Positions 1 through 10,104 of a DNA stretch of 10,104 bases are shown here, in pieces (positions within the stretch are counted from its first letter, which is position 1; every line of letters begins with the position of its first letter). Origin of the DNA: Acidimicrobiia bacterium (GTDB lineage Bacteria > Actinomycetota > Acidimicrobiia > Acidimicrobiales > SZUA-35); NCBI GenBank assembly GCA_029857855.1, contig JAOUGG010000047.1, forward strand, positions 1 through 10,104, written 5' to 3'. The notes under the pieces are model-generated. The model did no database searches and was not told the origin of the DNA. It saw only the letters and a list, made by a program, of their open reading frames with translations. Both the position numbers and the translations under genes were made by a program.

Positions 1-19
1 GGGCCGTTTGGGTCGTATT

Positions 20-50
20 CCTCCCCCGGTCTCCGAGGTGGACCGGGAGG
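20..50 (+). terminator. Hairpin upstream of moaE, possible terminator of the preceding gene
   Basis: Bases 25-31 pair perfectly with 41-47 around a 9-base loop. Bases 20-22 pair with 48-50 after a two-base C bulge at 23-24, giving about 10 base pairs in total. No T-run follows, so this is not a classic intrinsic terminator. It lies in non-coding DNA before the moaE promoter and may end a gene that lies outside the window. The pairing is read directly from the sequence; the role is inferred. Confidence 0.35.
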
Positions 51-57
51 GACCGAG

Positions 58-77
58 CCCGCCGCTTCGGCGGCCGG
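58..77 (+). other. Short GC-rich TTCG-loop hairpin in the moaE promoter region
   Basis: GCCGC at 61-65 pairs with GCGGC at 70-74 around a TTCG tetraloop. Two more pairs form at 58-59/76-77 after a C-C mismatch. It lies immediately before the -10 box of moaE, in what would be the spacer. It could be part of a terminator pair with the hairpin at 20-50, or simply a GC-rich coincidence. Confidence 0.3.
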
Positions 78-78
78 A

Positions 79-91
79 TAGGCTGGCGGCG
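79..91 (+). promoter_or_regulatory. Leaderless promoter of moaE (-10 TAGGCT)
   Basis: TAGGCT at 79-84 fits the actinobacterial -10 pattern TANNNT. It is followed by 6 bases and then the GTG start codon at 91, so transcription would begin on or next to the start codon. No Shine-Dalgarno sequence precedes the GTG, which agrees with a leaderless mRNA. No convincing -35 box is seen. The same -10 word recurs before the protease gene (2207-2212). Confidence 0.5.
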
Positions 92-624
92 TGGAAGATC
101 TCTCGACCAAGTCGCCGGTTCCGGCGCCAACCGATCCGGAGACGGTCCACAAGCCACTCGAACCGCCCGTCTCGGGCGACACCTGGCTGGGGCTGTCCTC
201 GTCGCCGCTGCCGGTGCAGGAGGCTTCGCAGTGGGTTGTCGATCCGAGTTGTGGGGCCGTGGTGGTCTTCACCGGCACGGCCCGCGACCACTCCAGCGGA
301 CGAGACGGTGTCACCAGACTCGAGTACGAGGCCTACGAGTCCCAGGTCGTTCCCCGACTGTCCGAGATCGTGGACCGGGCCCGCGAACGCTGGCCCGATC
401 TGGCCCGTATCGTCCTGCTCCACCGGATCGGCGAGGTGCCCTTGACGGAGGCGGCCGTGGTCGTCGCCGTGTCCTCGCCCCACCGAGGTGAGGCGTTCGA
501 GGCGGCCCGATTCGGCATCGACACCTTGAAGGCGACTGTACCGATCTGGAAGCGGGAGGACTGGTCGGAGGGATCGAGCTGGGGACTCGAGGCCCAGCAC
601 ATCGTCGACGTCGGCGACGTCTGA
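91..624 (+). CDS. moaE: Molybdopterin synthase catalytic (large) subunit MoaE
   Basis: MoaE transfers sulfur from thiocarboxylated MoaD to cyclic pyranopterin monophosphate, making the dithiolene of molybdopterin in the cytoplasm. The 177-residue protein has the family signatures: a GAVVVFTGTARDH block (55-67), LEYEAYE (77-83), the HRIG motif (111-114), and SSPHRGEAF followed by a segment with two lysines, K147 and K154. Their seven-residue spacing matches the two active-site lysines of E. coli MoaE (K119 and K126). The first 35 or so residues are a Pro/Ser/Thr-rich extension not found in the roughly 150-residue E. coli enzyme, and are probably disordered. The GTG start at 91 is supported by a -10 box 6 bases upstream. 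No moaD or other molybdenum cofactor gene is present in the window. It converges with the HEAT-repeat gene, with a 17-base gap. Confidence 0.93.
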   Translation: MEDLSTKSPVPAPTDPETVHKPLEPPVSGDTWLGLSSSPLPVQEASQWVVDPSCGAVVVFTGTARDHSSGRDGVTRLEYEAYESQVVPRLSEIVDRARERWPDLARIVLLHRIGEVPLTEAAVVVAVSSPHRGEAFEAARFGIDTLKATVPIWKREDWSEGSSWGLEAQHIVDVGDV

Positions 625-641
625 CCCTTTCGCGGCGGCGC

Positions 642-1265
642 TCAGTCGTCGCCGTCGTGCCCCGCGTCGACCGACAGCAGATCCTCGGCCGCCTGCCTGA
701 CCTGCCAGTCGCGGTCCTCCAGGGCCCTGATCAGTGCGGCCTCGACGGCGGGCCCTTCGAACGGTGCGAGCGCCAGCACGGCCCGACGGCGAACCGTGGC
801 GATGTCGTCACACGCCGCCAGGATGGCGTCGATCCCGGCACCGAGCGCGCCCAGAGCCGCCACCGCCGATTCGCGGCAGAGCGCATCGTCGTGTCCGGTG
901 GCCTGCCGGCGAAGTGCATCGACTGCCCGTCGCCCGGGCTCGCCCCGGGGCTCGATCTCACCGAGGGTGAAGGCCGCCAGCTCGGCGAGCTCCGGATCGG
1001 CCAGCTGGGCGATCACGGCGTCGGTGCCGTCGGCTCGATCGGACAGTTTCGGAAGAACCTCGAGGGCTCGATAGCGCACGTCGTGGCTCTCGTCGGACAG
1101 GAATCCGACAATCCGTTCGACGTCGAGCATCTCGAGCCGGACGGCGGCTCCGATGGCCAGCACCCTGGCCCGGGGGTCGTCAGCGGTGAGCCCCTTCTCG
1201 ACGACGCGGCGGTCGCCAGTATGCCCGGCTTTGGCGATGCTTCGACATTCGTGGGTTCCGTCCAT
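642..1265 (-). CDS. HEAT-repeat (PBS lyase HEAT-like) protein
   Basis: A cytoplasmic all-helical repeat protein of 207 residues, probably a protein-binding scaffold; no enzyme motif is visible. Repeats of the form D-x-x-x-x-V-R-x-x-A-x-x-x-L recur about every 30 residues, for example DPRARVLAIGAA, DESHDVRYRALEVLPKL, ALCRESAVAALGALG, ATVRRRAVLALAPF and DRDWQVRQAAEDLL. They cover nearly the whole chain and form about six HEAT units. The C-terminus is acidic (AGHDGDD). I chose the ATG at 1265, just before GTHECRS and the first repeat. The frame stays open to 1403, with another ATG at 1325 that has AGGAG only two bases away, too close for a normal ribosome site. The longest version would overlap the divergent gene at 1387. 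The partner is unknown; HEAT-like repeats of this type occur in phycobilin lyases, but nothing here indicates pigment chemistry. Confidence 0.8.
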   Translation of the reverse strand: MDGTHECRSIAKAGHTGDRRVVEKGLTADDPRARVLAIGAAVRLEMLDVERIVGFLSDESHDVRYRALEVLPKLSDRADGTDAVIAQLADPELAELAAFTLGEIEPRGEPGRRAVDALRRQATGHDDALCRESAVAALGALGAGIDAILAACDDIATVRRRAVLALAPFEGPAVEAALIRALEDRDWQVRQAAEDLLSVDAGHDGDD

Positions 1266-1301
1266 GGGGTTTTCTTTGCCGCTTCGATCTGGAATGCTGG
1301 G

Positions 1302-1321
1302 GGCGGTCGGTTGCGACCGCC
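1302..1321. promoter_or_regulatory. Perfect inverted repeat between divergent genes, possible operator
   Basis: GGCGGTCG (1302-1309) and CGACCGCC (1314-1321) are perfect inverted copies separated by GTTG. The element lies in the 121-base gap between the HEAT-repeat gene (start 1265, minus) and the gene at 1387 (plus). That is where an operator for a divergent promoter would be. No clear TANNNT box was found on either side, so the role is inferred from position alone. If the HEAT gene begins at 1325 instead, the repeat would lie inside its coding region. Confidence 0.35.
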
Positions 1322-1374
1322 GCATGTCTCCTGCTCCGAACCGGAAGGTTGGTGGGGGGCCGAACCAGACCAAC

Positions 1375-1381
1375 AGAGGAG
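1375..1381 (+). promoter_or_regulatory. Ribosome binding site for the gene at 1387
   Basis: AGAGGAG at 1375-1381 is a strong Shine-Dalgarno match placed 5 bases before the ATG at 1387. It decides the start over a second in-frame ATG at 1396 and over the open frame that extends upstream to 1153. Confidence 0.75.
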
Positions 1382-1386
1382 CATCC

Positions 1387-1881
1387 ATGTCACACATGGT
1401 CATTTATCGTGGTTCCGACGGTAAGCCGGGCTACCACCAAACCGACGACATCCATGATGCCGTGGGATTCGTCGAACAGATGCGCAACGACCAGGGCGTC
1501 GAGCACGCCCGCATCTTCCGCCTCGAGGAAGTGGTCTTTCAGTACAAGCCGTACTACCGCGTGGAGTTGGCGGAGTCGGGCTTCGGTGAGTTGGGCATTA
1601 TGGCCGACACCGCGAACGACGGCGGGACCGCCAACGACGTGGCCAACGGCGTGGCCAACGGGTCGGCCAACGGCTCGACCCACAGCTCGAGCACCGGTTC
1701 GGCGAACGGTGAGCTGACGATCAGCGCCAACGGAGGTGGATCCGAGGCGTCGAGCGGCGACGGCTCGTCCGACAAGCCAACTCCCGTGGCCACCGGCTCG
1801 GCGTCGTCAGCGTCGGGATCGGCCACCACGACGTCGACCGACGACGGCAGCGGGTCCAAGCGGGGCCTGTTCGGTCGCTGA
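1387..1881 (+). CDS. Unrecognised small protein with folded N-terminus and Asn/Gly/Ser-rich tail
   Basis: I do not recognise a named family. The 164-residue product has two parts. Residues 1-70 look folded and soluble, with strand-like MVIYRG, a helix around DDIHDAVGFVEQMRND, strand-like HARIFRLEEVVF and then KPYYRVEL. Residues 72-155 are low complexity, built from Ala, Asn, Gly, Ser and Thr, starting with four imperfect ANG/AND units from a 12-base DNA repeat. The chain ends in a basic-hydrophobic KRGLFGR. There is no signal peptide or membrane segment. The start at 1387 is set by a good ribosome site. It is divergent from the HEAT-repeat gene and convergent with the small membrane protein gene, so it is probably monocistronic. 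Function is unknown; the tail looks like a flexible linker carrying a short terminal motif. Confidence 0.8.
   Translation: MSHMVIYRGSDGKPGYHQTDDIHDAVGFVEQMRNDQGVEHARIFRLEEVVFQYKPYYRVELAESGFGELGIMADTANDGGTANDVANGVANGSANGSTHSSSTGSANGELTISANGGGSEASSGDGSSDKPTPVATGSASSASGSATTTSTDDGSGSKRGLFGR
1627..1674 (+). repeat. Four 12-base in-frame tandem repeats inside the gene at 1387
   Basis: Four consecutive 12-base units share GCCAACG at the same place. They encode TAND, VANG, VANG and SANG (residues 81-96). The unit is a multiple of three, so copy number can change without a frameshift. It marks the start of the low-complexity tail. Confidence 0.7.
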
Positions 1882-1902
1882 TCCGGCCACCGACACCGGT
1901 TC

Positions 1903-2088
1903 TCAGGCGATGGCCTGCTCCAGGAGATAGAGCACCATCAGCAGCGTCAGCGTGATCAGTCCGGCCAGGAAGAGGCCGGCCAGCACCACCATCGAACTCA
2001 ACGTGAACACGGCGGTGATCCGGCGCCACCACGGTGTTCGAACCCGAGCCTCGTGGGTTTTTGTTTGATGCTGGGTGAGCTGGGCCAT
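1903..2088 (-). CDS. Small hydrophobic membrane protein, unknown function
   Basis: A 61-residue protein with a polar, basic N-terminus (KTHEARVRTPWWRR, about residues 10-23). A long hydrophobic stretch from about 24 to 60 follows, enough for one long helix or a tight hairpin of two. The WWRR just before the helix suggests the N-terminus faces the cytoplasm. It starts at ATG 2088; an AGGA lies about 11 bases upstream, a weak and rather distant ribosome site. The stop is 21 bases from that of the convergent gene at 1387, and it is transcribed away from the protease gene. The hydrophobic pattern and lack of overlap with other genes support a real gene, but I know no family. It could act as a small membrane partner of the neighbouring envelope proteins, which is only a guess from position. 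Confidence 0.62.
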   Translation of the reverse strand: MAQLTQHQTKTHEARVRTPWWRRITAVFTLSSMVVLAGLFLAGLITLTLLMVLYLLEQAIA

Positions 2089-2206
2089 CCCGTTCGGTCC
2101 TGATCTCAGAGTCGGTCAAAGCGAGGGGATGCGGTCTCCCGGCCGCGGCCCCTTGGCAACTTTGGCGTCAATTTTCACGGGTCTTTCGGTTCGCCGCTGT
2201 AGTTTT

Positions 2207-2212
2207 TAGGCT
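2207..2212 (+). promoter_or_regulatory. -10 box (TAGGCT) of the protease gene
   Basis: TAGGCT at 2207-2212 repeats the -10 word seen before moaE. A weak -35 candidate, TTTCGG, lies at 2184-2189 with a 17-base spacer. The transcript would start near 2219 and carry a short leader of about 15 bases with its own ribosome site, unlike the leaderless genes in this window. Confidence 0.5.
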
Positions 2213-2224
2213 GGCTGGTCCGAT

Positions 2225-2229
2225 AGGAG
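2225..2229 (+). promoter_or_regulatory. Ribosome binding site of the protease gene
   Basis: AGGAG at 2225-2229 lies 4 bases before ATG 2234. The spacing is short but usable, and it supports this start. Confidence 0.6.
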
Positions 2230-2233
2230 AACG

Positions 2234-3478
2234 ATGGAAAACGACGAGGTCAGTGTACCCCGGCCCGAGAATGAATCGAGACCGCCGGCATCGTCCCCAG
2301 CCGCATCCTCCACCGCCAGCGATCCGAGCCCCGATCCGAGCCCCGACGAGGCCGTGGCCCCGGTTCCGCCGCTCATTGCGCCGCGGCGGCCGGAGACCCC
2401 CGAAGAGGCCCGTCGCTCCATTCGGCGATGGGTTTTCGGCATGGTCGGTTTCGTCGTGGTCGCCGCTGTCATCGGTGGTCTGCTCCTCAAGGTTCCCTAC
2501 GTGGCCCTGGTGCCCGGTTCGGCCCGCGACACCGAGCCGCTGCTCGCCGTCGACGGCATTGACGAATACCCGAGCGAGGGTGAGCTGCTCCTGCTGACCG
2601 TCCGGTTCCAAAACCGACCCAACTTCTGGGAGTACCTGTGGCTTCGGATGGACGACGACGCCCAAGTCCTGCCGGAGGAGAGCATCTTCGGTGACCGCAC
2701 GCCGGAGGAGAATCGGGAGTTCAACCTCGAACTCATGAACGATTCCAAGCGGGTCGCGGTGGCGGTTGCGCTGGAGCAGTTGGGATACGACGCGGTCCAG
2801 GCCGACGCCGTCATCGTCCAGCAGATCGAGGCCGGCGAGGCGGCCGATGGCATCCTCCAACCCGGTGACTCCGTGCTGGCCATCGACGGCGAACCGACCC
2901 CGGATACGGCGACGCTCGTCGAGATCCTGGGCTCCCATGTGGCGGGCGACGAGATCGACCTGCTCGTCGAACCGTTCGGAGCCGAGGAGACGAAGAACGT
3001 CCAGGTCGTCCTCGGCGATCATCCGGAGAAGCCGGGCACCGGTTTCCTCGGCATCCGCCCCGTCGATCGACTGAAGTTCAACGACGAGTTCGATTTCCTC
3101 GTCGAGATCGACTCGGGTTCGGTCGGCGGCCCTTCGGCCGGCCTCGCCTTCACCCTCGCCGTACTCGACCAGTTGACCGAGGGTGAGCTCACCGGCGGGC
3201 GGACGGTGGCGGTGACCGGCACGATCAACGCCGCCGGTCAGGTCGGCGCGGTCGGCGGCGCCCTGCAGAAGACGGCGGTGGTCCGGGATCTCGGTGTCGA
3301 CACCTTCATCGTGCCCGAAGCCCTCGGTGAGCCTGAGCTGGCCGAGCTGGTCGAGCGGGCCGACGGCGAGATCGACATCATCCCCGTCGCCACCGTCGAG
3401 GAGGCGCTCGAAGCGCTTGCCGGCCTTGGTGGCGACGTCGACGCGATCGATGAATTCGCCACCGCGAATCGTGGCTGA
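2234..3478 (+). CDS. YlbL-like membrane-anchored PDZ/Lon-type (S16) serine protease
   Basis: A 414-residue single-pass membrane protein expected to have its protease domain outside the membrane. Order of parts: a disordered Pro/Ser/Asp-rich cytoplasmic tail (1-60); a membrane helix (about 67-86); the VPYVALVPGSARDT entry typical of YlbL/PDZ-Lon proteins (87-100); a PDZ domain (about 195-275, with GDSVLAIDGE); and a Lon-type S16 domain (about 285-400). The catalytic dyad is visible: Ser301 in GGPSAGLAF and Lys346 in GGALQKTAVV. It lacks the AAA+ ATPase part of true Lon, as is normal for this family. Bacillus YlbL acts in envelope quality control and cell-division checkpoint turnover; a related role is possible but inferred. 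In M. tuberculosis a homologous PDZ protein (Rv3194c) sits beside the UPF0182 gene. Here a 2.4-kb gene lies between the two. Confidence 0.9.
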   Translation: MENDEVSVPRPENESRPPASSPAASSTASDPSPDPSPDEAVAPVPPLIAPRRPETPEEARRSIRRWVFGMVGFVVVAAVIGGLLLKVPYVALVPGSARDTEPLLAVDGIDEYPSEGELLLLTVRFQNRPNFWEYLWLRMDDDAQVLPEESIFGDRTPEENREFNLELMNDSKRVAVAVALEQLGYDAVQADAVIVQQIEAGEAADGILQPGDSVLAIDGEPTPDTATLVEILGSHVAGDEIDLLVEPFGAEETKNVQVVLGDHPEKPGTGFLGIRPVDRLKFNDEFDFLVEIDSGSVGGPSAGLAFTLAVLDQLTEGELTGGRTVAVTGTINAAGQVGAVGGALQKTAVVRDLGVDTFIVPEALGEPELAELVERADGEIDIIPVATVEEALEALAGLGGDVDAIDEFATANRG

Positions 3479-3531
3479 CGCCTGATAAGCGGGCTTTGCC
3501 AAGGGTCCAGCACTCGGAGCTTCAAGCGTCG

Positions 3532-3544
3532 TAGCATCGTGGTA
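3532..3544 (+). promoter_or_regulatory. Leaderless promoter of the DivIVA-MuF gene (-10 TAGCAT)
   Basis: TAGCAT at 3532-3537 is followed by 6 bases and then ATG 3544, the same geometry as at moaE. No Shine-Dalgarno precedes the ATG. It gives the gene its own promoter despite only 65 bases separating it from the protease gene. No clear -35 box is seen. Confidence 0.5.
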
Positions 3545-5928
3545 TGTCTATGCAGAGTGACCACGAGTTCGCTCCGACGCAGATCGCCGCCGCTGAGTTC
3601 CCCACCGCCTTTCGCGGTTACGACCAGGACGCCGTTCGCCACTACCTGACCAGGTTGGCCTCCGCTCTCTCCGAAAACGGGGGAGACGCACTGGCCGCCC
3701 TGGCCCGGACCACCACCCTCGATCGGATCGAGGAGCTGGAGGAGGAGAACGACACCCTCAGAGCCGAAGTGCGTGACCTGGAGTTGGAACTGGTTCAACG
3801 TTCGGTCGACGGTCCCGCCCAGGGCCGCTCCGCCGAACGATCCGGTCGAGGAAACGCGGAGGGTGACGACGAGTTCGACGTCGATGTCGATTCGACGTTC
3901 GACGAACACCGTGCGATCGAGCTGCTGGGCCAGGAGACGGCCCGGGTGCTCGAGTCGGCCCGGTCGGCGGCCTCCGACATCGTGAAGAGGGCCGAGCGTC
4001 ACGCCAAGGAGATCGAGAAGGACGCCCGAACCGATCTGGCCGACGCCCGCCGCAAAGCCCGTCGGCTGGTGGCCGAGAAGCAGGCCGAGGCCGAGGAGCT
4101 CGTGGCCAAGGTGGCGGCGGAGTCCGAGGAGTCGGCCACCACGATGCGGGCCGAGGCCGAGCAGCACCGCGAGATGGTGCTGGCCGAGTCGAAGAAGATC
4201 ATGGCCGACGCCGAGGAGCGGGCCGTCGCCGACGAGAAGTGGGCCCAGGATCGGGCCGAGCAGATCGTGGCCGACGCCGAGGCCTTGCGGCAACAGTTGC
4301 TGTCTGAGCTCGTCGTGGAGCGGACCAGGATCCGCACTGATCTGGAGGAGATGCTCTCGACCCGCGATCGGCTGGTCATGGCGCTCGTCGTCGCCCGGTC
4401 GGAGCTCGACGATCTCTCGACACGCCTCGACGAGGCGTCGGTCAAGTCACCGCCGACCACGCCGGAGATCGAGGTCGACGACGCCGACACCTCGGCCCAG
4501 GTCGAGAAACTGGTGAGTCAACTCGACGAGCAGCTCGAGCCGGGAGGCGTGCCGTCGGGTCGAAACCCGTCACGGTCGAAGACGAACGCCTCCGACGGCG
4601 GTGACGATGACAGCGAAGAAGACGATTCGGTCGAAGAGGTCATCGACCTGACGGCCGACGACGACTCGGTGGACACCTCCGGTGGATCCGGTGGATCGGC
4701 CAAGGCCGTCCAGGGCGGATCGGGCAGCGGAGGCACAGGTCCCAAGTCGAAGCGCTCGAACTCGAGATCCCGGAGCAGCAAGAAAAGCACCCGGCGGCGC
4801 AATTCGGGACCGTCCGGCGAGCGCAGCACCTCGTCGACGGCGGCCTCGGCCACCGTGGTCGTTGACGCGGTCGACGAGGCTGGCGCCGCCGATGCCGAGA
4901 CCGATCTTCAGCCGATCGATGGCGACGGCTTGGACGCGGAAACCCCGCAGAACGACGAGTCGTCGGAGACCGCGGAATCCGATGTCTCCGAGAGCGAAAC
5001 CGACGACGCCGAGACCGCCGACCAGCCGTCGGACGACGCCACGACGGTCGACTCCGACGAGGAGGCCATCGAGTTGAGCCTCATCGAGGGGTTCAACACC
5101 ATCGAATTGTCGGAAGCCGACCTGGGATTCGCTCGAAAGGCCGCGGAAGCGGCCGGCCGGGAGGATGGCGACGGATCGGACGACCTGTCCGACCAGATCC
5201 TCGTGACCGTGGCGTCACGGGAGACCGGAACCGACATGGACGGCAACCGGGGTGACCTTCTGATCGACGAGGAGTATCGGGGCCGCCTTCCTTCGGAGGT
5301 GTCGGCCCGCGATGCTGCGCTGGCCGGAGCCGACGATTTCCACCGCTCGCTGAGGCGGGCACTCAACGACGACCAGAGCGAGGTGCTCGACCGCCTGCGG
5401 GTCGGCCGGGGCGCCGTCGAGGTGTCCGAACTGCCCAAGTTCACCGACCAGATCGAACGGTACCTCGACCCGCTACGCGACGGCCTGGCCCCGGTGGCGC
5501 TCGCCGGCGCCAAGGCCGGTGGCCGCCGGGAGGTGCCCACCGGCGTCCTCGACAACCTGGTCAAACAACTGGCCAAGTACATCGTCGACAAGGTGAGGAT
5601 TCCCGTCATCCGGGAGGTCGAGCACTCGACCGATCACGATCGGGAGAAGCTTTTCGAGCCGATTCGCAGCGTCTACCGGGATTTCCGCAACGCCGGACTG
5701 CTCGATCTCGCCGACGACGCCCTTTACGAGTCGTTCGCCATCGGCCTCTACGGGGCCATCCCGGCTGGTTCGGACGTGATCTGGTTGCTCGACCCCCGCC
5801 ACGACCCCGATCCGGTCTGTGAGATCAACGCCGGTCGGACCGGCCTCGTCAAAGGTGAGAAGTTCCCGAGCGGTCACGTGCGGCCGCTGGCCTTGCCGAA
5901 TTGTCGGTGCCTCGTCGTTGCCGACTGA
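3544..5928 (+). CDS. DivIVA-domain coiled-coil protein with C-terminal phage MuF-like domain
   Basis: A 794-residue protein in five parts. (1) Residues 14-41 match the DivIVA N-terminal signature (EFPTAFRGYDQDAVRHYLTRL), which binds curved or septal membrane. (2) A long Ala/Glu/Arg coiled coil follows, in two stretches (58-85 and about 120-300). (3) Residues 305-510 are disordered: acidic blocks flank a very basic Ser/Arg/Lys block (401-420) after a Gly/Ser run. (4) A helical region spans about 585-735. (5) The last 65 residues resemble the end of phage MuF/SPP1 gp7 head-morphogenesis proteins: W747, D750, C759, GEKFPSGH (771-778) and PNCRC (785-789). C759, C787 and C789 could bind metal. There is no TM segment. 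The frame is continuous across the junction. A cytoplasmic scaffold at poles or septum is likely from the N-terminus; what the C-terminal domain does is unknown. No phage genes are nearby. Confidence 0.85.
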   Translation: MSMQSDHEFAPTQIAAAEFPTAFRGYDQDAVRHYLTRLASALSENGGDALAALARTTTLDRIEELEEENDTLRAEVRDLELELVQRSVDGPAQGRSAERSGRGNAEGDDEFDVDVDSTFDEHRAIELLGQETARVLESARSAASDIVKRAERHAKEIEKDARTDLADARRKARRLVAEKQAEAEELVAKVAAESEESATTMRAEAEQHREMVLAESKKIMADAEERAVADEKWAQDRAEQIVADAEALRQQLLSELVVERTRIRTDLEEMLSTRDRLVMALVVARSELDDLSTRLDEASVKSPPTTPEIEVDDADTSAQVEKLVSQLDEQLEPGGVPSGRNPSRSKTNASDGGDDDSEEDDSVEEVIDLTADDDSVDTSGGSGGSAKAVQGGSGSGGTGPKSKRSNSRSRSSKKSTRRRNSGPSGERSTSSTAASATVVVDAVDEAGAADAETDLQPIDGDGLDAETPQNDESSETAESDVSESETDDAETADQPSDDATTVDSDEEAIELSLIEGFNTIELSEADLGFARKAAEAAGREDGDGSDDLSDQILVTVASRETGTDMDGNRGDLLIDEEYRGRLPSEVSARDAALAGADDFHRSLRRALNDDQSEVLDRLRVGRGAVEVSELPKFTDQIERYLDPLRDGLAPVALAGAKAGGRREVPTGVLDNLVKQLAKYIVDKVRIPVIREVEHSTDHDREKLFEPIRSVYRDFRNAGLLDLADDALYESFAIGLYGAIPAGSDVIWLLDPRHDPDPVCEINAGRTGLVKGEKFPSGHVRPLALPNCRCLVVAD

Positions 5929-5939
5929 GTCGGCGTCGG

Positions 5940-5961
5940 GTGAGGTCGACGTGAGGTCGAC
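5940..5961 (+). repeat. Tandem 11-base repeat upstream of the UPF0182 promoter
   Basis: GTGAGGTCGAC occurs twice head to tail, at 5940-5950 and 5951-5961, both copies exact. It lies about 30-50 bases upstream of the -10 box at 5991, in the 77-base gap after the DivIVA-MuF gene. An activator or repressor site with helical phasing of about one turn is possible; chance duplication cannot be excluded. Confidence 0.5.
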
Positions 5962-5990
5962 GCGCGCGCACGCCTGGCCCTGACGGCGAC

Positions 5991-5996
5991 TACCCT
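5991..5996 (+). promoter_or_regulatory. -10 box (TACCCT) of the UPF0182 gene
   Basis: TACCCT at 5991-5996 lies 9 bases before ATG 6006, so the transcript would have almost no leader (0-3 bases). No Shine-Dalgarno is present. This fits the pattern at moaE and the DivIVA-MuF gene. Confidence 0.45.
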
Positions 5997-6005
5997 CGGG
6001 GTGTA

Positions 6006-8903
6006 ATGCGCACAATTCGCGATCGTCGTGGGTCGTCCCGTCTTCGTCTGGTCATCGCCCTGGTGGCCGGAGCCGCGTTCGCCCTCTTTCTCTCCGCCAA
6101 CGGAATCGCCGGCGTCTACACCGACTGGTTGTGGTTCGACAAGCTGGGCGTCGGCTCGGTGTGGACCACCCATGTAGGCACCCAACTGGTCATGGCGGTG
6201 CTGTTCGGGCTGCTGTTCTTCCTCATCTTCTGGGGGAACCTGGTGCTCGCCGATCGCCTCAAGCCGCCGGTTCGGCCCAGCTCGGCCGAGGAGGAGCTCG
6301 TCGAGCGGTATCACGAGATGGTCGGCGCCCAGGCCGGCCGGGTTCGTCTCGGGCTGGCCGCCCTGTTCGCGTTGATATTCGGCGCCAACACGTCGGCCCA
6401 ATGGGAGACGTGGTTGCTGTTCCGCAACTCCCAGGATTTCGGCACCACCGATCCGCTGTTCAACCGCGACGCCGGGTTCTACGTCTTCGACCTGCCGCTC
6501 TACTCGTTCCTGGTCGACTGGTTGTTCGCCGCTCTGGTGTTGACCCTGATCGTCGTGCTCATCGCCCACTACCTCAACGGTGGGATCCGGGCCTCGGTGC
6601 TCGATCAGCGGGTCACCACGTCGGTCAAATTGCACGTTTCGGTGCTGATGGCCCTGCTCGCCATCATGCGGGCCGTCGACTACTGGCTCGACCGCTACCA
6701 CCTCGTCACCTCGAACCGGGGGGCGTTCGACGGGGCGCTCGCCACCGACGTGCTGATCCAGGAGCCTGCGTTCAAGCTGCTGGCCCTGATCTCGCTGTTC
6801 TGTGCTGCCCTCATCCTGTACAACATCCGTCGCCCGGGATGGGGCCTGCCGATGGTGGCCCTCGGGATTTGGCTGGTGTCGCATTTCGTCATCGGTAACG
6901 CCTTCCCGATCGCCTATCAGCGGTTGCGGGTGGCGCCGGTGCAGTCGACCCGGGAAGAGGAGTTCGTCGGTCGCAACATCGAGGCCACCCGCTTCGCCTA
7001 CGGACTCGACGGCGATCGTCTCACCCGGGTCAGTCTCGACTACGAGGTAGGTCTGAGCGGCGACGACGTCGAGGAATACTCCGATGTGCTCGACAACGTG
7101 CCGATCGTCGATCAGGTGCTGGCCGTCGACGAGGTGGTCCGCTCGGAGGCCGATCGTCGCCTGTTCAGCTTCACCTCACCGCTCGACGTCGACCGCTACA
7201 TGATCGACGGCCAGCAGCGACCGGTGGTGCTGTCGGCTCGTGGTCTCAACGTCAACGAGGTCGGGGAGGGGTGGGAACAGCAGCACGTGATCTTCACACA
7301 CGGCTACGGTCTGGCCATGGCCGCCGCCTACGACGACGGCGCGTCCCGAGGTCCCACCGATACCCGGGCCCTCGACTTCCTCATCAGGGGGCTGGCGAAC
7401 ATCGAGGTCGATGAGGCGCTCGATGTCGATCTGGATCAACCCCGCATCTACTACGGCGACGGCTTCGGCGGCTATGCCATCGTCGGCAACGCCCGCGAGG
7501 AGGTCGACTACCCGACCGACAGCGGTTCCCAGTTCTTCAGCTACGACGGCACCGGTGGAGTCCCGATCGATTCGCTGCTGCGAAAGGTGGCGTTCTCGCT
7601 GCGTTTCCGGCAGGTTGATCCACTGATTTCCGACACGATCACCGACCGATCCCGGGTGATCTACAACCGCGACGTGATCGGCCGGGTGCGCAAGATGGCC
7701 CCCTTCCTGCGGTTCGACAACGATCCCTACCCGATCGTCGCCAACGGGCACGTGTACTGGATCATCGACGCCTACACCACGACCTCCGACTATCCCTACT
7801 CCCAGTCCGTGTCGACCGAACTCGTCGGCGCCGACCTGTCGAGGGGCTACAACTACGTGCGCAACCCGGTGAAGGTCGTCGTCGACGCCTACAACGGCGA
7901 CGTCGACATGTACGTGACCGATGAGTCCGATCCGATGATCCGGGCCTGGCGGGGGGCGTTCCCCGACCTGTTCTCGGACCAGTCCGAGGTGCCCGACGAG
8001 ATCCGCAGCCACTTCCGGTACCCGAACGACCTCTTCACGGTTCAAACCGACATGTGGTCCGACTACGTCGTTGACGATCCGGTCGACTTCATCCAGGGCA
8101 ACCTCGCCTGGTCGGTGGCCGCCCAACCCCAGATCGAAGCCGAATCCGAGGAGAGCGACACAGTGGCCGCGCCGCCCATGGTGCCCCAGTACTTGATGGC
8201 CCGACCTCCCGGCGCGACCGAGGCCGAATTCGTGTTGCAGCGGGCGTTCGTGCCCCAGTCCGGCGTCGACAGCAACACCACCCGGCCGGAACTCACCGGC
8301 TTGATGATGGCCCGATCCGATCCGGAGAACTACGGCGAGTTGATCCTGGCCACCCTGCCGCCAGGCCAGATCGACGCGCCCGATCTGGTGCACGCCCAGA
8401 TCCGGCAGAGCCCGGTCATGACGGCGTTCGTTCTCGAGAAGCGAGGGGCGAAGGTCGAGTTCGGCGAGATGAGTATCGTGCTCGTCGACGACACGATCGT
8501 CTATATTCGCCCCGTCTACGTCGAGTCGAACAGCCAGACCGCCATCCCCGAGCTGCAACGCATCGTGGCCGTGAACGGCGATCGGATCTTCATGGACTCG
8601 ACGATCGACGGAGCCATCAGGGGAGTGGTCGGCGCCCAGGCGGCGGCTGGACCGGAACCGCCGAATACGACCGAGGGTGATACAACCACGTCGACCGGCG
8701 ACGAGTACAACGTGACGGAGATGTCGGTCGTCGATCTGGTGGCGCTGGCCGATGTGTTGCTGATCCAGGCCGACAGTCTCGAGGACACCTCACCCGAGGA
8801 GGCTGCTTTGCTCCGGGAACAGGCCCGTATCGCTCTCAGCGAAGCGAAGAACAAGTTGGGCGGCGTCACCCCTGATCCGCCCGCTGAGCCATCTGATACC
8901 TAA
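6006..8903 (+). CDS. UPF0182 family seven-helix membrane protein
   Basis: A 965-residue integral membrane protein of the UPF0182 family (COG1615), close to the family's usual 900-1000 residues. Its biochemical role is not established. Seven membrane helices fill the N-terminal third (about 14-36, 58-80, 112-130, 165-190, 207-227, 257-275, 279-299). The family block GVYTDWLWFDKLG sits after helix 1, and NRDAGFYVFDLP lies before helix 4. After residue 300 comes a large soluble region with typical conserved stretches such as IEATRFAYGLD and PYPIVANGHVYWIIDAYTTT. A Thr/Ser-rich linker (about 882-898) leads to an acidic helical tail (about 906-950), also common in the family. Start at ATG 6006 follows from the near-leaderless promoter; the next helix begins soon after. 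It lies in the same neighbourhood as the Lon/PDZ protease, an arrangement shared with mycobacteria. Confidence 0.93.
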   Translation: MRTIRDRRGSSRLRLVIALVAGAAFALFLSANGIAGVYTDWLWFDKLGVGSVWTTHVGTQLVMAVLFGLLFFLIFWGNLVLADRLKPPVRPSSAEEELVERYHEMVGAQAGRVRLGLAALFALIFGANTSAQWETWLLFRNSQDFGTTDPLFNRDAGFYVFDLPLYSFLVDWLFAALVLTLIVVLIAHYLNGGIRASVLDQRVTTSVKLHVSVLMALLAIMRAVDYWLDRYHLVTSNRGAFDGALATDVLIQEPAFKLLALISLFCAALILYNIRRPGWGLPMVALGIWLVSHFVIGNAFPIAYQRLRVAPVQSTREEEFVGRNIEATRFAYGLDGDRLTRVSLDYEVGLSGDDVEEYSDVLDNVPIVDQVLAVDEVVRSEADRRLFSFTSPLDVDRYMIDGQQRPVVLSARGLNVNEVGEGWEQQHVIFTHGYGLAMAAAYDDGASRGPTDTRALDFLIRGLANIEVDEALDVDLDQPRIYYGDGFGGYAIVGNAREEVDYPTDSGSQFFSYDGTGGVPIDSLLRKVAFSLRFRQVDPLISDTITDRSRVIYNRDVIGRVRKMAPFLRFDNDPYPIVANGHVYWIIDAYTTTSDYPYSQSVSTELVGADLSRGYNYVRNPVKVVVDAYNGDVDMYVTDESDPMIRAWRGAFPDLFSDQSEVPDEIRSHFRYPNDLFTVQTDMWSDYVVDDPVDFIQGNLAWSVAAQPQIEAESEESDTVAAPPMVPQYLMARPPGATEAEFVLQRAFVPQSGVDSNTTRPELTGLMMARSDPENYGELILATLPPGQIDAPDLVHAQIRQSPVMTAFVLEKRGAKVEFGEMSIVLVDDTIVYIRPVYVESNSQTAIPELQRIVAVNGDRIFMDSTIDGAIRGVVGAQAAAGPEPPNTTEGDTTTSTGDEYNVTEMSVVDLVALADVLLIQADSLEDTSPEEAALLREQARIALSEAKNKLGGVTPDPPAEPSDT

Positions 8904-8996
8904 ACGGCAACGGTTTCTTCATCAAACAGTCGCATGCGGCACCGAGTTTGCATCTTTTGTAGCAATCCCGACTATCTGGATCGACAAGTTTGCCGC

Positions 8997-9002
8997 TACT
9001 AT
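8997..9002 (+). promoter_or_regulatory. Possible -10 box (TACTAT) before the long hairpin
   Basis: TACTAT at 8997-9002 fits TANNNT and lies in an AT-richer patch. A transcript starting about 7 bases downstream (near 9009) would begin almost exactly at the foot of the hairpin at 9012. No good -35 box is seen at 16-18 bases. Confidence 0.35.
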
Positions 9003-9011
9003 ACGAGGTAA

Positions 9012-9069
9012 GGCCCGATCGATGCTTGAGTTCTTCGCGGCGGAAGGCTTCTCAGGCAGCGGTCGGGCC
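9012..9069 (+). ncRNA. Long imperfect hairpin, candidate small RNA, leader or terminator
   Basis: Three stacked stems are read directly. Bases 9012-9021 pair with 9060-9069 (10 pairs, one G-T). Bases 9023-9030 pair with 9051-9058 (8 pairs, one G-T). Bases 9033-9036 pair with 9043-9046 around a 6-base loop. Two to four unpaired bases separate the inner stems and one mismatch the outer. The G-T pairs favour a structure acting as RNA on the plus strand. Only a weak T-containing stretch follows, so a simple intrinsic terminator for the UPF0182 gene is not the best fit but remains possible. No known RNA family was recognised. Confidence 0.4.
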
Positions 9070-9079
9070 GTCTTGTGTC

Positions 9080-9116
9080 CCGAATCAGGTCGGAGTGCCC
9101 GAAAATCAGATCGGGC
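9080..9116 (+). repeat. Two related small hairpins sharing an ATCAG loop
   Basis: CCGA (9080-9083) pairs with TCGG (9090-9093), and GCCCGA (9097-9102) pairs with TCGGGC (9111-9116). Both loops contain ATCAG, and the two units read CCGA..ATCAG.TCGG, so they look like diverged copies. In addition, GATCGGGCC at 9109-9117 is the exact complement of GGCCCGATC at 9012-9020. The second unit could therefore compete for the base of the long hairpin. Confidence 0.4.
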
Positions 9117-9151
9117 CGGGGGGAACGAAGTCGACCTGACGGTGGTTTGAG

Positions 9152-9157
9152 TAGGGT
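9152..9157 (+). promoter_or_regulatory. -10 box (TAGGGT), candidate msrA promoter
   Basis: TAGGGT at 9152-9157 resembles the other -10 boxes here. Transcription from about 9164 would give msrA a leader near 60 bases. A poor -35 candidate is TCGACC at 9131-9136, with a 15-base spacer. Confidence 0.4.
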
Positions 9158-9211
9158 GTGAAAAGGTGTGGTCGTTTCGCATGACGACCGGCCGCCCCGA
9201 CCCGAACCGAA

Positions 9212-9216
9212 CGGAG
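9212..9216 (+). promoter_or_regulatory. Ribosome binding site of msrA
   Basis: CGGAG at 9212-9216 lies 7 bases before ATG 9224, the usual distance. It decides in favour of this ATG over the in-frame TTG at 9218. Confidence 0.65.
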
Positions 9217-9223
9217 TTTGCCC

Positions 9224-9877
9224 ATGTTCCGCCGAGTAGATCCACAAAAGCTCGAAGTCCCGGCTCCCGAAGACACCCTGCCCGGACGCCTGGATCCGAT
9301 GCCCGTACCCGACGCCCACTACGTCAACGGCAATCCGCTGGTCGGTCCCTTCCCGGAGGGAACCGACACCCTCATCGTCGGGATGGGCTGCTTCTGGGGG
9401 GCTGAGCGTTTCTTCTGGCAGCAACCCGGCGTCTACACCACCGCCGTCGGCTACAGCGGGGGTACCACACCAAATCCGACCTATCAGGAGACCTGTAGTG
9501 GTATGACCGGCCACACCGAGGCCGTGTTGATCGTGTTCTTCCCCGAGCAGGTGAGCCTCGAGACCCTGTTCAAGATCTTCTGGGAGAACCATGATCCGAC
9601 CCAGCACATGGGTCAGGGCAATGACATCGGCACCCAGTACCGCTCGGCGATATACACAAACTCACCGCAGCAGCTCGAAGCGGCCAAGAAGAGCCGTGAC
9701 GTGTATCAGCGGCAGCTCGCCGACGCCGGATTCGGTGGCATCACCACCGAGATCGCCATGGCCGGCCCGTTCTACTACGCCGAGGAGTACCACCAGCAGT
9801 ACCTGGCCAAGAATCCCGGCGGTTACTGTAATCACGGGTTCTGCCAGGTCGGCTACCAGGCGGAACCGGTCGGGTGA
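9224..9877 (+). CDS. msrA: Peptide methionine (S)-S-oxide reductase MsrA
   Basis: MsrA reduces the S epimer of methionine sulfoxide in proteins and free methionine in the cytoplasm, using thioredoxin. The 217-residue protein has the catalytic block GMGCFWGAE with nucleophile Cys56, then [10 protein letters not shown] (71-80), TGHTEAV with the conserved acid Glu98, [14 protein letters not shown] (131-144), and the late [19 protein letters not shown]. Two further cysteines, C202 and C207 in GYCNHGFC, are placed as resolving cysteines, with four residues between them rather than the seven in E. coli MsrA. The first 45 or so residues are an extension before the core, as in E. coli MsrA. A fourth cysteine is C91. 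The 4-base GTGA overlap with the next gene suggests translational coupling. It is preceded by an unusually long structured non-coding region. Confidence 0.95.
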
Positions 9878-10104
9878 CGGCCGCAGCGGGGCGTAGCTTC
9901 CGGCAGCTCCACGACCCGGGCAACCCGTTCCTGCTGGCCAACGCCTGGGATCTCGGGTCGGCCCGGGTGCTGGAGGCACTCGGAGCGGAGGCGATCGGAA
10001 CGTCATCGGCGGCACACGCCTTCACCCTCGGGCTACCCGACATGGGGCATGTGGGTCGCGACCAGGCCCTCGATCATGCGTCGGCCGTCGTCGATGCGGT
10101 CACC
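9874..10104 (+). CDS. Isocitrate lyase/PEP mutase family protein (5' part only)
   Basis: The first 77 codons of a gene that runs off the window edge. It starts at GTG 9874, overlapping the msrA stop by GTGA. The visible part matches the start of short phosphoenolpyruvate mutase/isocitrate lyase superfamily proteins: [18 protein letters not shown] (9-26), [20 protein letters not shown] (28-47) and GLPDMG (53-58). These form the first strands and helices of the (beta/alpha)8 barrel. Members act as C-C or P-C bond lyases or mutases on oxaloacetate- or methylisocitrate-like substrates. The metal-binding and catalytic residues lie beyond the edge, so the reaction cannot be assigned. Co-transcription with msrA is likely from the overlap; no functional link is obvious. 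Confidence 0.85.

Follow-up and report, generated by a model that had tools for sequence, protein, structure and literature searches.

Introduction

Proteins of the DivIVA family are marked by an RGYDxxEVD-like motif placed before a coiled coil, according to passages of a 2023 survey of DivIVA-like proteins (PMC9858780). In these passages, the PolyDIV kinase cluster was termed unique for its additional folded domain (PMC9858780). MuF is described as a common phage domain in part of another report (PMC5576092). The best-studied MuF protein is gp7 of SPP1, a binder of the portal protein that is not needed for assembly but helps infection to begin (excerpt of PMC6316719).

We analyzed a stretch of 10,104 nucleotides from an Acidimicrobiia bacterium (hereafter the window), in which one gene joins a DivIVA N-terminus to a MuF-like C-terminal domain. 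The next gene downstream encodes a UPF0182 protein (PF03699), a family of large membrane proteins. The initial annotation, made from the sequence alone, held that no such fusion was known, and the literature searched (subscription papers and preprints were outside its scope) likewise gave no description of a DivIVA-MuF protein. No link of UPF0182 with DivIVA was seen among the matches listed in this literature. The new findings are that the fusion is common in the class, that its sampled members group together, and that the gene is tied to UPF0182.

Gene Organization and Protein Architecture

The features of the locus are as follows (all on the forward strand).

2234..3478, + strand: PDZ/Lon-type (S16) protease-like gene, upstream (PF05362, 44.2 bits)
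3544..5928, + strand: DivIVA-MuF gene, open frame with ATG start, 794 aa
3544..3708, + strand: DivIVA N-terminal domain, residues 1–55, with the FRGYDQDAV loop (TIGR03544 over its cut-off, PF05103 under its cut-off)
3709..4443, + strand: acidic helical stretch, residues 56–300, coiled coil by eye (sequence and alignment; net charge −25)
4444..5223, + strand: acidic linker with poor conservation, residues 301–560 (alignment A1; net charge −44)
5296..5925, + strand: MuF-like domain, residues 585–794 (phrog_2662 and PF04233 matches of relatives, hhalign, AlphaFold2)
5782..5910, + strand: W747...C759...FPSGH778...C787-R-C789 motif (at least 90% conservation in 32 homologues)
6006..8903, + strand: UPF0182 gene, candidate partner, next gene downstream (PF03699, 761 bits)

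The 794-aa frame contained no internal stop, and its CRC motif lies five residues before the C-terminal end of the protein. The six other ORFs of the window were scanned with Pfam, of which five were annotated as MoaE, HEAT, PDZ/S16, UPF0182, and MsrA, and one had no match; portal, terminase, or other phage genes were not recognized among them. The continuous frame and the housekeeping surroundings reported in the initial annotation were thus both borne out. In a promoter and terminator scan, the minus strand within the gene showed a single terminator-like site, and shuffled sequences yielded an equal number.

The N-terminus matched TIGR03544 (DivI1A) at residues 11–42 with 27.3 bits against a cut-off of 22, which agrees with the DivIVA identity first assigned to it. 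The PF05103 match at residues 11–45 (23 bits, E = 8.2e-5) was under its cut-off of 28; this family was matched by 30 of the 32 homologues (E ≤ 10), the best at 3.9e-19. Inspection showed an RGYDxxEVD-like motif, FRGYDQDAV, at residues 23–31, and the coiled coil after the motif was judged by eye. Of 137 ORFs, many of them incomplete, 74 fitted a rough pattern of the RGYD loop, a count that is therefore given no weight. The match to NF050102 (Wag31) at residues 62–271 was weak and far under its cut-off.

A second DivIVA frame was found in the same genome on contig C452, together with ftsZ and sepF (436 aa; PF05103, 46 bits). Because the genome has this further divIVA beside ftsZ and sepF, the DivIVA-MuF protein is probably an extra, specialized DivIVA paralogue, and the separate gene would leave it free for a special role. 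A third frame with a DivIVA domain was observed on contig C711 of the same genome (L218, 5529–7031; PF05103, 52.5 bits), where it reaches the contig end.

Identity of the C-Terminal Domain

The C-terminal motif was conserved in at least 90% of 32 aligned homologues at W747, D750, C759, G777, H778, P781, C787, R788, and C789, and it is therefore not due to chance. In the same alignment, R589, D590, R605, D609, Q611, L615, and R619 of the preceding helices were invariant, so the conserved unit begins near residue 585. The initial annotation had placed the MuF pattern in the last 65 residues; the motif itself was confirmed, whereas the related region proved longer (~585–794).

No MuF match was obtained for the whole protein, its last 210 residues, or its last 77 residues in Pfam, PHROGs, and NCBIfam, and a PF04233 search of the whole source genome gave zero matches. 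Since the window protein matches no MuF profile, the MuF identity rests on its relatives, profile–profile comparison, and the predicted structure. A search with residues 560–794 returned 52 proteins. The most distant of them, P0052 (E = 3.8e-6), has DivIVA at its start and matched positions 2–111 of the 112 in PF04233 (E = 0.0022; 19.1 bits against a cut-off of 29.6). P0047 and P0050, which were scanned beside it, had no PF04233 match, and this below-cut-off match was the only one to the family among the 32 homologues.

The phage portal-MuF family phrog_2662 gave clearer results. Its post-portal part was matched by four hand-picked DivIVA-type relatives, namely P0052 (E = 6.1e-13) and, from a set of 102, P0176 (E = 1.2e-14), P0188 (E = 4.5e-12), and P0251 (E = 2.5e-8). 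In the domain alignment A2, phrog_2662 was matched at E ≤ 0.1 by 27 of the 30 rows, with a best value of 3.8e-12, while the row of the window protein had no match. In a profile–profile comparison by hhalign with five phage proteins, run without an unrelated-alignment control, the values for the last ~120 residues were 96.6% and 94.3%. Tblastn against phage records returned 23 records, the first-listed of which were mostly annotated as head-morphogenesis or head proteins at E values of at least 0.6. The best E value among the matches listed was 0.01, for a phage portal protein, and some others seem unrelated. The Cys motif reads FPSGHAAPSAHPECRC in a Brevundimonas phage portal protein and FPSGHVRPLALPNCRC in the window protein. 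A putative metal site in the MuF-like domain is possible. Most relatives in alignment A2 have CPDC and PPAH; in the window protein, the first Cys of the former and the His of the latter are missing.

Structure prediction had been suggested in the initial annotation. The AlphaFold2 model of the domain (alignment A2) had a mean pLDDT of 93.8 and a pTM of 0.88. The search of predicted viral structures returned 34 matches at E ≤ 1e-3 (21 with a name and 13 without), and 19 of the 21 named matches were portal, head- or capsid-morphogenesis, or minor-capsid proteins. The remaining two were a "Zeta toxin domain" protein and an uncharacterized one. The query TM-scores of these viral matches ranged from 0.29 to 0.76, that is, loose superpositions. 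Zero PDB matches were found with the domain model at E ≤ 1e-3. The fifth-ranked viral match, A0A6J5S9A2, is a phage protein of 1069 residues named for a Zeta toxin domain, and it is perhaps itself a MuF fusion.

The last ~210 residues (~585–794) are homologous to phage MuF at the family level. It is highly improbable that they form an unrelated helical, Cys-containing fold that merely resembles MuF. Such a fold would suit the missing direct profile match of the window protein and the loose viral superpositions, and helical bundles match many things. However, the profile matches were properly placed and reached 1.2e-14, they extended to 27 of 30 rows, hhalign agreed (96.6%), and one kind of protein dominated the viral fold matches. 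The MuF assignment of the initial annotation was thus upheld for the family in the last 200 residues, by profile, hhalign, and fold, but not for the window sequence taken by itself, which gave no profile match.

Distribution in Acidimicrobiia

With alignment A3, the domain was detected in 219 of 296 sampled genomes of the window's class (Acidimicrobiia, to judge by named relatives), in 176 of the 209 good-quality genomes of the class, and in 133 of 149 genera. The window sequence used alone as the query found it in 136 of the 296 genomes, which is an under-count against the 219 obtained with the alignment. A survey over the phylum with alignment A2 found the domain in 54 of 396 genomes, 36 in the class of the window and 18 outside it. 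These counts refer to the domain only, and prophage MuF might contribute among the weakest matches.

Among 20 wide-flank loci, 17 had the DivIVA part in the same ORF as the MuF-like domain. Among the best 80 of 215 relatives (the named loci), it was present in 66 of the 69 whose ORF start was covered. Cultured bacteria with the gene include Aquihabitans sp. G128 and Aciditerrimonas ferrireducens. The DivIVA-MuF fusion is therefore widespread in Acidimicrobiia, and the domain also occurs elsewhere in the phylum; the survey of architectures across the class proposed in the initial annotation thus turned out in favor of the fusion.

Several observations stood apart. The domain was absent from small genomes of the group f29 (G005, G011, G017, G025, G029, and G033; 1.0–1.1 Mb). 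G010 had a weak MuF match (E = 6.1e-6) with no DivIVA-MuF recognized beside UPF0182, and a prophage or a moved gene is possible. Two records titled Acidobacteriota (L162 and L174) carry the DivIVA-MuF gene, otherwise an actinobacterial one, and are probably mislabeled metagenome bins; L174 falls inside the DivIVA-MuF rows in the phylogenetic tree.

Phylogenetic Analysis and Origin

A pattern derived from alignment A3 (the terminal Cys motif) matched 342 stretches of viral contigs, 52 of which encode a relative. The domain model found the domain again in 52 ORFs of 51 viral loci, none of which had the DivIVA part. The viral rows were selected by the terminal Cys motif, so its presence in them carries no weight.

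Two unrooted trees were built from thinned sets of the 137 bacterial rows, and rows with fewer than 90 filled columns were dropped. In tree 1, a single branch (support 98/98) split 24 DivIVA-MuF rows from 36 viral rows, the window row not being included. In tree 2, which includes the window and omits six rows of five long-branch viral loci, one branch (support 97/86) likewise split 44 DivIVA-MuF rows from 30 viral rows. The DivIVA-MuF rows sampled here cluster together, separately from phage MuF.

The MuF domain was probably captured from a phage by the host and reused. We infer this direction, rather than capture by a phage, because MuF is common in phages. The initial annotation had seen a captured and reused phage fold here, which the analysis supported as probable.

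Linkage with UPF0182

The surroundings of the other loci were examined for UPF0182 and PDZ/S16 genes. All of these loci were picked by the presence of the domain. In all 20 loci with wide flanks, the UPF0182 gene directly followed on the same strand; for two of them, the domain position was taken from the phylum survey (A2). The same was seen in 77 of 77 testable loci among the named ones (best 80 of 215 relatives), three being too short downstream. A PDZ/S16 homologue stood directly upstream in 12 of the 20 wide-flank loci, and a same-strand homologue was found in 56 of the 63 testable named loci from the same best 80. In a simple hydropathy scan of the UPF0182 protein, seven hydrophobic segments lay within the first 290 residues, and another lay close to the C-terminus.

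UPF0182 was sought in 22 genomes and was present in 18. Its locus was inspected in 15 genomes that were negative for the domain. In two of them (G001 and G026), negative by alignment A2, the usual site nevertheless proved to contain a divergent DivIVA-MuF gene. The other 13 have UPF0182 without DivIVA-MuF, so UPF0182 is able to work without it. A PDZ gene adjoins UPF0182 with no DivIVA in five of the 15 loci (G005, G169, G187, G303, and G304), and neither DivIVA nor PDZ was recognized adjoining UPF0182 in seven. In G149, a DivIVA frame of 333 residues without MuF lies between the PDZ and UPF0182 genes (L251, 3327–4325, reversed stretch); MuF may have been lost there naturally, or the arrangement may be an earlier state.

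Proposed Function and Alternatives

We tentatively propose that the protein is an extra DivIVA-type scaffold. Its DivIVA part would, as expected of this family, gather at the curved or septal membrane and place the protein there, and its MuF part would dock the adjacent UPF0182 membrane protein, as the gene linkage and the analogy with SPP1 gp7 suggest. UPF0182 is the natural candidate partner because its gene is the constant neighbor. Against docking, the linkage may reflect co-expression alone, 13 of the 15 loci inspected as domain-negative have UPF0182 but no DivIVA-MuF, and the DivIVA beside UPF0182 in G149 has no MuF. With still more reserve, we speculate that an actinobacterial ancestor fused a phage portal-docking domain to DivIVA and so made a docking station for UPF0182, which would be the first cellular job of MuF and the first partner of UPF0182.

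The domain might instead dock another partner or merely aid scaffold assembly, with UPF0182 only co-expressed. MuF has no known cellular partner and UPF0182 often occurs without DivIVA-MuF, which fits such a role; however, the adjacency to UPF0182 was unbroken in all checkable loci, also outside the class, and chance co-expression should sometimes break, so we regard this as rather unlikely. A DNA-binding role, in which the domain anchors the chromosome at the pole or septum, appears more doubtful. One paper reportedly has a title that calls SPP1 gp7 a DNA-binding protein. DivIVA of B. subtilis helps to position oriC at the pole, as stated in an excerpt of PMC12585849. The domain is acidic, though, with a mean of −4.2 net charges per 100 residues over 137 bacterial rows and −6 in total over the 210 residues of the window protein. 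Charge alone is not decisive on DNA binding, since the 40 viral MuF rows were likewise acidic (mean −3.5 per 100 residues).

The kinship with portal-fused MuF would also agree with a phage decoy, a host copy that would bind the portal proteins of incoming phages and disrupt the assembly of their heads. We consider this very unlikely, because the locus beside UPF0182 is conserved over the class and PADLOC gave no call on the DivIVA-MuF protein. The initial annotation had further raised a phage-like role in attachment or toxin delivery, given that polymorphic toxins of phages contain MuF domains (PMC5576092, in part). Toxin delivery was rejected, as Pfam found no toxin domain in the DivIVA-MuF protein. 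MuF stands at the extreme C-terminus, no phage gene was recognized among the scanned genes of the window, and the protein has no strongly hydrophobic segment (hydropathy maximum 1.47), which leaves an attachment or delivery role hardly credible.

If the protein does act as a DivIVA-type scaffold that docks UPF0182, a part of the phage head has become fixed in a cell-organizing scaffold throughout most of a bacterial class, alongside an ordinary divIVA. MuF and UPF0182, both without a known cellular role, would gain one shared context that can be tested. DivIVA-MuF would also serve as a marker for envelope organization in the poorly studied Acidimicrobiia.

Comparison with Known Systems

In MuF polymorphic toxins, MuF is likewise part of a multidomain protein; there, according to part of PMC5576092, a toxin follows MuF and portal or terminase genes lie near, whereas in the window protein MuF forms the end and Pfam revealed no toxin domain. 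The PolyDIV kinase cluster is also DivIVA-like with an additional folded domain, but in the passages of PMC9858780 it combines several DivIVA-like domains with a Ser/Thr kinase. Phage portal-MuF proteins (phrog_2662) and MuF head proteins (PF04233; SPP1 gp7 and Mu gpF) share a related domain of ~210 residues with the Cys motif at its end. Unlike in these proteins, MuF of the window protein has DivIVA rather than a portal as its fusion partner, lies in a housekeeping locus, and belongs to its own tree group. In the DivIVA/Wag31 family, too, a DivI1A domain carrying the RGYD loop stands at the N-terminus and is followed by a long helical stretch. Compared with this family, the window protein adds a folded MuF-like C-terminus, and its gene adjoins UPF0182, outside the ftsZ–sepF cluster.
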